Position numbers and translations under genes: made by a program
Notes under the pieces: generated by a model
The model's database searches: none
What the model was told of the DNA's origin: nothing
Seen by the model: only the letters and a program-made list of their open reading frames with translations
Shown here: positions 1-64,000 of the stretch, piece after piece
How positions within the stretch are numbered: position 1 is the first letter of the stretch
How the letters are laid out: each line of letters begins with the position of its first letter
Source of the DNA: Algoriphagus pacificus
Lineage (GTDB): Bacteria > Bacteroidota > Bacteroidia > Cytophagales > Cyclobacteriaceae
Reading direction: 5' to 3'
Length of the DNA stretch: 64,000 nucleotides
Assembly: GCF_017254845.1 (NCBI RefSeq)
Contig: NZ_JAFKCU010000003.1
Location: 558,001-622,000 of the forward strand

Positions 1-1
1 G

Positions 2-1840
2 TATCTGAATGGCATCCCGGTAACAGATGGAGAAGGAATCACAGTTATGGATGATATCGATTACGGTTCAGTAACCAATACATCCATTTTAAAAGGTCCA
101 TCTGGAACATTATATGGTTTGGCTATCGCTGGTGTCATCAACATGCAAACAGAAAAAGCTCCCAGAAACAAGACCTCAATCGGGCAAGATATGACAGTTG
201 GAAGTTATGGTTTATTGCGTACGACAACCAGATTGAGTGTTGGTACTGAGAACAGTTCCATTTTACTGAATTATGGACATCAGAAGTTTGACGGCTTTAT
301 GGATCATACAAAATCCAGTAAGGACTTCGCGAACATGATGGGTGATTTTCGCCTGAATGACAAACATACAATCACTACATATCTGGGATATGCTGATAGT
401 TATGATGAGCGAAATGGTGAATTGACAAGAGAGCAATACGAGTCTTTCGATTACTCCGGAAATCCTAGATATATCAAAAACAACGCGCATTCAGCTGTAG
501 AAACTTTCAGAGCTGGAGTGGGAAGCACGTATCGTTTTAATCAAACGATTTCCAATACAACTTCTCTTTTTGGTTCATCCCAGAGATTGGATAATAGCTC
601 TGCGGGAGGATGGAATGATAAGTCTCCATTGAATTATGGATTTAGATCTGTTTCTGATCTGAATTTCAACCTAGGTGAAAATGTGGAATTAGCAGGTCAA
701 GCAGGAGCGGAAGCCCAACGCATGAATGCCCAAACGGTAGGCTACGGAATGGGGGCCGACAGCACTAATCTAGCTGGTTATAATATCATTACGAGTTTGA
801 GAAGTAATCAGGTAACCACTAGTTCTACCATTTCCTATTTTACTCAGTGGACTTTGAAATTACCTTCACAATTGAGTCTGACAGCAGGTTTGGGAATTAG
901 TAATATGAACCTGAGTTTGGATGACAGGCTTTGGGCTTTTTCCAACAATCATCCTGGCAATGATAAATTGAAAGTCTATTCCAATAGCTACAAGGGTTTG
1001 GTTTCACCCACTTTGGCAATAAACAAAGAAATCAATTCTCAGGCTTCTGTTTACGCTTCTTATTCCACTGGTTACAAAGCTCCTGTGGCGAGCAATATCT
1101 TAATTTCCACCACAGGAGAGCTAAATACTGGCTTAAAACCTGAAAAAGGGACTCAATTTGAGTTGGGAACAAAAGGTAGTTTTGCAGACAACCGCTTATT
1201 CTATACGCTTTCTGTTTTCCAAGCCAATTTCCAGGATAAGTTTACCACAGTTACCGTCCAAAATCCTGATAATACTGCAACTCTTTATTCCTACTTAGTG
1301 AATGGAGGAAAATTGGATAACAAAGGGGTAGAAGCTTATGTCAAATATACAGCGTGGGAATCACAATCGGGCTTTCTGAAGCTCATTCAGCCTTTTGCCA
1401 ATTTTACTTTTTCTGATTTTACTTATGAAGATTACCAATTCGAAAGAGTGGGTAAAAATGATCAGGGAAAAGATGTGGCGATTGTAGAGGATTATTCTGG
1501 ATTGGCAGTAGCTGGGGTAGCTCCATTTGTCTTCAATACTGGTATTGATGTGGACACACATGTTGGTTTTTATGGTAACCTCTACTTCAATTATAGAAGT
1601 AGCATGCCATACACCTCAGATGGACTGAATGAAACAGATCCTTACAATTTATTGAATTCAAAAATCGGATTCCGTAAGAGCTTGTCACAATTTGATCTGG
1701 ATCTGTATGTAGCAGCCAATAACATCACTGGCTCTCAGTACTATAATATGGTATTTGTAAATCAACTTCCAGATGCTTACATCCCTGGTCCAAACGAAAT
1801 CAACTTCTTTGGAGGAATCAATCTAAAGTACAGTTTCTAA
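2..1840 (+). CDS. TonB-dependent receptor, 5' truncated by window edge
   Basis: Outer-membrane beta-barrel receptor, probably for a siderophore or heme, energised by TonB. The frame is open to the left edge; the visible part is 612 residues and begins inside the plug domain (YLNGIPV... then LKGPSGTLYG, a typical late-plug motif, and GVINMQT). The rest alternates amphipathic strands and ends in ...LKYSF with a C-terminal Phe, as outer-membrane barrels do. An ATG at 47 lies in the middle of the plug and is not the start. The next genes encode a heme/iron ABC importer, so an iron-related ligand is likely; the exact ligand cannot be read from the sequence. The signal peptide and TonB box lie outside the window. 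Confidence 0.9.
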   Translation, partial: YLNGIPVTDGEGITVMDDIDYGSVTNTSILKGPSGTLYGLAIAGVINMQTEKAPRNKTSIGQDMTVGSYGLLRTTTRLSVGTENSSILLNYGHQKFDGFMDHTKSSKDFANMMGDFRLNDKHTITTYLGYADSYDERNGELTREQYESFDYSGNPRYIKNNAHSAVETFRAGVGSTYRFNQTISNTTSLFGSSQRLDNSSAGGWNDKSPLNYGFRSVSDLNFNLGENVELAGQAGAEAQRMNAQTVGYGMGADSTNLAGYNIITSLRSNQVTTSSTISYFTQWTLKLPSQLSLTAGLGISNMNLSLDDRLWAFSNNHPGNDKLKVYSNSYKGLVSPTLAINKEINSQASVYASYSTGYKAPVASNILISTTGELNTGLKPEKGTQFELGTKGSFADNRLFYTLSVFQANFQDKFTTVTVQNPDNTATLYSYLVNGGKLDNKGVEAYVKYTAWESQSGFLKLIQPFANFTFSDFTYEDYQFERVGKNDQGKDVAIVEDYSGLAVAGVAPFVFNTGIDVDTHVGFYGNLYFNYRSSMPYTSDGLNETDPYNLLNSKIGFRKSLSQFDLDLYVAANNITGSQYYNMVFVNQLPDAYIPGPNEINFFGGINLKYSF

Positions 1841-1854
1841 AATTTTACAATCCA

Positions 1855-1887
1855 AAACCTGCTTCCCACCTCTAGGGAAGCAGGTTT
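1855..1887 (+). terminator. Hairpin after the TonB receptor gene
   Basis: A perfect 13-bp stem (AAACCTGCTTCCC at 1855-1867 with its complement at 1875-1887) and a 7-nt loop lie between the receptor and the hmuT-like gene. Only a short T-rich tail follows, so it may attenuate rather than fully end transcription into the importer genes. Confidence 0.7.
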
Positions 1888-1903
1888 CTTACTGATAGAA
1901 AAA

Positions 1904-2779
1904 ATGAAAAAATACCTAGTGAGTTTCCTTCTTTTGACGGTGTTGGTTAGCTGCGGAAGGTTTAGCAATAAAGATGAAAAGCAGGAGAATGAAGAAAGAA
2001 TTGTCTGTATTTCAAAGCAGTATTCTGAAATAATTTTTGCTTTGGGAGCTGAGGAAAACATTGTCGCAGTAGATCTTTCTAGTACATATCCTCCTGAAAT
2101 AAAGGATCTTCCAACAATTGGTTATCATAGAGCTTTAAGTACAGAAACTATTCTGGCTATGAAGCCTACCTTGATTTTACATGACAATAATATTGGTCCA
2201 GAGCAGGTTGTAACCCAATTGGAGGAATTGCAAATCCCGATGAAAACATTCGGAAATTATCAATCAACCATTGCAGGAACAGATTCATTGATTCATGAAA
2301 TGGGAGACTATTTCGGGAAAACTGAGAAAGCCAAAGCCTTGGTTGAAAAACTAAAATCTGATATGAATCTGGCTTTAGAAGAAGGAAAGAAGTTTACAAG
2401 CAAACCAAAAGTTTTGATCATCCATTTTGGAAGAGCATCAAATGTCTATTTAGTTATGACAAAAAATAGCGTTGCTGCTAAAATGGTGGAATGGGCAGGA
2501 GGGGAAATGGCAGTGGAAGCAGAAGGCCAAATGAAACAATTGTCTCCAGAAGTGGTCGCTGCTGCCAATCCTGACATCATTTTGCTTACTGACTTCGGTT
2601 ACGATCAATTAAGCCAAGGAAATGAAATCGAGAAATTGCCAGGAATTGCCGCAACCAAAGCTTTTCAGGAAAATAAAATCTTTCGAGTAGAAGAGCATGA
2701 CATGGTTTATATCGGACCTAGAACGGGTGAAAATGTACTTCAACTTCAAAAATTAATTCATCCGGATGAATCAAAGTAA
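1904..2779 (+). CDS. hmuT: Heme/iron ABC transporter substrate-binding lipoprotein
   Basis: Periplasmic binding protein that would deliver heme or another iron chelate to the permease encoded next. The 291-residue protein starts with a lipoprotein signal (VLVSC, Cys17) and then has the class III binding-protein fold: an N-terminal lobe starting ERIVCISKQYSEIIFALGAE, a GYHRALSTETILAMKPTLIL segment typical of HmuT-like proteins, a long linking helix near residues 130-160, and a C-terminal lobe with AANPDIILLTDFG. The stop codon overlaps the permease start by 14 nt, so the two are translationally coupled. Heme is favoured over a siderophore because the ATPase downstream is HmuV-like; this is inference. 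Confidence 0.82.
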   Translation: MKKYLVSFLLLTVLVSCGRFSNKDEKQENEERIVCISKQYSEIIFALGAEENIVAVDLSSTYPPEIKDLPTIGYHRALSTETILAMKPTLILHDNNIGPEQVVTQLEELQIPMKTFGNYQSTIAGTDSLIHEMGDYFGKTEKAKALVEKLKSDMNLALEEGKKFTSKPKVLIIHFGRASNVYLVMTKNSVAAKMVEWAGGEMAVEAEGQMKQLSPEVVAAANPDIILLTDFGYDQLSQGNEIEKLPGIAATKAFQENKIFRVEEHDMVYIGPRTGENVLQLQKLIHPDESK

Positions 2780-3794
2780 TTCAAAAGTTATTGGATTGGC
2801 TTTGCTGGTAATTCTGATTCTTATCTCCTTGTTTTCAGTCAAGTTTGGTGCTGTTTCAATCAGTATTCAAGAAATTGGAAATGCTTTTACTCACCTGATT
2901 CAAGGCACTGAGATAACAGACCTAAATGAGCGGATTTTTATGCAAATCCGACTTCCAAGGGTTATTATGGGGATCTTTGTAGGTGCAGCATTGGCAGTTG
3001 GAGGAGTGCTGATGCAGGCACTTTTCCGCAATCCTATTGTAGAACCCGGTTTGATTGGAACATCCAGCGGAGCTGCATTTGGGGCTGCATTCTATTTTGT
3101 TTTGGGGGCAACATTTAAACTCAATCTCGGAGAATGGACTTTACCAATTGCTGCATGCTTGGGTGGTATCGTTTCTACTATGTTGGTTTTCTATCTATCC
3201 CAATCCAAGAATGGAGGAAAAAGCTCCGTGGTTTCTTTACTATTGACAGGAATTGCTATCAATGCTTTGTTTTTAAGTGGGGTTGGATTTCTTTCCTACA
3301 TAGCCAGAGATCCGCAAGCAAGGTCCATTACTTTCTGGAATTTAGGAACCCTATCAGGTGCTTATTGGGAAGGTTTGTTGATCGTTGCAATAGTGACCAC
3401 ATTTAGTATTCTTCTAAGTTTAAGATATGCTAAGCAGCTAAATGCATTGATGCTTGGTGAGCAGGAGGCCCAGCTTTTAGGGATCAGTATTTTCCAGTTA
3501 AAGATTAAAATATTACTGATCAATGTGGTGATGGTGGCGGTAGCAACTGCCTTTGTGGGAGTGATTGGATTTGTAGGATTAATTGTTCCTCATCTGCTGA
3601 GAATGATCAATGGCTCAGATAATCGTTTTCTGATTTGGTCAGGTGCTTTACTAGGAGCCATTGTATTAACTGCCTCGGATCTGACTGCCAGATTAATCCT
3701 GTCTCCAGCCGAACTCCCGATCGGAATAGTAACTTCTTTAATCGGAGTACCTGTGTTTATCATTCTTCTTCGTCGAACCAATTATTTTTTCTGA
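2766..3794 (+). CDS. hmuU: Heme/iron ABC transporter permease, FecCD family
   Basis: Inner-membrane permease of the BtuC/FecCD/HmuU family, 342 residues, about the usual length. The family motif is clear: RLPRVIMGIFVGAALAVGG followed by MQALFRNPIVEPGLIG, and near residues 265-275 the IGFVGLIVPH segment that touches the ATPase. The start ATG lies inside the hmuT coding end. The ATPase gene begins one base after its stop. The three genes are one transport operon probably following the TonB receptor. Confidence 0.9.
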   Translation: MNQSNSKVIGLALLVILILISLFSVKFGAVSISIQEIGNAFTHLIQGTEITDLNERIFMQIRLPRVIMGIFVGAALAVGGVLMQALFRNPIVEPGLIGTSSGAAFGAAFYFVLGATFKLNLGEWTLPIAACLGGIVSTMLVFYLSQSKNGGKSSVVSLLLTGIAINALFLSGVGFLSYIARDPQARSITFWNLGTLSGAYWEGLLIVAIVTTFSILLSLRYAKQLNALMLGEQEAQLLGISIFQLKIKILLINVVMVAVATAFVGVIGFVGLIVPHLLRMINGSDNRFLIWSGALLGAIVLTASDLTARLILSPAELPIGIVTSLIGVPVFIILLRRTNYFF

Positions 3795-3795
3795 T

Positions 3796-4554
3796 ATGAT
3801 CCAACTAGCTAATTTATCCCTAAAAAAAAGTGGAAAGAACCTAATTGATGACGTTTCTTTAAAATTTAACCACGGAAAGATGCATCTAATCTTAGGTCCC
3901 AATGGAGCAGGAAAATCCACTTTGGTCAAACTCATGAGCGGGGAATTGAAACCTAATATCGGTCAAGTTTTAATTGATGGACAGGAATTGGAAAAAACCT
4001 CCTTTAAAGATCAGGCGAAGTATCGAGCTGTTCTTTCTCAAAACATCGAATTGAGTTTCCCTTTGAGAGTGTCAGAAGTAGTTATGATGGGAAGATTTCC
4101 TCATTATGAGAGTAGCCCAAAACCGCTTGATCTAGAAATATGTGAAGAATCCATGAAACTCTTCAGGGTAGATGAAATGAGAAACAGAAACTATTTAACC
4201 TTGAGTGGTGGAGAAAAGCAAAGAGTTCAATTTGCGCGGGTATTTGCGCAGATCTGGACTCCCTTGCCGGGAAGATCTAGGCTGTTGCTATTAGATGAAC
4301 TTTTGACTTTTCTGGACATTTATTACCAATATGATCTTATGCAAAAGATTCGGGATTTTATGGTTAAAAATGAAGATCTCACAGTGATAGGAGTGGTTCA
4401 TGATATGAATATCGCCGCCAAATTTGCAGATACCATTCTCCTGCTAAAAGATGCAAAAGTCTTTGCGTTTGGTGAGACAAAAAACACTTTGAACGCTTCA
4501 ACAATCTACCAGGTATTTCAGGTGAAAGTCGAACAGTATTTTGAAGTGAAATAA
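3796..4554 (+). CDS. hmuV: Heme ABC transporter ATP-binding protein
   Basis: ATPase subunit of the importer, 252 residues. Walker A is GPNGAGKST (residues 34-42), the signature is LSGGEKQR, and the H-loop is VVHDMN. The insertion before Walker B (FAQIWTPLPG) is typical of HmuV. Walker B reads LLLDELLTFLD: the usual DEP tripeptide is D167-E168-L169, with CTT at 4300-4302 where a Pro codon is expected. The catalytic Glu168 is kept, so the protein is probably active. It is separated from the permease stop by one base. Confidence 0.88.
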   Translation: MIQLANLSLKKSGKNLIDDVSLKFNHGKMHLILGPNGAGKSTLVKLMSGELKPNIGQVLIDGQELEKTSFKDQAKYRAVLSQNIELSFPLRVSEVVMMGRFPHYESSPKPLDLEICEESMKLFRVDEMRNRNYLTLSGGEKQRVQFARVFAQIWTPLPGRSRLLLLDELLTFLDIYYQYDLMQKIRDFMVKNEDLTVIGVVHDMNIAAKFADTILLLKDAKVFAFGETKNTLNASTIYQVFQVKVEQYFEVK

Positions 4555-4556
4555 AA

Positions 4557-4582
4557 AAACCACGGAAATTTTTCCGTGGTTT
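4557..4582. terminator. Bidirectional terminator between convergent genes
   Basis: AAACCACGGAA pairs with its complement ending in TTT; A-runs on the left and T-runs on the right let it end transcription both from hmuV (+) and from the DUF2911 gene (-). Confidence 0.85.
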
Positions 4583-4603
4583 CATTTATTAATAGAAATG
4601 GAA

Positions 4604-5110
4604 TTAAGACCCCAGCTTAGCAGAAGCTTTTCCGTATTCCCATCTGATTTCAAAGCTTGATGGCTTTACTTCATAAACCAATCGCTCTTCCATCGTAGAA
4701 GTCTGCTGAGAAGGAACTGAAACTCTCAATACATCTTCTTTAGAATCGTAATCAAAAGCTCCCCACTGCTTAGCAACTTTATTGAATATCAAAGTTGATT
4801 CAGTTTCTCCAGGGATAATAAAGAAACCATAAGTTCCTGCTGGCAATTTCTTGCCTTCTACCATGATATCCTTGGTTGTAGTGAAGGTAGTTGCCTCATT
4901 GGCACCAGCTCTCCATACTTCACCTAAAGGCACCAAATCTCCCCAGATCACTCTTCCTTTAACAGCTGGGCTGCTGTAATTAATTGTAATTTTTGCATCT
5001 CCAACCATTCCTTCTGCAGTTTTAGCAGGGCTTGGTTTTTCTTGTGCATTAGCTGCAAATCCTACAAATGCTAGTAGGGCGATAGCTAAAAGGCTCTTTT
5101 TCAAGTTCAT
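4604..5110 (-). CDS. DUF2911 family secreted protein
   Basis: Exported protein of unknown function, 168 residues. It has a signal peptide ending near AANAQ (about residue 23) and one DUF2911 domain, recognised from SPAKTAEGMVGDAKITINYS, the GRVIWG...VPLGEVWRAGANEAT core and the LPAGTYGFFIIPGE motif. The family is common in Bacteroidota and has no settled role. It stands alone, convergent with hmuV and separated from the upstream oxidoreductase gene by 171 nt. Confidence 0.88.
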   Translation of the reverse strand: MNLKKSLLAIALLAFVGFAANAQEKPSPAKTAEGMVGDAKITINYSSPAVKGRVIWGDLVPLGEVWRAGANEATTFTTTKDIMVEGKKLPAGTYGFFIIPGETESTLIFNKVAKQWGAFDYDSKEDVLRVSVPSQQTSTMEERLVYEVKPSSFEIRWEYGKASAKLGS

Positions 5111-5281
5111 TGTAATAATAGTTATAAGTTAATTGACTGGAAAATACAGAATTTATTGATAAACAAATGTCTCTAAACTGACTTTTTGATTTTTAACAAT
5201 ATGCTAAGAAGCAAACTGATAACTTTTAATCCTGCCTAAAACTGCCATTTCACATTTTTGAGATGCGCATTTACAGGTATT

Positions 5282-6430
5282 TTAAATCTTCACCCAAGCC
5301 TGCTTTTTGTTACTTTCCACAATTCTCTCTCCGATGATCAATTCACGCAATCCATCAGCAAAAGTTGGGAATGAAGCTTTTTCAGGTTGCTTTCCTTCTC
5401 TTACCGCAGCATAAACTTCCTTAAACATCTGCTTGGAAGTATCCGGGAAACCTTCGTTGTGTCCGCCTGGGAATGAAATCAAAGCAGCAGCCTCAGGGTG
5501 GAAAAGACCTGGATCTTTCATCAATACACTATTGGCAGTCTCGCGTTTACCGATCCAAAGTTCGTTTGGCTTTTCTGAATTGAATTCAAAATTGGATTTA
5601 GAACCAGCGATTTCAACATTCAGTCTGTTTTTACGGCCGGCATTCACTTGAGATACAGTAATCGAACCTTTGCTGCCATTATCAAAACGCAAAAGTACTG
5701 TTGCATGGTCTTCGGTATTGATAGGAACTTCTTGGTAATCAGACATATCCAACTTATCACCAGAATAAGTTTCTATGGCTTTCAATGGCTTCAATCGAGT
5801 TTTATGAACAGTCGAAAAATCAGCCATTACTTCTGTGATTTTCAAACCAGTTACATATTCAGTGATATCCAAAAGGTGGGAACCGATATCAGCAATAGCT
5901 CTGCTGTCACCAGATTTGTCTGGCTCTAATCTCCAGTTGTAATCTGTCTGAAGGAAAAGCCAATCTTGTAGGTAAGATCCCATTACGGAATAAACTTCTC
6001 CTAGCTCTCCTTTTTCCCTCATGGTTTTCATTTGTCTGACCATCGGGTAATATCTCAGATTGAAGTGAACGGCATTCACCAATCCTTTTTCTTTTGCAAT
6101 TTTTACCAGCTCTTCTGCCTCATCTATTTTTACTGCTAATGGCTTTTCGCAAATCACATGCTTTCCAGCTTCCAATACAGCTTTAGCCTGAGGATAGTGA
6201 AGGAAATTTGGAGTACAGATATGCACAACATCAATTTCTGGTTGTTGTAGCATGGCTTCAAAAGTATAGGCATTCGGAATTCCAAGAACCTTTGCTTTTT
6301 CATCTGCCAATGCCTGATTGACTTCAACCAAAGCAACTACTTCTACATTAGGGATTCTTCTAAGTGCTTCCAAATGAGCAGGACCGATAAATCCGGTTCC
6401 CACAATGGCAGCTTTTACTGTCTGGGACAT
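5282..6430 (-). CDS. Gfo/Idh/MocA family oxidoreductase
   Basis: NAD(P)-dependent sugar or cyclitol dehydrogenase of the Gfo/Idh/MocA family, 382 residues and no signal peptide. The N-terminal Rossmann motif is GTGFIGPAH (about residues 11-19). The conserved substrate-site motif CEKPLAV is present, with its Lys. The C-terminal alpha/beta domain includes the family's PGGHNEGFPDTSKQMF segment, as seen in proteins annotated as dehydrogenases of hydroxylated rings. It is monocistronic. A second family member at 59735-60847 lacks the EKP lysine. Substrate unknown. Confidence 0.88.
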   Translation of the reverse strand: MSQTVKAAIVGTGFIGPAHLEALRRIPNVEVVALVEVNQALADEKAKVLGIPNAYTFEAMLQQPEIDVVHICTPNFLHYPQAKAVLEAGKHVICEKPLAVKIDEAEELVKIAKEKGLVNAVHFNLRYYPMVRQMKTMREKGELGEVYSVMGSYLQDWLFLQTDYNWRLEPDKSGDSRAIADIGSHLLDITEYVTGLKITEVMADFSTVHKTRLKPLKAIETYSGDKLDMSDYQEVPINTEDHATVLLRFDNGSKGSITVSQVNAGRKNRLNVEIAGSKSNFEFNSEKPNELWIGKRETANSVLMKDPGLFHPEAAALISFPGGHNEGFPDTSKQMFKEVYAAVREGKQPEKASFPTFADGLRELIIGERIVESNKKQAWVKI

Positions 6431-6608
6431 AGGTTAAGTAGGTTATTTAAATATTTATTTAAAATGTCAAATTAGGAAAAATGCTTCAAAAGTAAGGCAT
6501 GAGTATTTTTTCATTTTCGCAATAAAATCAGTCGTCAAAGGCTTTTGCGAGGTAAATTGTTTAAAAAACTCCCCTTTTATCATTGAAAATCAATAAGATT
6601 CGCAAAAA

Positions 6609-7736
6609 TCAAGGCTTAATCCACCATTTTTCTGTAGAACTGAGATTTCCTTCCAAATCTATAAATGAGCCGATCTTAGGAACATAAATCGCTTGATCTA
6701 TCTCCTTTGCTTTTATTAAAACCCTTTCTACAGGATCAGTCCAAGAGTGCATAGCCAATGAAAAAGCAGCCCAATGAATAGGCATGATGACATTTGCCTT
6801 AATATCCTTACCAGCCTGTGCAGTCTCTTCTGGCATCATATGGATTTCCTTCCATCGCTCATTATACTGACCACATTCCATCATGGCAAAATCAAATGGA
6901 CCATATTTTTCGCCTATTTCATTGAAATGAGGACCATAGCCGCCATCACCACTGAAGTAAATATTCTTCGTTTCTCCTTTGATGATCCAAGAGCCCCATA
7001 AAGTCGAAAATCTATTATTTAAACCTCTCCCAGAGAAATGTCTGGATGGAGCAAATGCCAAAAAAATATCATCAACTTGCTGTTCTTCCCACCAGTCAAG
7101 CTCGTGAATTTTAGAAGATTCAATCCCCCAAGATTCGAGATGCGATCCAACTCCTAATGGAACATAGAAGGCTTTTGTCTTTTCCATCAAACGGATCACC
7201 GATTCATAATCCAAATGATCATAATGGTCATGAGAAAACAGAACCATGTCGATTTGAGGAAGTTGCTCGATTTCTATTGGTAATTCTTTGCTAAATCTTC
7301 CTTTTCCCAACAAAGGATGAGGCGCAGGGACATCCCCAAACATAGGATCCAGTAGTATATTTTTACCGTCGATTTGAAGGAGAAAAGCCGAATGTCCGAA
7401 CCAAATCAAGCGAGTAGGGAGGTTCTTGTTGACCAAATCCAATGAATCAACTTTGACAACAGGAATTTCGAAATCAGGTACTCGAGTAGGATCATTTTTG
7501 AAAAACTCTGGCAGCATTTTAACGGCCTTACCAATATCCATATCCATGGAGGTAGGCATTAGGTTGCGAAACTCACCATTGGAATAATGATCTAGTTTTT
7601 CAAAAGCAGCCTTTTTTGCCTCATCTGGATCCGCTCCAAATTGTGGGCTTAGATTTACAAACAGGACACCTATTAAAACCAGAATTCCCGCAAGGGAAAC
7701 AAGTATGACAAAGAGGTACTTTAATATTTTCAGCAA
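6609..7736 (-). CDS. Membrane-anchored MBL-fold metallohydrolase (NAPE-PLD/UlaG-like)
   Basis: Metallo-beta-lactamase-fold hydrolase of 375 residues. The N-terminus is a single transmembrane helix (about residues 8-28), so the enzyme is probably anchored in the membrane. Zinc ligands are seen in SHDHYDHLD, in YFSGDGGYG and in MPIHWAAF. The WFGHSAFLLQIDGK and GQYNERWKEIHM segments resemble the NAPE-phospholipase D-like branch. No ATG lies upstream in frame before a stop and the first internal Met would remove the membrane helix, so translation most likely starts at TTG 7736. A homologue without the helix lies at 20910-21947. Substrate unknown; a phospholipid or phosphodiester is only a guess from the family. 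Confidence 0.85.
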   Translation of the reverse strand: MLKILKYLFVILVSLAGILVLIGVLFVNLSPQFGADPDEAKKAAFEKLDHYSNGEFRNLMPTSMDMDIGKAVKMLPEFFKNDPTRVPDFEIPVVKVDSLDLVNKNLPTRLIWFGHSAFLLQIDGKNILLDPMFGDVPAPHPLLGKGRFSKELPIEIEQLPQIDMVLFSHDHYDHLDYESVIRLMEKTKAFYVPLGVGSHLESWGIESSKIHELDWWEEQQVDDIFLAFAPSRHFSGRGLNNRFSTLWGSWIIKGETKNIYFSGDGGYGPHFNEIGEKYGPFDFAMMECGQYNERWKEIHMMPEETAQAGKDIKANVIMPIHWAAFSLAMHSWTDPVERVLIKAKEIDQAIYVPKIGSFIDLEGNLSSTEKWWIKP

Positions 7737-7989
7737 AATAAATCTGGAGTATGTGGATTGGGGTGAGTGATTAGGAATTATTTAAACTTTAAAATCTAGA
7801 AAAAGGTGCAGTTAATGATTCAATTTTAGCAGCTATTTTTCGACTTTGAAACGCAAGCTTCCAAAGCTAAAAACAAAACACCCTTTAAAACTATTTCATA
7901 ATCAGAATAAGGCCTAGCTAGAGAATTCCACAAATGGTTTCCTTTAGCTTTTGATTTTCTTTAACTTAATACCCTAACATAAATGAACC

Positions 7990-8448
7990 ATGGCAACTTT
8001 AAACCTTAAAATTAATGGAAGAACCCATTCCGTTGATGTAGAAGAAGATACACCACTACTTTGGGTACTTCGGGATCATCTAGGATTGGTGGGAACCAAG
8101 TATTCTTGCGGTATCGCTCAGTGCGGAGCTTGCACAGTACATCTCAATGGAGAGGCAATATTTTCGTGTAGTATGCCTGTTTCCAGTCTGGCATCTTCTG
8201 ATGAAGTAACCACCATAGAAGGACTTTCTGAAGATGGAGACCATCCAGTTCAAAAAGCTTGGGAAGAAATAGATGTGGCACAATGCGGCTACTGCCAAGC
8301 AGGGCAAATCATGAACGCAGCGGCATTTTTGGATAAAAATCCATCTCCTAGTATGGAAGAAATCGAAAATGCGATGAATAGAAATATTTGTCGCTGTGGA
8401 ACTTACCATAAGATAAGAGAAGCCGTAGCTAAAGCCGCTAAAATCTAA
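7990..8448 (+). CDS. (2Fe-2S) subunit of a molybdenum hydroxylase (IorA-like)
   Basis: Small iron-sulfur subunit of a xanthine-oxidase-family enzyme, 152 residues. The plant-type ferredoxin centre uses Cys40, Cys45, Cys48 and Cys60 (CGIAQCGAC...C) and the second centre Cys99, Cys102, Cys134 and Cys136 (CGYC...CRC). It passes electrons from the molybdenum site to an external acceptor. No signal peptide is present; it would be carried out with the Tat-exported large subunit encoded five bases downstream. No FAD subunit gene is next to it, which fits the two-subunit IorAB type that gives electrons to cytochromes or quinone. Confidence 0.93.
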   Translation: MATLNLKINGRTHSVDVEEDTPLLWVLRDHLGLVGTKYSCGIAQCGACTVHLNGEAIFSCSMPVSSLASSDEVTTIEGLSEDGDHPVQKAWEEIDVAQCGYCQAGQIMNAAAFLDKNPSPSMEEIENAMNRNICRCGTYHKIREAVAKAAKI

Positions 8449-8453
8449 AAACC

Positions 8454-10619
8454 ATGGGAACACTTACAAAAACAAATAGAAGAGACTTCCTGAAAATAGC
8501 AGGTACTACTGCTGGTGGATTATTTATCGGCTTTAATTGGCTGGCATGTGATTCTCCAAAAATGGAAGTTTTGACAAATGAAGAAATTCTTGCTCAAGCA
8601 AAGAACTTCAATGCATATCTATCAATATCCCCAAGTGGTGATGTGGTAATTTATTCTCCAAATCCTGAATTGGGTCAGAACATCAAAACTTCTTTTCCAA
8701 TGGTTGTGGCAGAAGAGCTAGATGCCGATTGGAAGAGGGTAAGAGTTATTCAAGCAAATCTGGATACTGAAAAATTTGATCGTCAGTTAACTGGCGGTTC
8801 TGGAGCCATGCCGCATTCTTGGGAAAGACTAAGAAAGGCAGGAGCTACTGCTCGCTATTTATTAGTGGCAGCTGCTGCTAAAGAATGGGGAGTACCAGCA
8901 GCAGAAATTACCACTGATGCCGGTATGATTTATCACAAAGGAAGTGGTAAAGAAGCCAGTTATGGAGACATGGCCACTGCGGCATCCATGCTGGAAGCAC
9001 CGGAAGAGGTAACTTTCAAGGATAAGAAGGATTTCAAAATCATTGGTACTCCTGTGAAAAACGTAGAGAATGCTGCGATTTTTACTGGAAAACCACTTTT
9101 CGGATTGGATTTCTACCGTGAAGGAATGATGCATGCCATGATCCAGCGTCCTCCTTTTGGAATGAAAATCAAATCTGTAGACGATTCAGCAACTAGAGCT
9201 GTAGCAGGCATCTCGGATGTTTTGACTTTTGATAATAGTGTAGCCATCATCGGTAATTCTACATGGCCTTTGATGAAAGCCAAAAAGTTATTGAAAGTAG
9301 AATATGAAGCTGATGGCTTGGTAGAAAGTACCAGTGATCATGACAGATTGTTCAGAGAAATGTTAGACAATGGAAAAGCTGAGGAAAGAAGAAGAGATGG
9401 AAATGTAGAGATGGCTTTTAAAAATGCCGCTCAAGTCGTCGCAGCCGAATACCAATGCCCGTTCCTTTCACATTCTCCAATGGAACCGATGAACTTCTTT
9501 GCACATGTCAAAGAGAATTCTGCGGAACTCATTGGACCTACCCAAACTCCAGATAGAGCAGCATCCGCTGCAGCAGAAATTCTTGGAATTCCGAAGGAAA
9601 ATATAACAGTTGAAATCACTCGTCTAGGAGGCGGATTCGGAAGAAGACTTCGTGCCGATTATGTGGAAGAGGCTGTAAAAGTGAGTAAAATGATCAATGC
9701 TCCTGTGAAAGTAACCTGGAGCAGAGAAGATGATATCACCGGTGGAGCTTATAGACCTGCTGTTAGATATAGGTTTGAAGCAGCTCTGGATGCAGAAGGC
9801 AATATGGTCGGATACAAACTGAAAGGTGCAGGGATCAATGCTGGAAATAGTACACGTCAGGATAACTTCCCATCTGGGGCAGTTGATAATGTATTGATTG
9901 AAAGCATCGATCATAAGTCTCCAATAACTACGAATCCATGGAGAGCCCCGATCACCAATTTCTTGGCTTATGCAGAGCAGTCCTTCTTGGATGAAGTGGC
10001 TATAGCAGCTAAAAAAGATCCAGTTGAATTCCGATTAAATCTTTTGGAAAAAGCCAAAGCAAATCCAGTAGGAGGTGAACTTGGATACGATGCAGATCGA
10101 ATGATTGGAGTGATAAAAACCGCAGCAGAAAAGTCAAACTGGGGAAAAGATCCAAATGTCAGTCAAGGATTCTCCGTCTATTTCTCTCACAGAACTTATG
10201 TAGCTCAGGTAGCAGATATTGTGATGGAAAATGGATCACCTGTATTGAAGAAAATCACTGCTGCCACAGATTGTGGTATGGTCATCAACCCAACAGGTGC
10301 GAATCATCAAGTTAGAGGTGGAATCGTTGATGGAATGGGACATGCCATGTACGGTAACTTAACTTTCGAAGCAGGTCTACCAATTCAAAAGAACTTTGAT
10401 AAATATCGCTTGATCCGAATGAAGGAAGTTCCTCAGGTAGATGTGCATTATGTTGACAGTGGTTTCGATCCAACTGGTTTGGGCGAACCAGCATTGCCAC
10501 CTACGGGAGGTGCTGTAGCAAATGCTATTTACAAAGCGACTGAAAGAAGACTTAGATCACAGCCTTTCATCGAACAAAAAGAATTTCAGGATATCAAACT
10601 TGAAATTAGAAGGGCTTAA
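8454..10619 (+). CDS. Molybdopterin-binding hydroxylase subunit with Tat signal (IorB-like)
   Basis: Catalytic molybdenum subunit of 721 residues, similar in length to isoquinoline 1-oxidoreductase beta subunits. It starts with a twin-arginine signal (NRRDFLK at residues 8-14, then a hydrophobic stretch), so it is folded in the cytoplasm and exported. Family motifs include GGSGAMPHSW, HSPMEPMNFFA, GGGFGRR and GLGEPALPP, whose Glu is the active-site base of the family. It forms an operon with the 2Fe-2S subunit. Maturation genes lie 2-3 kb downstream. The natural substrate, an aldehyde or N-heterocycle, cannot be deduced. Confidence 0.93.
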   Translation: MGTLTKTNRRDFLKIAGTTAGGLFIGFNWLACDSPKMEVLTNEEILAQAKNFNAYLSISPSGDVVIYSPNPELGQNIKTSFPMVVAEELDADWKRVRVIQANLDTEKFDRQLTGGSGAMPHSWERLRKAGATARYLLVAAAAKEWGVPAAEITTDAGMIYHKGSGKEASYGDMATAASMLEAPEEVTFKDKKDFKIIGTPVKNVENAAIFTGKPLFGLDFYREGMMHAMIQRPPFGMKIKSVDDSATRAVAGISDVLTFDNSVAIIGNSTWPLMKAKKLLKVEYEADGLVESTSDHDRLFREMLDNGKAEERRRDGNVEMAFKNAAQVVAAEYQCPFLSHSPMEPMNFFAHVKENSAELIGPTQTPDRAASAAAEILGIPKENITVEITRLGGGFGRRLRADYVEEAVKVSKMINAPVKVTWSREDDITGGAYRPAVRYRFEAALDAEGNMVGYKLKGAGINAGNSTRQDNFPSGAVDNVLIESIDHKSPITTNPWRAPITNFLAYAEQSFLDEVAIAAKKDPVEFRLNLLEKAKANPVGGELGYDADRMIGVIKTAAEKSNWGKDPNVSQGFSVYFSHRTYVAQVADIVMENGSPVLKKITAATDCGMVINPTGANHQVRGGIVDGMGHAMYGNLTFEAGLPIQKNFDKYRLIRMKEVPQVDVHYVDSGFDPTGLGEPALPPTGGAVANAIYKATERRLRSQPFIEQKEFQDIKLEIRRA

Positions 10620-10640
10620 TTCTATTAGTTCTAAAACAAT

Positions 10641-10672
10641 AAAAGGTGTCAGTTTCGATTGACACCTTTTTT
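10641..10672. terminator. Terminator after the Mo-hydroxylase operon
   Basis: AAAAGGTGTCA (10641-10651) pairs with TGACACCTTTT (10660-10670) around an 8-nt loop, followed by more T. The symmetric A and T runs allow use from both sides, as the next gene is convergent. Confidence 0.85.
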
Positions 10673-10698
10673 ATTTTCGAGTAGGAATTGAAACTTTC

Positions 10699-11052
10699 TT
10701 AAATATCATCCAATCCTCTATCAGGCCAATCAGGTCCTTTTAAAATCAGATTCCCATCTTTTTCATCGATATTAAAGTCTATCAAAATGGATTCCCTGTT
10801 TTGCTCATGGATAGCTAAACAGGCATTAAAGTAAACCAGATCAAATGCTAATCGAAGTTTCCCAGAATTCTCATTTTCAAAGTTGGGAGTATCAACCAAA
10901 CTTACATTTTCTGCCACAGCACCATCTTTTTTGAAATAATAAGAAAGGAAGATTCCCAATTCCTTGGATTCACTGGACAAAATATCAGTTAACTGCTCAC
11001 TTGGAGCATTCTTAGTACTTTTCTTCAGGTCTAGTTCCCAAGTTATCTGCAT
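10699..11052 (-). CDS. Hypothetical protein
   Basis: A 117-residue acidic protein with no signal peptide or membrane segment, ending in DWPDRGLDDI. I do not recognise the family. The first ATG, at 11052, gives MQITWEL; a TTG 15 nt further upstream is possible but less likely. It sits alone on the minus strand between the Mo-hydroxylase operon and the cysteine desulfurase gene, with which it is divergent. That position alone does not show a link to molybdenum enzymes. Confidence 0.6.
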   Translation of the reverse strand: MQITWELDLKKSTKNAPSEQLTDILSSESKELGIFLSYYFKKDGAVAENVSLVDTPNFENENSGKLRLAFDLVYFNACLAIHEQNRESILIDFNIDEKDGNLILKGPDWPDRGLDDI

Positions 11053-11153
11053 TTTCAAAAATAACAATTTTTAGAGCCCACACTTGGAGGAAGTAAAAAT
11101 CTATCCAGATAAAAAGCCTTTTTAATGTCTTATTTAACTTTTACTTTGATGCT

Positions 11154-12296
11154 ATGAATTACCCAATTTACCTTGATTATAACGCGACGACTCCTTGTGC
11201 TCCAGAAGTTGTACAAGAAATGATTCCTTGGTTTGGAGAGCATTTTGGAAATGCTGCCAGCAAAAGTCATCCTTATGGTTGGGTTGCTGAAGATGCGGTG
11301 GCTTTGGCTAGGGAGAAAGTTGCCAAACTGATAGGAGCTAATTCCAAAGAAATAATCTTTACATCCGGTGCCACCGAAGCCATTAATCTAGCTATCAAGG
11401 GCGTTTTTGATATTTATAAAGGAGAAAAGCAACATTATATCACCTGCCAAACAGAGCATAAAGCTGTTTTGGATTGTTTTCAGGAGCTTGAGAAAAGAGG
11501 AGCTGCGGTTACCTATTTGCCTGTTAATGATGATGGTAGTCTGAATTTAGATTTGCTTCGTGCGGCAATCATCCCAGAAACAAAAATGATCGCCCTGATG
11601 TGGGCAAATAACGAAACGGGGGTAATCCATCCCATTGGAGAAATATCTAAAATTTCGGAAGAGATGGGGATAATTTTCTTTACTGATGCAGTTCAAGCAG
11701 CCGGTAAAATACCTATTTCAACTCAAGGGATACACCTGATGGTTATTTCAGCACATAAGTTTTATGGCCCAAAAGGAGTAGGGGCATTATATATCAGACA
11801 CAATAATCCATTACCCAAACCGATTCCACAAATCCATGGTGGAGGGCATGAAAAGGGTTTCCGATCTGGAACCTTGAATGTGCCGGGCATTGTGGGAATG
11901 GGGAAAGCTGCCGAGGTAAAATTGAAAGAAATGGAATCTGAATTATCCAGGTTAGCCTTACTTCGAAACCAACTGGAAGAGAGTATTTTACAAATCCCAG
12001 GCACAAAACTGAATGGAAGTCAAAATAACAGATTACCACATGTGAGTAATATTGCTTTTGAAGGAGTAGAAGGAGAGGAGCTTCTTCGAAAAATCTGTCA
12101 AAAGGTCGCTGTGAGTTCCGGCTCGGCCTGCACTAGCATCTCTCCCAAACCATCCCATGTGCTACAAGCTATGGGTTTGGATTCTGATTTGGGTAGATCT
12201 TCGATACGGTTTAGTTTGGGCAAAAACACTAGCGAACAAGATATTTTGGATACAGTGGATTGGGTGAAAAAAGTTGTAAACGCTTTACGATCTTAG
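11154..12296 (+). CDS. Cysteine desulfurase (NifS/IscS family)
   Basis: PLP-dependent cysteine desulfurase, 380 residues. It starts IYLDYNATTPCAPEV, the classic N-terminus; SAHKFYGPKG contains the PLP lysine (Lys202) and SSGSACTS the catalytic cysteine (Cys326). The enzyme removes sulfur from cysteine as a persulfide. Its place between a molybdenum hydroxylase operon and the MocA/XdhC-like genes suggests that it supplies the terminal sulfur ligand of the molybdenum cofactor, as described for NifS-like partners of XdhC in other bacteria. A general Fe-S role is the alternative. Confidence 0.88.
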   Translation: MNYPIYLDYNATTPCAPEVVQEMIPWFGEHFGNAASKSHPYGWVAEDAVALAREKVAKLIGANSKEIIFTSGATEAINLAIKGVFDIYKGEKQHYITCQTEHKAVLDCFQELEKRGAAVTYLPVNDDGSLNLDLLRAAIIPETKMIALMWANNETGVIHPIGEISKISEEMGIIFFTDAVQAAGKIPISTQGIHLMVISAHKFYGPKGVGALYIRHNNPLPKPIPQIHGGGHEKGFRSGTLNVPGIVGMGKAAEVKLKEMESELSRLALLRNQLEESILQIPGTKLNGSQNNRLPHVSNIAFEGVEGEELLRKICQKVAVSSGSACTSISPKPSHVLQAMGLDSDLGRSSIRFSLGKNTSEQDILDTVDWVKKVVNALRS

Positions 12297-12324
12297 GATT
12301 TTTATTCTTTAAAAAAGCAAAAAC

Positions 12325-12915
12325 CTATAGATTCAAATCTCTCAAATCCGCTTCTGTATCCACATCAGTTTTTCCTTTTGGGAAAGAAACCAATTCCATA
12401 TCATCCTGATGGGCCATGGCAATTTTCTTAGCACCCTCATCACCAGTTAATTCCACCAGTTTATCGAAGTAATCCTTCCCAAAAAGAATTGGAACTCCAA
12501 AGGTTTTAGAATATTCGCAGGCGACAATGCCTTTACCGGTTTTTGCCTGGATACTGATTAGTTTATTAAGGATTTTAGAATCTACAAAAGGCTGATCGCA
12601 AAGCATGACAATAACCTGATCAACCGGGTCGATTTTTTGAAGGTATTCCAAACCTTTAACCAAGGTAGAAGCCATGCCTTTTTCCCAATTTGGATTTGGG
12701 ATGTTTGGAATGCTAGCTCCTGAAAAAGTCTTTTTTATCTCATCTTTAAACGCACCCAAAACCAAGACTTTTTTATCAGCTTTGGAACCATTGGCTGCGT
12801 CAATAGCTAATTGTAAGAGGGTTTTGTCCTTGTATCGCGCAATTTGCTTTGGATATCCCAATCTGGAAGAATCTCCAGCTGCTAAAATGATAATTCCTGT
12901 CCTTGGTTGGCTCAT
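12325..12915 (-). CDS. Molybdenum cofactor nucleotidyltransferase-like protein (MocA-like)
   Basis: A 196-residue nucleotidyltransferase with the N-terminal nucleotide-binding motif LAAGDSSRLGYPKQ (about residues 11-24), and VIVMLCDQPF as the metal-binding segment. The family adds CMP or GMP to molybdopterin; MocA makes the cytosine dinucleotide form used by many xanthine-oxidase-type enzymes. Its ATG overlaps the stop of the XdhC-like gene by 4 nt, so the two are co-translated. With the nearby IorAB-type enzyme, a MocA role is more likely than MobA. Confidence 0.82.
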   Translation of the reverse strand: MSQPRTGIIILAAGDSSRLGYPKQIARYKDKTLLQLAIDAANGSKADKKVLVLGAFKDEIKKTFSGASIPNIPNPNWEKGMASTLVKGLEYLQKIDPVDQVIVMLCDQPFVDSKILNKLISIQAKTGKGIVACEYSKTFGVPILFGKDYFDKLVELTGDEGAKKIAMAHQDDMELVSFPKGKTDVDTEADLRDLNL

Positions 12916-14027
12916 ATGATTTCTTGATGGATGGGACCATCTTTTTCTCGTAAAAAAGTCCCGGTTTTCCTTGCCAAGACCGCTTTGATCTCTGCTAGGA
13001 CCGATAAAGCTATTTCTTCAGAACCTTCTGCACCTATATCGAGTCCCATGGGGGAATAAAGGTTATCTTTTTTTATGGATAAACCTTTATTTTCGAGTCT
13101 CTGAATCATCTTTTCAGATTTCTTTTTAGGTCCCAATATTCCAATGTAAGGAAGAGAATGCTGGATCAGTTGCTCCAAAACCAAACACTCATATTCAAAG
13201 TTATGCGTCATCAAAAGCGCAACTGTCTGATCATCAATTTCTAGTTTAGAAACTGCTTCATCAGCTGTTGCTACGATGATTTCTTTGACTTTTGGAAACC
13301 TGGCCTTGGTGGCATGGTTAGCTCTGCCATCGATCAATACTACCTCAAACCCCAAAATAGCAGCTAACTGAGAAAGTGGAACGGTATCGTTTCCCGCACC
13401 AAAAAGTAAAACTCTTGTGATTGGCTTGATTAATTCGAAGAAAACCTCCACCTCAAATTCAGGATAATTTTTAATCAAACTTCCAGAAAAATTCAGCTCT
13501 TGTAATTGATCTGAAATGTGTTTCAATAAATCATCGCCAACATTGCTTTCCAATCCGATTAAGCCTGAAGGTTTCGATAATAAGACCGTTCCTATTTGAG
13601 GTGATTTTGAATTTTGGATTGAGAAAACAGTGATTAAATATCCCAGTTCACGATTGGATGTGGCCTTTTTCAAAAGATTGACCGCATTGTTTTCATTCTC
13701 GTAATCAATCGGTTCTATCAAAACCTGGATGATCCCATTACAGCCTAAGCCCACTCCAAATTTTTGATCATCTTCATCAGTAGTATCGTAGGTGACAAGC
13801 ATGGATTTTTGCTGAAAAATGACTGATTGAGCTTTGCGCAACGCATCTCCCTCCAAGCAACCACCACTTATCGCCCCAGTAAGAATTCCATCTTCTGTTA
13901 CCAGCATTCTCGCACCAGGTCTTCGATAAGCAGAGCCATTTACATGCACCACTGTAGCCAAGGCGATCGATTTTCCTTGACTTTGATACAAATCATAGGC
14001 TTGAATGATGGATTGAAACTCTTTCAT
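12912..14027 (-). CDS. XdhC/CoxI family maturation factor
   Basis: Maturation protein for xanthine-oxidase-family enzymes, 371 residues. The N-terminal XdhC/CoxI domain has GSAYRRPGARMLV, GAISGGCLEGD and FGVGLGCNG; the C-terminal Rossmann domain has VLLFGAGNDTVPL and IGILGPKKK. XdhC proteins hold the sulfurated cofactor and insert it into the apoenzyme, with sulfur from a NifS-like desulfurase. All three partners (desulfurase, nucleotidyltransferase, XdhC) are found here within 3 kb. It leads the two-gene minus-strand operon. Confidence 0.9.
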   Translation of the reverse strand: MKEFQSIIQAYDLYQSQGKSIALATVVHVNGSAYRRPGARMLVTEDGILTGAISGGCLEGDALRKAQSVIFQQKSMLVTYDTTDEDDQKFGVGLGCNGIIQVLIEPIDYENENNAVNLLKKATSNRELGYLITVFSIQNSKSPQIGTVLLSKPSGLIGLESNVGDDLLKHISDQLQELNFSGSLIKNYPEFEVEVFFELIKPITRVLLFGAGNDTVPLSQLAAILGFEVVLIDGRANHATKARFPKVKEIIVATADEAVSKLEIDDQTVALLMTHNFEYECLVLEQLIQHSLPYIGILGPKKKSEKMIQRLENKGLSIKKDNLYSPMGLDIGAEGSEEIALSVLAEIKAVLARKTGTFLREKDGPIHQEII

Positions 14028-14261
14028 TTTAGGTTTTCTGTTTGACTTAAATTAAGGCAGCATTTTTTCAATTTCAAAGATTTAATCCCGAAAGCCAAAA
14101 ATGGTTTGAATTTCATAAGAAATAGCTTCTATAAACTCGAATAAATCCTTTGCTCTCAGCGGCTCTGTGAATGAAATTTTTCTCTTCCATGAGCTTAAGC
14201 TTAAAAAAATCCTGAAACCATTTTTCGAATTGTGCTATCTTCCTTTTTGATTCAAGGAAGC

Positions 14262-15785
14262 ATGAAACCAAAACACCTTTCCCTTCTTATCCTATTTACA
14301 GTCATTTTTGCCCATAATCTTTCCGCCCAATTGACTCGGGAGCAAATCATTCAAGAATCTGAAATGGAGCTTAGATCTTCTTTAATCACTTTTAAGGAAT
14401 ATTTAAGCATCCCAAACAATGGCTTATCAATGAATGACATCGAGGCCAACTTGGATTGGTGTCAGGAGAAATTAAATTCCTTGGGTTATCAGACCAAAGT
14501 TTTGAAAGCTGGATCTGTTCCTCATTTATATGCTTCAGGTAAAATTGACCCAAAAAAGAAAACCATCTTGATTTACATGCAAATTGATGGGCAACCGGTA
14601 GATTCCTCTGCCTGGAATCAGGAAAGTCCGTACATCCCAGCCCTAAAGATGCAGGAAGGTGATTCTTGGGAAGAATTAAACTGGAATTTTTTAGAAGGTC
14701 CGATCGATCCAGAATGGAAGATTTTTGCTCGCTCTGCCTCTGATTCCAAAGGTCCAACTATGGCTCTATTTAGTGCATTGGAGATTTTGAAAAGGAGAGG
14801 AGAAGAACCTGCGGTAAACCTGAAGTTTATTCTGGATTTTCAAGAAGAAATGAGTTCGCCAGAGCTTGCAGATGTTGTAGCACAAAACAAGGATCTTTTT
14901 GCATCAGATGGAATTTTGATCATGGATGGAACCCGCCATTTCTCCAACCTTCCCAATTTGGCTTTTGGAGCAAGAGGAATCGCAACTATCACTCTCAAGG
15001 TCTTTGGTGCAAAAGAAAACCTACACAGCGGCCAATACGGTAACTTTGCACCGAATCCGGTATTTATCGCGTCAAGACTCCTTGCTTCAATGAAGGACGA
15101 ATCCGGAAAAGTGTTAATTCCGGGATTCTACGAAGGAGTGAACTTTACTGAAACTGATAATAAGGCAATGGATGCTGTCCCAGAAAGCTTTGAACAAATC
15201 CAATCCGAATTGGGTATCGCTGCAGCTGAAAAAGTGGGAAATAGCTACCAGGAAGCGATGCAATATCCTTCTTTGAACATCCGAGGTATGAAGGCAGCTT
15301 GGGTAGAAAATGAGGTACGAACCATCATTCCTTCTGAAGCTATTATTGAAATTGATATGCGGACTGTCAAAGAAACACCTGCTGAAAGACAAGTTGCTTT
15401 GGTTCGGAATTTCATAGAGGAACAAGGATTTCATATCGTTTCAGAAAATCCAACTGATGAAGAAAGAAGTAAGTACCCCAAATTGATTTCATTTGATTAT
15501 AGAATTGGTTCGGAACCATTTAGAGCAGAAATGGAATCGGATTTTGGACATTGGTTGGAAGAGGGAATGTCAGTTGTTTTTGGAGATGATTATATCAAAA
15601 CCCGACTGACTGGAGGTTCTCAACCTATGGCACCATTTATCAATATATTGGAAGTGCCAGCGGTGTCTGTTAGGATTCCAAATCCAGATAATAACATCCA
15701 CGGACCAAATGAAAACATCAGAATCGGAAATTACTTAGAGGGAATACAAACTTGTCTGGGAATCCTTACGCAGTCCTTTAAATGA
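14262..15785 (+). CDS. Secreted M20-family metallohydrolase (dipeptidase-like)
   Basis: Exported peptidase or amidohydrolase of the M20/M25/M40 clan, 507 residues. The ATG at 14262 follows a good ribosome-binding sequence (AAGGAAG) and opens a clear signal peptide ending near NLSAQ; a GTG 30 nt upstream is in frame but not needed. Later metal motifs look normal: ASDSKGP, DFQEEMSSPE and HGPNENI, plus a dimerisation domain (HSGQYGNFAPNP). In the first motif the usual zinc His is Gln: YMQIDGQPVD where HxD is expected. This probably marks a subfamily. Its last 4 nt overlap the start of the DUF819 gene. Confidence 0.85.
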   Translation: MKPKHLSLLILFTVIFAHNLSAQLTREQIIQESEMELRSSLITFKEYLSIPNNGLSMNDIEANLDWCQEKLNSLGYQTKVLKAGSVPHLYASGKIDPKKKTILIYMQIDGQPVDSSAWNQESPYIPALKMQEGDSWEELNWNFLEGPIDPEWKIFARSASDSKGPTMALFSALEILKRRGEEPAVNLKFILDFQEEMSSPELADVVAQNKDLFASDGILIMDGTRHFSNLPNLAFGARGIATITLKVFGAKENLHSGQYGNFAPNPVFIASRLLASMKDESGKVLIPGFYEGVNFTETDNKAMDAVPESFEQIQSELGIAAAEKVGNSYQEAMQYPSLNIRGMKAAWVENEVRTIIPSEAIIEIDMRTVKETPAERQVALVRNFIEEQGFHIVSENPTDEERSKYPKLISFDYRIGSEPFRAEMESDFGHWLEEGMSVVFGDDYIKTRLTGGSQPMAPFINILEVPAVSVRIPNPDNNIHGPNENIRIGNYLEGIQTCLGILTQSFK

Positions 15786-16930
15786 TCAGCTCTTCTGATT
15801 ATATCGCAGCAGCCATTGTGCTTCTGACTGTGTTTTTTGTTCTCAAAATCAGTAAGGTTAAGCATAGGATTGTTCAAAAAATTCTTGATTGGTTTCCTGC
15901 TATACTTTTCGCTTATGTAATTCCTGCTGCTTTTACCCATTTGTTTTCTTGGGATCTATCCGAGGTTTTCCTACATGGATTAAGTAGAAATTGGATCATT
16001 CCTGTCACTCTTTTGGCTGTGATGAGCGCTTTACCCTTAAGGCAATTAGCAATTGTTGGAATTAGGCCTTTGATTCTCTTTTTTGTAGGATCTGCAGTAA
16101 TCGCCATTCTCCCAATTTTGTTAGTTCTTCTCTTTTCATCTATAGACCCACAATCATCAGATTTATTAATTGGGCGAGGATATTGGAAAGGATTAGTACC
16201 TATTGTTGGAGGTTGGATAGGAGGAAGTACAAGTCAATTGATTTTGAAGGAATTGGCCCAAACACCGGAATCTCTATTTCTTTCTGTATTGGTACTGGAT
16301 AACATTCTGGTCAATATATGGACCATCCTCATGTTTCAATTCATTAAAAAAGCTGAGGTTTTGAATGTACTCATTGGAATAAATGATCCTATCCCAGATC
16401 AATCTGAAGTTGAAATTAAGGCAAGCAGAACAAATATTCTTCCTTTAGTTACTCTCTTGATTTTCCTTGCAATTGCCAGTATCGTGTATTTTTTAAACAT
16501 TTCATTCCTTGGAATGGTCATTAGCTTATCTATCATCGGCTTATTATTAGGAAACCTGATCAAGCTGTGGAACACACGCTTTTCACTTCAATTAGGTGGG
16601 ATTTGCATTGTTTTGGTCATGGCCATTCTTGGTTTAAGGCTTGACTTTAGCAATCTAAGCCTTCCTATGGTATTTATTCTATTGGTCATCATATGGTTGA
16701 TATTCCATTTTATTGGAATGATTATCTGTGCAAAAATCCTCAAATTAAACTTAGTTTGGGTGCCCATAGCCTCTATGGCAAATCTTGGAGGGATTTCTAC
16801 CGCTCCGGCTGTAACAGCGGCTTTTCGAAAGGATTTGATGCCACATGCGGTTTTATTGGCAATTTTGAGCATGGTCACTGGAACAGCCTGGGGAATGTTG
16901 ACCATTTATATATTCGAGCTATTAAATTAA
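15782..16930 (+). CDS. DUF819 family integral membrane protein
   Basis: Polytopic membrane protein, 382 residues, with about ten hydrophobic segments and the DUF819-type core GRGYWKGLVPIVGGWIGGSTSQLIL and the late ANLGGISTAPAVTAAF motif, which together resemble a two-fold-repeated carrier. No transported substrate is established for the family as far as I know. The start codon overlaps the hydrolase stop (ATGA), so its job is probably to take up or export the product or substrate of that hydrolase. Confidence 0.85.
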   Translation: MISSSDYIAAAIVLLTVFFVLKISKVKHRIVQKILDWFPAILFAYVIPAAFTHLFSWDLSEVFLHGLSRNWIIPVTLLAVMSALPLRQLAIVGIRPLILFFVGSAVIAILPILLVLLFSSIDPQSSDLLIGRGYWKGLVPIVGGWIGGSTSQLILKELAQTPESLFLSVLVLDNILVNIWTILMFQFIKKAEVLNVLIGINDPIPDQSEVEIKASRTNILPLVTLLIFLAIASIVYFLNISFLGMVISLSIIGLLLGNLIKLWNTRFSLQLGGICIVLVMAILGLRLDFSNLSLPMVFILLVIIWLIFHFIGMIICAKILKLNLVWVPIASMANLGGISTAPAVTAAFRKDLMPHAVLLAILSMVTGTAWGMLTIYIFELLN

Positions 16931-16937
16931 AAATTGA

Positions 16938-17411
16938 ATGCAAATACCGAGTCTCGCTGAAATAAAAAGAGAATTGAGCTATCTGAATGAAAAAGAACTC
17001 AGAGAATATATTGTGGACTTAAGTAAGTTCAGTCGAGACAACAAAGCTTACTTGTTTTTTAAACTATATGGTAGAGATCAGCCAGGGCTTTATGTACAAA
17101 TGGTTCAGGAGGATTTGGAGTTGGAGTTTCAAAATGCTAGAGGGAACCATTCCTATTACGCCAAAAAATCTGCTCAAAAGATCCGTCGTAAAATGAACAA
17201 GCTCCTTAAGTTGAGTAAGGAGAAAACTGATCAGATTGAGGTATTGATTTTTTTCTGTGAAAGAATGAAAGAGTATGGATTTCTCAAGCATGGCAATCTA
17301 GTGATTGACAATCTTTACAAAACCCAAGTTGCCAAAATCCAAAAACTCATTGCCGGCCTTCATGAAGACTTACAATTTGACTATGAGGGAAGGGTAGAGG
17401 AGCTGGAATAA
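16938..17411 (+). CDS. Small helical protein, DUF6155-like
   Basis: A 157-residue, very basic and helical cytoplasmic protein. It starts IPSLAEIKRELSYLNEKELREYIVDLSKF, which recalls DUF6155 proteins; the resemblance is from memory and weak. It follows the DUF819 gene by 7 nt and is likely in the same transcript, which ends at the terminator at 17411-17440. No function is inferred. Confidence 0.65.
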   Translation: MQIPSLAEIKRELSYLNEKELREYIVDLSKFSRDNKAYLFFKLYGRDQPGLYVQMVQEDLELEFQNARGNHSYYAKKSAQKIRRKMNKLLKLSKEKTDQIEVLIFFCERMKEYGFLKHGNLVIDNLYKTQVAKIQKLIAGLHEDLQFDYEGRVEELE

Positions 17412-17440
17412 AAAAGCCCCTGAAAAATCAGAGGCTTTTT
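17411..17440. terminator. Bidirectional terminator
   Basis: AAAAAGCCCCTGA pairs with TCAGAGGCTTTTT with one internal mismatch and a 4-nt loop. It serves the plus-strand operon and the convergent metzincin-like gene. Confidence 0.82.
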
Positions 17441-17446
17441 ATTGAG

Positions 17447-18421
17447 TTATTTATTTGACCAATTACTCCAAATACTACAATGACCAGCTTCATCTGTAGC
17501 TTTTAGATCAGCTTGATATCCTCCAAAATAACCAGCATTCATGACAGCTTGTGGTGAAAAAACCAATTCACCTTTATTAGATACAAAAGCTTTTCCAAAA
17601 TGTGCTTGACTCAATCCATGTCCCATTTCATGTAAAGCTATTGATTCAACATCTACAGCAGTAAAACTCGCTACATCTTCATCATTATCTCCCCAAATGA
17701 AATTGTCATTATAGTAAATCTCCCTAAATGCTACGTCTATTTTGCCATCTCCATTTGTATCTATTGGTTGACCGTTTGAGGTTAAAATCAATGTAAAAGT
17801 TGCTCCCAAAATGAATTGCCCCCCATTTGTAGTAATTTCGTCAAAAAATGCCGGTGGCAACCAGCCAGCATGATTAACATCTGCAATATACCCTGGGATA
17901 TAATTATATCCTTCAAAAGCACCAATCACTCCAATTGGAAGAGGTACTGCGGAAACTTTAAAAAGCCCCAAATCAGAACAAATTACATTTGCCCAAGTTG
18001 AAGCAGCTCTGTCGATTGCTGCCTCTTTTGTAGCTAAATCTAGGTCTAACCCAGGATAGATTTGATCAACATAATAAGAAATATCTGTGCTTCCATCTAA
18101 GGCAAGCTTTGCAACAGGTGAAAAATCTGTACTAAGCTTTTTAGAGCCTCTATCTGAAAAAATAATTGTCTGACCTACTTGGTCACTGCCTTTTTGTGTG
18201 ATGTATTCCACACTATAAAGCTCAATCTCATAAGGAGAATCTTGCGTTTTGGCATTAGGAGAATACGTCTTCAAATTTAGCGGCTCATACTTTTTTCCTT
18301 TAAAAACAATTTCTTCACTTTCTAAAGAACCAAGATTTTCATCTACAACATTTTCAGTCTCTTGACAAGAAAAGACTAATCCACTTAAACAGATCATTGA
18401 AATAATTCTGAAAATTTTCAT
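17447..18421 (-). CDS. Metzincin-like zinc metalloprotease lipoprotein
   Basis: Exported lipoprotein of 324 residues; the ATG at 18421 opens a signal ending GLVFSC. The zinc site is HEMGHGLSQAH (His264, Glu265, His268, His274), the long metzincin form HExxHxxGxxH with Ser in place of the usual Gly. A Met in FSPQAVMNAGYF some 30 residues later could be the Met-turn. Before it lies TNGDGKIDVAFREIYYND, a calcium-loop-like segment seen in matrixin-type proteases. Substrate unknown. A start 51 nt upstream is possible but adds a hydrophobic stretch without benefit. Confidence 0.78.
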   Translation of the reverse strand: MKIFRIISMICLSGLVFSCQETENVVDENLGSLESEEIVFKGKKYEPLNLKTYSPNAKTQDSPYEIELYSVEYITQKGSDQVGQTIIFSDRGSKKLSTDFSPVAKLALDGSTDISYYVDQIYPGLDLDLATKEAAIDRAASTWANVICSDLGLFKVSAVPLPIGVIGAFEGYNYIPGYIADVNHAGWLPPAFFDEITTNGGQFILGATFTLILTSNGQPIDTNGDGKIDVAFREIYYNDNFIWGDNDEDVASFTAVDVESIALHEMGHGLSQAHFGKAFVSNKGELVFSPQAVMNAGYFGGYQADLKATDEAGHCSIWSNWSNK

Positions 18422-18512
18422 AAAAATAATTTTAGTAAAACATATTAGTAAAATACCAATATAAATTAGCATAAAAAAATTACAAGAACGATTAAAGTAA
18501 ACTATTTTCAGA

Positions 18513-19613
18513 TCATTTTAAGTCATTTATATTAAAGCTTACTTCTTTCAATTTTGTTGACTCCTTCTGATTTTGAGGCTGTTCTAAATCCACTTCAAAA
18601 AGTCGATTGAGATTATTTCCAGCCAAATCTTCTAGCCGGCTCTCAATTTGAATCGAATAATTTCCAGTTTTCCAATTATCATTTGGACTAAAAGTAATAG
18701 CCTTTTCTTCAGATCCGAGTTCCCAAATTCCAGAAATTTCCTGTCCATCTTCACTCTGCAAAGTGAATACTTCTTGAAGCAAACTGTAATCTAAAGCCTC
18801 CAAAAAATCAACTTTCAATTTATCTCTTGAATTTGCCTTGGGTATTGTGATATGCCATTGATCAGGATTTGGAGAAATGCTATCCCTCTGAGTCACAATA
18901 AAGCTTTTTGAAAACCCAGTACCCAATTCTAAACCATTCTGGGCTTTCCAACCTTCAGAAACCATCAATTCATACCCTTGATTATTCTCCAAAGGAGCTC
19001 CCATTTCCAAGTTTGGAATTAAATCTCTCTTGATTCGGCCTGGATCAAGCCAAACAGTAAGTTGGGTTCTTGATTCATTCCAAAGCTCTGGCTGTAGATC
19101 CAAAAATACACCGGGAACAGTATCTCGATAAGAATTTAGTAGGGTCAAATAATTCAATGCAACCCCTTCTTTCATAGGTTGACTGAAAGTCAGATAAATC
19201 TTCAATAGGTTTTCAGGAACTGTGTCTTGAGTGGGATAGACTGCTTGTAGTTCGGGAGTAGCATCTTCCATATTAGGAAATGGAATAAGGATTTGTCCCA
19301 ATTGCTTATCCCCTGAAACAAGCTCATAACTCAAACCTCTGGTAAATGGAATAAGCGGCTTAAAAAGCATCCCATTGTCAGTCTCCTCAAAACTTCCAAG
19401 CATAGGAGTTCGATCTCCTTCTTGAAGCAGTCTTACTTCCAGATTTTCCATTGAAATATGCTTTGGAATCTCAAGACCAATTGCCTTGTCATTCTCCCAA
19501 ACAATAATCAATTGATCCTCCTGGTTTTGACTGCAGGAATTTAAAAAGACTAAAACAAAAAAAATCAGGCTATGGAATGAGCATAACCTGATTTTATGAG
19601 AAAAACATTTCAT
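18513..19613 (-). CDS. Lipoprotein with bacterial Ig-like domain
   Basis: A 366-residue exported lipoprotein (signal ending VFLNSC). A stretch around residues 115-235 (VYPTQDTVPENLLKIYLTFSQPM...) resembles SbsA-type bacterial Ig-like domains, which start with a 'points of sign-change' proline region and the phrase FSQPM; a second, similar beta segment may follow near residue 250. It has no recognised catalytic motif. Its ATG overlaps the stop of the upstream gene by one base (TAATG), so the two proteins are made together. Confidence 0.7.
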   Translation of the reverse strand: MKCFSHKIRLCSFHSLIFFVLVFLNSCSQNQEDQLIIVWENDKAIGLEIPKHISMENLEVRLLQEGDRTPMLGSFEETDNGMLFKPLIPFTRGLSYELVSGDKQLGQILIPFPNMEDATPELQAVYPTQDTVPENLLKIYLTFSQPMKEGVALNYLTLLNSYRDTVPGVFLDLQPELWNESRTQLTVWLDPGRIKRDLIPNLEMGAPLENNQGYELMVSEGWKAQNGLELGTGFSKSFIVTQRDSISPNPDQWHITIPKANSRDKLKVDFLEALDYSLLQEVFTLQSEDGQEISGIWELGSEEKAITFSPNDNWKTGNYSIQIESRLEDLAGNNLNRLFEVDLEQPQNQKESTKLKEVSFNINDLK

Positions 19614-20734
19614 TATCTAAGCAAATAATCAGCTTTATCTGTGGACCAAAGATCTAATGAACCGTTTGATTTTCTCTGAAGGATGATCATTGTTCCCTCA
19701 TCGATTTTATCCAATTGCTGCACATTTGTCAGAGGCATAGAAACAAAATCAATTCCTTCTGTGGCGAAATTGTCTTTCACAGGTTCTGTTAAGGAACCCT
19801 CGAAATTTTCTATATCTGAGAAATTTACTCTGAAAACGGGTCTGTTTGAATTTGCCATTACTAAGTATGACTTTCCATCCTTCTTTACATTCAAAATATC
19901 CAACGGTTGATTTCCGCTCCCCATTTCTGCTATAGTTCTACCTTTGATGTGCTTTCCTGACTTTAACTCTTCCATTGGGAATAGCACCAAAGGAGTGCAA
20001 GTATAACTTGCTACCAAGTATGATTTGCCATTGATTTCGGCAGTAGTAAAAGTCTTGATTGGGGAAGTTGTCTCATAGCGGCCGTGAGCTGCATGGAAGA
20101 TCTCCAAAGAAGCATGGTCCTGATCATCTGTAAAAGGGAAGGGGATACTTCTAAAGGTGGAGCTAAACTCCTGATTAGATAATCCACTTACCAACAATTT
20201 CCCATCTGAATATCCCAAATCAGAAATAGATGAAATTCTTAGAGAACGACCTCTATTATCTTTTGCATCCTCTGCAGGAGAATTATTCAACTCTACAGAT
20301 GCATACTCTACATTCTCCAAGGAAACTGGAGCAAAAGAATCACCTTCAAGTTTCATTAAAAGTGGCGTTCCATCAGCAGATTGAACTGCCATATAAACCT
20401 TTTTGGAATTTGGGTTTACGGCAATATCCAAAATTGAGACGTTGTCTACAGTGGTACCAAGCATAGCTGCAAGCTTGGTATCAATTCCTTCAATGGATAC
20501 TGAAGGAGCAGCTGTAACCAATTCGGTATCTTTTGTATTTAAAGCATATACCGAGGCTCCTTTTGAATCTCCTATAAACAACACGCCCTCTGGCCCAAAG
20601 GCCAAAGAAGTCATCGATTTAATCTCGGGAGTTCCTTTTGTCATGCCAAAAGGCAACTCTTCAGAACGAAAAGTAAATGCCATCACTGATGCTATCAGCA
20701 GACAGGCACTTGCAAGTAAAATTTTATTTTTCAT
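19613..20734 (-). CDS. Secreted beta-propeller-like protein
   Basis: A 373-residue exported protein. The ATG at 20734 opens a typical signal peptide (KNKILLASACLLIASVMAF); another in-frame ATG lies 33 nt upstream. After that come repeated short motifs of the kind SLAFGPEGVLFIGDSKGASVYAL, DIAVNPNSKKVYMAVQS and ISDLGYSDGKLLVSGLS, which suggest a six- or seven-bladed propeller. I do not recognise the family. It is translationally coupled to the Ig-like lipoprotein, suggesting a two-part surface assembly. Confidence 0.68.
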   Translation of the reverse strand: MKNKILLASACLLIASVMAFTFRSEELPFGMTKGTPEIKSMTSLAFGPEGVLFIGDSKGASVYALNTKDTELVTAAPSVSIEGIDTKLAAMLGTTVDNVSILDIAVNPNSKKVYMAVQSADGTPLLMKLEGDSFAPVSLENVEYASVELNNSPAEDAKDNRGRSLRISSISDLGYSDGKLLVSGLSNQEFSSTFRSIPFPFTDDQDHASLEIFHAAHGRYETTSPIKTFTTAEINGKSYLVASYTCTPLVLFPMEELKSGKHIKGRTIAEMGSGNQPLDILNVKKDGKSYLVMANSNRPVFRVNFSDIENFEGSLTEPVKDNFATEGIDFVSMPLTNVQQLDKIDEGTMIILQRKSNGSLDLWSTDKADYLLR

Positions 20735-20909
20735 AACCTCTTGATTTAAATATCTGAATAATATCAAGTTAAGTATTTTAACTTAGATCTGCATACCACC
20801 TGTAAAAAACTGAAACAGCTGAATTTGTTTAAAAGAATCTCAAATATTACACAAGAGAGAAATCTGAGCTATAATCGATGATAAATGGATTTAAGTTTTT
20901 AGACACATC

Positions 20910-21947
20910 TCACTCTCTCCACCAATACGAATTGGCAAAATTCTGATCCAAACTGACCAATTCACCTAGTTTGGGAACTATGTAGGAAATGGATTCTTTT
21001 TCAGCAGCAGAAACAATTTTCTCTACTGGCTCTGTCCAATGATGCTGAGCCAAGGCAAATCCACCCCAATGAAAAGGCATGATTTGCTTTGCCTTTCCAT
21101 CGATGCCTGCTTGTACACTTTCCTCGGGAAACATGTGAATCAGTTTCCAATTTTCATTGTATTGACCACACTCCATCCATGCAAAGTCAAAGGGCCCCAA
21201 CTTTTCACCAATCTCTTTAAAATGCTTTCCATAGCCTCCATCTCCACTAAACCATAGGTTTTCATCCGGACTTTTGATTACCCAGCCACCCCAAAGAGAT
21301 TTTGCCCGGTCTGAAATCCCTCTTCCTGAAAAATGGCGAGTAGGTGTATAGGTAATTTTCAAATCCTGAAAATCCTCACTTTCCCACCATGAAAACTCTT
21401 TGATCAGGTTTTCATCGTATCCCCATTTCTTGAGATGCCTGCCAACTCCCATCCCTACAAAAAGTTGCTTTACTTTAGGTTTGAGCAGCATCATGCTTTT
21501 CAAGTCTAAATGATCGTAATGATCATGCGTCATGAGCAACAAATCAATTTCAGGAAACTGATCAATGAGATCCAATGTGCCATCACTAAATCTCTTTGTA
21601 GAAAATGGTGCAATAGGAGAGGCATCAGGTCCTAGCATCGGGTCAATCAAAATGGTCTTTCCATTGATTCTAATTAATAATGCTGCATGTCCATACCAGA
21701 TAAATTTAGCTTTTGGACTAGGCTCTAAAAATTTTGCAAGGTCAAAAGGAAGAACTGGGATTTTGGCATCAGGCTCTCGACCTTCCTTCTCACAAAATTG
21801 CTTGTACAAAAATTTAGGAAGGGCTTGGAAGCTAAAATCCATGCTTGTGGGTTCTAGATTTTGAAATTTCTCTCCATCCCAATTGCTGATTTTCTGAAAT
21901 TTCTCTTCTTCTTTCTTGGTGATTTTACCTCCAAATTGCTTTCTCAT
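20910..21947 (-). CDS. MBL-fold metallohydrolase (NAPE-PLD/UlaG-like), soluble paralogue
   Basis: A 345-residue paralogue of the hydrolase at 6609-7736. They share the PTSMDF/PTSMDM element, WYGHAALLIRINGK, THDHYDHLD, FSGDGGYGKHF, GQYNENWKLIHM and PFHWGGFALAQHHW. It starts directly with MRKQFGGK and has neither signal peptide nor membrane helix, so it is probably cytoplasmic, unlike its anchored sister. It is monocistronic. The substrate is unknown. Confidence 0.87.
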   Translation of the reverse strand: MRKQFGGKITKKEEEKFQKISNWDGEKFQNLEPTSMDFSFQALPKFLYKQFCEKEGREPDAKIPVLPFDLAKFLEPSPKAKFIWYGHAALLIRINGKTILIDPMLGPDASPIAPFSTKRFSDGTLDLIDQFPEIDLLLMTHDHYDHLDLKSMMLLKPKVKQLFVGMGVGRHLKKWGYDENLIKEFSWWESEDFQDLKITYTPTRHFSGRGISDRAKSLWGGWVIKSPDENLWFSGDGGYGKHFKEIGEKLGPFDFAWMECGQYNENWKLIHMFPEESVQAGIDGKAKQIMPFHWGGFALAQHHWTEPVEKIVSAAEKESISYIVPKLGELVSLDQNFANSYWWRE

Positions 21948-22030
21948 ATTGAATGCTTCTACTTAAAAATAATAGTAGTTCAACTCCAACATATTCGCTT
22001 TAGTTCTATTTAAATAGAATTTAAAAGCCT

Positions 22031-22444
22031 TTATTTTTTTGTTAACTCTTGAAAAGCACCAGCACGTAATTCATAATCAAAGGAATTGATAAAGGGGTCT
22101 ATTTTTCCAAAATGGAATTCTATCTCATATACTCTTTTGTCTAAACTGCGGTAATAATCCAGCCAAAAAACATCAAAATCGTCTAGACCATAAAAATTTG
22201 ACCAAGCAAGGAAATCCGTTTCATCCTTATAATCTTCCAGTGACTTTAAGACCAAATAAAGACACAAGATTTGATTTGATTCATCGTAATCTTCTCCTTC
22301 GTCTTGAATGTAGAGCTCACATGATCCTTTATTGGATTCAAAGTTCACTAAAAGCAACTCATCTCTTTCACCCAACAATTGAATCTTAATATCATGGGCT
22401 TTTTGAAAAGCCTTCAATTTTTCCAGTTCAGGGTATTCTCGCAT
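22031..22444 (-). CDS. Hypothetical acidic protein
   Basis: A 137-residue soluble protein rich in Asp, Glu and aromatic residues (for example LEDYKDETDFLAWSNFYGLDDFDVFWLDYY). No signal or membrane segment. I do not recognise it. Its acidic, aromatic character is of the kind seen in some immunity-like proteins, but no toxin gene is next to it, so no function is assigned. Confidence 0.65.
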   Translation of the reverse strand: MREYPELEKLKAFQKAHDIKIQLLGERDELLLVNFESNKGSCELYIQDEGEDYDESNQILCLYLVLKSLEDYKDETDFLAWSNFYGLDDFDVFWLDYYRSLDKRVYEIEFHFGKIDPFINSFDYELRAGAFQELTKK

Positions 22445-22459
22445 TCTTTAACTTAAAAA

Positions 22460-22582
22460 AAGAGGCTGTCTCATAATTATTTTTTGCCACATTGAGCGAA
22501 GTCGAAATGTAGCTAATTCGCTTTATTTAGCCTTCGACTCCGCTCAGGCTGACAATAATATAGACTTTTGAGACAGCCTCTT
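22460..22582 (-). repeat. Terminator stem interrupted by a REP-like hairpin
   Basis: Perfect 14-nt inverted repeats AAGAGGCTGTCTCA (22460-22473) and its complement (22569-22582) enclose a second hairpin: TGAGCGAAGTCGAA (22493-22506) against TTCGACTCCGCTCA (22533-22546), one G-U pair. Read on the minus strand the outer stem ends in a T-run (complement of 22454-22460), so it resembles the terminator of the Asp-box gene with a mobile palindrome in its loop. Confidence 0.8.
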
Positions 22583-22590
22583 ATCTAGAT

Positions 22591-25500
22591 TTATTTCTTC
22601 TTATCCAAGGTAATTTTCTTGGGTAAGATTTCATTCAGGTTTTTCAAATCAGTTTCCAGTATTTGATCCAACTTCGCCAAGTGACCTTCCAATTCGGCTG
22701 ATAGCTCTTCAAAAACTACATAAGCTGCATCGGTTGGCTTAGCCTGACCTGATTCCACACTTCGCTGCAAGGAAGCCAATCTATTATTCAGTTTGATCGG
22801 GAAATTCAATGGATCCTGCCCAGATTGATTTTGAACCTGGTACAAGTCTTCTTCCACCACTTTCATTTTCTCTAAAATGGCATCGATTTGGGCCTTCGCT
22901 TTATTATTGGCTTTTACCCCTTTTGCTTGCTCACGGATATTTCTGATCAAAATAACAGCTTCATTCGCTTCTGAAACTTTATCCCTGATTTGAAGAGCCA
23001 AATCAAATTGTTCTTGCAAATCCCCAGCCGTCACGCCTTCCAGATTAGGATCCATTTCCAACTCGAAAGAGGTATTTTTTACAACTTCGCCTGTTTTTAA
23101 AGTTACCTGATATTCACCAATAGGTGCCATCGGACCTCTTTGCGGTCTAGCTGACCAAATGATCATCCCATCAAAGACAGTTGCTCCTGGATAGCGCATA
23201 TCCCAAGTAAACGTGTTTAAACCTTTCTGAAGATCCGGAGCATTTCTGGCTTTCTTATCTTTTGTTCCTGTGTAGGTATTGATCAGATTACCAGCTGCAT
23301 CTTTGATTTCAATGGTCACAGATTCTGCTTCTTCTGGCAAATAGTATTGGATTGCAGCATTGTAAACTCCTCTGATAGGATTTGCTGGCTTAAATAAAGT
23401 CACTTCATCTTTTTCAGTAACCTCCACAGCTTCACGCAAAGGTCTGATATCATCTAAAATCCAGAACCCTCTACCATGTGAACCCAAAACCACATCATCG
23501 TTTTTAAGCACTAAATCACGAATAGGAGTATCCGGCAAATTCAACTGTAAGGATTGCCATTCAGCACCATCGTTGAATGAAACATATACCCCATGCTCAG
23601 TTGCCAAATACAATAGTCCTGGCTTCTCAAGATCCTCTCGGATAGCTCTCGCAAAATGACCGTCTTCAATTCCATCAATGATCTTTGTCCAGGTTTTTCC
23701 AAAGTCTTTGGTTTTGAAAACATAAGGTTGTCTGTCATCAACCTGGTAGCGGTTTGCTGCTAAATACAAAGTTCCCGGAGCAAATTTACCCTCATCTATA
23801 ATGCTGATTCTGGAGAACTTAGGAAGCTCTGCAGGAGTGATGTCCACCCAGTTTTTCCCTCCATCTTGTGTAATATGTACTTTTCCATCATCTGATCCAG
23901 CCCAGATAGTGTTCACATCATGAACAGAAGGTGCCAAAGCAAATACAGTAGCATAGATTTCAGGACCATTCATATCCATGGTAATCACACCGCCGGTTTT
24001 GCCCAAAGTTTTAGGATCAGCATAGGTAAGATCTGGACTTATTTTCTCCCAGGTTTGTCCGTCATTAGTTGTTTTCCAGACATGCTGTGAAGTGGTGTAC
24101 ATGATGGAAGGATCCAATGGAGAGAACATGATCGGGAATGTCCATTGCCAACGCTCTGGTAGGGCAGAGGCCGGTTCTCCAGAAAAGAACCTTGGATAAA
24201 CTTGAATATCTCTGTACTGTCCTGTTTTACGGTTGTAGCGGGTTAATAATGCTCCTTGTGAACCAGCATAAAACACATCTGGATCTGTTGGGCTTTGAGT
24301 AATCCATCCGCTTTCTCCACCGCCCACAGCATAGTGATAGCCATGACCTGGACCGCTACCCAACATATGTCTCCATCCTTCAGAAGGCATCGCTAAAGTA
24401 CTGTTATCCTGCTGAGCACCTGCTACATGATAAGGAACATCTGAAGTAGTCATTACATGGTAAAATTGGGAAGTAGGATAATCTTCCTCTGTCCAAGTTT
24501 TTCCTCCATTGATACTTACTACTCCTCCGCCATCATTGGAAGATATCATACGCATAGGATCATTTGGATCAATCCACAAATCATGGTTATCCCCGTGAGG
24601 AACTGAAATTTCCACATCAAAAGTCTCACCTCCATCAGTGGATTTCCAAAAATCAACATTCAAACCGTAAACCGTATTCTTATCGATTGGGTCGGCATAA
24701 ATTCTTGAATAATAGAAAGCCCTTTGTCTGAGTTTTCTTTCATCATTTACTTTCTTCCAAGTCATTCCGGCATCATCAGACCTGAAAACTCCACCTTCAT
24801 TTGCTTCTACAATTGCCCAAACCCGGTTTGGATCAGCAGGAGAAACCGTTACACCGATTTTACCGATTGGTCCTTCTGGCATACCTGGGTTTGAAGTCAA
24901 ATCAGTCCAAGTATCCCCACCGTCAGTTGATTTCCAAAGTTTGGAATCTGGACCGCCTCCCCACATTTTCCAAGCTTTTCTATACACCTGCCAGGTAGAA
25001 GCATAAAGCACTTTTGGGTTTGTTCGGTCAATGATTAGATCAGCTGCTCCAGCCTTATCACTCACATACAATACTTTCTCCCAGTTATTCCCTCCATCAG
25101 TTGATCGGAAAACACCTCTTTCTTCATTTTCTCCATAGGGATGACCTAAAGCCGCTACATAAACAATATCCGGATTGGTTGGATGAACTCTGATTCTGGA
25201 AATAGCCTGAGTTTCCTTTAGCCCAATATGTCTCCAAGTTTCTCCTCCATCAGTGGTTTTGTAAACTCCGTCTCCTTGAGTTATGGAGCCTCTCAACTGA
25301 GTTTCTCCTCCTCCAATGTAAACCACATCAGGATTGGTTTCTGCAACTGCCACAGCTCCGATACTGGAAGAAGTGATTTTTCCATCGGTTACAGGAAACC
25401 ATTCATTTCCTCCATCTATGGTTTTCCAAAGCCCTCCACCAGTTGCTCCGAAATAATATTCGTTTTTCCTGCCAGGACTTCCTGAGGCACCTAGAGACCG

Positions 25501-25653
25501 GCCGCCTCGATCAGGACCGATATTTCTCCATGAATAACTGCTGTAAAAAGAAGGATCAACAGGTTTGGTTTGCCCATGAGCCATTTCTTGACTTGTAAAA
25601 GCTAATCCCAGGCAAAGAATTACTGCCCGGATTGGTAGGTAATGTTTTTTCAT
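22591..25653 (-). CDS. Secreted Asp-box (VPS10/BNR-like) propeller protein
   Basis: Exported protein of about 1020 residues. The ATG at 25653 opens a signal peptide ending near AHGQ; an upstream ATG at 25722 would add 23 residues in front. Residues 30-720 hold at least ten Asp-box repeats (KTTDGGETWRH, RSTDGGNNWEK, KSTDGGDTWTD, RSDDAGMTWKK, VTQDGGKNW-like), forming one or two propellers as in sortilin/VPS10 or BNR glycosidase-like proteins. The last 150 residues are helical and charged; no type IX sorting domain is seen. The family often lies among secreted peptidases; a binding or hydrolytic role remains open. Confidence 0.83.
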   Translation of the reverse strand: MKKHYLPIRAVILCLGLAFTSQEMAHGQTKPVDPSFYSSYSWRNIGPDRGGRSLGASGSPGRKNEYYFGATGGGLWKTIDGGNEWFPVTDGKITSSSIGAVAVAETNPDVVYIGGGETQLRGSITQGDGVYKTTDGGETWRHIGLKETQAISRIRVHPTNPDIVYVAALGHPYGENEERGVFRSTDGGNNWEKVLYVSDKAGAADLIIDRTNPKVLYASTWQVYRKAWKMWGGGPDSKLWKSTDGGDTWTDLTSNPGMPEGPIGKIGVTVSPADPNRVWAIVEANEGGVFRSDDAGMTWKKVNDERKLRQRAFYYSRIYADPIDKNTVYGLNVDFWKSTDGGETFDVEISVPHGDNHDLWIDPNDPMRMISSNDGGGVVSINGGKTWTEEDYPTSQFYHVMTTSDVPYHVAGAQQDNSTLAMPSEGWRHMLGSGPGHGYHYAVGGGESGWITQSPTDPDVFYAGSQGALLTRYNRKTGQYRDIQVYPRFFSGEPASALPERWQWTFPIMFSPLDPSIMYTTSQHVWKTTNDGQTWEKISPDLTYADPKTLGKTGGVITMDMNGPEIYATVFALAPSVHDVNTIWAGSDDGKVHITQDGGKNWVDITPAELPKFSRISIIDEGKFAPGTLYLAANRYQVDDRQPYVFKTKDFGKTWTKIIDGIEDGHFARAIREDLEKPGLLYLATEHGVYVSFNDGAEWQSLQLNLPDTPIRDLVLKNDDVVLGSHGRGFWILDDIRPLREAVEVTEKDEVTLFKPANPIRGVYNAAIQYYLPEEAESVTIEIKDAAGNLINTYTGTKDKKARNAPDLQKGLNTFTWDMRYPGATVFDGMIIWSARPQRGPMAPIGEYQVTLKTGEVVKNTSFELEMDPNLEGVTAGDLQEQFDLALQIRDKVSEANEAVILIRNIREQAKGVKANNKAKAQIDAILEKMKVVEEDLYQVQNQSGQDPLNFPIKLNNRLASLQRSVESGQAKPTDAAYVVFEELSAELEGHLAKLDQILETDLKNLNEILPKKITLDKKK

Positions 25654-25852
25654 TTGGTTGATGGTGTGGTAAAAATTTAAATTACAAAAAGAATAGCAGA
25701 GCTGAATAAACTCTTTTTCCAAAGGTTCTAATTATTCCATGAAGTCAAATTTGAAATCGATTTGATGTGTACATGAGGTTTGAATAAGCTTTTTATAAAT
25801 GGAAAAAGAGTAATCCTGATTTTCATTTAACTTGCTAAAAAACCACTTATCC

Positions 25853-27871
25853 ATGCGAAAACTTGTATATGCTTCTTTCTTCCTGCTTTTGGCCTGTGGC
25901 CCGGAAGATCAAGAAAACAAAACAGAAACTCATTTCATCAAAGTAGATGAAATCAATCCTTCCATCAGACCGGGCGATAATTTCTTCATGCATGTCAATG
26001 GCACCTGGTATGATACTGCCAAAATCGCGGATGACCAGGTAGGAGTAGGCTCGTATTCTTTCCTGAATACTCCTCAAAAACAGCTGTTGGAAAATATCCT
26101 GACTGAAGCTTCTCAAGAAACTCATCCAACTGGTTCGATTGAACAGAAAGTAGGCGATTTTTACGCCTCCGGGATGGATACAAGTGCTATCAATGCGAGA
26201 GGCTATGAACCTTTAATTCCTATTTTGGATCAAATTGAAGGGATTCAAGATCAGAAGGAAATGATGCAGTTCATCGCAACTGAACTGAAGTCAAATAATC
26301 AGACCTTGATAGGTTTGAGGATTTCTCCTGATGATGAAAACAGTAGCATCAACATCGTCCATTTGAGCCAAACAGGCATTGGTCTACCAGATAGAGATTA
26401 CTATTTCAAAACGGATTCCTCCACTTTGGCTATTCAAAATGCCTATCAAACCTACATTTCTCAATTATTTGAATTAACTGGAAGTAGTGTACAAGAGGCC
26501 GAGAATGCAGCAACTGTGGTTTATGGCATTGAAAAAGCTTTGGCAGAATCCCATAAGACGAGGGTAGAACGACGCCAGGTCAAAGAAAACTACCACAAAC
26601 TAGCAGTTTCAGACATTGAAAAGAAAGATCCAAATTTAAGACTTGCTTCTATTCTAGAGGAATTAGGCTTGGATGCAGATTCAGTGGACGTTCGCCAGCC
26701 TGCCTATTACGATAAGTTAAACAGCCTTTTGCAATCAGTTCCCCTTAGCGATTGGAAAACTTATTTAAAGGCACACACCCTTTCTACTTACGCAAGTTTC
26801 TTAAGTACTCCATTTGAAAATGCCTCTTTTGAATATAATAAGGTAGTTTCTGGTCAATCGAAGCAATTGACTAGAGCTCAACAAATGGTTCAGCAAGTGG
26901 ATAGACAGCTTGGCTTTGACTTGGGACAACTTTACGTAAAGCGGTATTTCAATGAAGATGCGAAAAAGCGGGTTTTAGATTTGGTAAATAACCTTCAGAA
27001 GGCATTTGAAAATCGAATCAACAAGCTGGACTGGATGAGCGACAGCACTAAAGCGCAGGCAAAAGAAAAGCTGTACGCGATCACCAAGAAAATCGGATAT
27101 CCAGACGAATGGAGAGAATATCCTGTGAGCATTTCTCGTAACAAATATTTCGAAAATGTTCTTGCCTTGAGAAAAGATGCAAGCCGCTACGAATTGGAAA
27201 AGTTTGGAAAGGAACCTAATCGGGAAGAATGGGGAACTACTCCAAGCACCGTAACCGCCTATTACAATCCTTCCCTAAATGAAATCGTATTCCCTGCTGG
27301 AATTTTGCAATATCCATATTTCGACCTGTATGCAGATGATGCCGTGAATTACGGTGGAATAGGAATGGTAATCGGCCATGAGCTAACCCATGCTTTTGAT
27401 GATCAGGGTGCCCAGTTCGATAAGGAAGGAAACGTGAAAAATTGGTGGACTGAGGAAGATTACTCTAAATTTAAAGCAAAGACTCAGCAGATGATCGAGC
27501 GCTATGATACTTTCACTGTTTTGGACTCGGTTCACGTCAAAGGAGCCATGACCATTGGAGAAAATACGGCTGACAATGGAGGAATTTATATCGCTTATGA
27601 TGCCTTCAAAATGACTGAACAAGGTCAAGACACCACTAAAATCGACGGTTACACTCCAGATCAGCGATTCTGTTTGTCAATTGCAAATATCTGGAGAGTG
27701 AAGACTCGAGATGAGTATATGAGAACTTATGTCAATACAAATTCACATTCCCCTGCAATCTGGCGTGTCAATGGTCCTTTGATGAATTTCGAGCCGTTTT
27801 ACCAAGCATTCGACATTCAACCAACAGACAAAAACTACAAGGCTGAAAATGAAAGAATCAAAATCTGGTAA
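25853..27871 (+). CDS. M13 family (neprilysin-like) zinc endopeptidase lipoprotein
   Basis: Exported lipoprotein peptidase of 672 residues; signal ending LLLAC. The zinc motif is HELTH (His509, Glu510, His513), the third ligand lies in GENTADNGG, and the C-terminal HSPAIWRVNGPLMN carries the substrate-binding region typical of M13. N-terminal IRPGDNFFMHVNGTW is the family's opening motif. Length and motifs are those of PepO-like enzymes, which cut short peptides. It is divergent from the Asp-box gene across 200 nt. Confidence 0.93.
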   Translation: MRKLVYASFFLLLACGPEDQENKTETHFIKVDEINPSIRPGDNFFMHVNGTWYDTAKIADDQVGVGSYSFLNTPQKQLLENILTEASQETHPTGSIEQKVGDFYASGMDTSAINARGYEPLIPILDQIEGIQDQKEMMQFIATELKSNNQTLIGLRISPDDENSSINIVHLSQTGIGLPDRDYYFKTDSSTLAIQNAYQTYISQLFELTGSSVQEAENAATVVYGIEKALAESHKTRVERRQVKENYHKLAVSDIEKKDPNLRLASILEELGLDADSVDVRQPAYYDKLNSLLQSVPLSDWKTYLKAHTLSTYASFLSTPFENASFEYNKVVSGQSKQLTRAQQMVQQVDRQLGFDLGQLYVKRYFNEDAKKRVLDLVNNLQKAFENRINKLDWMSDSTKAQAKEKLYAITKKIGYPDEWREYPVSISRNKYFENVLALRKDASRYELEKFGKEPNREEWGTTPSTVTAYYNPSLNEIVFPAGILQYPYFDLYADDAVNYGGIGMVIGHELTHAFDDQGAQFDKEGNVKNWWTEEDYSKFKAKTQQMIERYDTFTVLDSVHVKGAMTIGENTADNGGIYIAYDAFKMTEQGQDTTKIDGYTPDQRFCLSIANIWRVKTRDEYMRTYVNTNSHSPAIWRVNGPLMNFEPFYQAFDIQPTDKNYKAENERIKIW

Positions 27872-27912
27872 TTCAAGCTTCTTAGGCAGTTTTAGAAATT
27901 ATCATTAAACAG

Positions 27913-27947
27913 AAAGCGGATTCAATTTAAGATTGAGTCCGCTTTTT
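27913..27947 (+). terminator. Terminator after the M13 peptidase gene
   Basis: AAAGCGGATTCAAT (27913-27926) pairs with ATTGAGTCCGCTTT (27932-27945) with one G-U pair and a 5-nt loop, followed by TTT. Confidence 0.88.
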
Positions 27948-28080
27948 TGTTAGATCAAGAATCTAGGGAAAAGAACTGACTAACTTTTCTAAAAATTTTC
28001 ATTTGAAATGAATACATGTTCTACTTTCTTTTGGAAATGTTTTTTCATGGCTTTCTTTGTTAAAACTCATCTTTCTCAAA

Positions 28081-30903
28081 ATGAAAATAACCTTCCTTAA
28101 ACTTTCACTCACTTTCTTCACCTTTTTCTTTTTAATCGGCAGCAAAAGCTTTTCCCAAAGCGATTGGTTGATTGATAATTCCAGCTTTAAAGCAAAGGTA
28201 ATTGAGACAGGGGACCGAATCGAAATAAGCAATGGTTTGGTCAAAAGAGTCCTCAAGGTTTCCCCAAACGCTGCAACTATCCAACTGGATAATCTGGTAA
28301 GCGGAGAATCATTTTTGAGAGGGGTAAAGCCAGAAGCGGAAGTAAAAATCAATGGAGTTAATTACGAAGTCGGAGGATTAAAAGGACAGCCTAATTATGC
28401 ATTCCTGAAAGAAGAATGGATTGATCAGTTGAAGAATTCTCCTTCTTCCATGCAATATGTCGGTCATGAAATTCTTGAAGTTGAGGCTCCATTTGAGTGG
28501 GCAAGAGTTAGATATGGATCAAAAGATGCTCCTTGGCCACCTAAAGGGGTTCACATAAAATTTGACTACAAATTACCCGAGCAAAGAAGCATTTTGAGTT
28601 CTAATGATGCTTTGCCTAGTTTTCTTGGAAGGAAAGTAATCTATCAAACTGAGTTTAATTCCCTGGATTCTGATTGGAGTACTCATATTTCCCAATCACA
28701 TCCTCGTTCTTCTTATCAAAATGAAGGTAAAATCGGTGAAATATATACACCAGAAAATACCACTGTCTATTTAGAAAGGGAGGTGTCTGATGATGCCAGA
28801 ATTATTGAAGCCACATTTTCTGTTGGAACAGATAAATCAAAAGAATATGGACCCGGAATTACCTTAGTCTGGCCAGATAGGACTATCAAATTCTACCTTA
28901 GACCAGGAGGAAATTCGTATGACGATGAGGTTCCTATGTTTGGGTTATGGGATGGAGAAAAGGAAATCCAAGCAGCTGGCGGAAGGCAAAAGTTAAACTT
29001 GAATATGCCTTGGACTCTCAGATTTAGAATCACAGATGATGCGGTTTATTGTGAAGCAAAGCCAAAAGACGGTGATTGGAGAACGATCGAAAAATTACCC
29101 AAGTTTGTTTCAATGCCGGAAAAAGTACGCATTGGAAAAACCGATGTAAAAGGGGAAGGAAAAGACAGCTCAGATCCAGGAGAGCTTGTTCGTCTACAAA
29201 TGTTGGATTTCGCTATGTATTCCGCCATTGATCTCCAATCAGAAAGCCAATTGGATCCTAATGATGTCTTGGTTTCCGTCCATTATGAGTTATATGATGG
29301 GATTCCGGTCTTCGGTAAATGGATGACTGTTTCCAATAAAAGCAATAAACAGATCACTGTTGAAGATTTTACCAGCGAAATCATTGCAGCTGTTGAATAT
29401 GAATCTAAAGTTGAACTCAGGGAAAGCACGGTGATCAAAAAGCCAAACATTCATGTAGAAACAGATATGGCTTTTTCTAGCATGTCTGCCGACGATGCAA
29501 ATGCACATGTGGTCCATTGGCAGCCGGACCCAGAATATTCCACCCAGGTAAATTACCTTAGACAAACGCCTTCCTTATTGAAAGTAAGTCCTGAATACGG
29601 TCCAGACCAGGATCTAGAACCAGGAAAGGACTTTAGCAGTTTTAGAACATTTGTGCTTTTGTACGACAGTTATGATCGGGAAAGAAAGGGTTTGGCCATG
29701 CGCAAAATGTATAAAACTTTGGCTCCTTGGACTACAGAGAATCCCCTAATGATGCACGCTCGCTTTGCAGATTGGGAACGGGTAAAAACAGCAATTGATC
29801 AAGCTTCTGAAGTGGGTTTTGAAATGGTGATTTTGACTTTTGGAAGCGGTTTTAATATTGAAGATGATAGCGAGGAATACATCGCTGAAATGAAGCGCTA
29901 TGCCGATTATGCAAAGAATAAAGGGGTAGAAATTGGTGGATATTCGCTATTGGCTTCACGGAAAATTGATGTCAAAAATGATGTTGTTATGCCAGATGGC
30001 ATGAAACCAACTTTTGGAAATTCCCCATGTATAGAAAGTGAATGGGGACAAGCTTACTTCGCAAAGCTTTATAATTTCTACGAAAAGTCAGGATTTTCCC
30101 TTCTGGAACATGATGGTTCTTACCCAGGAGATGTTTGTGCCTCTGAGGATCATCCCGGTCACAAAGGTTTAGCAGACAGCAGATGGAATCAATACCGCAC
30201 TATTTCTGAATTTTATCGATGGAGTAGGTCAAAAGGTATTTACTTAAACATCCCTGACTATTACTTCATGACTGGAGGAAGTAAAATTGCTATGGGATAT
30301 CGGGAAGTAAACTGGAGTTTACCTAGAAACGAGCAGTTGGTTCATGCCCGTCAGAATATTTTTGATGGAACATGGGAAAAGACTTCTACCATGGGCTGGA
30401 TGTTTGTGCCCCTCACGGAATACCATGGAGGTGGAGAAGCAGCGACTATTGAACCGTTGAACGAGCATTTAGCTCATTATGAAATGATGATGGCCAGCAA
30501 CCTAGGAGCAGGGGTTCAGGCTTGTTACCGAGGTCCAAGACTTTTTGATACTGAAGAAACCAAAAACATGGTCAAAGGAATGGTTGATTGGTACAAAACA
30601 CATCGAGAAGTTTTGGAAGGTGATATCATCCATTTAAAAAGAGCTACTGGAAATGATCTGGATTATTGGCTGAATGTAAATCCAAATGGAAAGGAAAAGG
30701 GGATGTTGGTGGTGTATAACCCAACGGATCACGCCATCACCAAAACCATAAAAGTGCCCCTCTATTATACGGGACTTACTTACCAGACAATAGCTACCTT
30801 CTCAACAGGAGGTGAAAAAGACCTTACTTTGAATAGAGATTATTCCGTTGAGATTGAAGTGACGGTGCCAGGAAATAGTGATAGCTGGGTACTGTTTCAA
30901 TAA
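28081..30903 (+). CDS. Secreted alpha-galactosidase-like glycosidase with inserted lectin-like domain
   Basis: Exported protein of 940 residues; ATG at 28081 and a signal peptide ending near SKSFSQ. An N-terminal beta-sandwich (about 25-180) is interrupted by a concanavalin-like jelly roll (about 190-385: YQTEFNSLDSDW, GPGITLVWPDRTIKFYLRPGG, KVRIGKTD). The sandwich resumes, followed by a TIM barrel (about 550-800) with FSLLEHDGSYPGD, whose Asp is a candidate nucleophile, and a C-terminal beta domain ending DSWVLFQ. The order resembles GH36/GH27-type enzymes. The exact family and substrate are uncertain. Confidence 0.72.
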   Translation: MKITFLKLSLTFFTFFFLIGSKSFSQSDWLIDNSSFKAKVIETGDRIEISNGLVKRVLKVSPNAATIQLDNLVSGESFLRGVKPEAEVKINGVNYEVGGLKGQPNYAFLKEEWIDQLKNSPSSMQYVGHEILEVEAPFEWARVRYGSKDAPWPPKGVHIKFDYKLPEQRSILSSNDALPSFLGRKVIYQTEFNSLDSDWSTHISQSHPRSSYQNEGKIGEIYTPENTTVYLEREVSDDARIIEATFSVGTDKSKEYGPGITLVWPDRTIKFYLRPGGNSYDDEVPMFGLWDGEKEIQAAGGRQKLNLNMPWTLRFRITDDAVYCEAKPKDGDWRTIEKLPKFVSMPEKVRIGKTDVKGEGKDSSDPGELVRLQMLDFAMYSAIDLQSESQLDPNDVLVSVHYELYDGIPVFGKWMTVSNKSNKQITVEDFTSEIIAAVEYESKVELRESTVIKKPNIHVETDMAFSSMSADDANAHVVHWQPDPEYSTQVNYLRQTPSLLKVSPEYGPDQDLEPGKDFSSFRTFVLLYDSYDRERKGLAMRKMYKTLAPWTTENPLMMHARFADWERVKTAIDQASEVGFEMVILTFGSGFNIEDDSEEYIAEMKRYADYAKNKGVEIGGYSLLASRKIDVKNDVVMPDGMKPTFGNSPCIESEWGQAYFAKLYNFYEKSGFSLLEHDGSYPGDVCASEDHPGHKGLADSRWNQYRTISEFYRWSRSKGIYLNIPDYYFMTGGSKIAMGYREVNWSLPRNEQLVHARQNIFDGTWEKTSTMGWMFVPLTEYHGGGEAATIEPLNEHLAHYEMMMASNLGAGVQACYRGPRLFDTEETKNMVKGMVDWYKTHREVLEGDIIHLKRATGNDLDYWLNVNPNGKEKGMLVVYNPTDHAITKTIKVPLYYTGLTYQTIATFSTGGEKDLTLNRDYSVEIEVTVPGNSDSWVLFQ

Positions 30904-30963
30904 AAATATATCACTGTTTTTCAGATAGTTAAAAAACGATACTTAAAGCTTAATCTATAATTT

Positions 30964-31809
30964 CTAGGACCAAAAAATCAAACTCTTTTTTAGCTTCCTC
31001 ATTTTCTTAAGTGGATGATTTCGAATAAACCTTCTCAGTAACCAAGGGGAGAAACGGTTTAGCCAAAGTGTAAAGCCTTCAGTTCCTCCCACGTAAAATT
31101 CCTCTTTGTGATTTTGAATTGCCTGGATGATTTTCTTGACAGCTTTTTCTACCGGATAAGCATTTTTAAATGCCGTTTCCACTTTTCCATAATTTTCCCC
31201 TTTTCCCAAAACTGCATGAGCGGTAATGTCTGTCTGTATTATCCCGGGAATAACTATAGAAATGAATATTCCAGATTCTACAGATTCACTTCTCAAAGAT
31301 TCAAAAAAGCCATGCAATGCATGTTTTGGAGCTGAATAAGCCCCCAACTTTGGAACTCCATACTTCCCCGAAAGACTACTGATCACTACTATATGTCCGG
31401 ATTTTTGGGCTTCAAAATAGGGGAGCAGACCTTTGGTCAGTGCTACTGGACCGAAATAGTTGATATTCATCAGCTTCTGGTCAATATCAATCTCAGTATT
31501 TTTTACAAAATCCCGAATTGCTATTCCTGCATTATTTACCAGAATGTCGATTCTACCCATAAAATCAATTGCTAACTGAACTTTTGAAGGCAGTTCTGAG
31601 ACATTTTCCAAGTCTAGCGGAAGTACTAATGCTGAACCAGGATTCCTTGGAAGTTGGGCATTTACTCGTCTTAACTTTCCTTCATTTCTTGCCGAAATAA
31701 TCAGCAAGGCTCCAAGCTTTGAAAACTGATAGCACATTTCCTCACCAATCCCAGAGGATGCTCCTGTGATCCAGATTACTTTCCCCTGAAAATTCGAAGT
31801 TGAAGACAT
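30964..31809 (-). CDS. Short-chain dehydrogenase/reductase
   Basis: NAD(P)-dependent SDR of 281 residues. The cofactor motif is TGASSGIGEEM, the structural motif NNAGIA, the catalytic Ser lies in VISSLSGKYG and the catalytic pair is YSAPK. The C-terminal extension (about 230-281) is basic and hydrophobic, as in DHRS7-like lipid-associated SDRs. Substrate unknown; probably a lipid or steroid-like alcohol. Confidence 0.9.
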   Translation of the reverse strand: MSSTSNFQGKVIWITGASSGIGEEMCYQFSKLGALLIISARNEGKLRRVNAQLPRNPGSALVLPLDLENVSELPSKVQLAIDFMGRIDILVNNAGIAIRDFVKNTEIDIDQKLMNINYFGPVALTKGLLPYFEAQKSGHIVVISSLSGKYGVPKLGAYSAPKHALHGFFESLRSESVESGIFISIVIPGIIQTDITAHAVLGKGENYGKVETAFKNAYPVEKAVKKIIQAIQNHKEEFYVGGTEGFTLWLNRFSPWLLRRFIRNHPLKKMRKLKKSLIFWS

Positions 31810-32168
31810 TTCAAAAATTAATTAATCAAATTATTGATTTTCAACTAAATATCGGAAATTCTTTAAAAACCTATACAAATCCAGCCTTCCCTGAATACAT
31901 TTTTGCCGGATATACATTCACTTCTCCCAAAGCTACATTGATCGAAACTTGTTAAAGAAGGTAATGCCAGATTTGAAGAAAAATAAACGCTCAAATTATG
32001 GAAAATACCCTCTTTTATAACAGCACCTAGGTTTTGGTTTCCCTTTCCAATCCAACAATCCATTTATGGGAAGGAAATACTTCTCAAATCCGAATTAAAA
32101 TAAAAGCCATATTTTCACATTAGGACAGTTTCCAAGGAACTGCCTATGTGGATAAAAACTATCCAAAA
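31810..32168. other. Divergent intergenic region, no gene supported
   Basis: 359 nt separate the SDR start from the LytS-type kinase start and must hold both promoters. The imperfect palindrome CAGTTTCCAAGGAACTG at 32126-32142, just before the kinase gene, is a possible regulator site. A 66-codon open frame on the minus strand (31863-32063) has no coding features I can support. Confidence 0.5.
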
Positions 32169-33686
32169 ATGAAAAAATTAATCTTTAGCATATACTTATT
32201 GCTGCTGGCGTTCAACCTGCAAGCACAATTACATTTTGTAGAAAAAGGAAATCTAAAAGTTGGAATTCGAGTCTATAAAGACCAAACAGAATATCCAATT
32301 GATAGTCTCTGTGATGGATTTGAACCAGAAACCAACCTTCCAATCAATTTGATTATTCCCGAAGGAAGTTCAGTAGGTTTCAACACTGATTCCATTCAAT
32401 CTACAGATATCGCCTTGGTCCTTAACAATAAGGTTCAATACATCAATCGTCCTAAATCAAAAATGAATGGGTTTAGTATGAGTTCCTCGCCAGGATCAGA
32501 ACAAAGCTATAAGTTCATAGATGAAAGGGTGGGAGATACCCTGACAATTTCCTGGAAGGTTGGATATGCTACATTGGAACTTTCTGATCTATATCCAGCG
32601 GAATATTTCAGCAATTTTGTTGCATACCAGTTTCAAAACATCTTTGAATCTTACCCCGATTCTTCACAATACAACTGGGCAGGTGTGGAATATATCCATG
32701 AACTTAATGAGCGTGGAATACCCGTTGATCCAGAATTCCCCTATGAGGATAATGGGCTCTATTTTGTAATTGATCAATTGACAGAAGATGCAAAAGTTCA
32801 GTTAATTGGTTTTCACCAAGAACCACAAGTATATGATCCGGAAAACCCATTTTCCTTATTTCTCTACGAAGATCTACCTGCTGGAAATTATACTTTTTAC
32901 GTCCAACCTTTTGAAGGTGCCCCAGAAGAAATTTCACTTCGTTATTCCTTCACTATTCTAAAACCCTGGTGGCTTGAAACTCCTGCCATTATTGGGGGCA
33001 CTTTAATATTTGCGATTCTTTTGGGGAGTATATTTTTCATTGGATATAGAAATAGGCAAAAAAAGCAGCAACAGCAACTTGAATGGTCAAAGCAATTGTC
33101 TGAAGCTGAACTAAAAGCAATCCGCGCACAATTGAATCCTCATTTCCTTTTCAACGCGTTGAATTCTATTCAAAACTTAGTAAGTCAACAAAAAAACGAT
33201 ACAGCCAACACGTACATCTCAAAACTATCTAAACTTCTTCGGAAAGTTTTGGCCTCCTCAGATAGTCAATTTCATGAGCTAGAAGAAGAGTTAGACTTGA
33301 TCAAGGTTTATTTGGAACTCGAACAATTACGGTTTTCATTTTCTAGCCATATCAATGTTGCAGAGAATGTCTCAAAAAGCGCTTTGGTTCCAGTCATGTT
33401 GCTCCAGCCCTATGTTGAAAATGCCGTAAAACACGGTGTATCTGCCTTGGGAAAGGCAGGGATTATCCAAATTGAAATCAAGCAATCAAATAATACATTG
33501 GAAATTGATATTTTAGACAATGGTCCGGGGCTTTCGAAACCCAATTCAGATTCGACAGGATTGATTCTTGGAGAGGAAAGAATGCATTATTTGAATAAGC
33601 TATATGATGGTGATGCTTCCGTTGAATTAAGGAACAGAACAGATAGCAATGGAGTCCTAGTAAAGATCAAACTTCCTTTAGAATAA
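32169..33686 (+). CDS. LytS-type sensor histidine kinase
   Basis: Membrane sensor of 505 residues. Signal peptide (ending NLQAQ), periplasmic beta-rich sensor of about 250 residues whose end (YSFTILKPWWLETP) resembles the triple-tyrosine domain junction, one membrane helix near 275-295, then a His_kinase domain with the phospho-acceptor His325 in LNPHFLFNALNS and an ATPase part with VENAVKHG and LDNGPGL. The ATG at 32169 is chosen because it opens the signal peptide; a GTG is 21 nt upstream. The response regulator gene overlaps its stop by one base. Confidence 0.88.
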   Translation: MKKLIFSIYLLLLAFNLQAQLHFVEKGNLKVGIRVYKDQTEYPIDSLCDGFEPETNLPINLIIPEGSSVGFNTDSIQSTDIALVLNNKVQYINRPKSKMNGFSMSSSPGSEQSYKFIDERVGDTLTISWKVGYATLELSDLYPAEYFSNFVAYQFQNIFESYPDSSQYNWAGVEYIHELNERGIPVDPEFPYEDNGLYFVIDQLTEDAKVQLIGFHQEPQVYDPENPFSLFLYEDLPAGNYTFYVQPFEGAPEEISLRYSFTILKPWWLETPAIIGGTLIFAILLGSIFFIGYRNRQKKQQQQLEWSKQLSEAELKAIRAQLNPHFLFNALNSIQNLVSQQKNDTANTYISKLSKLLRKVLASSDSQFHELEEELDLIKVYLELEQLRFSFSSHINVAENVSKSALVPVMLLQPYVENAVKHGVSALGKAGIIQIEIKQSNNTLEIDILDNGPGLSKPNSDSTGLILGEERMHYLNKLYDGDASVELRNRTDSNGVLVKIKLPLE

Positions 33687-34417
33687 TGAAGTATCAAGCA
33701 CTTATAATAGATGATGAGGCAGGTAATCGCGAACTTTTGACCAGCTTGCTTCAAAAGCATTGCCCAATGATCGACGGCATCGAAGAAGCTGCATCATCCT
33801 CTGAAGCACTGGGAAAGCTCAAAAAAGTCAAGCCTGATGTGGTCTTTTTGGACATTGAAATGCCAGGAGGAAATGGTTTTGACTTTTTGAATGAGCTGGA
33901 TGAAATTGATTTTAAAATCATCTTCGTCACTGCCTACGATGCCTATGCTTTAAAAGCCATCAAATACAGTGCTTTGGATTATATTTTGAAACCGGTGGAC
34001 CCCAAAGAGCTTGTCACTGCTGTTCAAAAACTGGATGAAACATACAAGCAAAAAGAAAAACTAGATCTTTTGAATTTTAACATGACAAATGAGGAAGATC
34101 GAAGAATAGCTCTTGCCACCCAAGATGAAATTATCTTCGCAAGAGTGAATGAGATCGTCCGTTTGCAGGCTGAGGCAAACTATACTAAGGTCTTTTTGGA
34201 ACATGATCCACCGGTTTTACTTTCTGGGAATTTGGGATTCTTTGAAAAACTGTTGAAGGATCAACGATTTTTCCGAACCCACCAATCTCATTTGGTTAAT
34301 ATGAAACATGTCAAAAAATATGTGAAAACTGAAGGAGGATATTTCCTGATGGATGATCTTAGCCAAGTTCCGATTGCCCGGATGAAGCGGGAGGAAATGA
34401 AACATCTGTTTTCTTGA
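33686..34417 (+). CDS. LytTR-family response regulator
   Basis: A 243-residue DNA-binding response regulator. The receiver domain has the acidic pair DD (residues 9-10), the phospho-accepting Asp56 in FLDIEMP and Lys102 in ILKPVD. The C-terminal LytTR domain (about 140-243) shows RLQAEANYTKVFLE and the FFRTHQSHLVNMKHVKKY segment. It overlaps its kinase by one base (TAATG) and must be its partner. Confidence 0.93.
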   Translation: MKYQALIIDDEAGNRELLTSLLQKHCPMIDGIEEAASSSEALGKLKKVKPDVVFLDIEMPGGNGFDFLNELDEIDFKIIFVTAYDAYALKAIKYSALDYILKPVDPKELVTAVQKLDETYKQKEKLDLLNFNMTNEEDRRIALATQDEIIFARVNEIVRLQAEANYTKVFLEHDPPVLLSGNLGFFEKLLKDQRFFRTHQSHLVNMKHVKKYVKTEGGYFLMDDLSQVPIARMKREEMKHLFS

Positions 34418-34463
34418 GAAGAAACAAGGATCTAAAATATCTGTCTTCAAGTACACCTAAAAG

Positions 34464-34502
34464 AAAAACGCTCGCTGGAATAAACTAACGAGCGTTTTTT
34501 TA
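34464..34502. terminator. Terminator between the LytTR gene and glnS
   Basis: AAAAACGCTCG (34464-34474) pairs with CGAGCGTTTTT (34489-34499), 14-nt loop, with T and A runs suited to both convergent genes. Confidence 0.86.
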
Positions 34503-34548
34503 CTATTTAAAATCGAATATTGATTACTGATTTACAGTTTGTTAATCA

Positions 34549-36597
34549 TTAATTTATTGCCTTTGCTTCTTCTACCAACTGCTCATTTTCATCTGTTAAG
34601 GCATTAGAGATAAAAGCATCAATTTCAGCATTTCTTTCTTGACCTTTATTCAATAAGACACCCAAGGCAATCATAACACCAATTCGAGTTCCGACTTTCT
34701 TAGCTGCAGTATTAAACAAAGGTTCCAATTCCTCATAGGTAACCTCTTCCGCGAGCTTGGCAATATCAGCTTTAGCAGCAGCCAGTTTATCACCTGATAG
34801 GTTGGTGTATTTCTTCGCTATCTTTTGAATTTCATTAATAGCACTTCTTTGACCTTGCTGATTATTTGCAACGGGCTTGTCTTGTTTTGCTGGCTGATTT
34901 GCTTGAGTCGCAGGAGTAGGAGCTTGTTTTGCCCATGAGTCTCTCAAGCCAACTGTTTTATTGAAAACCAGTTGATCAGCCGTTGAATCCTTGTCCAAAG
35001 TGAAATAACCTAATCTTTGGAATTGGTACTTATCATCCAAGGTTGCTTCTTTTAAAAAAGGCTCCAAATAAGCTTCTTTGATCACTTTCAAAGATTCCGG
35101 ATTAACGAATTCCATAAAGTTTTTGTCCTCATGGCTATCCGGTGCTTCGTCCAAGAAAAGACGATCATATTCACGGACTTCAGCTGTAATCGCATGTTGG
35201 ATAGAAACCCAATGAAGCGTTCCTTTTACTTTCCTCATACTAGCTTCTGTGCCACTTCCAGATCTGGAATCCAAATCTGCTGTACAATGAATCTCAGTAA
35301 TGTTACCATCTTGATCCTTTACAACAGAATCTCCTTTGATAATGTAAGCACTTTTCAGACGAACTTCATTTCCCAATGTCAAGCGGAAAAACTTACTTCC
35401 TGCTTCTTCTTTGAAATCCTCACGCTCAATGTATAACTCTCTAGAAAACGGTACCTCATGGGTTCCTGAATTAGGATCCTCAGGGTTGTTTTCTGCAGTT
35501 AGCATTTCAGTTTTTCCTTCAGGATAATTGGTAATTACCAACTTCACAGGATCTAGAACGGCCATCACTCGTGTAGCCGTTTTATTTAAGTCTTCTCGAA
35601 TACAATATTCCAATAAGGAAACATCAGTGACAGAATCTCGCTTGGAAATTCCGGATAATTCACTGAAATGACGAATAGATTCAGGGGTATAACCTCTTCT
35701 TCTCAAGCCAGAAATAGTAGGCATTCGTGGATCATCCCAACCCGAAACAGTCTTTGTTTGAACGAGTTCGAGCAATTTCCGCTTACTCATCACGGTGTAG
35801 CTCAGATTCCTTCTGGCAAATTCACGCTGCTTGGGTCTCAACAAGGCTGGGTCATAGATTTGATCCAAAAACCAATCATACAATTCCCGGTGCATTTTGA
35901 ATTCCAGTGTACAAAGTGAATGTGAAACCTGCTCAATGTAATCTGACTCTCCATGTGCCCAATCGTACATAGGATAGATGCACCAATCAGTTCCTGTTCG
36001 GTGATGAGCCTTACGCACAATTCTATACAATAGCGGATCACGCATCAACATATTAGGTGAAGCCATATCGATTTTGGCACGAAGCACATAGGTTCCTTGC
36101 TCAAACTCTCCAGCTTTCATCCGCTCAAACAAATCAAGATTCTCTTCTACGGAACGATCGCGATAGGGGCTAGCCACTCCAGGAGTAGTTGGTGTCCCTT
36201 TTTGCTCTGCCATCGCTTCAGCAGACTGCTGATCCACATAAGCCTTTCCTTCTTTGATCAATTGTATCGCCCAATCATACATCTGCTGGAAATAGTCAGA
36301 GGAATAACATTCCTGTGCCCATTGGAAACCCAGCCACTGCACATCATATTTGATGGCATCCACATATTCCTGCTCTTCTTTACTTGGATTGGTATCATCA
36401 AAACGAAGGTTGACGGGAGCATTGTGCTTCTCACCCAGTCCAAAATTCAGACAGATGGAAGCTGCATGGCCGATGTGCAAATAACCATTTGGCTCAGGAG
36501 GAAATCTGAACCGAAGTTTTTTCGGATCAAAGCCTGCGGCCAAATCGTCTGCAATGATTTGTTCAATAAAATTAAGTGATGCGGATTCTTCAGTCAT
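34549..36597 (-). CDS. glnS: Glutaminyl-tRNA synthetase with C-terminal YqeY-like domain
   Basis: Charges tRNA-Gln with glutamine. 682 residues: class I catalytic core with HIGH (residues 41-44, in NGYLHIGHAA), the KMSKS-equivalent VMSKRK near 270, the anticodon-binding beta barrels, and after a Gln/Pro/Ala-rich linker (about 555-575) a helical domain of about 105 residues (SAINEIQKIAKKYTN...) like YqeY/GatB tails. This fusion is known in Bacteroidota and some other bacteria and should improve tRNA binding. Single gene. Confidence 0.93.
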   Translation of the reverse strand: MTEESASLNFIEQIIADDLAAGFDPKKLRFRFPPEPNGYLHIGHAASICLNFGLGEKHNAPVNLRFDDTNPSKEEQEYVDAIKYDVQWLGFQWAQECYSSDYFQQMYDWAIQLIKEGKAYVDQQSAEAMAEQKGTPTTPGVASPYRDRSVEENLDLFERMKAGEFEQGTYVLRAKIDMASPNMLMRDPLLYRIVRKAHHRTGTDWCIYPMYDWAHGESDYIEQVSHSLCTLEFKMHRELYDWFLDQIYDPALLRPKQREFARRNLSYTVMSKRKLLELVQTKTVSGWDDPRMPTISGLRRRGYTPESIRHFSELSGISKRDSVTDVSLLEYCIREDLNKTATRVMAVLDPVKLVITNYPEGKTEMLTAENNPEDPNSGTHEVPFSRELYIEREDFKEEAGSKFFRLTLGNEVRLKSAYIIKGDSVVKDQDGNITEIHCTADLDSRSGSGTEASMRKVKGTLHWVSIQHAITAEVREYDRLFLDEAPDSHEDKNFMEFVNPESLKVIKEAYLEPFLKEATLDDKYQFQRLGYFTLDKDSTADQLVFNKTVGLRDSWAKQAPTPATQANQPAKQDKPVANNQQGQRSAINEIQKIAKKYTNLSGDKLAAAKADIAKLAEEVTYEELEPLFNTAAKKVGTRIGVMIALGVLLNKGQERNAEIDAFISNALTDENEQLVEEAKAIN

Positions 36598-36801
36598 AAA
36601 TCAAAATTGAAAATCAAAATTAAGTCAATTGGATGTATTTGCAACTGAAATATCAAAGAAGTAGGCAGGATACATTGAGCAGTGTTCAGTTATCAGAAAT
36701 CTTAAAATCCGAAATCTGATTTTGCACATCCTAAATCGAATATCTAAAATCCTATTTTTAGAAGGCATGCCCTTTGATTCCTTTACAGGAAAAATCAATG
36801 T

Positions 36802-38322
36802 ATGGCCATCATCGGGAAACTCATAAAAGCAGGAATTGACCTTTCTGCAAAACTTCAATCAACGGAGGAAAATCCTCAGGAATTACAGGAAAATCAACTT
36901 CGGGAATTACTAAGCAAAGCAAAGGATACTGCATTTGGAAAGTACCATGGCTTCGAAGAAATTTTGAATTCAGATGACCTAGTCAAAAACTTCCAAAAAG
37001 AAGTTCCAATATTCAAGTATGAGCAGATGCATGCCCAATGGTGGTCAAAACAAGAGCGTTTCCCGGATATTACTTGGCCTGGTAAACCTGATTTTTTTGC
37101 TAGAAGCAGTGGCACAACCGGCAAAAGCAGCAAGCGAATTCCTATTACCAAAGAGTTTTTAGCTACCATGAAATCGGTTGGTACTTCCCAACTAAACGCA
37201 TTGCATGAGTTTGACTTTCCTGAAACATTATTCGAATCAGAAATTTTAATGCTAAGCAGTTCTGCCAATCTGGAAAAAAATAATCAGGGTTTTGAAGAAG
37301 GAGAAATCTCAGGGATCAATGTGAGTAATTTCCCCGATTGGTACGACATTTTCTACAGACCGGGAAAAGAGATTGCGGCTATTTCTGACTGGGATGAGCG
37401 AGTAGATGCGATAGCAGAGCAAGCGCCGGAGTGGAATATCGGCGCCATAGCAGGAATTCCTTCTTGGGTCTTGTTGATGTTGAAACGCATCATTGAAAAA
37501 CACCAGCTGAAGCATATTCATGAAATATGGCCTAATTTTCAGGTTTATGCTTCTGGTGGGGTTGCATTCGAAACTTACCGGGAGGATTTTGATGCTATTT
37601 GCGGAAAACCCATCACCGTTTTGGATACTTATTTGGCTTCGGAAGGATTCATCGCATACACTGCTATGCCAGGCACGATGAATATGAAATTAGCGCTAAA
37701 TCATGGTTACTTTTTTGAATTTATTCCATTTGATAAGCGTGGAGTAGATGAGACAGGCGAACTGCTGAGCGATCCCTTGGTTTTAGGAATCGGGGAGGTG
37801 GAAACTGGACAGGAATATGTGCTTTTATTGAGCTCTTGTGCCGGTGCTTGGCGCTATGTTATCGGTGATGTTATACGCTTCGAAAGTATGGATCCTCCAC
37901 AGATCAAAATTACAGGTAGAACCAAATTTTTCCTAAATGTGGTAGGCTCTCAATTGTCAGAGGAAAAGATGGATAAAGCAATTTTAGAACTGGCAGAAAA
38001 GCATGATTCTACCTTCAATGAGTATATGGTCGCCGCCATCAAAAATGAAGCTGGAGAATACATTCATCAATGGATTTTGGTAAGCGAAATTCAGGCAAAT
38101 GGTCTAGCGGAAGAGTTAGACGAATTGCTAAAAGCTGCCAACAAAAATTATGGAGTTGCTAGATCTAAAGCTCTGAAAGACATTCAAGTACAAGTGATTT
38201 CGAAAGAACAATACACTGATTTTCTAGGCACGACCAATAAAAAAGGAGGTCAAACAAAGACCCCCAAAGTGATGAAAGAAGAAAAAATGAAAAGCCTTTT
38301 AGAGTTTATAGCTCAAGCTTAG
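36802..38322 (+). CDS. GH3-family acyl-acid-amido synthetase-like protein
   Basis: A 506-residue member of the GH3 family, adenylate-forming enzymes that in plants join amino acids to auxin or jasmonate. The ATP motif is SSGTTGKSSKRIPIT (about residues 106-120); ASEGFIAY, YVLLLSSCAGAWRYVIGDVIRF and the hinge ITGRTKFFLNVVGSQLSEE follow. Bacterial members have no settled substrate. Its last 17 nt overlap the convergent metalloprotease gene. The adjacent 204-nt upstream region contains degenerate AATC-type words. Confidence 0.88.
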   Translation: MAIIGKLIKAGIDLSAKLQSTEENPQELQENQLRELLSKAKDTAFGKYHGFEEILNSDDLVKNFQKEVPIFKYEQMHAQWWSKQERFPDITWPGKPDFFARSSGTTGKSSKRIPITKEFLATMKSVGTSQLNALHEFDFPETLFESEILMLSSSANLEKNNQGFEEGEISGINVSNFPDWYDIFYRPGKEIAAISDWDERVDAIAEQAPEWNIGAIAGIPSWVLLMLKRIIEKHQLKHIHEIWPNFQVYASGGVAFETYREDFDAICGKPITVLDTYLASEGFIAYTAMPGTMNMKLALNHGYFFEFIPFDKRGVDETGELLSDPLVLGIGEVETGQEYVLLLSSCAGAWRYVIGDVIRFESMDPPQIKITGRTKFFLNVVGSQLSEEKMDKAILELAEKHDSTFNEYMVAAIKNEAGEYIHQWILVSEIQANGLAEELDELLKAANKNYGVARSKALKDIQVQVISKEQYTDFLGTTNKKGGQTKTPKVMKEEKMKSLLEFIAQA

Positions 38323-38971
38323 GAAGTGCCTGTTTTCTTTCCTCGGGGCAAAGTTCTGCGCCACTGATCGACATGTAATATTTCTTGATTTGATTTTGGT
38401 AGTTAGGGGAAATAAAATCATTTTCAAGAATGTACTTTTTAGCTGCAATGATTTCTGGTTTGAAACCATGACGGATGGCTATACTATCTGCTTCATGTTC
38501 TCTTTCTCGCTTGAATTTATCCGATATCAAGTATTTGATTCCGAATCCAATCATTCCCAGATTTGAGTGTTTTTCATAGTCAACAATGTGACCTAATTCA
38601 TGGGCAAACCAACCCTTTAAAACATCATAGGGAAGATCACCTACATCCAAATCACCAGAGTCCATAACCTTCTCCGCGACATTCAAGCGATAGCCGCGTT
38701 TTTTTCCAAAAACCTGGCTTAGATCGATGACTGGACGAGCTTCCATCGTTGAAGAACCAAGCTCTTTTTGGATTACCTCAAAGCTATATCTATGCAAAGA
38801 AGTATAGTGCTGCCAAACGTCCAGAAAGGCATTTTGCATTTTCTGATTGATTCCAGGAGAGAAGAAAGGAGAGTTATCTTTTGAGCGAATGGCTTTGTCC
38901 TCAAAGGCGAAAAGAGCTACAAATCCAGCCAATACCAAAGCACCCGCAATTATTTTATTTCTGTGTTGCAT
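38306..38971 (-). CDS. Putative zinc metallopeptidase, M48-like motif
   Basis: A 221-residue protein with an N-terminal hydrophobic segment (residues 8-23; signal or anchor). It contains HELGH (His124-His128) and, 32 residues on, REREHEADSIAIRHG, whose Glu160 fits the third zinc ligand of M48-type peptidases (HExxH...HEAD). The rest is not recognised. An in-frame ATG 24 nt upstream (38995) is an alternative start. It is convergent with and overlaps the GH3 gene by 17 nt. Confidence 0.75.
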   Translation of the reverse strand: MQHRNKIIAGALVLAGFVALFAFEDKAIRSKDNSPFFSPGINQKMQNAFLDVWQHYTSLHRYSFEVIQKELGSSTMEARPVIDLSQVFGKKRGYRLNVAEKVMDSGDLDVGDLPYDVLKGWFAHELGHIVDYEKHSNLGMIGFGIKYLISDKFKREREHEADSIAIRHGFKPEIIAAKKYILENDFISPNYQNQIKKYYMSISGAELCPEERKQALPKLEL

Positions 38972-39177
38972 CAGGGTAAAAGTTGCAAAGAACATACCAC
39001 AGTTATGGTACTATTCGTACAGGAAAGATTTAATATCTAAGGTTTGATATTAGATACAATCTGCATCCAAAAATGTTTTAAACCCAATAGTCAAAAGAGC
39101 CTCATTTTATTCTAAACAATTGAAAGAATTGTAAATGAAGATGCTGATACTGAAATGGGTTTACTTCATTTTGAAAA

Positions 39178-40134
39178 TCAAATAGAGACACCAATTGCTG
39201 CCAATGGATCATTTTCCATGATAGCCAGTGAAGTAACTAAATACAGCACAATACCATCTGCATCCGCGAAGTATTCTGCTTTAACCTTGCCAAAAAAATC
39301 CCTGATCTCACCCAGTTTCTCACCTTTAATTACTCTTTGCTCCAGGTGAACAGCAGGATACCAGCAACCTTCGGCGGTAGCCGTAGTAACCAACATTTTA
39401 TCCAAAAACTCTACGTTTGAATGTTGAACTTCTCCTGGAATGACCTCAAAAGATCGAAGTACATTCAGTACTGCTGCTTTGTATTGATCAACTTCTGCGA
39501 AACTCCAGCGTCCGCATTGTCCCAATTCTGCCAAGAATCCTGGAGTTCCAGCTTTGGCAGCAGCTCCAATCGAGCCATTTTCAGAAACTGAACCTACCAC
39601 ATAAGGAAAACCCAAAAGGGCAGAGGCAAGTCTAGCTTCTTCTGACTTTTCAGGACTACCCAATTTGGAATAAATCACAAAAGGCACCAAGGCCTCGTGA
39701 ATATCTCCTCCATGCAAATCCAGATAAAAATCTGCTGCTTGCTGGAACTGATGAACCTGATAAGCAATCCGCTCACTGACTGTACCAGTCGCTTTACCAG
39801 GAAAAACCCGGTTTAGATTTTTCCCATCATAAGGACCGTAATACTGCATTCTGGCAAGGAATGCTGCCGGATTTACTGGATGGATTATCAGAATAGTGCC
39901 TTTTATGGAAGCAGGTTCTAATTCATTAGCAAGCTGAATTGCAGTTTCTATGCAGGGATATTCTCCACCATGAACTCCTCCAGTTATCAAAATTGATTTT
40001 CCAGGTTTAACTCCATTTATAAAAGTAAAGGGCATTTCCACGGGAGTTCCTTCAACTGAAATGAAACCAACAGTTTTGGAATTGCTTTTTAACGGGGCAT
40101 TTTCAGAAAGGAAATTTTGAATTAAGTCGATCAT
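39178..40134 (-). CDS. Succinylglutamate desuccinylase/aspartoacylase family protein
   Basis: Zinc carboxypeptidase-fold deacylase, 318 residues. Zinc ligands are in GGVHGGEYPCIE (His and Glu) and DLHGGDIHE; the RVFPG segment binds the substrate carboxylate in this family, and AELGQCG holds the candidate general base Glu. No signal peptide. The C-terminal beta domain is typical. It probably removes an acyl group from an amino-acid-like compound; the compound is unknown. Confidence 0.87.
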   Translation of the reverse strand: MIDLIQNFLSENAPLKSNSKTVGFISVEGTPVEMPFTFINGVKPGKSILITGGVHGGEYPCIETAIQLANELEPASIKGTILIIHPVNPAAFLARMQYYGPYDGKNLNRVFPGKATGTVSERIAYQVHQFQQAADFYLDLHGGDIHEALVPFVIYSKLGSPEKSEEARLASALLGFPYVVGSVSENGSIGAAAKAGTPGFLAELGQCGRWSFAEVDQYKAAVLNVLRSFEVIPGEVQHSNVEFLDKMLVTTATAEGCWYPAVHLEQRVIKGEKLGEIRDFFGKVKAEYFADADGIVLYLVTSLAIMENDPLAAIGVSI

Positions 40135-40391
40135 GGGGGTTTTGATTTGAGAAGGAATTTAGGAAAAAATCGAGTGTACTTCAGTTGTCAAACATTTTCA
40201 TTTTTTAGAATTCACAATTCCATTTTTTAATTGAGGATTTCTTCTTTCGATTTAAGCCATAAGATCTAATCTATTTCAACTTGAAATTGCTAAAACTAAT
40301 TTGAATCACTCTTTTCAAGAGATACAAACTATCAGTATTTGTCTTATCTTGAAATACAAGGAGTTAAGATTTATTGCCTAATCAAAATCAT

Positions 40392-42017
40392 ATGAAACCA
40401 TCAATTTTTATTCTGTCATTATTAATCCTCTTTTCGTATTGCCAACCGAAGAAAATGGATGATTCGGCACTATTGGAGTTCGCAGAAACTCATGCAAATG
40501 CTGATAAAATAAAACATCATATAGCCGTGCTCTCCGACGATAGTTTAAGGGGAAGATTACCAGGAACTCCTGAGTATGAAGTAGCCATGCAATATGTGAT
40601 AGATCAGTATAATTCCCTGGGCATCAAGCCACTTGGAAACAAGGAGGGAAGTAGTTTTTTGCAACCCATCACCTTTAGGAAATCTATTGTGGATGAAAGT
40701 TCTTCTTTCCTAATCCTGAATAATCTGGATACTGCGAAAGTAGGAATCGAATACTTTTTCCTTGGCAACTCTAGTTCGCCTGAGGTAGAATTTGAAGGAG
40801 AATTGGTTTTCGCTGGATATGGAATTGATGCCGCACAGTTTGGGTATAATGATTTTGAAAACCTGGACGTAAAGGACAAAATAGTGGTCATTTATAACGG
40901 AGGGCCAGATGTCTTACCTGCTACAGAGCGTGCACATTTCAGCAATACCAATACAAAAATCAATACCTTAAGTGAAAAGGGTGCCCAGGGAATCATATTC
41001 ACAACTTCCCCAGGGGGTAGAGGCAGTTTCAGAGGAAGCTATAATGGTTCCAGAAATGGAATTGTCAGCGTCAAAATGTCTGATGGCGAATATGCAGGTC
41101 GCTCCAATTATGGAAACATGAAATTTGGAGGCTATTTCGATTGGGAGTTTATCCGAAAAATCACAGCAAATGAAATTGATCTTATTTTAGAAAAATACCA
41201 ACAGGGAGAGGTAAGCCAACCCAGCAATTCCATTTCCCTAAAAGGAAAAGTGGTCAATAATTTTTCAGAATTTGAAAGCGCCAATGTTGTTGGCGTTTTA
41301 GAAGGAGCTGAGCTAAAAAATGAATACGTTATTCATACGGCTCACTTGGATCATGTAGGAGTTGGAAGACCTGTAAATGGTGACTCGATTTACAATGGTG
41401 CACATGATAATGCATCGGGAATTAGTGCTATGCTCGAGATTGCTCGGCTTTATAGTGAATTACCTTCTAAACCTAAGCGCTCGGTCATCTTCGCTGCAGT
41501 TACAGCTGAGGAAATGGGCTTATTGGGTTCCTTGTATCTGGCAGAAAATCCAGTAGTTCCTTCAGAAAGTATTGTCGCCAATGTTAATACCGATATGCCA
41601 ACAATGGTAGGGCCTTTAGTTTCTGTTGAGCCTCTTGGAGCAGAGCAAAGCAGCATTATGAAAATTGTGGAGCGGTCCACGAGTTTGCTTGGATTAAAAA
41701 TCGATGAGGATCACTTGCCTGAGGAAGTTCGTTTTGTCAGAAGTGATAATTACAGTTTTGTTAAAGCGGGTATACCGGCTTTACGAATGAAATTCGGTAT
41801 TCAGACTAAAGATTCTCCAACCGGGTTGGATTCAGCAATTAGCCATATGATGAGTGAGATTTACCATAAACCTTCCGACGAACTTGGAGACTCATTTAAT
41901 TTCGAAGGCGCCAAAACCTATGTGGAACTTCAGTTTTTGAATAGTTATTTCATCAATAACACTGAAGCTAGGCCAACCTGGAATGAGAATTCGTTTTTTA
42001 AGCGATTTGAAAGATAG
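40392..42017 (+). CDS. M28-family aminopeptidase lipoprotein with PA domain
   Basis: Exported lipoprotein peptidase of 541 residues (signal ending LFSYC). A PA insert (about 120-270) precedes the M28 core: AHLDHVGVG with the first zinc His, AHDNASGISAM (bridging Asp), TAEEMGLLGS (catalytic and metal Glu), NTDMP, and a final His in EIYHKPSDEL. Start choice is open: AAGGAG at 40358-40363 is 10 nt before an in-frame TTG at 40374, while the ATG at 40392 gives the more usual signal peptide. Confidence 0.88.
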   Translation: MKPSIFILSLLILFSYCQPKKMDDSALLEFAETHANADKIKHHIAVLSDDSLRGRLPGTPEYEVAMQYVIDQYNSLGIKPLGNKEGSSFLQPITFRKSIVDESSSFLILNNLDTAKVGIEYFFLGNSSSPEVEFEGELVFAGYGIDAAQFGYNDFENLDVKDKIVVIYNGGPDVLPATERAHFSNTNTKINTLSEKGAQGIIFTTSPGGRGSFRGSYNGSRNGIVSVKMSDGEYAGRSNYGNMKFGGYFDWEFIRKITANEIDLILEKYQQGEVSQPSNSISLKGKVVNNFSEFESANVVGVLEGAELKNEYVIHTAHLDHVGVGRPVNGDSIYNGAHDNASGISAMLEIARLYSELPSKPKRSVIFAAVTAEEMGLLGSLYLAENPVVPSESIVANVNTDMPTMVGPLVSVEPLGAEQSSIMKIVERSTSLLGLKIDEDHLPEEVRFVRSDNYSFVKAGIPALRMKFGIQTKDSPTGLDSAISHMMSEIYHKPSDELGDSFNFEGAKTYVELQFLNSYFINNTEARPTWNENSFFKRFER

Positions 42018-42083
42018 CTGCAAATCAATCAGCCATTACTTTGGTTTATGATTAATTCCTTTTTATAAAGTCTTAGATAGGTT

Positions 42084-42839
42084 CTATTTAAACAGGATGA
42101 TAATGGCTCCCAGCGCAGTGAGCACAAGAATCATTTTTCTAAAAAACGATTCATTGATCCTTTTTACAATGTTGATACCGAGGATAAAACCGAGGATAAT
42201 GCCCGGAATTAATTTCAAATCCAGCAATAGGGTTTCTTTTGATATTGTTTCCCAAACAAAGAAATGAAGTGGTAATTTGAGGAGATTAATAATCAAGAAA
42301 AGCCAAGCAGCAGTGCCTATAAAGTGATTTTTGGGCAATCTCATAGCCAAAAAATAAATATTGGAAATTGGACCAGCCAAATTACCTACCATCGTAGTAA
42401 ATCCTGCCAGTGTTCCTATTCCACTAGCAAAAGCCCAATGAGTAGGAACTGTTTTCTCCTTTTTTTGATCCCACCAAATTATTACGGCTAAGATCAAAAA
42501 GATGAGAATAACCATCCCGTATTTAAAGGCTTTCTCAGGAAGATCCATTCCAACCCAACTTCCCAAAATGATCCCCAAAATCATCCAAGGAAGGAATTTT
42601 GCTATATAGCTCCATTGTGTATGGCGATTGTAATAGATCACCGCAAAGACATCAGCCACCACCAAAAGCGGTAAAACGATACCTGTGGATTGTTTGGTTT
42701 CAAAAGCAATGGCCATAAATGTCACATTGATTATGGCAATTCCTTTGATACCCGCTTTGGACATTCCGATCACGAAAGCTGCTAAAAAACTAAGAATCCA
42801 TGAAGTGGTACTGATCTCTGAAATACTTGCTAAAAACAT
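42084..42839 (-). CDS. TauE/SafE-family membrane carrier
   Basis: Probable carrier of sulfite, sulfonates or organic anions, 251 residues, about eight membrane segments. The N-terminal half has GMSKAGIKGIAIINV and the second half repeats the pattern with AGFTTMVGNLAGPISNIYFLAM, typical of TauE/SafE proteins. Single gene. Substrate not determined. A second, more distant TSUP-type protein lies at 47379-48263. Confidence 0.87.
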   Translation of the reverse strand: MFLASISEISTTSWILSFLAAFVIGMSKAGIKGIAIINVTFMAIAFETKQSTGIVLPLLVVADVFAVIYYNRHTQWSYIAKFLPWMILGIILGSWVGMDLPEKAFKYGMVILIFLILAVIIWWDQKKEKTVPTHWAFASGIGTLAGFTTMVGNLAGPISNIYFLAMRLPKNHFIGTAAWLFLIINLLKLPLHFFVWETISKETLLLDLKLIPGIILGFILGINIVKRINESFFRKMILVLTALGAIIILFK

Positions 42840-42965
42840 GGGTTGGGGTCAAAACAAGCCACTAAACTAGTGCTTATTCCCAAACTTCTAAAAATCAAAA
42901 GCAGAGTAGAAGTAATGCAAATCCAATAAACCGATTTTAAAGCATGAAAAGGCCCCTAGTTATTA

Positions 42966-44414
42966 TCAGTCACGACCATATCTTTCCTCAAGATTATTGT
43001 TTTCCCTTTCATCTGGATTTGATCGAATATATCTACCATCTACTTGATGGAATCCTGGGATTTTGATCAATCCTCTTTGCATAAATGAGGCTAAATGTTC
43101 AACCAAATACCTTCTTCCGGTTTGAAGATGGAACATGATAAATTTTCCTCGAAGTTTTGAATAATCTGCACGCATTAAGGATTCTTGGAATGGTTTATTT
43201 ATGACTTGTACAAAAACTGTGATAGCACCATCCTCAAGCGCGATCTGATCTGGATATATTTCCAAATTAACCCCTTGAAATGAAAGTTGATTTAAGGATA
43301 GGGAATTCCCTAAATTAGATAGGGTTTGATCCAGAAAATCCTGAGCATAGTTTTGAGCAAAATTTGGAATTTTATTATGGATCGTATTATTAATTCCAAT
43401 TGTCCCCAAGGTTAGAACATCTGCCAACCAAACCAAGAAATCTGCCCACCAAGGTAGATCGATATCTATTTTTACATCCCGAATATTGACTTGCATCTGT
43501 AAACTACCAGGCGCATGGTTAAAATAGATAGGTCCTTTCAAAGTTACTTCTGCATCATATTCCTTTTCATCTATCTCAGCATCTAGATAGAACTTATTAT
43601 CGTCAACAGTTAAATTTAGTTTAGTCACTCTGAGGTCTACATCTTTTATATCCTCAAACCAAGCCCGAAGTTCCTCCTTTGCTTCATCTACCATTGCCTG
43701 AACAAGCCCATTGGTAAACTGAGTTATAATTTCAGCTCTCATTGGTACAAAACTACCTCCCAGAGGTGCTGAAACATCAGCTCCAGGCACGTCAACTATC
43801 AATCCTATCGCATCTACATTTGCTCCTGACCCCTGCATAAAATGAAGCCCAATTGCCCAATCTGCATGATTAGGTTTTGCCTCGTTATAAAATAAAACTT
43901 CCTCCAAACCATCTAATGCAGGTTCAATTAGATCCAATTCGAAATTGTCAAATAACTGGGTAAATTCTGGTGTTTGGATCATTGCCTCAATCTGAGAAGC
44001 GGGTAGGGGGCCTTCAATGAAGTCTATCCCTTCATAAGCTAGCGCAATCACGGGAGCTTTATTGGCTTTTGCTTTTAATACCGGAGTGATTTTAAGATGA
44101 ATCTGAAATGGAATATCAAATAAATCTGGACTCGATGCGGTTGGAGACGACACGTTTAGTTTTACCCTACCACCAAGTTGTAAAGTCGTGAATCGATTTG
44201 AGTTGTTGACGACTTTTAACCTGAACTTTACAGGTGCCAATTCTACATTAATATTTGCAGAGATTACCAGTTCATCATTTCCCTCAATCAAGGCAAAATC
44301 CTGACTGTTTGAGAGTTGATCAAATAAACCTTGATTTTGTAATCTTTGTAGGAGTTCTTCAAAAACTTTCAGTGAAACTCCAAGGACTAGCTTTCCTTTT
44401 GTTATATTATTCAT
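42966..44414 (-). CDS. Large unrecognised protein, possible TULIP-like lipid-binding fold
   Basis: A 482-residue protein with no signal peptide. I do not recognise the family. It starts with an amphipathic helix (SLKVFEELLQRLQNQG), followed by long alternating beta strands, and the pattern seems to repeat: strand-rich part, helix (FTNGLVQAMVDEAKEELRAWF near 250), more strands, and then a hydrophobic WWADFLVWLADVLTLGTIG segment near 335-355 followed by helices. This helix plus curled-sheet pattern resembles TULIP/SMP proteins that carry lipids (P47/OrfX-like in other bacteria). The C-terminus (PDERENNNLEERYGRD) is charged. The fold call is inference only. Confidence 0.6.
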   Translation of the reverse strand: MNNITKGKLVLGVSLKVFEELLQRLQNQGLFDQLSNSQDFALIEGNDELVISANINVELAPVKFRLKVVNNSNRFTTLQLGGRVKLNVSSPTASSPDLFDIPFQIHLKITPVLKAKANKAPVIALAYEGIDFIEGPLPASQIEAMIQTPEFTQLFDNFELDLIEPALDGLEEVLFYNEAKPNHADWAIGLHFMQGSGANVDAIGLIVDVPGADVSAPLGGSFVPMRAEIITQFTNGLVQAMVDEAKEELRAWFEDIKDVDLRVTKLNLTVDDNKFYLDAEIDEKEYDAEVTLKGPIYFNHAPGSLQMQVNIRDVKIDIDLPWWADFLVWLADVLTLGTIGINNTIHNKIPNFAQNYAQDFLDQTLSNLGNSLSLNQLSFQGVNLEIYPDQIALEDGAITVFVQVINKPFQESLMRADYSKLRGKFIMFHLQTGRRYLVEHLASFMQRGLIKIPGFHQVDGRYIRSNPDERENNNLEERYGRD

Positions 44415-44537
44415 GCTAAAAAAAATAAGTTAGGCAATGAAAATACCCTTTTCTGAATTTTATTCAAAATTTATCTTTTCACTTTTGAGTCTTAACTACC
44501 TAAAAATGAACATCTTTTCATTTTTTAAAAATAATAC

Positions 44538-47201
44538 CTAGTATCCATCACGTACCAAATAAGGTGATTTTGCCTCAAGCACCTCAAAGGCTTGTTCCAA
44601 TGTTTTACCTCCTGTAGAAAGTTTCACGGTATAATTTCCAGTTTGAAGAAACCTTTCATAGTGTACAAAATAAGGAGCATCACTGCTTTGCTTTTTCACT
44701 ACCAAATCCCATCGAAACTGGTTAAATCCCTTATTTCCCGTCAAATCTGTCTTCCAGACTTCCTGATTTGACTCGTCAAAAATTGAAATCGTAAGCGGTT
44801 TAGACTGGTTAAGCCAGAATGAAAAAGTAGCTTTTTCAATCGTACGATAATCAGGTTCGCCTCCAGAAGAATTATACCAAGGTCTAGGCGTTGGATTGAT
44901 TTCAAAAAAATGATCCTTCTCCATGGATAAGTTTTGCTCAAGCATCTCATAAATGGGCTGAAGGCTTATTTTATAAATGCCTCTACCATGGGTCGCCACT
45001 ACCAAATCCATAGTTGGTTCATGAAATTCCAAATCAGCCACTGCCGCCGACGGAATATTTTCTCCAAGGAAAGACCAAGTTTTTCCTCTATCAATGGAAA
45101 TATAAACTCCTCTCATACTCCCCAAATACAATATTTCTTCATTTTTGGGGTCTTCTCGAATAACATTAACTGGTTCATTGGGAAGGTTAGAAACTATACT
45201 TTTCCAAGTTTTACCAAAATCCTCTGATACATAAACATAGGCCTTGAGATCATCATAATTGATTCCTGTCATTGCCATATAAACCCTTGAAGTTTTGTGC
45301 TGGGAAGGGGAGATGCTCCGAATGTAATTATTGGCAATGCCATTAGAATTTTCCTCCCAGGAAGTTCCTCCATCTTGCGAAACCCAAAAAGCACCGTGGT
45401 CAGTACCCGCATATAAAAGCTCTTTCTGAAGAGGAGATTGGGCAATATCTCCCGTGGAAAATGAAATCTTTTCCGGATTGGAAGATTTAGCAAGATTAGG
45501 ACTTATCGCATCCCAAGTATCCCCACGGTCAGTACTTTTCATCAGATAATTTCCACCATGGTACAAGGTCTTGTGATCATATTTTGACAGGAAATAGGGG
45601 GTCATGTAATTAAAAACAAGCGTGTCCTTAATTCTCTCAGGAAGCTTTGGCATGATAGAGACTGCCTCGTCTGTTGATTTATCCAATCGCATCGCATCAC
45701 CATGCTGTCGACTGTAATAGATAATCGAGGGATCCACTGGGTCAATTTGAGTCACGCAACCATCCCCGCCATCCCAAGGATCAATCCAGACATATTTCCA
45801 AGGATCAGGGAAACGCGTGTTTAATTCTTTTGCCGGACCGTAAACCGTGGCATCATCCTGAGTACCTCCATAGATGGTATAATTTGCCTGATCGATAGTG
45901 ATGTCATAAAATTCTCCCGTGGGAATATTATTGAAATGAACCCAAGTCAATCCTTTGTCATAGCTCACATAAAATCCACCATCATTCCCCAAAGCCAAAT
46001 GATTAGGGTTGGTGGGATTAATCCATAATTCACATTGATCCAAATGAAGTCCTTGTGCTAAACTTGGTGTCATTCGTGTCACTTCACCTCCAATGAATGA
46101 AAAAGTCTTTCCACCATCCTTACTATGTGCCAAACGAACCCCTAAGCAAAATACCTCTTCATCATTCTCAGGATTCACGTAGACATCTGTGAAATACCAA
46201 CCAATCCCCGGAAATATCTTGAAAGGCTCCTTATGAGTTTTATTCCAGGTTAATCCGCCGTCTTCGGTTTTATATAATTCCGCAGCTTCATTTCGGGCAT
46301 TATTTAGATTATCGATCAGGGCATAAGCTTTATCAGGATCAGTGTTGGAAACGGTAAGTCCGATTCTGCCGATATTTGGACCACTAGGCAAACCATTGCC
46401 CGAATGTTCCCAAGAGGAACCACCGTCGCTACTTCGATACACTCCACTATTCTCACCACTGATTCCCGGATACACTTCCCAAAGCGAGGCATACATTATT
46501 TGAGGATTAGTAGGGGAGATCTGCACCTCATTTGCCCCAGTAACATCATTCTTGTATAAAACTTGTTCCCAGCTTTTGCCACCGTTCATAGTTCGGTAAA
46601 GTCCCCGATTTTCATTTTTGGTCCATAAATGACCCAAAACAGCTACAAAAACGATATCCGGATTAGTGGGATGAATTTCTATTTCTGCAATAGACCATGA
46701 ATCCTTTAAACCAATGTATTTCCAAGTTTCACCGGCATCATCTGATCGATACATCCCAGTGCCTGGCAAAGTAAAGTTCCTGGGCTTTTTTAGATTTTCT
46801 CCGGTTCCCAAATAAATGATATTGGGATTCGAAGGAGCTAATTCCATATCCCCAATTCCAACGGACGACTGCTCTTCAAAAATGGAATTCCAAGTCACCC
46901 CATGATTGGTAGTTTTCCAAACACCTCCCGAACCAAAGCCCACATACATGGTTCCTGGATTCGTTTCGTCCAACTGCACAATATCAGCTCTGGCAGAATT
47001 CACAGTTGGTCCCAAAGAAATCCAATCCAGTTTGAATGGGGTTTCTTCCTTCATTTTTCTATATGTTTCAAAGGAAGCTACCAATGGAGATGCTGGCTGC
47101 TGGGCTAAAATCCCATTGGAAAAAAGGATTAAAAAAATCAGGCCGCTTAGCTTGGCATTCAGGATCGTCTTTTTACTGCTTAAATAACTAAAATAAAACA
47201 T
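44538..47201 (-). CDS. Second secreted Asp-box (VPS10/BNR-like) propeller protein
   Basis: Exported protein of about 887 residues and a paralogue of the 22591-25653 product. The ATG at 47201 (MFYFSYLSS) puts the hydrophobic signal (KLSGLIFLILFSNGILAQ) near the N-terminus; the frame stays open upstream to 47354, but those 51 residues are basic and not signal-like. Asp-box repeats include KTTNHGVTWNS, RSDDAGETWKY, RSSDGGSSWEH, KTEDGGLTWNK and SEDFGKTWKS. It ends with a small beta domain (about 790-887), lacking the helical tail of its sister and any clear type IX sorting domain. Confidence 0.82.
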   Translation of the reverse strand: MFYFSYLSSKKTILNAKLSGLIFLILFSNGILAQQPASPLVASFETYRKMKEETPFKLDWISLGPTVNSARADIVQLDETNPGTMYVGFGSGGVWKTTNHGVTWNSIFEEQSSVGIGDMELAPSNPNIIYLGTGENLKKPRNFTLPGTGMYRSDDAGETWKYIGLKDSWSIAEIEIHPTNPDIVFVAVLGHLWTKNENRGLYRTMNGGKSWEQVLYKNDVTGANEVQISPTNPQIMYASLWEVYPGISGENSGVYRSSDGGSSWEHSGNGLPSGPNIGRIGLTVSNTDPDKAYALIDNLNNARNEAAELYKTEDGGLTWNKTHKEPFKIFPGIGWYFTDVYVNPENDEEVFCLGVRLAHSKDGGKTFSFIGGEVTRMTPSLAQGLHLDQCELWINPTNPNHLALGNDGGFYVSYDKGLTWVHFNNIPTGEFYDITIDQANYTIYGGTQDDATVYGPAKELNTRFPDPWKYVWIDPWDGGDGCVTQIDPVDPSIIYYSRQHGDAMRLDKSTDEAVSIMPKLPERIKDTLVFNYMTPYFLSKYDHKTLYHGGNYLMKSTDRGDTWDAISPNLAKSSNPEKISFSTGDIAQSPLQKELLYAGTDHGAFWVSQDGGTSWEENSNGIANNYIRSISPSQHKTSRVYMAMTGINYDDLKAYVYVSEDFGKTWKSIVSNLPNEPVNVIREDPKNEEILYLGSMRGVYISIDRGKTWSFLGENIPSAAVADLEFHEPTMDLVVATHGRGIYKISLQPIYEMLEQNLSMEKDHFFEINPTPRPWYNSSGGEPDYRTIEKATFSFWLNQSKPLTISIFDESNQEVWKTDLTGNKGFNQFRWDLVVKKQSSDAPYFVHYERFLQTGNYTVKLSTGGKTLEQAFEVLEAKSPYLVRDGY

Positions 47202-47378
47202 AGGGAAATTCTTTAGGGTGTTTGAATTCCAAAATTCATTCTTGAAGGAATATTCACATTTTTTCTTTAACATCATAAATCTATATCCTTGAATTTGAGA
47301 AGAATGAGATCTCTTTTTCATTTCACTTTCTTGTAAAAAAGAATTCAATTCCATGAAATCACTCCTAATTTATTAGCA

Positions 47379-48263
47379 ATGATCACATTTATCTGGATTG
47401 CACTTGCCCTTTTGACTGGATGGTTTTGCATCGCTTTGGTTAGGGATTATTTAAAGCATAAAAATCAACTTGAACCCGTTAGCTGGATCAAGACTTCCAT
47501 CATAGGTTTTGTGGTCAATTTTTTCGATGTCTTGGGAATAGGAGCTTTCGCTCCTCAAACAGCTCTATTGAAATTCACCAAACAGACGGAGGACAAAGTA
47601 ATGCCTGGAACCCTAAATGTGGCCAATACACTTCCTGTGCTCTTTCAAGCCTTGATTTTCATCACCATCATTGAAGTAGATGCCTGGACACTTTTATCAA
47701 TGCTCCTTTCTGCAGCAATTGGAGCCATTGTAGGAGCAGGGGTTGTTTCCAAACTTTCGGAACGCAAGATCCGCTTAACCATGGGATTTGCTTTATTGAT
47801 TACTGCGGTTTTTATGATTGCCCGCAACTTGGATTGGATCCAAGGAGGGGGAGATGCCATCGGACTTCGAGGAGGTAAATTAATTATAGCCATTATCGGT
47901 AATTTCTTCCTTGGTGCCTTGATGACTGCAGGGATTGGATTGTATGCACCCTGCATGGCCTTGGTTTTTGCTTTGGGAATGTCACCTCAAGTTGCATTTC
48001 CGATTATGATGGGTTCTTGTGCTTTCTTGATGCCACCAGCATCGATTCGATTTATCCGAGAAGGCGCTTACAATAAAAAAGCTGCCATAGCTATGGCTAT
48101 TCCGGGAATTGTAGCAGTTTTGATCGCAGCATTTGTGGTAAAATCCTTGCCTTTGGATGTCCTTAAATGGGTCGTGATAGGGGTTATTTTATATACTTCC
48201 GCAGTGATGCTGAGAGCTGGAATAGTTCAAAAGGAATTGAGTATGGAGTTAGAGGAAAAGTGA
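47379..48263 (+). CDS. TSUP/TauE-like membrane permease
   Basis: Membrane protein of 294 residues with about eight hydrophobic segments. It has TSUP features: FVVNFFDVLGIGAFAPQTALLKFTKQ near residues 50-75 and GALMTAGIGLYAPCMALVFALGMSP near 190-215, two related halves. The family transports sulfur oxyanions or small organic anions. It is divergent from the Asp-box gene across 177 nt; no operon partner. Confidence 0.85.
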   Translation: MITFIWIALALLTGWFCIALVRDYLKHKNQLEPVSWIKTSIIGFVVNFFDVLGIGAFAPQTALLKFTKQTEDKVMPGTLNVANTLPVLFQALIFITIIEVDAWTLLSMLLSAAIGAIVGAGVVSKLSERKIRLTMGFALLITAVFMIARNLDWIQGGGDAIGLRGGKLIIAIIGNFFLGALMTAGIGLYAPCMALVFALGMSPQVAFPIMMGSCAFLMPPASIRFIREGAYNKKAAIAMAIPGIVAVLIAAFVVKSLPLDVLKWVVIGVILYTSAVMLRAGIVQKELSMELEEK

Positions 48264-48304
48264 TTTGAAATTACAATTAGGACAAAGGATTTAGGTGGGT
48301 AAAA

Positions 48305-48820
48305 CTACTTTTGGTATTCTATTTTGAGAATTTTCCATACAAAATCACCCAATTTGGTATTAACAATCACCTCATCACCAACAGTCTTACCAAGAAGCGA
48401 TTTAGCCATGGGAGAGTCCATAGAGATATAATTTTTATTACCAATTAACTCTTCGTAACCAACAATTCGAAAACGATTTTTAAGCCCTTTCTTTTCGTTT
48501 TTAATTTCTACCCAAGCACCAAAATTCACTTTTCCTTCTTGGTTGGGGTGGTATTCAATCACTTTAAAGTCATCAATGCACTTTCGTAAATAGCGGAGAC
48601 GATTGTCAATTTCTCGAAGACGTTTTTTGTTGTAATGGTAATCGGCATTTTCTGAGCGATCTCCCAAACTTGCGGCCCAGGCAACCTTAGCGGTAACGTC
48701 TGGACGTTCAACTCGCCACAAATGATCATGTTCCTCCCTTAATTTTTGAAAACCTTCCGGAGTAATTAATTGTGAGCGGTTAAGTTTTGGTAGCGTTGAT
48801 TCTGGAATTTTTCGCCTCAT
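48305..48820 (-). CDS. greB: Transcription elongation factor GreB
   Basis: Rescues backtracked RNA polymerase by stimulating transcript cleavage. 171 residues: N-terminal coiled-coil (about 15-85) with the conserved acidic tip in AASLGDRSENADYHYNKKRLREID (Asp and Glu that reach the polymerase active site), then the FKBP-like C-terminal domain with ISMDSPMAKSLLGKTVGDEV. The longer form and the RxxLLRYL-like region (RLRYLRKCID) favour GreB over GreA. Confidence 0.92.
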   Translation of the reverse strand: MRRKIPESTLPKLNRSQLITPEGFQKLREEHDHLWRVERPDVTAKVAWAASLGDRSENADYHYNKKRLREIDNRLRYLRKCIDDFKVIEYHPNQEGKVNFGAWVEIKNEKKGLKNRFRIVGYEELIGNKNYISMDSPMAKSLLGKTVGDEVIVNTKLGDFVWKILKIEYQK

Positions 48821-49182
48821 GGTAAATGATCTTACTTTGAATTTTTCGCAAGATAATATAATGAGGGGATAGGATTGTATGCTTCTTGTATGACCATGGT
48901 TTATGCTTTAGGAATGTTAAATCAATAGGCTGACTACAACAGGATGGGTAAATGTTTTTATTCTTTACTTAACATAATATAAATTATACAACTTATATAC
49001 TTATTTAATAATGCAGGACATCCAGTTCATTGGAACTCTCTATTTTTCACTATTCCGGACGATTATGCAAATAATTTCAAATACGCCATTCTCGTGCCTT
49101 TAAATTTACCTATAAATCGCTATTTCCAGATTATTTCTATCTTCAGGGCTGAGAATCCACTTTTCCCCTGATTTCAGCAGCT
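48821..49182. other. Intergenic region without a gene
   Basis: 362 nt between the divergent greB and SLC13-type transporter genes. The middle (about 48960-49010) is very AT-rich. I see no open frame longer than about 12 codons with support, no strong hairpin and no repeat; it must contain the two promoters. Confidence 0.5.
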
Positions 49183-50649
49183 ATGAATAAAATGATTCCC
49201 AAACTGGGATTGTATCTTGGGCCAATCGCTTTTGTACTGATTCATTTTTTTATGAGTTCTCCGGATTTAAATCCCGCTGCTCAATCCATGTTGGCACTCG
49301 CGGCATGGATGGCCATCTGGTGGATCTCTGAAGCTTTACCCATAGCTGCCACAGCATTTCTGCCGCTGATACTAATGCCTTTGCTGGGAATACTTCCAAT
49401 TGCTGATGTTTCTGAAAATTACATGCATCCTACAGTCCTATTATATATGGGAGGATTTTTATTGGCAACAGGAATAGAAAAATGGAATCTACACCGCAGA
49501 ATCGCACTTAACATAATAAATTTATTAGGAACTGATCTCCGTCGTATTGTTTTGGGATTTATCCTGGCAACAGGCATTTTATCCATGTGGATCTCAAATT
49601 CAGCCACTTCCTTAATGATGCTTCCAATTGGCTTGGCTGTAGTAAATCAGTTCAAAAGTCAATTAGGTGAATCCAATACTTCTATAGCAGATCGATTGGG
49701 AAAGAACATCATGTTGGGAATTGCTTACAGTGCTTCTATTGGCGGTTTGGCAACTCTAATCGGAACTCCCACCAATGCCATAATGGCTGCTGTAATCAAG
49801 GATTTGTACGATTATTCCATAGGATTTAATGAATGGCTGGCCTTTGGATTGCCTTTAGTGGCCGTTTTATTGATGATTTGCTGGTATTATCTGGTGAGTT
49901 CGGCAAATCCACTTCCCAAGAGTTTCAGTCTTCCAGATGGCAAAAACATCATAGGTACTCAACTAAAAGCTTTGGGAAAGATCAGTTACGAAGAAAAATC
50001 AGTGATGATAGTCTTTGGAACTGTTTGTTTAGCCTGGATTTTAAGAAGTTTTGTTTTAGTAAAGTTTCTACCGGAGATAGACGACACCATCATCGTTTTG
50101 ATAGGGGTAGTTTTATTGTTTATCCTTCCCTCCTCCTCTGGTGAAGACCGGATTTTGGACTGGAAAACGGCCGAGCGTATCCCCTGGGGCGTATTGATTT
50201 TATTTGGAGGTGGTTTGGCTCTGGCAGCAGGATTTAAAGAAACTGGTCTGGCAGAATGGATTGGCCAGCGATTTACCCTAATTGAGGGAATCTCTTTCTT
50301 CTTCTTACTATTGATCATCATCGCCTCGGTCAACTTCCTAACAGAGGTTACTTCCAATGTTGCCACTGCTTCCATGTTGCTCCCGATATTGGCTTCTGTG
50401 GCATTTAAACTCGATTTACATCCATTTGGACTGATGATTGGCGCTACGCTTGCTGCCTCCTGTGCATTTATGCTGCCAGTTGCGACCCCACCAAATGCCG
50501 TGGTCTTTGGTTCAGGCTATTTGCAGATGAAAGATATGGTGAAAGCCGGATTCTGGCTGAATATAATTTCCATCATACTAGTTACTTTGATGGTCTATTT
50601 TATCCTGCCTTGGATGTGGGGAATTGACCTGATTGGAAACCCGTTTTGA
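49183..50649 (+). CDS. SLC13/DASS-family anion:sodium symporter
   Basis: Sodium-coupled dicarboxylate or sulfate importer, 488 residues and about 11-12 membrane segments. The two substrate-site motifs are visible: SNSATSLMMLPIGLAV (about residues 144-159) and TEVTSNVATASMLLPIL (about 388-404), together with IGTPTNAI and ATPPNAVVFGSG, the paired re-entrant loop ends. Those are SNT-type motifs of carboxylate carriers, so C4-dicarboxylates are the best guess. Single gene. Confidence 0.9.
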   Translation: MNKMIPKLGLYLGPIAFVLIHFFMSSPDLNPAAQSMLALAAWMAIWWISEALPIAATAFLPLILMPLLGILPIADVSENYMHPTVLLYMGGFLLATGIEKWNLHRRIALNIINLLGTDLRRIVLGFILATGILSMWISNSATSLMMLPIGLAVVNQFKSQLGESNTSIADRLGKNIMLGIAYSASIGGLATLIGTPTNAIMAAVIKDLYDYSIGFNEWLAFGLPLVAVLLMICWYYLVSSANPLPKSFSLPDGKNIIGTQLKALGKISYEEKSVMIVFGTVCLAWILRSFVLVKFLPEIDDTIIVLIGVVLLFILPSSSGEDRILDWKTAERIPWGVLILFGGGLALAAGFKETGLAEWIGQRFTLIEGISFFFLLLIIIASVNFLTEVTSNVATASMLLPILASVAFKLDLHPFGLMIGATLAASCAFMLPVATPPNAVVFGSGYLQMKDMVKAGFWLNIISIILVTLMVYFILPWMWGIDLIGNPF

Positions 50650-50690
50650 TGTAAGATTTTAGATTTGAGATATTTGATTTAGGTCTAAAA

Positions 50691-50767
50691 GCCAACTGTG
50701 ACTGCCAACTGCTTTGACCTTTTTCACTTTTGACTTTAAACTTCTGATCCCTGCCAACTGTGACTGC
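50691..50767. repeat. Degenerate short intergenic repeats
   Basis: GCCAACTGTGACTGC occurs twice (50691-50705 and 50753-50767) with the partial copy GCCAACTG between them (50704-50711) and GACTTT/GACCTTT words around. The neighbouring 50650-50690 holds AGATTTTAGATTTGAGATATTTGATTT-type words. Function unknown; such word-like repeats occur at other Cytophagales intergenic sites. Confidence 0.6.
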
Positions 50768-50851
50768 TTACTGATCACTAGAAAATGCCCCAAAATCGCA
50801 TTTACAAGTAATTCTTAACTCTAAAATCATAAATCTTACTTCCCTTTCCAT

Positions 50852-50882
50852 TTCCGTCACACATTTCCCCCATTCCGTCACA
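50852..50882 (+). promoter_or_regulatory. Candidate LytTR operator: direct repeat at 21-bp spacing
   Basis: TTCCGTCACA is present twice, at 50852-50861 and 50873-50882, exactly 21 bp apart start to start, two turns of the helix on one face. LytTR regulators (AlgR, AgrA, ComE types) bind two direct 9-10 bp repeats at about this spacing. It lies upstream of an operon that ends in a LytTR regulator, and 4 bp before the proposed -33 element. Confidence 0.6.
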
Positions 50883-50886
50883 TTCT

Positions 50887-50918
50887 TTTGTAAAGGCTAT
50901 TTTGAGCTGGTATTCTTG
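50887..50918 (+). promoter_or_regulatory. Candidate Bacteroidota-type promoter
   Basis: TTTG at 50887-50890, a 20-bp spacer and TATTCTTG at 50911-50918 match the Bacteroidota consensus (TTTG, 19-21 bp, TAnnTTTG) with one mismatch. The start point would be near 50925, about 18 nt before the small lipoprotein gene. Confidence 0.55.
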
Positions 50919-50942
50919 GCATATCAATTTTGAGTAGATATT

Positions 50943-51086
50943 ATGAACACCAAGAAAGTCTTTTATTTGCTAATCTTTTTGGCGGCGCTTTACAACATTT
51001 TAATCCTAAAATCCTGTGCCACCAAAGCAGATTCAAATCATCAGACCAACAGACATTCACTATCTAATTCAATTGAATTAAAATAA
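50943..51086 (+). CDS. Small lipoprotein, 47 residues
   Basis: A short gene giving MNTKKVFYLLIFLAALYN... with a hydrophobic stretch (residues 6-20) and a lipobox-like LKSCAT (Cys25), followed by a 22-residue polar tail rich in Asn, His and Ser. It follows the proposed promoter closely and precedes the LytS-type kinase by 26 nt, so it leads the operon. No family is recognised. Being short, it could be a chance frame, but the signal features and position support it. Confidence 0.6.
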   Translation: MNTKKVFYLLIFLAALYNILILKSCATKADSNHQTNRHSLSNSIELK

Positions 51087-51112
51087 TTCAACTTATTTAT
51101 TTACAAACACTT

Positions 51113-52507
51113 ATGAAATCAAAAAGCTTGGTATTCCGAGACATAGAATGGTGGATTGTCACAATAGTTTTTTTAGTTATTGTCTTGACTAACATCACCG
51201 TAGGAATAAACCACCATCAGGTTGATAAATTTTTCGGAAATGTTTTCATGCCTATTGCAATTTACCTTGGGTTTTACGTGGTGCATTTGGTCATTATCCC
51301 CAAATATTTAAAGGACAGAAACGTCCTCCATTTGGTTTTGTATAGCATTCTCACCCTGGCAATCACAGGAGCAATTTCTGGGGCCTGCGCCGCAGTACTT
51401 CGGATCAGACCAGAAAGGTATTTCAGTTTTTTCTTTAGCATGATAGCACTTTACCCTGGGTATTTGCTGACCTCAATTTTGCTAAAAAAGATGCTTTACC
51501 CTCCTGCTTTTAGGGATTTTCAACTCTACAACGGAGCAAGATTATTTACAATTTTCCTTTTCGTTTCAGTTTTCTTAATCTCATCTCAACTATTTGTAAA
51601 TGAGGGAGTTTTCATCATTCTGTTTATCATTATTCCGGCGATTTTATTCTTCTTCATCTACAATTACTTTTTGCTTTACCGCAATAAATTAGCAGGAAAA
51701 ATCAAGGCCTATCGATGGTTTTTATGGGGCTTAATCGTGATTATCTCATTCATTTTCCTGATTATTTCACTTGATACTAATACTCCTGAAGTTCTATTGC
51801 TTGGAGTTGGATTGATTCTCTTATTGATGTTTGTGATTTTCCCGCTTTCCGATTTGATTTTCAAAAAATACGAGGATTATATCGGTAAAATCGACACCCT
51901 ATCTGTTCAGGTGAATCAGAGTTCAGCCAACCTGAGTTTCCTTAGATCTCAAATCAACCCACATTTCCTATTCAATGCCTTGAATACACTTTATGGAGCG
52001 GCACTCTTAGAAAATGCGGAAAAGACCTCAGATGGTATCCAAAAGCTTGGAGATATGATGCGCTTTATGCTGCATGAAAATCAGATGGATAAAATCCCAC
52101 TTTCTCGTGAAATCGACTACCTAAGAAATTACCTGGACCTTCAAATGCTTCGCTTTGCAAAGGAAGATCATCTGGATGTATCGATAAATATCAGTGAGGA
52201 GTTTTGTCAAGGAGATATTTCCCCGATGCTTTTGATTCCATTTGTAGAGAATGCATTCAAACATGGCATTAGCACCAAGAGTAAATCTTGGATCAAAATT
52301 AACCTGAGATGCCTGAAAGGTTCTGTTCATTTGGATGTAGTCAATAGCATTCACCCTAAAAAGGCCAGTGAAGACCCAAGGGATGAATCTGGAATTGGTT
52401 TGGAAAATGTAAAAAGTAGATTGGAACATTTCTACCCTCAGAAACATAGTCTGACCATTGTAGCCAATGACACAGAGCATTTTGTCCACTTCTCAGTACA
52501 GATTTAA
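51113..52507 (+). CDS. LytS-type sensor histidine kinase, multi-pass membrane form
   Basis: Sensor kinase of 464 residues without a large periplasmic domain. Seven or eight hydrophobic segments occupy about residues 12-245, then a short linker and the His_kinase domain with His284 in INPHFLFNALNT, followed by the ATPase part with VENAFKHG and the C-terminal SGIGLENVKSRL. The signal is probably sensed in the membrane or through a partner lipoprotein. The gene for the propeller lipoprotein starts one base after its stop. Confidence 0.88.
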   Translation: MKSKSLVFRDIEWWIVTIVFLVIVLTNITVGINHHQVDKFFGNVFMPIAIYLGFYVVHLVIIPKYLKDRNVLHLVLYSILTLAITGAISGACAAVLRIRPERYFSFFFSMIALYPGYLLTSILLKKMLYPPAFRDFQLYNGARLFTIFLFVSVFLISSQLFVNEGVFIILFIIIPAILFFFIYNYFLLYRNKLAGKIKAYRWFLWGLIVIISFIFLIISLDTNTPEVLLLGVGLILLLMFVIFPLSDLIFKKYEDYIGKIDTLSVQVNQSSANLSFLRSQINPHFLFNALNTLYGAALLENAEKTSDGIQKLGDMMRFMLHENQMDKIPLSREIDYLRNYLDLQMLRFAKEDHLDVSINISEEFCQGDISPMLLIPFVENAFKHGISTKSKSWIKINLRCLKGSVHLDVVNSIHPKKASEDPRDESGIGLENVKSRLEHFYPQKHSLTIVANDTEHFVHFSVQI

Positions 52508-52508
52508 T

Positions 52509-53633
52509 ATGAATTTTCGCTTAATCCTTTCCTTTTTTTGCCTAGTAACCTTGATACAATGCACATCTAAAGTCACAGAAGAGAATAATGAAATCCCTCT
52601 TTTCACTTTGGAAGTGGACAAAGCTGAATTGATAAACTATGACCAACTAGTTAACAACAAGTCCTATATCCTGCTAAGCACCGACGAAAATGCGGTGTTT
52701 AGCAGAGTGGACAAATTAGTGGCAGCCAATAATCAATTCTACCTATTTGATGCATTATCTACTGAAGGAATCCTTGTATTTGATAATCAGGGTGCATTTT
52801 TAAGGAAAATCGGAGAATTTGGGGACGGGCCGGAATTATTAAATAGCATCAGTGATTTTCAAGTCAATGAATCCGGGGAGGTAATGGTACATGACCGTGG
52901 TTCAAAATCCATTTTTATTTATGATTCCAAAGGTGCTTTAGAGGAGGTCTTGGAAGTTCCTTTTCTGGCTAGTTCATTTTCTAAAACACCCAATGGCTGG
53001 ATTTTTTCCATCAATGTAGAAAACCAGAATGAGTCCATGGGGAATCCGAAAGTTTCAGTCACGAATGATTCTCTAGAGCTGCAAAATTCCTTTTTTAAGT
53101 ATCATCCCAATGCTTCAAACATCTATTTTACTGCTGGACATCTATCGAAAAGCCAGGATCAGATATCATACTTCAGGGCAATTGATGACACTGTAAGTTT
53201 ATTCAATAAGCAAGGAGAGCTTTTGAAACGATTTAAGCTCGATTTTGGAAGTAAAAATTTACCTCAAGAAGCTTTGCTTGACATGTCTAAAATGGACAAA
53301 AGTCAACATTACAGATATATAGCTCAATCCCTGACATTAATAGGAAACCGACTTTTTGGATTTATCACTTCCACAAAGACTGATGGAGGTATTTTGATGA
53401 TTGATTTAAAATCAAATAAGTTATTTCGGCAGGATGTAGACTACAGTGATTTTACCTTTTCAAACCTTCTCTATCCTTCGGCTAATCTTCAAGATGAAGC
53501 TTTGATTTCCTATTTGGATCCAGTTACTTTTAGCCAGGATTCCGAACCGGAGAATTATCCTGAGGATGTTCGTGAACATTTAGAAAATGAAGGATCTGTA
53601 CTGATAATACATCATTTAAAACCTGTTCAATGA
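52509..53633 (+). CDS. Six-bladed beta-propeller lipoprotein
   Basis: Exported lipoprotein of 374 residues, ATG at 52509 and signal ending LIQC. The rest has repeating blade motifs (VDKLVAANNQFYLFD, GILVFDNQGAFLRKIGEFGDGP, ISDFQVNESGEVMVHD, IFIYDSKGALEEVLEV), typical of the NHL-like six-bladed propellers frequent in Bacteroidota. Its position between kinase and regulator, with 1-nt spacing before and a 4-nt overlap after, suggests it is part of the signalling unit, for example a ligand-binding partner of the kinase; this is inference. Confidence 0.85.
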   Translation: MNFRLILSFFCLVTLIQCTSKVTEENNEIPLFTLEVDKAELINYDQLVNNKSYILLSTDENAVFSRVDKLVAANNQFYLFDALSTEGILVFDNQGAFLRKIGEFGDGPELLNSISDFQVNESGEVMVHDRGSKSIFIYDSKGALEEVLEVPFLASSFSKTPNGWIFSINVENQNESMGNPKVSVTNDSLELQNSFFKYHPNASNIYFTAGHLSKSQDQISYFRAIDDTVSLFNKQGELLKRFKLDFGSKNLPQEALLDMSKMDKSQHYRYIAQSLTLIGNRLFGFITSTKTDGGILMIDLKSNKLFRQDVDYSDFTFSNLLYPSANLQDEALISYLDPVTFSQDSEPENYPEDVREHLENEGSVLIIHHLKPVQ

Positions 53634-54307
53634 TCAAAGCAATAGCGATTGACGATGAAAAAATGGCTTTGGAAGTGATTAAAGCACACGCTTCCAAAGT
53701 CCCCTTTTTACACTTGGAAGAAGTTTTTACCGACGCCATCCAAGGACTGGAGTATATAAAAAACAACGAAATCGACTTGATATTTCTCGATATCAATATG
53801 CCTGATATCTCAGGAATTGACTTTGCAGGATTGCTTCCCAAACAGACCTTGGTCGTTTTTACCACAGCTTATTCAGACTATGCGGTCAAAGGTTTTGAAC
53901 TCGATGCATTGGATTATTTACTCAAGCCCTTTAACCTCAGCAGATTTATCAAAGCTTGCCAAAAAGCTCAGGAGTGGCTGGAGTTGCAACCTGGCAAAGA
54001 GCCTGAGTTTACTTTCATCAAGACCGGTGAAGGTCAGATTCGATTGGTTTTCGACCAACTCCTATTTTGTGAAGCAAGTGGGAATTATGTGACTTTTCAG
54101 CTGGAGTCGGAAAAAATTATGAGCAGAATGACTTTGGCAGAAGTAGAAAACCTACTCCCCTCCTTTTTTATCAAAACCCATCGTTCCTTTCTGGTAAATA
54201 GTCAAAAGGTCAGCAAAGTTGAAAAACATCAGTTGCACCTAAATCAAAAATTTGTTCCTGTGAGCCTATCTTATGTTGATCAGGTGATGGAGCATTTCCA
54301 AGCTTAA
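53630..54307 (+). CDS. LytTR-family response regulator
   Basis: A 225-residue response regulator: DD at residues 8-9, phospho-accepting Asp54 in FLDINMP, Lys99 in LLKPFN, and a C-terminal LytTR domain (about 130-225) with FIKTHRSFLVNSQKVSKVE. Its ATG overlaps the propeller stop by 4 nt. It is the partner of the kinase at 51113-52507. The direct repeat at 50852-50882 is its best operator candidate, so the operon may regulate itself. Its stop and that of the convergent AraC gene share a TTAA palindrome. Confidence 0.93.
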   Translation: MIKAIAIDDEKMALEVIKAHASKVPFLHLEEVFTDAIQGLEYIKNNEIDLIFLDINMPDISGIDFAGLLPKQTLVVFTTAYSDYAVKGFELDALDYLLKPFNLSRFIKACQKAQEWLELQPGKEPEFTFIKTGEGQIRLVFDQLLFCEASGNYVTFQLESEKIMSRMTLAEVENLLPSFFIKTHRSFLVNSQKVSKVEKHQLHLNQKFVPVSLSYVDQVMEHFQA

Positions 54308-55185
54308 GAATTGCCAAAGCTCTCCAAATATTCCTTTCTATAATTCAGAGGTGTAGTTCCGATCCTGTCTTTAAACTGTTTATTGAAGTTGGAAAGGGTA
54401 TTAAAGCCACTTTCATAGCAGACTTCAGAGATGTTGATTCCTTCTTCGTGAAGAAGCTTACATGCATGACTTATCCGCACGTCGCAGATGAAATCCGAAA
54501 AGGATTTATTGGCTCTGGATTTAAAAAATCGGCTAAAAGCACTCACAGACAAATTAGCCAAAGCAGCCACCTCTTCCAGCATAATTTTATCCTTGTAGTT
54601 TTTCATCACATATTCATACACCTCTCCCATTCGGTCTTTTTCAGACTCTTTGTTGAGGTTAATGTATTCTGCATTCGTGATCGGGTTGATATCTTTTGAA
54701 TGCGCCAAGTAATTCAGGATTTCCAAAAGCAGGATCAGTTGGGAAGTACCTCTCAGGTGAACCAGCTTTTTCATCATTGCGGTGATTTCCTGATTACTCT
54801 TGCCTGTCACTTCCAATCCTCTTGCGGAAGCTTTCATCAAACGTCCGATATCTTCAAATTCCTCTTTATCAAAAATCCCTTCGCCAAGGAAATTCTCCGG
54901 AAAGTAGACAACTACCAAATGTGTTTCCAATCCATTTGCAGGATCAAAGTAGGCATTGTCAGATCTCCAGACATGAGGGAGATTTGGACCGGTCATGACC
55001 ATATCTCCTTCTTTGAAAGGTTTGATATGATCCCCAATGTAGCGGGTTCCCCTACCCTTTAAAATCACGACAAATTGATACTCAGGATGAAAATGCCAGT
55101 TTTTATCAAAATAAGGCGCTATTAACTCCTGAACCACAAATACTTTGGAGTCTGGAATGCGCGATTTTTTGAGTGGAGTCTTCAT
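54304..55185 (-). CDS. AraC-family regulator with cupin sensor
   Basis: A 293-residue transcription factor. The N-terminal cupin (about 15-110: WHFHPEYQFVVILKGRGTRYIGD) should bind a sugar or similar effector; the C-terminal AraC domain (about 190-290) has two helix-turn-helix parts, LEEVAALANLSVSAFSRFFKSR and ISEVCYESGFNTLSNFNKQFKDRIG. It is divergent from the ThuA-propeller-cupredoxin gene and is the likely regulator of that cluster; direct repeats in between could be its site. Confidence 0.92.
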   Translation of the reverse strand: MKTPLKKSRIPDSKVFVVQELIAPYFDKNWHFHPEYQFVVILKGRGTRYIGDHIKPFKEGDMVMTGPNLPHVWRSDNAYFDPANGLETHLVVVYFPENFLGEGIFDKEEFEDIGRLMKASARGLEVTGKSNQEITAMMKKLVHLRGTSQLILLLEILNYLAHSKDINPITNAEYINLNKESEKDRMGEVYEYVMKNYKDKIMLEEVAALANLSVSAFSRFFKSRANKSFSDFICDVRISHACKLLHEEGINISEVCYESGFNTLSNFNKQFKDRIGTTPLNYRKEYLESFGNS

Positions 55186-55237
55186 AAATTTTAGCTGAGT
55201 TATGCTGTATTTTGAAGTGATTTATTTACAAATAGGA

Positions 55238-55279
55238 CAAAATTCAGTCAAAATTCAAATCAATACAGTGAGAATTTTG
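55238..55279. promoter_or_regulatory. Candidate AraC-type operator
   Basis: CAAAATTCA occurs twice at 55238-55246 and 55249-55257, 11 bp apart (one helical turn), with an inverted 8-nt match GAATTTTG at 55272-55279. It lies between the divergent AraC gene and the redox lipoprotein gene. The words are AT-rich, so chance is possible. Confidence 0.4.
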
Positions 55280-55355
55280 AGAAATTTATGTAGAATATTG
55301 GTATGCAATTGATACATAAACCCATTTTATGAGAATTTCCATTAAAATCCCCCCC

Positions 55356-58300
55356 ATGAAACTTTCCTGGTTAGTGACCTCTTTGGTCATTTCCCTGCTT
55401 GTAATAAGCTGCGGAAAAAAATCCGGTGAGACATTTTTGTCTTCCACCGAACCTAGACGTGTTGAAATACTAGTATTAGGTCATGAAAGCGAGCATCACA
55501 ATTCTGAGAAATTGATGATGTATCTCGAAACTCCCCTTTTCCAAAAGGGAATCAACCTGACATATACTACAGATGTCAACGATCTTAACCCTACAAAATT
55601 GAGTAATTACGATGGTTTGATGATTTATGCAAACCATGAACAAATTACTCCAGAGCAGGAAACTGCGCTGAAAGATTATGTACAAGGTGGTAAAGCATTG
55701 ATTCCGATTCACTCGGCTTCTTTCTGCTTCCAGAACTCTCCTTGGTACATTTCTGCTGTTGGTGGCCAGTTCAAAAGCCATGGCACTGGTGATTTCACCG
55801 TGGACATTGTTGATCAAGATTCTCCTATCATGGATGGAATCAGCGAGTTTGAAACTTGGGATGAAACTTATGTTCATAGCCAGCTAAATCCTGACATGCA
55901 TGTATTGATGGAGCGAGTGGATGGCGATCACAAAGAACCATACACTTGGACCCGTGAAGAAGGTGACGGTAGAGTATTCTATACTGCTTATGGTCATAAT
56001 GAGAAAACTTGGGAAAAAGAAGAATTTCAGGAATTGGTTGCAAACGGAATTCTTTGGGCAGTTGGTGAGAAAGTAAATGAGCTTTTGGCTGAATACAACA
56101 TCCCAACTCCTCAGTTTGAAGATGCTGAGATTCCTAACTACGAAAGAAGAGATCCAGCACCAAGATTCCAGTTGCCATTGTCTCCTGAAGAGTCAATGAA
56201 ATTAGTTCAGGTGCCTGTAGGTTTTGAATTGGAGCTATTTGCTTCTGAGCCAATGATCATTAACCCAATAGCTTTTGCATGGGATGAAAGAGGTAGATTA
56301 TTTGTCATCGAGACAACCGATTATCCTAATGAAGTTCGTAAAGAAGGTGGCGATGATAAAATCAAAATTTTGGAAGATACCGACGGCGATGGCAAAGCTG
56401 ATAAAGTAACTGTTTTCGCAGAAGGCTTAAATATCCCAACTTCAATCATGGCAGTTAATGGCGGTATGTTGATCTCCATGGCTCCAGATTTTGTTTTCCT
56501 AAAAGATACTGACGGTGATGATGTTGCCGATGTGAAAGAAGTGGTAATGACTGGTTGGGGTAAATTTGATACCCACGCAGGTCCTTCCAACTTAAAATAT
56601 GGCTTTGACAATAAAGTTTGGGGAGTATTAGGTTACTCTGGCTTCAATGGTGAAGTGAGTGGTAAAAAATACAATTTCGGTCAAGGTGTTTACAGATTTG
56701 ATCCTTCTGGCGAAAACATGGAATTCCTAGGTCGTACAAGTAATAACACTTGGGGTCTTGGTTTCTCTGAAGACTTTGAAACATTTATCTCTACTGCCAA
56801 CGGTCAGCATTCAGTGTATTTGGCTTTGGATAATAAGTTCGTAAAAAGAACTATCTATAAAGGTACTCCGAACACAGCAACTGGAATTGATTCACACTAT
56901 GACATGCCTCATTTGACTCCTTTCTTGAGACAGGTTGACTGGCATGGGTCTTACACTGCTGCTGCAGGACATAACCTTTATACTGCAAGAAGTTTCCCTT
57001 CTGAATATTGGAACAAAATGGCTTTCGTAGCCGAGCCAACAGGACGTGTTCTTCACAATGCAAGATTATTGGAAGAAGGTTCTGGCTATAAAGAGAAAAA
57101 TGCATTTAACATTTTGGCCAGTTCTGATGAGTGGTTTAGCCCGGTTCATGCTGAAGTTGGTCCTGATGGATCTCTTTGGGTAGCTGACTGGTACAACTTC
57201 ATTATTCAGCACAATCCTACTCCTCGTGGTTTTGAAAACGGAGAAGGAAATGCTTACATCAACCCAATGAGGGATAAGGAGCATGGTAGAATCTATCGAT
57301 TGACTTACAAAGGTGGTGAGCCTTCCGAAACTTACGACTTGAAAGATGCTTCAGCTAGTGAATTACTGGAAGCAATGAAGAGCGATAACATGTTCTGGAG
57401 ACTTACGGCTCAGCGATTGATCGTGGAAACTCAGAACAAAGAAGTTGTAGAAGGTCTCTATGAATTGATCAATTCTCCTGAGGTAGATGGAGCTGGAATC
57501 AATGGACCTGCGATCAATGCACTTTGGACTTTGAAAGGTCTAGGTGAATTAGAAGGTAATAATGCCAAAGCTCAGGAAGTGGTTGAAAAAGCATTGAGCC
57601 ATCCTTCTGCTGCTGTTAGAAAAAATGCGGTTCGCGTGATTCCTCGTAATCAATCTGCATTGAATGCAATTATTGCAGCTAATATGATGGAAGATGATAA
57701 TCTTCAGGCTAGAAAATTTGCAATCCTAGCAGTTTCTGAAATGCCAACAAGTGATGATGTTTCTAAGAAGCTTTTGGCTATCTCTGAAGATCAGGACAAT
57801 GCCAAAGATGAGTACTTGCCTCAGGCGATTTTTGCTGCAGCTTTGACTCACCCTAGTGCATTTGAAAACAGACCTGCAGCTCCTTCTTCAGAAGCGCAGC
57901 CTGATTCTTTGATGGGTGTAGCTGATAGAATATCTAAAAGCTTGATTTCTGAGCTTTACACATTGAATCCTAGAAATGCCCTCCTTTTCCCACCAGATCC
58001 ATCTGGAAAAGAAATCACGATTTCTATGGAGGTAACTCCTGGTAGAGATCCTTTGGATGGTGTGATGGTTGCTCAAGGAAATAGTGTCAATGGCTACAGC
58101 TTATATGTTTATAAGGATGCATTGAGCTTTGCAGTTGCTCAGGATAGCGATGTAAAAATCATCAGAACTAAGAAACTTCCTTCTGAGAAGTTTATGGTAA
58201 CTGCCACCTTGAAAGAAGATGGATCAATGAGCTTGCAAATCGACGGTAATGAAGTAGCGAAAGGAAAAACCAAGGGATTGTTTGCTGCTCCACTTTCACC

Positions 58301-58835
58301 TGAAAATGTAAGAGTAGGTCAATTTGACTCTGGAAATAAAGTAGGTGATTACGAAGGAAACTGGAGATTCAACGGTAGAATCGGAAATGATTCAAGTCTT
58401 GACTTGAAGAAAGTTGATGGTGCTGAAAACAGTGCTATTGCTTCCATAGAAGTTGTTGAAGACGGAATGATCACATTGACTGCTGTTCCTCATGAAATGA
58501 GATTTGACAAGTCAGTCTTTGCAGTAAATGCAGGAAGCCAGTTGATTTTGGACTTTAAAAACCCAGATTTCGTACAGCACAATCTGATTATCGGAACTAT
58601 CGGTTCATTGGAGAAAATAGGTCAGGCAGCAGATCAAATGGCTAAAAACCTGACAGGAATGGACTTGGCTTTTGTTCCAAATATTCCTGAAGTGATCGCC
58701 TCTACCGAGTTGGTTTTCCCTAATTATTCGGATTCTATTGTGATCAATGTACCTTCCCAAAAAGGTGATTATCCATTCGTTTGTACTCTTCCTGATCACT
58801 GGAAGCAGATGAACGGTATCATGAAAGTAATCTAA
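55356..58835 (+). CDS. ThuA / PVC-type dehydrogenase propeller / HEAT / LamG / cupredoxin lipoprotein
   Basis: Exported lipoprotein of 1159 residues (signal ending LLVISC; an in-frame ATG lies 27 nt upstream). Domains in order: ThuA-like (about 35-240, EILVLGHESEHHN...HSASFCF); PVC-type glucose/sorbosone dehydrogenase-like propeller (about 280-655) with calcium-type loops DTDGDGKADK and DTDGDDVADV; HEAT repeats (about 655-800); LamG-like (about 880-1025); azurin-type cupredoxin (about 1050-1159) with ligands His1075, Cys1143, His1148 and Met1152 in CTLPDHWKQM, the same spacing as azurin. Probably oxidises a sugar or cyclitol and hands electrons to the copper site. Confidence 0.85.
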   Translation: MKLSWLVTSLVISLLVISCGKKSGETFLSSTEPRRVEILVLGHESEHHNSEKLMMYLETPLFQKGINLTYTTDVNDLNPTKLSNYDGLMIYANHEQITPEQETALKDYVQGGKALIPIHSASFCFQNSPWYISAVGGQFKSHGTGDFTVDIVDQDSPIMDGISEFETWDETYVHSQLNPDMHVLMERVDGDHKEPYTWTREEGDGRVFYTAYGHNEKTWEKEEFQELVANGILWAVGEKVNELLAEYNIPTPQFEDAEIPNYERRDPAPRFQLPLSPEESMKLVQVPVGFELELFASEPMIINPIAFAWDERGRLFVIETTDYPNEVRKEGGDDKIKILEDTDGDGKADKVTVFAEGLNIPTSIMAVNGGMLISMAPDFVFLKDTDGDDVADVKEVVMTGWGKFDTHAGPSNLKYGFDNKVWGVLGYSGFNGEVSGKKYNFGQGVYRFDPSGENMEFLGRTSNNTWGLGFSEDFETFISTANGQHSVYLALDNKFVKRTIYKGTPNTATGIDSHYDMPHLTPFLRQVDWHGSYTAAAGHNLYTARSFPSEYWNKMAFVAEPTGRVLHNARLLEEGSGYKEKNAFNILASSDEWFSPVHAEVGPDGSLWVADWYNFIIQHNPTPRGFENGEGNAYINPMRDKEHGRIYRLTYKGGEPSETYDLKDASASELLEAMKSDNMFWRLTAQRLIVETQNKEVVEGLYELINSPEVDGAGINGPAINALWTLKGLGELEGNNAKAQEVVEKALSHPSAAVRKNAVRVIPRNQSALNAIIAANMMEDDNLQARKFAILAVSEMPTSDDVSKKLLAISEDQDNAKDEYLPQAIFAAALTHPSAFENRPAAPSSEAQPDSLMGVADRISKSLISELYTLNPRNALLFPPDPSGKEITISMEVTPGRDPLDGVMVAQGNSVNGYSLYVYKDALSFAVAQDSDVKIIRTKKLPSEKFMVTATLKEDGSMSLQIDGNEVAKGKTKGLFAAPLSPENVRVGQFDSGNKVGDYEGNWRFNGRIGNDSSLDLKKVDGAENSAIASIEVVEDGMITLTAVPHEMRFDKSVFAVNAGSQLILDFKNPDFVQHNLIIGTIGSLEKIGQAADQMAKNLTGMDLAFVPNIPEVIASTELVFPNYSDSIVINVPSQKGDYPFVCTLPDHWKQMNGIMKVI

Positions 58836-58841
58836 GGAAGG

Positions 58842-59705
58842 ATGTCATTAGAAGTAAAATTTGGGGTAAGTACCTGGTTATGGACTTCCCCTTTTAATAA
58901 AGAAACAGTAAACCTATTTCCTAAGATCAAGGAATTTGGCTATGATTTCGTCGAAATCCCAGTTGAAGATCCTGCATTGATCGATATTCAAGGAGTGAAA
59001 ACTGCTTTAGCGGATAATGGCCTCAAGGCTGTTATCTGCGGAGCATTTGGTACTAGCAGAGACCTCACAAATGAGGATCCTAGTTTCCACAAAACCAGTT
59101 TCGATTACCTAAACAGTTGCTTTGAAATCGCAGCTGCTTTGGACTGCAAATTTGTGGCTGGCCCTATGTATTCAGCTGTAGGCAAGGCAAGATTGGTTTC
59201 ACCAGAGCAGAAAAAAATCGAATGGGATCGTGCAGTAACCAATCTGCGGATCGTCTGTAATAATGCAAGAAAATTCGGTTTGGAAATAGCTTTAGAAACT
59301 TTAAACCGTTTTGAAACAGACTTGATTAATACCTGTGAGGAATTGATGCAACTGATCTCAGACATCAATGAACCTGAAGCAAAGGTGATTTTGGATGGTT
59401 TTCATATGAGTATTGAAGAACCGGATCCGGAAGCAGCCATCAAACTGGCAGGAGATAAATTGATTCATTTTCAAGTATCGGAAAACTATAGAGGTACGCC
59501 CGGAACAGGACAAACACCTTGGGCTGCTTATAAAAGAGGATTGGAAGCTGTCAATTACAAAGGAGTGATTTCTATCGAAAGCTTTACTCCTGAAGTAAAA
59601 GAATTGGCAGGTGCAGTCTGCATTTGGAAACCCCTGGCCCCAAGTCAGGATAGTTTTGCCAGCGAAGGATTGAAATTTTTAAAAAAATGGGCTTCTGAAG
59701 CCTGA
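58842..59705 (+). CDS. TIM-barrel sugar isomerase/epimerase, tagatose 3-epimerase-like
   Basis: Cytoplasmic xylose-isomerase-like TIM barrel, 287 residues. Metal ligands expected for the D-tagatose/psicose 3-epimerase family are visible: Glu in ALETLNRFE, Asp and His in ILDGFHMSIEE, His in HFQVSENYRG and Glu in SIESFTPE; the RGTPGTGQ loop is also typical. It may epimerise a ketose or, as some relatives, cleave a 3-keto sugar. It follows the redox lipoprotein by 6 nt and precedes the Gfo/Idh gene by 29 nt, so all are one operon. Confidence 0.87.
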   Translation: MSLEVKFGVSTWLWTSPFNKETVNLFPKIKEFGYDFVEIPVEDPALIDIQGVKTALADNGLKAVICGAFGTSRDLTNEDPSFHKTSFDYLNSCFEIAAALDCKFVAGPMYSAVGKARLVSPEQKKIEWDRAVTNLRIVCNNARKFGLEIALETLNRFETDLINTCEELMQLISDINEPEAKVILDGFHMSIEEPDPEAAIKLAGDKLIHFQVSENYRGTPGTGQTPWAAYKRGLEAVNYKGVISIESFTPEVKELAGAVCIWKPLAPSQDSFASEGLKFLKKWASEA

Positions 59706-59734
59706 GTAACCCAAATACCCATACCAATATAATT

Positions 59735-60847
59735 ATGAGTGATAAGAAATTTAACATTGCTATTATCGGCCTAGGCTTTGGAGCCGAATTCATCCCGATT
59801 TATCAAAAGCATAAGCTGGCAAATATGTATGCCATCTGCCAGAGAAATAAAGAAAAGGCTGAGGAGATTGGAAAAGCTTTTGGGATAGATAAAGTTTATA
59901 CGGATTACGATGAGTTATTGAAAGATCCAGACATCGATGCGGTTCATATCAATACTCCGATCCAAAACCATGCGGAGCAGTCCCTAAAGGCGCTTAGAGC
60001 TGGTAAACATGTTGCTTGTACCGTTCCAATGGCGACAACCGTTGAAGAATGTAAGGCAATCGTTGAGGAAGTTCAACGTACTGGATTGACTTACATGATG
60101 ATGGAAACGGTAATTTATAGCCGTGAATTCCTCTTTGTAAAAGAAATGTATGAAAAAGGAGAGTTGGGTAAGATCCAATTCTTAAGAGCTTCTCACCAGC
60201 AGGAAATGGCAGGATGGCCAGGCTATTGGGAAGGCCTCCCTCCTATGCATTATGCTACTCATTGCGTAGGTCCTGTTTTGGCTTTGCCTAAAGCACAAGC
60301 TGAATATGTTTCTTGTCTTGGTTCAGGTAGAATCGATGAAAATTTAATCCCAAAATACGGTTCTCCTTTTGCAATTGAGACTTGCCATATCAAATTCAAG
60401 GATTCTGATTTGGCGGCTGAAGTGACTAGATCTCTCTTCAATACAGCAAGACAATACAGAGAAAGCTTTGATGTCTATGGTTCTAAGAAGTCTTTCGAAT
60501 GGACTTTGATCGAACATGAGGATTCAGTTATTCATACAGGCGAAAGCCCTGAAAGAGTAAAAATCCCTGATTATGCGCATTTGCTTCCTGAGGAAATCGC
60601 ATCTTTCACCACAGCCGGTGTTTATGATGGTGATGACAACCAGCATTTATCCTTCATTCAGGGATCAGGACATGGTGGATCTCACCCTCACTTGGTCAAT
60701 GAGTTCCTAAATGCCTTGGCAGAAGAAAGAGCTCCTTATCCTGATGCTAAGCAGTCAGCCAACATCACCTGTGTAGGTATTCTGGCTCATGAGTCTGCGA
60801 TGGCTGGAGGTAAGATCATTAATCTACCTGATTTCACGCTGAGCTAA
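59735..60847 (+). CDS. Gfo/Idh/MocA-family oxidoreductase lacking the EKP lysine
   Basis: A 370-residue cytoplasmic member of the family with the Rossmann motif IGLGFGAEF (about 11-19) and VHINTPIQNHAEQSLKALRAGKH. The position that is normally EKPxA reads CTVPMATT, so the conserved Lys is Val. The C-terminal domain has SLFNTARQYRESFDVYGSKKSFEW and HGGSHPHLVNEF, the latter typical of glycosidase-like or cyclitol-related members. Reaction uncertain: an altered dehydrogenase, or a NAD-dependent lyase or isomerase. Last gene before the hairpin at 60860. Confidence 0.86.
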   Translation: MSDKKFNIAIIGLGFGAEFIPIYQKHKLANMYAICQRNKEKAEEIGKAFGIDKVYTDYDELLKDPDIDAVHINTPIQNHAEQSLKALRAGKHVACTVPMATTVEECKAIVEEVQRTGLTYMMMETVIYSREFLFVKEMYEKGELGKIQFLRASHQQEMAGWPGYWEGLPPMHYATHCVGPVLALPKAQAEYVSCLGSGRIDENLIPKYGSPFAIETCHIKFKDSDLAAEVTRSLFNTARQYRESFDVYGSKKSFEWTLIEHEDSVIHTGESPERVKIPDYAHLLPEEIASFTTAGVYDGDDNQHLSFIQGSGHGGSHPHLVNEFLNALAEERAPYPDAKQSANITCVGILAHESAMAGGKIINLPDFTLS

Positions 60848-60859
60848 GAAATAACTTTT

Positions 60860-60895
60860 AAATGGGAAATAGGTTGTATATACTATTTCCCATTT
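60860..60895 (+). terminator. Hairpin after the Gfo/Idh gene
   Basis: AAATGGGAAATAG (60860-60872) pairs perfectly with CTATTTCCCATTT (60883-60895), 10-nt loop. There is no strong T-run, so it may be a weak terminator or attenuator before the cytochrome gene. Confidence 0.65.
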
Positions 60896-60986
60896 ATCAG
60901 AAAATCTGTTGATAAGTATAAATAATCCAAAAAATAGAGGGGAGTTTATTCAACTTCACAGATCGAATACTAATCCAATTAATAGA

Positions 60987-61433
60987 ATGAAAATTACAAT
61001 CTTATCAAAGTCAGCATTTGTTCTCCTTGCTGCGCTTTTATTTGCCTGTGGTACTGAAAATAAAGAAGAGAAGGCAGTAGTAGAAAAAGAACCTGTTGAA
61101 GTTAAGGAGACGCCGGCACCCGTGGCTGAGCCAGTAGAAGAACAGGTAAAAGAAGAAGTAATCAGTGATGCCAGTAAAACCATGTCAGGTGAAGACAAGA
61201 TCGGAAATTCAGATTGTCTTTCCTGCCATATGAAAGAGAGACAAGTTGTTGGACCTGCTTTCTTGGATATCGCAGCTGAATATGAAAACAACGATGCTAA
61301 CGTAGCAAAACTTGCTGCTAAGGTAATTCAAGGTGGAGCTGGAGTCTGGGGTGAGGCAGCCATGCCACCACATCCATCACTAAGTGAAGAAGATGCCAAG
61401 GATATGGTAAGATATATTTTGGGTTTAAGCTAA
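60987..61433 (+). CDS. Small lipoprotein cytochrome c
   Basis: Periplasmic, membrane-tethered class I cytochrome c of 148 residues. The ATG at 60987 opens a lipoprotein signal ending LLFAC (Cys21). A flexible Glu/Pro/Val-rich linker (about 25-65) works as a tether, then the heme site CLSCH (Cys77, Cys80, His81) and the Met ligand in AAMPPHP (Met126). It resembles cytochrome c551/c552. It probably accepts electrons from the cupredoxin lipoprotein or from the enzyme encoded after 62759. Confidence 0.92.
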   Translation: MKITILSKSAFVLLAALLFACGTENKEEKAVVEKEPVEVKETPAPVAEPVEEQVKEEVISDASKTMSGEDKIGNSDCLSCHMKERQVVGPAFLDIAAEYENNDANVAKLAAKVIQGGAGVWGEAAMPPHPSLSEEDAKDMVRYILGLS

Positions 61434-61450
61434 ATTCAATCAGCTTATTC

Positions 61451-61487
61451 AAAAAAAAGAGGCAGTTTTTACTGCCTCTTTTTTTAT
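61451..61487. terminator. Bidirectional terminator after the cytochrome gene
   Basis: AGAGGCAGT (61458-61466) pairs with ACTGCCTCT (61471-61479) round a TTTT loop, with eight A before and seven T after. Its T-run overlaps the stop of the convergent small gene. Confidence 0.92.
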
Positions 61488-61858
61488 TTTACTTTGGTTC
61501 CAACCGCATCAAACATGCCCATCAGATCACCTTTGGCTGTTTCATCATCCACTTTTTTCAGATAAAGTGTCACATCATAGCCACTGATAGTAAAAGCGGC
61601 ATTCAAAGCATCCTCTGAAATTTTGACAGAAGTCATTTTGGATTCCTCTTGGGCTCCTTCTTCCATAAAATATCCAGTAGTGACATCTCCCACTGTTTCA
61701 AATCTCATAGGAATTGTAGCACTACCTTGAGGAGTGTCTTTGATCAAGACAGCCCATTTTCCTTCGAAATATGCTGGACTAGGAGCCTGCGTGGCAAAAG
61801 CTATACTAAAGATAAAAAGTATGGCAAAAGTGCTCAGGATTGATTTTCTTGTTTTCAT
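61484..61858 (-). CDS. Hypothetical secreted protein
   Basis: A 124-residue exported protein with a clear signal peptide ending near AFATQ. The mature part is a small beta protein (YFEGKWAVLIKDTPQGSATIPMRFE, TSVKISEDALNAAFTISGYDVTLYLK), perhaps a lipocalin-like or META-like fold. No family is recognised. Convergent with the cytochrome gene and divergent from the SGNH gene; its presence inside the redox cluster may be chance. Confidence 0.7.
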   Translation of the reverse strand: MKTRKSILSTFAILFIFSIAFATQAPSPAYFEGKWAVLIKDTPQGSATIPMRFETVGDVTTGYFMEEGAQEESKMTSVKISEDALNAAFTISGYDVTLYLKKVDDETAKGDLMGMFDAVGTKVK

Positions 61859-62010
61859 GGTTATGGATTATTGTTTTATTTAGATACAATAAGAAATAAT
61901 TCGTTTAAATTTCAAATAGGTGAACATTCATTTTTCAAGGATCAGAAAAAATTCTTGATTAAATCTAAAGACAAACACCTTATTAAATCAATCCCCAATT
62001 CCTTTTTCCA

Positions 62011-62709
62011 ATGAAAAAATTATTCATTTACATCTTCCTAATTCTTCCTATTGGTCTTTTTGCTCAAGAACTAGCGATAAAAAACTCCCCCAATTTTGGG
62101 AAAACCGTGGCAGTTTTTGGAGGTTCTGTTTCAGTTATTCCTGAAAGTAATACCGCTAAAGCCATGTGGGAAGAAAGTTTGGATATGAAAATTACCAACT
62201 ATGGCGTTGGAGGAGCTGGATTTTCATCATTACAGGGTAAATCCCTTCAACAGCAAATAGATGAGGCCGGAGTTTTCGATATCTATATTTTATGGGCTTC
62301 CACCAATGATTACACAAACAACAGAGCTATCGGAGAATATATAGATTACACCGAATTTGATGGTTTTGACAAAGAAAAGCTCGTGACCCAGGCAGGAGGA
62401 ATCAATTATTGTATCAAAAAAATCTACGAACTAAACCCAAATGCCACGATCTACTTTTTCACTTCTAGCAAGGCCTTCAACAATCGAGGTGGCTACGATC
62501 CATTTGATGAAAACGGAATGGTGAAATATGTGGATATGCAAAAGAAAATCTGTGACCTTCATGGCATTCCATACTTAGATCAATTTACTTTAGGAGGTTA
62601 CAACATTTACAATAAGGATCTGTTTTACCGAGATCCTATTCATATGAATGATGCTGGATATAAAAAATTAGGTGAGCTTCAAGTAGCCTTCTTGGCCTTT
62701 CCAAATTGA
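62011..62709 (+). CDS. Secreted SGNH/GDSL-family hydrolase
   Basis: Exported esterase of 232 residues, signal ending GLFAQ. Block I is VFGGSVS with the nucleophilic Ser, block II includes NYGVGGAGFSS, block III has WASTNDYTNN (Asn) and block V is DPIHMNDAG with the catalytic Asp and His. Such enzymes remove acetyl or other acyl groups from carbohydrates, which would suit a sugar-utilisation cluster. Single gene ended by the hairpin at 62722. Confidence 0.88.
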   Translation: MKKLFIYIFLILPIGLFAQELAIKNSPNFGKTVAVFGGSVSVIPESNTAKAMWEESLDMKITNYGVGGAGFSSLQGKSLQQQIDEAGVFDIYILWASTNDYTNNRAIGEYIDYTEFDGFDKEKLVTQAGGINYCIKKIYELNPNATIYFFTSSKAFNNRGGYDPFDENGMVKYVDMQKKICDLHGIPYLDQFTLGGYNIYNKDLFYRDPIHMNDAGYKKLGELQVAFLAFPN

Positions 62710-62721
62710 TCTTAGCCAAAA

Positions 62722-62753
62722 AAAAGAGAGGCTTTGGAATAAACCTCTCTTTT
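62722..62753. terminator. Bidirectional terminator
   Basis: AAAAGAGAGG (62722-62731) pairs with CCTCTCTTTT (62744-62753) round a 12-nt loop; it separates the convergent SGNH and heme-protein genes. Confidence 0.88.
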
Positions 62754-62758
62754 AATTT

Positions 62759-64000
62759 TTATCTAGCATACAAGGTCAAACTTCTCATTGACCAGGGCTT
62801 CTCCCCTTTTTCTGTGCTTTGAATTCTAATAAATCTGACTTCATCAGGAGATTTCCATCGTGCATTATTCAATCCCGCATGACCGGTTTCTTTGGCTACT
62901 TCAGTCCAGCTATTGCCGTCTTTTGAAATTGAAACCGTATAGCCCAATGGGAATTCTTCTTTTCCTGCATTGAATTGAATTTCGGCAAGCTGATGATCAT
63001 CCGGTAATTCTACTTGGTACCACATACCCGGCTCCTGAGATTCCTCTGTTTTCCAACCTTTGTAGCCAAATGCATAAGAAGGATCCCGAGTTGATCCCAC
63101 TCCTTGCAACGCAGTGCTACTTGCAGTTGCTATCCAATTATCCTGAGGCGCTAAAGCTTTAGGCACTTCTTGAATCAATTCATCAAAGCTATAATTTGAA
63201 TCTCTGTCTTTTGTTTCTTCTCTGATTTGGGCCACATATTCTGGATATACAAAACTTCCTTCGTTCCCAAATTCATTTCTGATATAAGATAAGACTGAAG
63301 CGATATACTCATCGTCATTCATGTTCATCGCAATCATGACACCTTCATACTCTTTTCCTTCCAAATCACCTGTTAGGCCATGCAAAAGGGTTTTGACGGC
63401 ATATTCAGGATGTCCTTGGATTCGCTGAGAACCCGAAAATGCTGGAGCTATCAATCCATCTCCAGCTGGAGATCCTAAGCCTTTTGGTCCATGACAGGTA
63501 GAGCAATAACTATCGAAAATGGATTTACCTTTTGTAAACAAGGCTAATTCTACAGGAGCGTATTTTACGGAAGCTACTTTTTTAGCCTCATCAATTTTCT
63601 CCAAAATCTGGGTGGAAACCAATTGAACTCCTTGGGCTTGATTTGCTGCCAAAGTTGATTTCATCAAATCTTCCACTTGCTCAATCTTCAAAATATAAGC
63701 ACTGAATAAAGCTTGAATCGCGACATTCGGATCAGATGACTTGGCCATTTCTTTATAATCAGCGGCCAAACTCTTTTCACCGTATTTATAGAGCGTCTCG
63801 CTGGCTTTCAAGGCTTGTATCTGAATGTTTGGATTGGAATCTTTCAATAGCTCTCTAACAAGGCTTAAATCCAAAGAATTCAACCCTTCCAAAGTCCAAA
63901 GCGCATGAATTCTGGCCAATTCATTCTTTGAAGTTTTAGCCATTTTCTCCAATTCTCCCACAATCGATTTATCCTGATTCAGGATCATGATCTGTTGTGC
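62759..64000 (-). CDS. HEAT / cytochrome c / discoidin protein, 5' part outside window
   Basis: The frame is open to the right edge (four codons beyond the ATG at 63988), so the true start is outside. The visible 413 residues hold HEAT-like helices (about 1-140), a cytochrome c domain with the heme site CSTCHGPKG near residue 175 and possible Met ligand in MNMNDDEY, and a C-terminal F5/8-type (discoidin) carbohydrate-binding domain (about 270-413, ending RSLTLYAR). This is the tail of a PVC-type dehydrogenase-like protein; the missing N-terminus probably holds the propeller. Related to the 55356 product but with heme in place of copper. Confidence 0.85.
   Translation of the reverse strand, partial: AQQIMILNQDKSIVGELEKMAKTSKNELARIHALWTLEGLNSLDLSLVRELLKDSNPNIQIQALKASETLYKYGEKSLAADYKEMAKSSDPNVAIQALFSAYILKIEQVEDLMKSTLAANQAQGVQLVSTQILEKIDEAKKVASVKYAPVELALFTKGKSIFDSYCSTCHGPKGLGSPAGDGLIAPAFSGSQRIQGHPEYAVKTLLHGLTGDLEGKEYEGVMIAMNMNDDEYIASVLSYIRNEFGNEGSFVYPEYVAQIREETKDRDSNYSFDELIQEVPKALAPQDNWIATASSTALQGVGSTRDPSYAFGYKGWKTEESQEPGMWYQVELPDDHQLAEIQFNAGKEEFPLGYTVSISKDGNSWTEVAKETGHAGLNNARWKSPDEVRFIRIQSTEKGEKPWSMRSLTLYAR

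Follow-up and report, generated by a model that had tools for sequence, protein, structure and literature searches.

The lipoprotein, TIM-barrel and Gfo/Idh genes of Algoriphagus pacificus form a conserved module in Bacteroidota, which an AraC-type regulator is predicted to control together with a second operon carrying a SusCD pair. The locus was read in a 64,000-nt stretch of contig NZ_JAFKCU010000003.1, hereafter the window, and families were called with Pfam and NCBIfam. The domains, folds, ligand and motif conservation, linkage, co-occurrence and operator described here rest on tool results. Table 1 collects the features, and all ORF positions claimed in the first-pass annotation agree with the ORF list. 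Calculated from the coordinates, the TIM-barrel gene lies 6 bp behind the lipoprotein gene and 29 bp ahead of the Gfo/Idh gene, a spacing that looks as in an operon. The AraC-cupin regulator, proposed to diverge from this operon, does lie on the opposite strand, with both of its domains above cut-off.

Table 1. Features of the locus (positions in the window).
Feature	Positions	Strand	Evidence
AraC-cupin regulator, divergent	54304..55185	-	HTH_18 E 1e-19, Cupin_2 above cut-off
Bipartite operator-like site CAAAATTCAGTCA ... ACAGTGAGAA, half-sites spaced 21 bp	55238..55274	+	Intergenic conservation
Lipoprotein	55329..58835	+	ThuA 47-244, propeller 285-661, HEAT-like 676-846, beta-sandwich ~874-1028, azurin-type 1047-1167 (residues)
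TIM barrel, ketose 3-epimerase-like	58842..59705	+	AP_endonuc_2 E 2e-37
Gfo/Idh protein without Lys, GH109-like active-site residues	59735..60847	+	Pfam family; CTVP motif
Perfect 14-bp inverted repeat between Gfo/Idh and cytochrome c genes	60859..60896	.	Repeat search
Lipoprotein-like cytochrome c, likely ATG 60989	60909..61433	+	Cytochrom_C E 9e-7; one CxxCH
Terminator-like hairpin 3' of cytochrome c gene	61452..61485	+	15-bp stem and T-tract

Terminator-like sites in the region number 6, equal to shuffled sequences (mean 6.1), and sigma-70-like promoter counts in the region equal shuffles as well. The Bacteroidota -33/-7 promoter pattern has 1 match in the window, which is not at the operon, and this is below chance expectation.

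Conservation and linkage of the module

Named genomes were scanned with the Gfo/Idh protein, and the best 80 loci (Gfo identity 70-98%) are the listed loci referred to below. They come from Algoriphagus, Cyclobacterium, Mucilaginibacter, Pedobacter, Segetibacter, Chitinophaga, Muricauda, Runella and others, and include two MAGs labelled Planctomycetaceae and Planctomycetota. ORF counts use 79 of the 80, as L139 drops out through a longer overlapping ORF that was retained on the opposite strand. A fused propeller-azurin ORF lies within 7 kb of the Gfo gene in 69/79 listed loci. The lipoprotein is split in L096 and L142 (the L142 azurin ORF loses its motif before its end in the assembly used), and L083 is truncated by the contig end. 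A heme-c propeller without azurin fusion is the only type in L105, L116, L117 and L141, and neither propeller type is near the Gfo gene in L115, L145 and L152.

An intact fused ORF of more than 900 aa, carrying ThuA, propeller and azurin, defines a set of 66 listed loci. In all 66, the lipoprotein and Gfo genes share a strand and are within 7 kb of each other, so the association is more than chance. The order is lipoprotein-TIM-Gfo in 48 of them and TIM-Gfo-lipoprotein in 10, while in 8 the lipoprotein is near the Gfo gene without a TIM match. The synteny that the first-pass annotation had proposed to look for is therefore kept on one strand in many Bacteroidota, beyond a single species.

Within the genus, 33 of 36 genomes (own genome included) have a full-length lipoprotein orthologue of 67-100% identity, and one more has a partial match. 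The lipoprotein, TIM-barrel and Gfo genes are consecutive in all 14 genus loci that were read over 17-19 kb. At the family level, 55/148 genomes and 30/84 genera have the Gfo/Idh protein (E 1e-90, paralogues included). A search of 395 phylum genomes found it in 24 genomes, and the lipoprotein (E 1e-150) in 26. Each of the 24 has both, with the two far apart or on separate contigs in 5 of them. These co-occurring lipoprotein matches mostly stop at about residue 845, covering ThuA and propeller, not the azurin part.

The first-pass annotation had also counted the cytochrome c into the system. Its gene is present downstream with a single heme site, yet the same arrangement is seen in 7/79 listed loci (the L091 copy is 589 bp off) and 4/14 genus loci. 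The cytochrome was therefore rejected as a core partner and is accessory to the module; the earlier interpretation is supported in part.

Domains and active sites of the three proteins

The lipoprotein has 1168 aa if read from ATG 55329, or 1159 aa from ATG 55356. The ThuA domain and PVC-type propeller that had been reported in it are both well above cut-off (ThuA E 2e-40; DUF7133 E 5e-119; TIGR02604 E 2e-72, 245 bits against a cut-off of 122.2). The reported HEAT and LamG domains score below cut-off as profiles, yet a helical repeat and a beta-sandwich are visible at those places in the AF2 model (mean pLDDT 86.6). Structure prediction used 49 lipoprotein and 43 Gfo sequences, picked for diversity. 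In the beta-sandwich region Pfam yields just a sub-cut-off LamG_3 match. The LamG-like domain is unmatched in 24/66 fused lipoproteins of the listed loci, and CARDB occupies its region in three outgroup proteins. It was consequently rejected as an essential domain or a hidden DUF1080, and is dispensable. None of eight window proteins matches DUF1080 (PF06439) at E 0.01.

The propeller has a PQQ-sugar-dehydrogenase-like fold. Soluble PQQ glucose dehydrogenase scores 23.8 against it, which is the same level as lactonase and DFPase propellers. The lipoprotein differs from PQQ sugar dehydrogenases (GSDH PF07995, AA12) in having no PF07995 match (hmmscan, E 0.01), and is not among the 8 PF07995 matches of its genome. 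An hhalign comparison of the propeller with two GSDH proteins of the same genome gave probabilities of 2.9 and 0.6%, too weak for placing catalytic residues. For PqqE (cut-off 381 bits), the one PQQ gene sought in this genome, the matches reach 57 and 53 bits. The cell thus does not obviously make PQQ, and PQQ of its own is unsupported as the propeller cofactor; imported PQQ or a different cofactor may serve. Genomes of this kind have many DUF7133/TIGR02604 propellers, and PF23500 has 9 matches in this one, two of them within one ORF.

The azurin-type domain of the first-pass annotation is recovered by sequence and by fold, although it reaches 24.8 of the 105.1 bits that NCBIfam sets as the cut-off for azurin. 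The type-1 copper ligand pattern, His and Cys-x4-His-x3-Met, is kept in 65/66 fused lipoproteins of the listed loci, the exception being L095, which reads LHN. A CxxCH heme site is found in 0/66. These ligands point to a type-1 copper site of the electron-transfer type, which makes the earlier term "copper-dependent enzyme" an overstatement. The fold and ligands are those of auracyanin and azurin, but these are small free carriers, whereas here the domain is part of a large lipoprotein. The propeller and HEAT region resembles PVC-type heme-binding CxxCH proteins (TIGR02604/DUF7133, PF23500), with both cut-offs passed; the lipoprotein differs from them in that an azurin-type copper domain stands where they have the heme domain, and in that it has an additional N-terminal ThuA domain.

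The TIM barrel, described earlier as tagatose-epimerase-like, is indeed most similar to psicose/tagatose 3-epimerases. Its best PDB matches are ketose 3-epimerases, and its score for the NCBIfam D-psicose 3-epimerase is 173.4 bits, below the cut-off of 300. Glu152, Asp185 and Glu246 are kept in 28/28 sequences and His209 in 26/28; we take these four residues to be the ketose 3-epimerase metal site. Since ketose 3-epimerases act adjacent to a ketone, such a protein fits a keto-sugar product. A comparable pair of TIM barrel and Gfo/Idh protein is present in the Escherichia coli Ycj cluster, where YcjR, a 3-keto-D-glucoside 4-epimerase, stands with Gfo/Idh enzymes. PDB 6wn6 matches the TIM barrel (E 4e-16), but YcjR is more distant from it than the ketose 3-epimerases, and we know of no extracytoplasmic oxidase in the Ycj cluster.

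The Gfo/Idh protein was rightly called odd, as its EKP motif is replaced by TVP. CTVP stands in place of EKP in 79/79 Gfo ORFs and in L139, which was read directly (CTVP and GHGG), thus in 80/80 of the best loci, whereas the Lys is kept in 28/29 other Gfo/Idh ORFs of the own genome. Glu124, Tyr128, His154, His176, Tyr241 and His313 are invariant in 43/43 sequences; in alignments with GH109, the three His fall on catalytic positions. His313 and His176 are the equivalents of the GGHGG-loop His and His259 of GH109, and the loop reads [SA]GHGGS. Because the catalytic Lys is lost and GH109-type histidines are present, the protein probably does not work as an ordinary dehydrogenase.

This signature is shared with the GH109 NAD-dependent alpha-N-acetylgalactosaminidases, which also have no EKP Lys, a G-H-G-G His and an x-T-H-x-x-G-P His, and which give the best structural matches. 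However, the protein has His154 (43/43) where GH109 has Tyr226, lacks a signal peptide, and carries Gln-Arg for the Asp after strand 2. By profile, an EKP protein also scores slightly higher. In a tree on common descent with GH109 as opposed to other Gfo/Idh proteins, built without five short or low-scoring Gfo/Idh ORFs, the Gfo/Idh protein is sister to L180 with support 98/98, and this grouping vanishes when the active-site columns are removed. In the 33-protein alignment the T-H motif of L180 is off by three columns, and its position was taken from other alignments. With Tyr226 missing and the tree grouping hanging on active-site columns, the protein was not assigned to GH109.

Regulator, operator and predicted regulon

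The AraC gene is divergent from the lipoprotein gene in 13/14 genus loci, and within 600 bp in 37 of the wider 66 listed loci. The aligned AraC-lipoprotein intergenic regions reveal a conserved site. The pattern AAAANNCAGTC occurs in 27/38 such regions of the listed loci, and its total in 736 kb of the same loci, on both strands, is 37 occurrences, those 27 included. Where the order is TIM-Gfo-lipoprotein, AAAANNCAGTC is upstream of the TIM gene in 6/10 listed loci, and also in L142. A single operator half was rejected as a specific signal, as it gave 6 matches in the own genome against 4 for a reversed control. The sole other copy with both halves in this genome precedes a SusC gene by 104 bp.

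Of 22 further genomes, 11 carry the strict bipartite pattern, with 12 matches between them, and the other 11 have none; the reversed control gave 2 matches. A lipoprotein gene is preceded by 9/12 of the matches to the pattern, while the remaining three (G028, G024 and G021) lie 59-97 bp ahead of the orthologous SusC gene, measured to its called start, which makes four genomes in total with the operator at this place. The SusC locus holds SusC, SusD, an FG-GAP/UnbV protein, an FGE-sulfatase-like protein, an EKP-type Gfo/Idh protein, a TIM barrel and a BNR protein. Read by eye, its Gfo/Idh and TIM-barrel proteins have twin-arginine-like N-termini.

The same operator before both operons predicts an AraC-controlled regulon of two operons, the lipoprotein operon and the likewise conserved SusCD operon, with the AraC protein presumably binding the putative operator. 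This shared site is our strongest new lead, as it would bring an importer under the same regulator, and with it a further redox/isomerase pair that works outside the cytoplasm.

Proposed pathway and alternatives

We give an even chance to the operon being one arm of an AraC-controlled oxidation pathway, with periplasmic oxidation of a saccharide or polyol, electron exit through a cupredoxin and processing in the cytoplasm. Here we infer every reaction, the propeller cofactor, the direction of the electrons, the localisation and the order of steps. The SusCD pair would bring the substrate across the outer membrane. In the periplasm, the lipoprotein propeller would oxidise a hydroxyl group to a ketone, and the ThuA domain would work on the same or the oxidised substrate. 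The fused type-1 copper domain would take up the electrons and pass them to respiratory carriers, one of which would be the cytochrome c in loci that have it. The exported Gfo/Idh and TIM-barrel pair from the second operon would act in the compartment of the lipoprotein. The keto product would enter the cytoplasm, in other species through an operon-encoded MFS permease. An MFS gene lies between the lipoprotein or heme-propeller gene and the TIM-barrel/Gfo gene in 12 of the listed loci; its protein is weakly similar to a fucose symporter and has no close homologue in the own genome (best 36% over 182 residues). Inside, epimerisation next to the ketone would fall to the metal-dependent TIM barrel. 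The lysine-less Gfo/Idh protein, with bound NAD(P), would cleave or reduce the product by a GH109-like redox/elimination at C3. Several results weigh against this pathway: the low PqqE scores, the score of PQQ glucose dehydrogenase on a par with lactonase and DFPase propellers, the weak GSDH alignments, lactose hydrolysis by a propeller-heme relative (which suits a glycosidase equally), the end of most co-occurring lipoprotein matches ahead of the azurin part, the lack of the strict operator in 11 of 22 genomes and the lack of a close MFS homologue in the own genome.

Keto intermediates reportedly occur in glycan breakdown by gut bacteria. A precedent for a 3-ketoglycoside pathway is LacABC with DUF1080 of Caulobacter and Pedobacter (PMC9007349), which shares periplasmic sugar oxidation, a respiratory electron outlet and nearby epimerase/reductase genes. 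It differs in that its dehydrogenase is unrelated, the window cluster contains no DUF1080, and copper takes the place of cytochrome c. ThuAB is reported to yield 3-keto derivatives of trehalose and maltitol (PMC6515357). For the DUF7133/TIGR02604 family, the open-licence literature gave one enzymatic report, on Lac161_ORF7, a TIGR02604-HEAT-cytochrome c protein that was purified and hydrolysed lactose with a Km of 1.8 mM (PMC5342196). The first-pass annotation held that the families are known and knew of no described pathway with this gene set, and indeed no paper on the set was found in the open-licence literature. The families and the style of chemistry are known; the electron outlet, the enzyme variant and the regulon we have not seen described.

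A more specific version, tentative and on the whole improbable, is an undescribed Bacteroidota pathway in which a SusCD-fed periplasmic dehydrogenase has its heme c swapped for a fused blue-copper domain, and an intracellular lysine-less Gfo/Idh protein finishes a GH109-type redox/elimination on a pre-oxidised substrate. If true, two compartments would share a chemistry that takes place within a single active site in GH109, with electrons going to the respiratory chain. Apart from this version, the module narrows the question of the DUF7133/TIGR02604 family, since it links one clade to constant partners, to a defined electron acceptor, to a regulator whose operator can be read and to an importer in the outer membrane. 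It would also be a case of copper taking over the role of heme in the electron outlet of a sugar oxidase, and of Gfo/Idh proteins without the hallmark Lys beyond known glycosidase families. With fixed partners, operator and importer, the substrate should be findable through simple induction or growth tests in cultured Algoriphagus.

Alternatively, and this we hold unlikely, the lipoprotein is a periplasmic oxidoreductive glycosidase. Its propeller and ThuA domain would split a glycoside with transient or net oxidation, copper would only remove or tune electrons, and the inner enzymes would take the released sugar. Lactose hydrolysis by Lac161_ORF7, a propeller-heme relative, speaks for this reading, as do the GH109-type chemistry of the partner Gfo/Idh protein and the DUF1080 gene that adjoins the Gfo gene in L105. 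Against it, Lac161_ORF7 has heme instead of copper and, as described, no ThuA domain (PMC5342196). Pure hydrolysis, moreover, would need no type-1 copper domain, yet the domain is conserved in those 69/79 listed loci.

Quite improbable is a free polyol or cyclitol as substrate, oxidised to a ketose or inosose that the TIM barrel epimerises and the Gfo/Idh protein reduces. The closeness of the TIM barrel to ketose 3-epimerases agrees with it, and inositol 2-dehydrogenase is the best NCBIfam match, far below cut-off, of the Gfo/Idh protein and its exported counterpart. Yet the predicted regulon contains a SusCD importer, which is typical of larger glycans, and the GH109-like residues indicate a glycoside or 2-substituted pyranose. 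Very unlikely, it seems, is a Gfo/Idh protein that does no catalysis and serves as sensor or scaffold in a shorter pathway. Its loss of Lys in 80/80 loci and its better conservation than its partners (85% identity in G039, against 51% for the lipoprotein) speak for this reading; against it, six residues are invariant, including three histidines aligned with GH109 catalytic positions, as for an active site.

Paralogous clusters L058-L060 include a GH43 in L060, and L115 has a xylose isomerase and an FGGY kinase nearby. They hint at plant sugars and are not counted as evidence for the substrate of the window operon.

Genes flanking the operon

The operon for the azurin-type lipoprotein, the TIM barrel and the lysine-less Gfo/Idh protein (Gfo) is framed by several features, collected below with those of related loci (L-numbers). 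In most of the 14 Algoriphagus loci read over 17-19 kb, the kinase and LytTR genes hold the same upstream position, and the gene for the 124-aa protein, which had no match in Pfam or NCBIfam, also lies 3' of the operon in many of them. The inverted repeat is not a classic terminator. Just 1.3 kb past the operon end lies a gene whose product represents the propeller in its heme-c version, and a heme-c propeller gene of similar kind is found near the operon in 6 of the 14 loci.

Features of the window and of related loci (G000, window genome; C1, its contig)
Feature	Position	Strand	Remarks
Histidine kinase, 6-bladed-propeller-like lipoprotein, LytTR regulator	window 51113-54307		upstream of operon
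Perfect 14-bp inverted repeat	window 60859-60896		between Gfo and cytochrome c genes
124-aa protein, signal-like N-terminus	window 61484-61858	-	downstream of operon
DUF7133-HEAT-cytochrome c-F5/8C protein	window 62759-64000; full gene L054:10760-13450	-	896 aa; gene start outside window
Second operon, same bipartite operator	from G000:C1:1129703 (L206:704-13551)		SusC, SusD, FG-GAP/UnbV, FGE-sulfatase-like, Gfo/Idh, TIM barrel, BNR protein
Gfo, DUF1080 (3-keto-disaccharide hydrolase), DUF6807, heme-c propeller	L105:6469-15478		adjoining genes
Gfo, MFS, xylose isomerase, FGGY kinase, regulator	L115:3186-11444		adjoining genes

The Gfo gene in other settings

The L105 neighbourhood links the Gfo gene directly with the 3-ketoglycoside pathway. 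In L115, the FGGY kinase has xylulokinase as its top match, under the cut-off, and the regulator combines an AraC-type part with a sugar-binding-like part.

Second operon and paralogous clusters

The second operon encodes a Gfo/Idh protein of the EKP type, which is predicted to be exported, as is its TIM barrel; L219-L221 are orthologous to this SusC-SusD operon. Three paralogous clusters (L058, L059, L060) comprise a regulator-like ORF, very long at 1357-1376 aa or more, a lipoprotein without the azurin part, a Gfo (about 50%) and a TIM barrel. They represent a sister pathway whose substrate may be a plant sugar. A separate gene encodes a cupredoxin in L059 and L060, and GH43 is found in the L060 cluster.
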